Below are positions 1 through 10,121 of a stretch of DNA of 10,121 nt, one piece after another. The notes under the pieces were generated by a model. That model did not search any database, was not told the origin of the DNA, and saw nothing but the letters and a program-made list of their open reading frames with translations. The first letter of the stretch is position 1. Each line of letters begins with the position of its first letter. A program made the position numbers and the translations under genes. The stretch spans positions 1-10,121 of the forward strand of contig JAUWXV010000130.1 of assembly GCA_030616165.1 (NCBI GenBank), in the 5' to 3' direction. The stretch is from a bacterium. GTDB taxonomy: Bacteria > SM23-31 > JAUVVT01.

Positions 1-267
1 CCCCTTTTCTTTCAAGTATTCTTTTTCATATACTTCATCAATACCTACAATAGTTCCGTCGGCGGGGGATATTATTACGTTATCTATTTTGGGTGGTTTT
101 CTTTCTGGGTCCCTGAAAAAGTAAATGGTTAATAGGAGAAAAATAGATGTGACCACCGCAATAATCCCAATTACAATATTAATAGTGAAAATATAAAGTA
201 AAATTAAAGTTGCTGCAATAATTCCTGAAATAGATATGATATTTAGCCCTTCTTTTGATATAAGCAT
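1..267 (-). CDS. psd: Phosphatidylserine decarboxylase, short (PSD-A) type, N-terminal part only
   Basis: Phosphatidylserine decarboxylase makes phosphatidylethanolamine at the membrane. Only the first 89 or so codons are present; the gene leaves the window at base 1. Reading from the ATG at 267-265, the start is MLISKEGLNI, followed by two hydrophobic segments (about residues 9-31 and 32-48). Then comes the family hallmark FFRDPERKPP (about 49-58) and VIISPADGTIVGI (about 63-75), both typical of the short PSD family of about 210 residues. The catalytic LGS(T/S) self-cleavage site that forms the pyruvoyl group lies outside the window and cannot be checked. The start is one base after the purC stop, with no good Shine-Dalgarno sequence, so translational coupling to purC is likely. 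A phosphatidylserine synthase gene often follows, but that is not visible here. Confidence 0.88.
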   Translation of the reverse strand, partial: MLISKEGLNIISISGIIAATLILLYIFTINIVIGIIAVVTSIFLLLTIYFFRDPERKPPKIDNVIISPADGTIVGIDEVYEKEYLKEKG

Positions 268-268
268 T

Positions 269-976
269 TTACTTTAATATATTTATTTTTTTCATAATTG
301 TTTTATAAATTTGCTCAGCATTGTTAGGTTTCTTTTCCATAATTTCAAAATCGTATCTTTCATCTGTCAGTGTGTCCCAAATTCTGAAGGTTTCTGGAGT
401 AATCTCATCGCATATCGTAATTTTCCCCTTGATTCTTCCAAATTCGAGTTTCATATCAACAAGTTTAAGATTTCTTCTTTTAAAAAATGATTTCAGTATT
501 GCATTAACCTTTGATGATATTCTTGAGATGGTCTTCATTTCTTCGGGATTTGCATAATTTAACGCATAAATGTGATATTCATTTACTAATGGGTCGTGGT
601 GTTTTGGGTCTTTCAGGTAATATTCTATTACTGGATATTCCAGTATTTCCCCCTCTGGAATACCATAGTTTTTACATAAGGTTCCTGTTGCAATATTTCT
701 AATTATAACTTTTATTGGTATAGGTTCATAATTTTTGACAATCATCTCTTTAGCATCACTTTTCTTTATAAAATAAGTAGCAACATGATAACTTTCTAAA
801 TATTCAAATAACAATGCAGATACACTGTTATTGCATTCTCCTCTCGGAGATATTTTTTTCTTTTTCCCTTTTTTGAAGGGATTATCATCTAAAAATTCAA
901 TAATAAGTTGGTCTTCTCTATCGCTTTTATAAACTTTTTTTGAGACATCACTATTTATTAATTGAGGTTTCTTCAA
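269..976 (-). CDS. purC: Phosphoribosylaminoimidazole-succinocarboxamide synthase (SAICAR synthetase)
   Basis: This enzyme catalyses the ATP-dependent joining of aspartate to CAIR, giving SAICAR, in de novo purine synthesis. The 235 residues match the usual family length. Recognisable blocks are KKVYKSD (13-19), RGECNNSVSALLFEYLE (45-61), IIRNIATGTLCKNYGIPEG (about 91-109), the signature VDMKLEFG (about 173-180), and DEITPETFRIWD (about 189-200). The start is TTG at 976-974: AAGGAG lies 7 bases upstream, and no in-frame ATG occurs before the conserved blocks. Two N-terminal motifs are unusual. The common Gly-Lys before K-x-VY reads Asp-Val here, and the usual D-(A/S)-x-A-F/G-N/D-G stretch is replaced by DDNPFKKGKKKK. 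The rest is canonical, so the function is probably intact. It lies 62 bp after purB, whose product uses SAICAR, so the two genes encode consecutive steps. Confidence 0.93.
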   Translation of the reverse strand: MKKPQLINSDVSKKVYKSDREDQLIIEFLDDNPFKKGKKKKISPRGECNNSVSALLFEYLESYHVATYFIKKSDAKEMIVKNYEPIPIKVIIRNIATGTLCKNYGIPEGEILEYPVIEYYLKDPKHHDPLVNEYHIYALNYANPEEMKTISRISSKVNAILKSFFKRRNLKLVDMKLEFGRIKGKITICDEITPETFRIWDTLTDERYDFEIMEKKPNNAEQIYKTIMKKINILK

Positions 977-983
977 GTCTTTT

Positions 984-989
984 CTCCTT
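984..989 (-). promoter_or_regulatory. purC ribosome binding site fixing a TTG start
   Basis: On the minus strand AAGGAG stands 7 bases before TTG (976-974). This strong Shine-Dalgarno sequence supports TTG as the purC start. Confidence 0.75.
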
Positions 990-1038
990 CTTTTTTTATT
1001 GAGAAAATAATAAAATTTATATTGAGTTAGGAATATCT

Positions 1039-2334
1039 TTATCTGATTCCAACTCTTTTAAATATATGGTTGATGTTTTTGAGAAAATTATCAATTTTAA
1101 AGCATTGTTCAATCTCTTTCTCAGAAAGTATCTTTCTTATTCTTTTATCATTGAGAACAATTTTTTTAAAGTCCTTATTGTCATATCTTGTACTCATTGC
1201 ATTTTCCTGAACAATTTTATATGCTTCTTCTCTTGTCATTCCCTTTTTAGCGAGTTGTAGAAGAAGAGGCTGAGAAAAAATGAGTCCATGAGAAAGATTA
1301 ATATTTTCAATCATTTTTTCAGGATGGACTTTCAGTTTTTCAATGATGTCTATGAACAGAGAAAGAATATAATCTAATAGAATGGTGCTGTCAGGAATAA
1401 TGACCCTCTCAACTGAGGAATGGGAAATATCCCTTTCGTGCCAGAGTGGGATGTTTTCCATAGCAGCCATAGCATTTGCTCTAACGATTCTTGCCAATCC
1501 AGATATTCTTTCGCATGTAATGGGGTTCTTTTTATGAGGCATTGCTGATGACCCTTTTTGACCAGGAGAAAAATATTCTTCTACTTCACCAATCTCGGTT
1601 CTCTGAAGATTTCTAATTTCAACTGCGAATTTTTCAAGGGATGATGATGTTATAGCCATAGCAGTCATAAATTCTGCATGACGGTCTCTTTGAATGATTT
1701 GACTGGATGCATTTGAAGCGGTTAAGCCCAGTTCACTGCAAACCATTATTTCTATTTCGGGATTAACAAATGCATATGTTCCAACTACACCCGATATTTT
1801 ACCCACTGAAATAATCTCTATAGCCTTTTTTAGCCTTTCTAAATTTCTTTTTGTCTCTTCATACCAGATCGCAAGTTTAAGTCCTAATGTTATCGGTTCA
1901 GAATGGACACCATGAGTTCGTCCAATCATAACTGTATCTTTAAATTCTAATGCTCTTTTTTTCAATATGTTGGACAGATTTTTAAGTTTTGCTGTTAATT
2001 TTTCACCTGCCTGTTTCATTATCAATGCTAATGATGTGTCAAGAATATCAGATGAAGTCATTCCAATATGTATGAATCTTGAATTTTCACCAACATTTTC
2101 GGCAACAGATGTTAGAAATGCTACCACATCATGTTTAACTTCTTTTTCGATTTCGTTTATCCTTTCAATGTCAAACCTGGCTTTCTTTTCTATTTGTTCC
2201 ATCGCATCTTTTGGTATGACACCTAATTTAGTGTATGCTCTGCAAACTGCGAGTTCGACCTTAAGCCAGGTGTTGAATTTATTTTTCTCCTCCCAGACAT
2301 CCCCCATTTCTTTAAGTGTATACCGTTTTATCAA
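1039..2334 (-). CDS. purB: Adenylosuccinate lyase
   Basis: PurB cleaves SAICAR to AICAR plus fumarate, and adenylosuccinate to AMP plus fumarate. It is a cytosolic homotetramer of the fumarase/aspartase superfamily. The 431 residues fit the bacterial short form, and the N-terminus (IKRYTLKEMGDVWEEKNKF) aligns with the usual family start. Conserved regions are KHDVVAFL (67-74, His68), TSSDILDT (93-100), GRTHGVHSEP (138-147, His141) and the superfamily signature GSSAMPHKKNP (261-271) on the mobile catalytic loop. His68 and His141 match the catalytic histidine positions known from Bacillus PurB. Translation starts at TTG 2334-2332, with AAGG 9 bases upstream. That site overlaps the stop codon of the protease gene, so the two are likely translationally coupled. 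Nothing suggests inactivation. Confidence 0.96.
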   Translation of the reverse strand: MIKRYTLKEMGDVWEEKNKFNTWLKVELAVCRAYTKLGVIPKDAMEQIEKKARFDIERINEIEKEVKHDVVAFLTSVAENVGENSRFIHIGMTSSDILDTSLALIMKQAGEKLTAKLKNLSNILKKRALEFKDTVMIGRTHGVHSEPITLGLKLAIWYEETKRNLERLKKAIEIISVGKISGVVGTYAFVNPEIEIMVCSELGLTASNASSQIIQRDRHAEFMTAMAITSSSLEKFAVEIRNLQRTEIGEVEEYFSPGQKGSSAMPHKKNPITCERISGLARIVRANAMAAMENIPLWHERDISHSSVERVIIPDSTILLDYILSLFIDIIEKLKVHPEKMIENINLSHGLIFSQPLLLQLAKKGMTREEAYKIVQENAMSTRYDNKDFKKIVLNDKRIRKILSEKEIEQCFKIDNFLKNINHIFKRVGIR

Positions 2335-2343
2335 TTTTGTTTA

Positions 2344-2347
2344 CCTT
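2344..2347 (-). promoter_or_regulatory. purB ribosome binding site overlapping the htrA stop codon
   Basis: AAGG on the minus strand shares two bases with the TAA stop of the protease gene (2348-2346) and lies 9 bases before the purB TTG start. The arrangement fits translational coupling. Confidence 0.55.
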
Positions 2348-3536
2348 ATTTTTCAAGAGGTGCAAGTTTTAATGTGATGTTAAATTCCTTTTTTGCTCTT
2401 AAGATTTTGAGTTCTATTGAGTCGCCCTGTCTCGAGTCGCTCTCAAGGAAAATGTTATTCAGGTTGTTAAGGTTATAAACTTCTTTTCCATTTAAGCCAA
2501 TTACAATATCTCCGACTTTAATGCCTGCCTTATCTGCTGGGCTGCTTTTATCAACCCCTGTTATTAAAAGTCCCCTGTTTGTCTGAAGGTCAAGGGTGTA
2601 CATCAGGTATCTCGATATATCTGCGTAACGGAGACCGGTATAAAATTCTCTGTTAATTTTTCCGTATTTTTCGAGGTCTTTTGTTATTTCTTTAATTTTG
2701 TTTATAGGCATAGCAAAACCAAGTCCTATTGACCCTTCAGAGTATCTGCCCCCTGTAAAAATAAATGTATTCATACCGATTACCTCTCCGACGCTGTTAA
2801 CGAGAGGACCCCCGCTGTTTCCCGGATTAATTGAGGCATCTGTCTGGATCATATCTTGATATGTTCTTCCATCTTTGCCTGGTGAAAAATCTCTATCTTT
2901 TGCACTTATTACACCAACCGTTACGGAAGGTTCATTGTTGTAATCAAAAAGCCCGAATGGATTTCCAAGGGCAATTATCCATTCTCCGACTATGATGTCG
3001 TCAGAATTTCCCATTCTTGTGTATGGAAAATTGTCCCCTTTGATTTTTAATAATGCTATATCAGTTACTCTATCTGTCCAGTAATCCTGAACATCATACT
3101 TTTTTCCCTTAGTTGTAGTTACAACTATCTTTTTAGCATTATGAATGAGATGTTCATTTGTAATAAGATAGCCATCTGGTGAGATAAAAAAACCTGACCC
3201 GAGGCCCTTAACTTCGTTTTCATAAACCGGCGGTGGGAAAAATAGATCCCAGAAAGGGTCTCTTGACCATCTGTAAACTATCTCAACGGATATGACATTA
3301 ATCCCAACGACTGCTGGACTCACCTCCGCAACCGCTTTTGTTATAGCATTCTTTCTTGAAACGCTGATGGATGATTCTGTGTATTGACTCAAAGATGCCG
3401 AGATTGGTTTCTTTGATTCAAATATTTCAATATTTGGTTTTTTATTGACACTTTTCTGAATTGAGTCTCTATTATAGAACAATAGAAAGATACATAAAAC
3501 AGGCACCAGTATTAATATTATTTTTGAAATATTCAT
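2346..3536 (-). CDS. DegP/HtrA-type trypsin-like serine protease with one PDZ domain, membrane anchored
   Basis: This is a periplasmic or extracytoplasmic quality-control protease of the HtrA (DegS/DegP) family. From the ATG at 3536 it has 396 residues. An N-terminal hydrophobic segment (about 3-21) lacks a clear cleavage site, so it is probably a signal anchor. A trypsin-like domain follows, with the catalytic triad visible: His129 in LITNEHLI, Asp159 in VTDIALLK, and Ser241 in NPGNSGGPL. One PDZ domain spans about 303-392 (RGLLITGV, SPADKAGIKVGDIVIGLNG). A single PDZ plus an anchor resembles DegS or HhoA more than two-PDZ DegP. A GTG four codons upstream (3548) would overlap its own Shine-Dalgarno AGAGGGG, so the ATG is preferred. 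The catalytic His context is TNEHLI rather than the usual TNxHVV, a conservative change. It is the first gene of a tight run with purB, purC and psd. Confidence 0.93.
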   Translation of the reverse strand: MNISKIILILVPVLCIFLLFYNRDSIQKSVNKKPNIEIFESKKPISASLSQYTESSISVSRKNAITKAVAEVSPAVVGINVISVEIVYRWSRDPFWDLFFPPPVYENEVKGLGSGFFISPDGYLITNEHLIHNAKKIVVTTTKGKKYDVQDYWTDRVTDIALLKIKGDNFPYTRMGNSDDIIVGEWIIALGNPFGLFDYNNEPSVTVGVISAKDRDFSPGKDGRTYQDMIQTDASINPGNSGGPLVNSVGEVIGMNTFIFTGGRYSEGSIGLGFAMPINKIKEITKDLEKYGKINREFYTGLRYADISRYLMYTLDLQTNRGLLITGVDKSSPADKAGIKVGDIVIGLNGKEVYNLNNLNNIFLESDSRQGDSIELKILRAKKEFNITLKLAPLEK

Positions 3537-3548
3537 ATTTGTAAGCAC

Positions 3549-3649
3549 CCCTCTTTCAATTTTTTGAGGAGAAGATTAACTTACTTCTTTTTTAAAAAAA
3601 CTAAGCATGAAAACTTACTTTTTTTCCTCTGAATGCTTGAGTGAATAAG
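3549..3649. other. AT-rich spacer upstream of the protease gene
   Basis: This stretch separates the truA-tal block from the htrA-purB-purC-psd block and is the natural place for a promoter for the latter. I could not pick a convincing -35/-10 pair. AGAGGGG at its end serves as the htrA ribosome binding site. Confidence 0.4.
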
Positions 3650-3690
3650 TTTAAAGTTTCTTTGCCCACTTTCTTTTTAAAGAAAGTGGG
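3650..3690. repeat. Shortened copy of a dispersed palindrome, with 12-bp arms, next to the transaldolase stop codon
   Basis: Bases 3665-3676 (CCCACTTTCTTT) and 3679-3690 (AAAGAAAGTGGG) form a perfect 12-bp inverted repeat with two bases between the arms. The preceding 15 bases (3650-3664) are identical to the left outer part of the larger palindrome at 8960-9010, so this is a member of the same family that lacks the right outer arm. It touches the transaldolase stop codon (3691-3693). It could act as an RNA hairpin ending or protecting the truA-tal mRNA, but no U-tract follows on the minus strand. Confidence 0.75.
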
Positions 3691-4335
3691 TTATTTTTCA
3701 ACTTTTTTCCAGTCATCAAGAAATCTCTTAATTCCTATATCTGTAAGTGGATGCTTGAACATTTTTTCTATTACCGCAAACGGAACAGTAACCACGTGCG
3801 AGCCGGTTATGGCAGCATCAATCACATGAAGGGGATTTCTGATACTTGCAGTTATCACTTCAGTTAGAATATCGTAATTATTATAGATTGTAACGATGTC
3901 TCTCACCAGGTCCATCCCGATATGGCTGATATCGTCGAGTCTGCCTATAAATGGGCTGACAAAATCGGCGCCAGCTTTCGCCGCTAATATAGCCTGAGCA
4001 GGTGAAAATACCAATGTTACATTCGTTTTTATATTTATAGACTTTAAGTGATTGACTGCTTTGAGACCTTCCTTGGTCATAGGAATTTTAATGCAGATGT
4101 TATCTGCGATTTTACTTAATTCTTTTGCTTCTTCAACCATACCTTCCCAATTCTCACTCATAACTTCTGCGCTCACAGGTCCCTTTACTATTGAACATAT
4201 CTCTTTCAGAGTCTCTTTGAAAGGTCCTTTTTCTATTGAAAGGAGTGTAGGATTGGTGGTCACGCCATCGAGAATTCCAAGACTTGCTGCCTCTCTGATT
4301 TGTTCTATATTTGCAGTATCTATAAAGAATTTCAT
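3691..4335 (-). CDS. tal: Transaldolase of the TalC/MipB (fructose-6-phosphate aldolase-like) subfamily
   Basis: This is a short class I aldolase-type transaldolase of the non-oxidative pentose phosphate pathway, moving a dihydroxyacetone unit between sugar phosphates. The length of 214 residues is typical of the decameric TalC/FSA group. Visible motifs are FIDTAN (4-9), [10 protein letters not shown] (23-32), IKIPMT with Schiff-base Lys83, [12 protein letters not shown] (104-115), [10 protein letters not shown] (127-136), and ASIRNP with TVPF further on. Residue 129 is Phe where true fructose-6-phosphate aldolase has Tyr (Tyr131 in the E. coli enzyme), so transaldolase activity is more likely than FSA; this is inference from one residue. 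The ATG at 4335 has a strong GGAGG site 7 bases upstream. It follows truA by 24 bp and was probably co-transcribed with it. Confidence 0.94.
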
Positions 4336-4359
4336 TTGATAGCCTCCAATTTTTTTTGA

Positions 4360-5121
4360 TTATTTTTTTGAAATTTCTTTTTCAATAGAATTTTGAAAAG
4401 AAACTGATTCAAGGAAAAGTCCTTTTGCTGGGGCTGTTGTGCTTGCCTTGCTTCTGTCTTTATATTCAAGTATTTTAAAAAATTCCTCCGGTGTTATCTT
4501 TTTTCTTCCTACATCTATTAAAGTCCCCACAATGGTTCTTACCATCTTATGTAGGAATCTGTTTGCTTCTATTCGAAATATGTATTCGTCTTGTTTTTCA
4601 ATCCATTCAACTCTTTTTATAATACACTTTGAATTTTTTCTATCTTTGTCTGATTTGGAAAAAGAATTAAAATCTTTTTCACCGACTAATGATTCACAGC
4701 TCTTTTTAATTAAATCAGAATCAAGCTCGTAAAATATCTCCCAGCAGAATCTTCTGTTTAATGCTGTTCTGCCTTTAGAGATAACATATTTATATGTTCT
4801 TGTTACTGCACCGAATCTGGAATTAAAATCTTCAGAAGTTTTCTCAGCACTTTTTATAATTATATCTTTTTGTAATATCCCATTCAATGCCTTTTTTATT
4901 TTTTGGGAGTGAGTATCACTGTCAATATAAAAGTTCGCCACTTGATTTATAGCGTGAACACCTGTATCTGTTCTACCAGAACCAATTATCCTGACCTTTT
5001 TTCCGGTTAGTTCGTGAAGTGCTTTTTCAATTTCTCCTTGAACCGTTCTTTTTTTAGGCTGTATCTGCCAGCCACAAAAATCTGTTCCATCATATTCTAT
5101 AGTGAGTTTAATATTGATCAT
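4360..5121 (-). CDS. truA: tRNA pseudouridine(38-40) synthase
   Basis: TruA isomerises uridines 38, 39 and 40 in the anticodon stem-loop of tRNAs. The 253 residues cover the full family length. The N-terminus INIKLTIEYDGTDFCGWQIQP is classic. The catalytic block GSGRTDTGVHA (48-58) gives nucleophile Asp52. RTYKYVI (108-114) supplies the conserved Tyr110. FLHKMVRTIVGTLIDVG (189-205) and the C-terminal APAKGLFLESV (230-240) are also conserved. ATG at 5121 is the only reasonable start, although it has no clear Shine-Dalgarno sequence. truA directly downstream of ecfT is a familiar order (for example in Bacillota), here without the ecfA genes. An 85-bp gap carrying a REP-like palindrome separates it from ecfT, and truA may depend on read-through from that gene. 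Confidence 0.96.
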   Translation of the reverse strand: MINIKLTIEYDGTDFCGWQIQPKKRTVQGEIEKALHELTGKKVRIIGSGRTDTGVHAINQVANFYIDSDTHSQKIKKALNGILQKDIIIKSAEKTSEDFNSRFGAVTRTYKYVISKGRTALNRRFCWEIFYELDSDLIKKSCESLVGEKDFNSFSKSDKDRKNSKCIIKRVEWIEKQDEYIFRIEANRFLHKMVRTIVGTLIDVGRKKITPEEFFKILEYKDRSKASTTAPAKGLFLESVSFQNSIEKEISKK

Positions 5122-5142
5122 CCAAGATTATCATTCAAAAAT

Positions 5143-5240
5143 ATATTTATCAAAAAATAAGAATATTTGTAGGGGCTTGATTCATCAAGCCCGAAATTAT
5201 TGTGTGTCATCCGAACAGATATTTATCAAAAAATAAGAAT
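5143..5240. repeat. 22-bp direct repeat duplicating the 3' end of ecfT around a REP element
   Basis: Bases 5143-5164 and 5219-5240 are identical over 22 bp. The second copy is coding, near the C-terminus of EcfT. The first lies in the ecfT-truA spacer and would read, on the minus strand, FLFFDKYIFE then stop, against FLFFDKYLFG then stop in the gene, so the similarity runs past the exact repeat through the stop codon. The REP-like palindrome at 5169-5192 lies between the copies. Confidence 0.75.
5169..5192 (+). repeat. GTAG-headed REP palindrome, copy 1 (CTTGAT stem)
   Basis: GTAG (5169-5172) is followed by GGGCTTGAT (5173-5181), two bases, and ATCAAGCCC (5184-5192): perfect 9-bp arms. A GTAG tetranucleotide at the foot of a hairpin is the known form of REP elements recognised by RAYT transposases. 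Same orientation as the four copies near the RAYT remnant. Confidence 0.8.
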
Positions 5241-6019
5241 GACAATGTTAGTAAAAATACAAAAGATAAAACATAAAAATCACTAATCTTAAAATTTATG
5301 CTTCTATAATATGTTCTTTCACATTTTGGGGGATATCCTCTTGCCTCTAAAGCGACAGCGAGGTCATCTGCTCTTCTAAAAACCGACACAAAAACTGGAA
5401 TAATCATAGAAGTTACATTTTGTATTCTTTTTACAATACCTTTTTCGATTTCTGCTCCACGTGCAATTTGAGCTTTTTTTATCCTTTCAGCCTCTTCAAA
5501 TATCGTGGGGATGAATCTGAGTGAAATACTTACAATAAGTGCAAATTTATCCACCGGTATTTTTAATTTTTTTAAAGGTTTAAATAATACCTCCATTCCA
5601 TCTGTTATATCAACGGGTGAGGTAGTAAGCATAAAGAGGCTCGAAAATGCTAAAAGTAGTATTATTCGAAAACCATAAAATATTCCATTATAAAGTCCTT
5701 CATATGTTAAACTGAAATTTACACCCGGTATTTGAATTAGAATTCTCCCATCTGTAAAAATTATATGAATAAAGAAGGTTATTAAAATAATCCATAAAAA
5801 AGGTATTAATTGCCTTAAAAAATAACCAATTGAAATATTCGATAGTAAAATAGCAAAAAATAGTAAAAGTAATAATCCTCCCAAAAAATAGAAATTATTC
5901 ACCGTTGTTACGGCAAGTAAAACCATTATTAACGATAAAAATTTCGTTCTTGGGTCGAGATTATGAACAAATGAATCGGTGTTGTAATATTTGCCTAATA
6001 TGATATTTTTTAATGTCAT
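5207..6019 (-). CDS. ecfT: Energy-coupling factor (ECF) transporter transmembrane protein EcfT (CbiQ family)
   Basis: EcfT is the membrane scaffold of ECF transporters. It couples two ATPase subunits (EcfA) to a substrate-binding S-component for uptake of vitamins or of Ni/Co. The protein has 270 residues. The N-terminus NIILGKYYNTDSFVHNLDPRTKF matches the family start. Hydrophobic segments lie at about 27-45, 46-64, 70-90, 113-132, a shorter one near 160-172, and 246-265. Both signature Ala-Arg-Gly motifs of the coupling helices are present: QIARGAEIE (185-193, ARG 186-188) and ALEARGYPP (223-231, ARG 226-228). No EcfA or S-component gene is in the window, so the substrate is unknown. AGGA lies only three bases before the ATG. 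The C-terminal codons lie inside a 22-bp direct repeat (5219-5240) associated with a REP insertion. A promoter candidate lies just upstream. Confidence 0.94.
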   Translation of the reverse strand: MTLKNIILGKYYNTDSFVHNLDPRTKFLSLIMVLLAVTTVNNFYFLGGLLLLLFFAILLSNISIGYFLRQLIPFLWIILITFFIHIIFTDGRILIQIPGVNFSLTYEGLYNGIFYGFRIILLLAFSSLFMLTTSPVDITDGMEVLFKPLKKLKIPVDKFALIVSISLRFIPTIFEEAERIKKAQIARGAEIEKGIVKRIQNVTSMIIPVFVSVFRRADDLAVALEARGYPPKCERTYYRSINFKISDFYVLSFVFLLTLSFLFFDKYLFG

Positions 6020-6043
6020 AAATTCCTGTTTTATTTAAATTAT

Positions 6044-6072
6044 AATATAATACTTTATTTAAGAAAAATCAA
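6044..6072 (-). promoter_or_regulatory. Candidate sigma-70-type promoter for ecfT
   Basis: On the minus strand TTGATT (6072-6067) and TATATT (6049-6044) are separated by 17 bp, giving a leader of roughly 20 nt before the ecfT ATG at 6019. The region is very AT-rich, so chance matches are easy. Confidence 0.4.
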
Positions 6073-6110
6073 ATAAAAAAACTTTATTGAATCTATTCAT
6101 AACTTTTTTC

Positions 6111-6139
6111 TTGACTTTTAATGATGTATAACATAATAT
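6111..6139 (+). promoter_or_regulatory. Candidate sigma-70-type promoter for opt
   Basis: TTGACT (6111-6116) is followed after 17 bp by TAATAT (6134-6139). CATAAT (6132-6137) at 15 bp is an alternative -10. The leader to the opt ATG would be about 125 nt. The strong -35 is the main argument; the AT-rich background weakens it. Confidence 0.35.
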
Positions 6140-6272
6140 AAATCATAATATTTATCTTACAAGTAGATTATACTTTATTTATTCTCTCTTTAAAGTTTTT
6201 TTACATCACTTCTTATTAAAAAATTTAAAATTTAAAAATAGAGTGTCTTACAATAAATCATTGGAGTAGAGA

Positions 6273-8282
6273 ATGGAGAAAAAAAAGATTAAACCGTATG
6301 TTCCAGAAGAAACTACTCTGAGAGAATTTACTTTTAAGGCGATTTTCCTTGGAGTAATAATGGCGGTTTTACTCGGTGCTGCCAATGCCTACATAGGTTT
6401 GAAGGCAGGAATGACTATCGCAGCTACATTTCCCGCTGCTGTAGTGGCAATGGCTGTTTTAAGGGTATTTAGAGGTTCAGTCCTTGAGGAGAATATTGCC
6501 CGTACCACAGCCTCGGTTGGAGAGGCACTTGTTGCAGGTGCAATTTTTACTCTTCCTGCATTTCTTATTTTAGGAATATGGGAAGATTTCAACTACTGGG
6601 ATGCTACTTTGATATTGCTTATTGGTGGGATACTTGGAATTCTGTTTGTAATTTTTCTCAGAAGGACACTTGTAGAAGAAACTGACCTTCAATTTCCTGA
6701 AAGTGTAGCCTGTTCTGAAATCGTAAAATCCGGTCAGAAAGGTGAGACCGGAGCGGGATATGTATTTAAGGCTATGGGGCTTTCAGCCTTTATTGAATTG
6801 ATAAAAAATACCAGCGGATTTCAGATAATAAAAGAGTCAGTGAGTGGGTTCCGGGAGTTTTCTGCTTCGAAAATACAACTTTTAAGAGAAGGTGTTCCGT
6901 TTGGTGACTCCATGGAATTCAGAGGTGGTCTTCTTTATCAGTCACCAATCTCATCCCCTGCATTTATGGGTGTTGGTTATATTATTGGTTCTCGTCTCTC
7001 TTCGATAGTTTTTGCAGGAGGAGTATTTGCATGGTTGATTTTAATTCCGTTGATTATGTTTATCAGCGGAGAAAAGGGTCCATTTGCCAATCTTCTCAAT
7101 ATTCCAGATATTGCCGATATTGCTACACAATCCGGGAAATGGCAGGTGATTGCTGATTCAGTATGGAGGTCAGTAGTCCGTCCTATTGCTGTTGGAGCTA
7201 TGCTGATAGGAATTATCAATACATTATTTAATCTTCGAAAATCTTTATATACTGGACTGGGTGGGGTTATCAGGGATATGAGACAGATTAAATCCGATAG
7301 AGAGGGAGTATCTCGCCTGAGTTTAGACTTACCGTACAAATGGGTATTGATAGGAATTGTAGTTCTCATAATACCTATCTCCGGACTTTACTACCATTTT
7401 AGCGGAAAACTATTGGGTTCGATTATCTCTTCACTTGTAATGGTAGTGGCGGGGTTTTTATTTGCGGCAATTGCAGGCTATCTGGTAGGTGTAATTGGAA
7501 GTTCAAATAATCCTATCTCTGGCTTAACGCTTTCAACATTAATAATTGCTGCTCTTTTGATGGTTTCAATCGGTGTCACAGGCACCCCCGGAATAGCAGC
7601 GGTATTGGGAGTAGCTGCGGTTGTATGCTGTGCCTGCGGAGTTGCAGGTGATATGATGCAGGATTTGAAGATGGGGCAAATTTTAGGGGGTACTCCATGG
7701 AAGATGGAAATCGCTGAAATTATTGGCGTGGTTCTTACGTCATTTGTGTTAATATTTCCAATGGCAATACTCCACCAGGCAGATATAAAGATAGGTGGTA
7801 TGGGAATAGGTGGAACATCACTCCCTGCGCCGCAGGCTGGACTTATGGCTATGCTTTCAAAAGGTATTGTAGGGGGTGAAATGGCTTGGTCTCTGGTTTT
7901 TGTGGGAATGATGTTTTGTATAGGTTTGATTCTTTTAAAGGCACCTTCTCCGATGATAATTGCTGTGGGAATGTATCTCCCGTTTAAAATGACATCTGTA
8001 ATATTTGTAGGTGGTGTAATTAAGTTTATTTTTGACAAGTTAATGGAAAGGAAAAAGTTTTCAGAAAAATTAAAAGAAAAGGCTACAAATATTGGGATAT
8101 TGATAGCATCGGGTCTTATTGCGGGGGAGGCTCTTACTGGCGTGCTTCTGGCTGTTCTTGTGATTCGTGATATACAACTTCCTATTATCAGTCAAAATCC
8201 ATGGCTGGGTCTTGTTATTTTTGGATTAATTGCTTATATTTTAGTTAGAATTCCATACAGAGCGGTTTTAAGGGAATCATAA
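6273..8282 (+). CDS. Oligopeptide transporter (OPT) family membrane protein
   Basis: This belongs to the prokaryotic branch of the OPT family, proton-coupled carriers of oligopeptides or, in the YSL-like branch, metal chelates. The substrate here cannot be read from sequence. It has 669 residues with around 14-16 hydrophobic segments through the whole length, a usual family size. Diagnostic motifs are NAYIGLKAGMTIAATFPAA (38-56), an early cytoplasmic stretch LQFPESVACSEIVKSGQKGE (about 138-157), and GSSNNPISG (409-417). GVAGDMMQDLKMG and GTPWKME follow further on, and both are also family-typical. The ATG at 6273 has GGAG six bases upstream. It stands alone on the plus strand, divergent from ecfT. 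G+C is visibly higher than in the neighbouring genes, in part because glycine and alanine codons dominate; acquisition by transfer is possible but not shown. Confidence 0.94.
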   Translation: MEKKKIKPYVPEETTLREFTFKAIFLGVIMAVLLGAANAYIGLKAGMTIAATFPAAVVAMAVLRVFRGSVLEENIARTTASVGEALVAGAIFTLPAFLILGIWEDFNYWDATLILLIGGILGILFVIFLRRTLVEETDLQFPESVACSEIVKSGQKGETGAGYVFKAMGLSAFIELIKNTSGFQIIKESVSGFREFSASKIQLLREGVPFGDSMEFRGGLLYQSPISSPAFMGVGYIIGSRLSSIVFAGGVFAWLILIPLIMFISGEKGPFANLLNIPDIADIATQSGKWQVIADSVWRSVVRPIAVGAMLIGIINTLFNLRKSLYTGLGGVIRDMRQIKSDREGVSRLSLDLPYKWVLIGIVVLIIPISGLYYHFSGKLLGSIISSLVMVVAGFLFAAIAGYLVGVIGSSNNPISGLTLSTLIIAALLMVSIGVTGTPGIAAVLGVAAVVCCACGVAGDMMQDLKMGQILGGTPWKMEIAEIIGVVLTSFVLIFPMAILHQADIKIGGMGIGGTSLPAPQAGLMAMLSKGIVGGEMAWSLVFVGMMFCIGLILLKAPSPMIIAVGMYLPFKMTSVIFVGGVIKFIFDKLMERKKFSEKLKEKATNIGILIASGLIAGEALTGVLLAVLVIRDIQLPIISQNPWLGLVIFGLIAYILVRIPYRAVLRES

Positions 8283-8287
8283 AAAAT

Positions 8288-8351
8288 AAACCGCAGAGGC
8301 GCGGAGACGAAAAGATAAAATTTTTTATAATTCTCTGCGTCTAAACGGTTT
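8288..8351. repeat. Degenerate long palindrome after opt (CCGCAGAGGCGCGGAGACG family)
   Basis: The left arm begins AAACCGCAGAGGCGCGGAG (8288-8306) and runs to 8309. The right side has CTCTGCGTCT (8333-8342) and CGGTTT (8346-8351). Outer bases AAACCG/CGGTTT pair, as do GCAGAG/CTCTGC or, alternatively, AGACG/CGTCT. From memory, an intact form has a right arm complementary to the whole left arm, so about 11 bases look lost from the right arm here. It starts six bases after the opt stop. No T-run follows, so an intrinsic terminator is doubtful, but a stabilising 3' hairpin is possible. Confidence 0.6.
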
Positions 8352-8378
8352 GAAAATAAATTCATGGTATGTTTTTAT

Positions 8379-8403
8379 GTAGGGGCTTAATATATTAAGC
8401 CCC
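8379..8403 (+). repeat. GTAG-headed REP palindrome, copy 2 (CTTAAT stem)
   Basis: GTAG at 8379-8382 overlaps a perfect 22-bp palindrome at 8382-8403 (GGGGCTTAATA and its complement). The stem differs from the ecfT copy by a paired change (CTTGAT/ATCAAG to CTTAAT/ATTAAG), so pairing is kept. Confidence 0.8.
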
Positions 8404-8423
8404 GATTGTATGAATCTCATTTT

Positions 8424-8449
8424 GTAGGGGCAGACCTGTGTGTCTGCCC
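8424..8449 (+). repeat. GTAG-headed REP palindrome, copy 3 (AGAC stem)
   Basis: GTAG (8424-8427), GGGCAGAC (8428-8435), a six-base loop CTGTGT, and GTCTGCCC (8442-8449). Together with flanks, bases 8416-8450 are identical over 35 bp to 8760-8794 inside the RAYT remnant. Confidence 0.85.
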
Positions 8450-8735
8450 ATATCTATAAATTAAACATCAAAATAAAAATTATAATTTTCAGTAATGATA
8501 AAATAAGAATGAAAAAAATAGAAGGAAGTCCCTTAGATTGCCAGGATATGATTATACACAAAATGGAGCGTATTTTATTACAATTTGTACACATAAAAGG
8601 GAATTGCTTTTAGAATCAGAAAAAGCGAAAAGTATGATTACTACATTCTGGCACAAATTACCAAAAAAATTTTCACATATTATTATTGACAAATTTGTAA
8701 TAATGCCCAATCATATTCATGGAATCATGTTTATT

Positions 8736-8760
8736 GTAGGGGCAGACCTGTGTGTCTGCC
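8736..8760 (+). repeat. GTAG-headed REP palindrome, copy 4, inside the RAYT remnant
   Basis: Matches copy 3 over 25 bases from GTAG to CTGCC and then continues with T instead of C. It is read in the RAYT frame as VGADLCVC, directly after MPNHIHGIMFI. Confidence 0.88.
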
Positions 8761-8767
8761 TCATTTT

Positions 8768-8793
8768 GTAGGGGCAGACCTGTGTGTCTGCCC
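8768..8793 (+). repeat. GTAG-headed REP palindrome, copy 5, inside the RAYT remnant
   Basis: Identical to copy 3 over the full 26-bp unit, and with flanks (8760-8794) over 35 bp. Its first bases supply the TAG (8769-8771) that closes the N-terminal RAYT fragment. It is separated from copy 4 by the seven bases TCATTTT. Confidence 0.88.
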
Positions 8794-8959
8794 ACTATTA
8801 TGAACATATCATTCGAAAAGAAAAAGAATTGCATGAAATAAGAAAATATATTCAAGAAAATACTATAAAATGGGAATTGGATAAAGATAATCCCATAAAT
8901 TGGAATAGTGGTGAACATGGGGATTTGCCCTAACATTTAAAAGAAATCAGAAATAAATT

Positions 8960-9010
8960 TAAAGTTTCTTTGGTTACTTTCTTTTCCAAAGAAAGTAACA
9001 AGAAACTTTA
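8960..9010. repeat. 51-bp two-part palindrome after the RAYT remnant
   Basis: The outer arms are TAAAGTTTCTT (8960-8970) and AAGAAACTTTA (9000-9010). The inner arms are GTTACTTTCTTT (8973-8984) and AAAGAAAGTAAC (8988-8999). Only a two-base TG bulge and a three-base centre interrupt 23 paired bases. The left 15 bases recur at 3650-3664. Eight T residues follow at 9017-9024, so on the plus strand this could work as an intrinsic terminator between the RAYT remnant and the Nudix gene. Confidence 0.85.
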
Positions 9011-9047
9011 TTTGCCTTTTTTTTGTTAATAAAGTAGAAAATAAAAA

Positions 9048-9509
9048 ATGGTAGAAGAATACATAAAGTGTCCTGAATGTGGGGCGAAGATTGAAAAATT
9101 CAGGAATCCTATACCCACTGTTGATATAATAATAGAAATGTGGGAAAATGATAGATATAAAGGAATAGTATTAATATTCAGAAAAAATATTCCTAAAAAA
9201 TGGGCAATACCGGGGGGTTTTGTTGATTATGGAGAGACTCTGGAAGAAACTGCATTAAGGGAAGCAAAGGAGGAAACAGGATTAGAAGTAAAAAATCTGA
9301 AGCAGTTTAAAGCATACTCTGCCCCAGAAAGAGACCCCCGCACGCATACAATTTCAAATGTATTTATTGCTCAGGCTGAGGGGATGCATACTGCAGGGGA
9401 CGATGCAGAAAAAATTGAAATTTTTACCGAGAATAATATCCCTGAAGATATTGCTTTTGACCATAGAGAGATATTGAGGGGTTATTTTATGAGTAAAAAT
9501 AAATCTTAA
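9048..9509 (+). CDS. Nudix hydrolase, ADP-ribose pyrophosphatase-like
   Basis: Nudix hydrolases cleave nucleoside diphosphates linked to another moiety; the substrate here is unknown. The 153 residues carry a complete Nudix box, GX5EX7REUXEEXGU, at 57-79: Gly57, Glu63, then REAKEETGL (71-79), with the metal-binding glutamates Glu75 and Glu76. [12 protein letters not shown] (95-106) resembles the RDPRGHT-type segment of ADP-ribose pyrophosphatase relatives and of Nudix regulators. The N-terminus has CPECG (8-12), a single CxxC knuckle rather than the two-pair zinc ribbon of NudC-type enzymes. The ATG at 9048 has only a weak A-rich leader. It starts 37 bases after the 51-bp palindrome and is followed by a gene-free region, so it is probably transcribed alone. 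No DNA-binding domain is present, which argues against an NrtR regulator. Confidence 0.92.
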
Positions 9510-9525
9510 AAAAATTTTATTACAG

Positions 9526-9809
9526 AACTTTTGTAAATTTTTATTAGCATACTTTAAAATTATTACAGTGCATCTGTCATCCTGAATTCTGTGCTGAACT
9601 TAATTCAGTATTATTTCAGGATCTATTTATTTCAGCATCTAAATAATCAAGAAAACAATAGATTCTGAAGATCCTGAACCCTGTGCTGAACTTGATTCAG
9701 TATTGTTTCAGGATCAGAATGACAGGGCTATATTTTATTTAGTTTTAATGGCTTTAAAATAGCATAAAAATATCAAAATATTATGCATTTTTGAAAATTT
9801 ACAAAAGTT
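9526..9809. repeat. Perfect 16-bp inverted repeat framing a 284-bp segment (MITE-like)
   Basis: AACTTTTGTAAATTTT (9526-9541) is the exact reverse complement of AAAATTTACAAAAGTT (9794-9809). The segment between them contains the 152-bp palindromic repeat block and no ORF. I see no clear target-site duplication outside the arms, so a miniature mobile element is only a suggestion. Confidence 0.5.
9574..9725. repeat. Duplicated 45-bp palindromic repeat (ATCCTGAA...TTCAGGAT family)
   Basis: Two units, 9579-9623 and 9671-9715, match at 41 of 45 positions and start 92 bp apart. Each is self-complementary: ATCCTGAA at the start pairs with TTCAGGAT or its near form at the end, and an inner CTGAA pairs with TTCAG. 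The outermost CTGTCAT (9574-9580) and ATGACAG (9719-9725) form a further inverted pair, so the block as a whole has inverted ends. I recall similar CCTGAA/TTCAGG repeats between genes of many environmental bacteria. Confidence 0.75.
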
Positions 9810-10121
9810 TAAATATTATATAAAAAACAAAAATTACGTCTATTTATGTGTTGTTCAGGAAATACAATAATTATATATGTTTACTCCATCACTAACAGTA
9901 ATATTTTAATAAATCATTAACAGCAGTAAAAAAGTTCTTGTTTTTACGAATATTTATTGTTATATTTATAGTGTGGTATTATTAAAAATAACAATCAGAA
10001 ACTTGTTTATATTTCGATGAACTCTAAAAAATTAACCTTTAGAATGAATTGTTAATAAAACTTTACTTTTTTATCCAAAAAGTCAATATTTATGTCGGTG
10101 GGAAAATTTTATCATATTGAT

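Follow-up and report, generated by a model that had tools for sequence, protein, structure and literature searches.

In the window, i.e. the whole 10,121-nt stretch of DNA that was analysed, the reading frame of a RAYT (TnpA-REP) gene runs through the HuH motif MPNHIHGI into two direct GTAG palindromes and is taken up again in the same frame from YYEHIIR. This arrangement raises the question whether the gene was broken by invasion of REPs, as proposed in an earlier note, or whether a REP at this position belonged to the gene before it decayed. The features of the locus are listed below, each with the evidence on which it is based.

8379-8403, + strand: shorter second GTAG palindrome upstream (GTAGGGGCTTAATATATTAAGCCCC) (sequence, folding; a similar one at 5169)
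8424-8449, + strand: upstream REP of the same variant, the flanking REP of the RAYT unit (sequence, folding)
8508-8735, + strand: RAYT N-terminal half (NEKNRRKSLRL...MPNHIHGIMFI), HuH present, start codon not found (translation, profile match, paralogue alignment)
8736-8760, + strand: REP copy 1 (GTAGGGGCAGACCTGTGTGTCTGCC), 25 nt, read as VGADLCVC, at the usual position for subclass 2.4 (sequence, folding, homologue comparison)
8760-8794, + strand: 35-nt identity to 8416-8450, comprising copy 2 and 8 nt of left flank (CTCATTTT) (sequence comparison)
8768-8793, + strand: REP copy 2, 26 nt, direct orientation (sequence, folding)
8769-8771, + strand: in-frame TAG stop provided by the GTAG of REP copy 2 (translation)
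8796-8933, + strand: RAYT C-terminal part (YYEHIIRKEKELHEIRKYIQEN...NSGEHGDLP), stop codon at 8931-8933 (translation, alignment)
8912-8934, - strand: weak candidate for a degenerate REP in inverted orientation, 3' end of the gene (GTTAGGGCAAATCCCCATGTTCACC) (sequence likeness only)

The translation from position 8508 reads NEKNRRKSLRLPGYDYTQNGAYFITICTHKREL...FVIMPNHIHGIMFIVGADLCVCLIL, followed by a stop and then GQTCVSAHYYEHIIRKEKELHEIRKYIQEN.... The coordinates 8736-8793 of the palindromes, their nature as REPs, the common frame of the flanking coding parts and the classification as a RAYT pseudogene, all given in the earlier note, were borne out by the sequence and by folding. The continuous frame described there holds in so far as both sides share one phase, but this frame is not open, as it contains the TAG and has no start codon. 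At the start position of the homologues no in-frame ATG was detected, and an in-frame TAA is located at 8499-8501. With a stop inside the frame and the start codon missing from its expected position, the gene at 8508-8933 is a pseudogene of the family without the status of a working member, and a complete open frame with the W(Q) motif is lacking, the WQRN segment and helix alpha-C being gone as well. The N-terminal half is matched by the NCBIfam profile NF047646 REP_Tyr_transpos (E 3.5e-9, under the curated cut-off) and by Pfam Y1_Tnp (E 0.0064, under the cut-off). The NHIH sequence, at a position that is invariant in 40 homologues, represents the HuH motif of the Y1 HUH family. The catalytic tyrosine helix (YIxxNP) is represented by KYIQEN, in which the tyrosine and the asparagine are retained and the proline is replaced, and the tyrosine aligns via a paralogue with Y115 of E. 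coli TnpA-REP (4ER8).

REP copies 1 and 2 are direct repeats placed 32 nt apart with 25 identical nucleotides, and the third identical copy lies upstream of the gene. These copies fold as GTAG followed by a stem of 7-8 bp with a 6-nt loop, and only 0-1 of 200 shuffled sequences folded equally well; the candidate at the 3' end of the gene was rejected as a REP, since its fold is no better than that of the shuffles (z 0.42). The palindromes accordingly have the architecture of GTAG REPs, in which 0-2 nt separate the GTAG from a stem that is rich in GC and 7-20 bp long, with a loop slightly longer than the 2-5 nt of the rule quoted in PMC6006769. Copy 1 begins four residues past HIHG, is read in the VGA phase and constitutes an in-frame REP between HuH and Y, the frame then being closed by copy 2. 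The 35 nt that copy 2 has in common with the upstream REP include 8 nt to the left of the GTAG. Apart from the REPs of the RAYT gene, two related short GTAG palindromes are present at 5169 (GTAGGGGCTTGATTCATCAAGCCC) and 8379.

An intact RAYT paralogue is encoded in the same genome on contig C207 (MPNYIHGIIFLNDTDSNSEMKRMNANTPKDKVFVGADPRVCPQKEKDGEHMGSPLPMIGHIVQWFKTMTTNEYI...WQRNYYEHIIRN), and the N-terminal half of the broken gene is identical to it in 40 of 67 residues. The linker of this paralogue contains a translated in-frame REP pair, with VGADPRVCP encoded by the forward and GEHMGSPLP by the inverted copy. The alignment with this intact gene, which the earlier note had suggested, thus revealed both a linker REP pair and the residues missing from the broken copy: 51 residues located between VGADPRVCP and YYEHII, at the low end of the 50-80 originally estimated. 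Lost from the broken copy are the inverted arm of the REP pair, the invariant W-Q of WQRN and helix alpha-C together with its invariant lysine, including the columns K127, W151 and Q152 that are invariant in 40 homologues; HuH, the tyrosine and the following asparagine were retained. What is distinctive at this locus is therefore the lesion itself, namely the loss of the inverted arm, alpha-C and WQRN together with a second direct REP at the join. No clear microhomology was found at this join (REP copy 2|ACTATTATG). Mismatches to C207 at codon positions 1/2/3 amounted to 26/11/30 and 10/5/17; since they are fewest at position 2, the decay appears recent relative to the divergence from C207, and this pattern suggests that selection acted on the gene during most of the period after the two copies split. 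An ortholog with the same neighbours was not found, and no RAYT adjoined the neighbouring transporter gene in those loci of relatives that were read. The ancestral state was for this reason taken from the paralogue, which is 60% identical at the protein level.

Directly upstream of the intact paralogue, at 1362-1451 of locus L009 (G000:C207), a 66-nt piece of a RAYT coding region (DKFVIMPNHIH) was observed together with a REP, and the left edge of this fragment falls in TGTTTCAG, which is common to another repeat. The window also contains a 45-nt direct repeat of another type (9579-9623 and 9671-9715, 91% alike; ATCCTGAA..GTGCTGAACTT..TTTCAGGATC), and similar sequence lies to the left of the RAYT fragment on C207.

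Whether a REP in the linker is an accident of this copy or a property of the family was assessed with 80 homologous loci from many phyla, yielding 75 intact genes that were read. Of the GTAG hairpins in these genes, 104 fell into the linker between HuH and Tyr, 0 into the part preceding HuH and 3 into the part that follows the linker. These counts take in both readings of perfect double-ended palindromes and may carry a small bias to one REP type, as KEKDGEHM, a peptide used with five others as query, includes part of a REP. The respective means of 50 synonymous-codon shuffles were 1.38, 0.02 and 0.16. At least one linker hairpin was present in 55 of the 75 genes (control, 1.3 genes), and 32 of these 55 showed the forward-then-inverted order of an inverted pair. 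The first forward REP starts 4-11 residues past HuH in 40 of the 51 genes having one, and forward linker REPs are read 46 times in the VGA phase, 10 times in a second phase and never in the phase that reads TAG. These data clearly indicate that RAYT genes of this subclass normally carry a linker REP immediately behind HuH. They also agree with two suggestions of the earlier note, that the site behind HIHG is a recurrent one and that VGADL-type peptides follow HIHG in other RAYT proteins, the latter being translated linker REPs; REPs scattered over RAYT genes, or a homologue lacking both the central region and the repeat, were not encountered among the homologues. A pattern search for GTAGGGGC within 30 nt of HIHG was positive in 9 of 193 genomes, the source genome included. 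In an AlphaFold model of the intact homologue L036 (mean pLDDT 84.8), a single internal loop was predicted with low confidence (pLDDT 53-65); it consists of the residues encoded by the REPs and is placed between the strand 81-88 and the helix 118-139, with adjoining core blocks above 90. In L064, the linker carries three tandem forward REPs that encode VGVQNIEP three times, which suggests growth of the loop by REP units.

In 14 of 33 loci, the linker REP was identical to a flanking REP (swap control, 0.13). Where the two are identical in the homologues, the match is confined, with few exceptions, to the REP unit, and carry-over of flanking sequence was therefore rejected as a general rule. Within the source genome, the REP type of the broken gene (CAGACC) was found in five copies at up to three mismatches (reversed-pattern control, 0), three of them at the broken gene and two at the C207 gene, each locus having its own variant. 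The high copy number expected of GTAG REPs was thus not seen for the CAGACC type, as all five copies lie at two RAYT loci. The related CGAACC type, which is the pattern of the inverted arm of C207, is dispersed in the genome with 16 exact pattern matches. Among 18 sampled stretches of the source genome, none of 41 other REPs was located in an open frame of at least 120 codons. Since the same variant is present upstream of the gene and the type is absent outside the two RAYT loci, the REP is plausible as a putative substrate of the RAYT itself. A perfect double-ended REP (GTAGGGGCGGTTCGTGAACCGCCCCTAC) was noticed at 712-739 of L183 (G000:C42), a contig that also has two copies of GTAGGGGCGACTCACTGTGGTCGCCC.

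Short palindromes that are read in frame, like the linker REPs, are also known as Rickettsia palindromic elements in genes, although these represent an unrelated element without a tie to the gene of a presumed transposase. GTAG REPs inside unrelated genes have been described (PMC3733652, 2013); they resemble the linker REPs in being translated within genes and tolerated in loops, but are scattered over genes and positions, whereas here one fixed loop in the presumed mobiliser's own gene is concerned. The closest known system is TnpA-REP subclass 2.4. According to PMC6006769 (2018), it is a unique feature of this subclass that the tnpA-REP gene itself contains REPs, in general located between HuH and Y, which leave the frame intact, and all RAYT group 4 sequences were placed in it. 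As described there, HuH and Y motifs with a long and variable distance, flanking GTAG REPs and intragenic REPs that keep the frame are present, while the broken copy differs in the absence of alpha-C, WQRN and a start codon and in its two direct linker REPs with a stop. The broken gene is best explained, judging by these features, as a decayed member of RAYT group 4/TnpA-REP subclass 2.4. The linker REP of this subclass is thus already published, and the present data add counts, order, phase and identity with flanking REPs, some of which the supplementary figures of PMC6006769 may show. Accordingly, the event represents a known habit of the family in a decayed copy and not a new kind of event.

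Other RAYT remnants were inspected for the position of their breaks. In the same genome, a half gene on C302 (L021) begins at the linker REP and the 66-nt fragment upstream of the C207 gene ends at the REP; a pattern search yielded ten further loci, seven of them with an intact gene and three with a break at the linker REP or just behind it, L118 being without the alpha-C region and L123 and L125 without the C half. The remnants C38, C56, C259 and C339 are cut elsewhere. With five other remnants broken at or near it, the linker REP looks like a recurrent breakpoint in this small sample. In genome G005, the loci L157, L159 and L161 hold translated REP pairs (e.g. VGADPCVCP..GEHTGSPLRRIGYLIQWFK) without the HuH half and appear as further RAYT remnants that retained the REP and the start of alpha-C.

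The reading that we favour, with a probability of roughly 0.72, is a group 4 RAYT with a normal linker REP loop that decayed by deletion and copying from the upstream REP. We infer that in the ancestral gene the HuH strand was connected to helix alpha-C by a loop of translated REP DNA, which in this subclass is typically an inverted pair with the GTAG outward, and that copy 1 would be the forward arm of this loop in its original register. The gene would then have been broken by loss of helix alpha-C, the WQRN segment and what remained of the loop, and another forward REP, which matches the upstream REP and includes a short piece of its left flank, would have come to sit at the join. The break most likely arose when a deletion associated with the repeats or hairpins was accompanied by local copying of the upstream REP, by template switch or illegitimate recombination. 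The anatomy of the locus, the usual condition of the homologues, the lost parts and the shared flank are direct observations, the order of events and the mechanism are inferred. By comparison, it is highly improbable that the gene was intact and its linker free of REPs until two of them inserted there and destroyed it, the invasion proposed in the earlier note; in favour of this reading are the two copies at the break and the mobility ascribed to REPs. An in-frame linker REP is, however, the usual condition, present in 55 of 75 intact homologues and published for the subclass in PMC6006769, and an insertion alone would not take away about 51 residues; the damage is to be sought in the loss of alpha-C and WQRN and in the second direct copy, not in the linker REP itself.

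An attractive rival is cleavage by the enzyme itself, in which the linker REP would be taken as a substrate, nicked at nearby CT dinucleotides and joined by strand transfer to the upstream REP with its flank, so that the linker REP would act as a self-limiting switch. Its appeal lies in the cleavage of single-stranded REPs at CT on either side by TnpA-REP of groups 2 and 3 (PMC8266576) and in the two joins, which both read C|T (GCC|TCATTTTGTAG on the left, CAC|TATTATG on the right), and breaks at or near linker REPs recur. However, CT is common, which makes two matches weak evidence, the right end does not agree with the first CT behind the upstream REP (CCCATATC|T), three bases being different, the literature consulted here yielded no assay of a group 4 enzyme, and the restriction of identical copies elsewhere mostly to the REP unit does not fit a transfer that includes flank. 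This explanation is therefore considered unlikely. The wider proposal that a group 4 RAYT keeps a private substrate copy in its loop as a built-in break point, its activity cutting and limiting its own gene and the present locus being one product, is likewise unlikely. An assembly chimera, the contig crossing between RAYT copies through a common repeat, may be suspected in a 343-contig assembly in which several RAYT copies (C20, C199, C273 and C316) are cut off by a contig edge within the linker repeat and the repeat in question measures 35 nt. This length is below the final k-mers of usual assemblers, though, the REP variant is confined to this locus within the genome, and the two halves are consistent with a single decaying gene read in a common frame; a chimera is likewise quite improbable.

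The locus itself is one decayed example. The numbers obtained from the homologues show that one RAYT subclass carries a REP in a single loop, that this REP is often identical to the REP beside the gene and that remnants tend to break there. With a REP in the loop, its identity with flanking copies and the breakage at this position, action of the enzyme on its own gene becomes a testable hypothesis.
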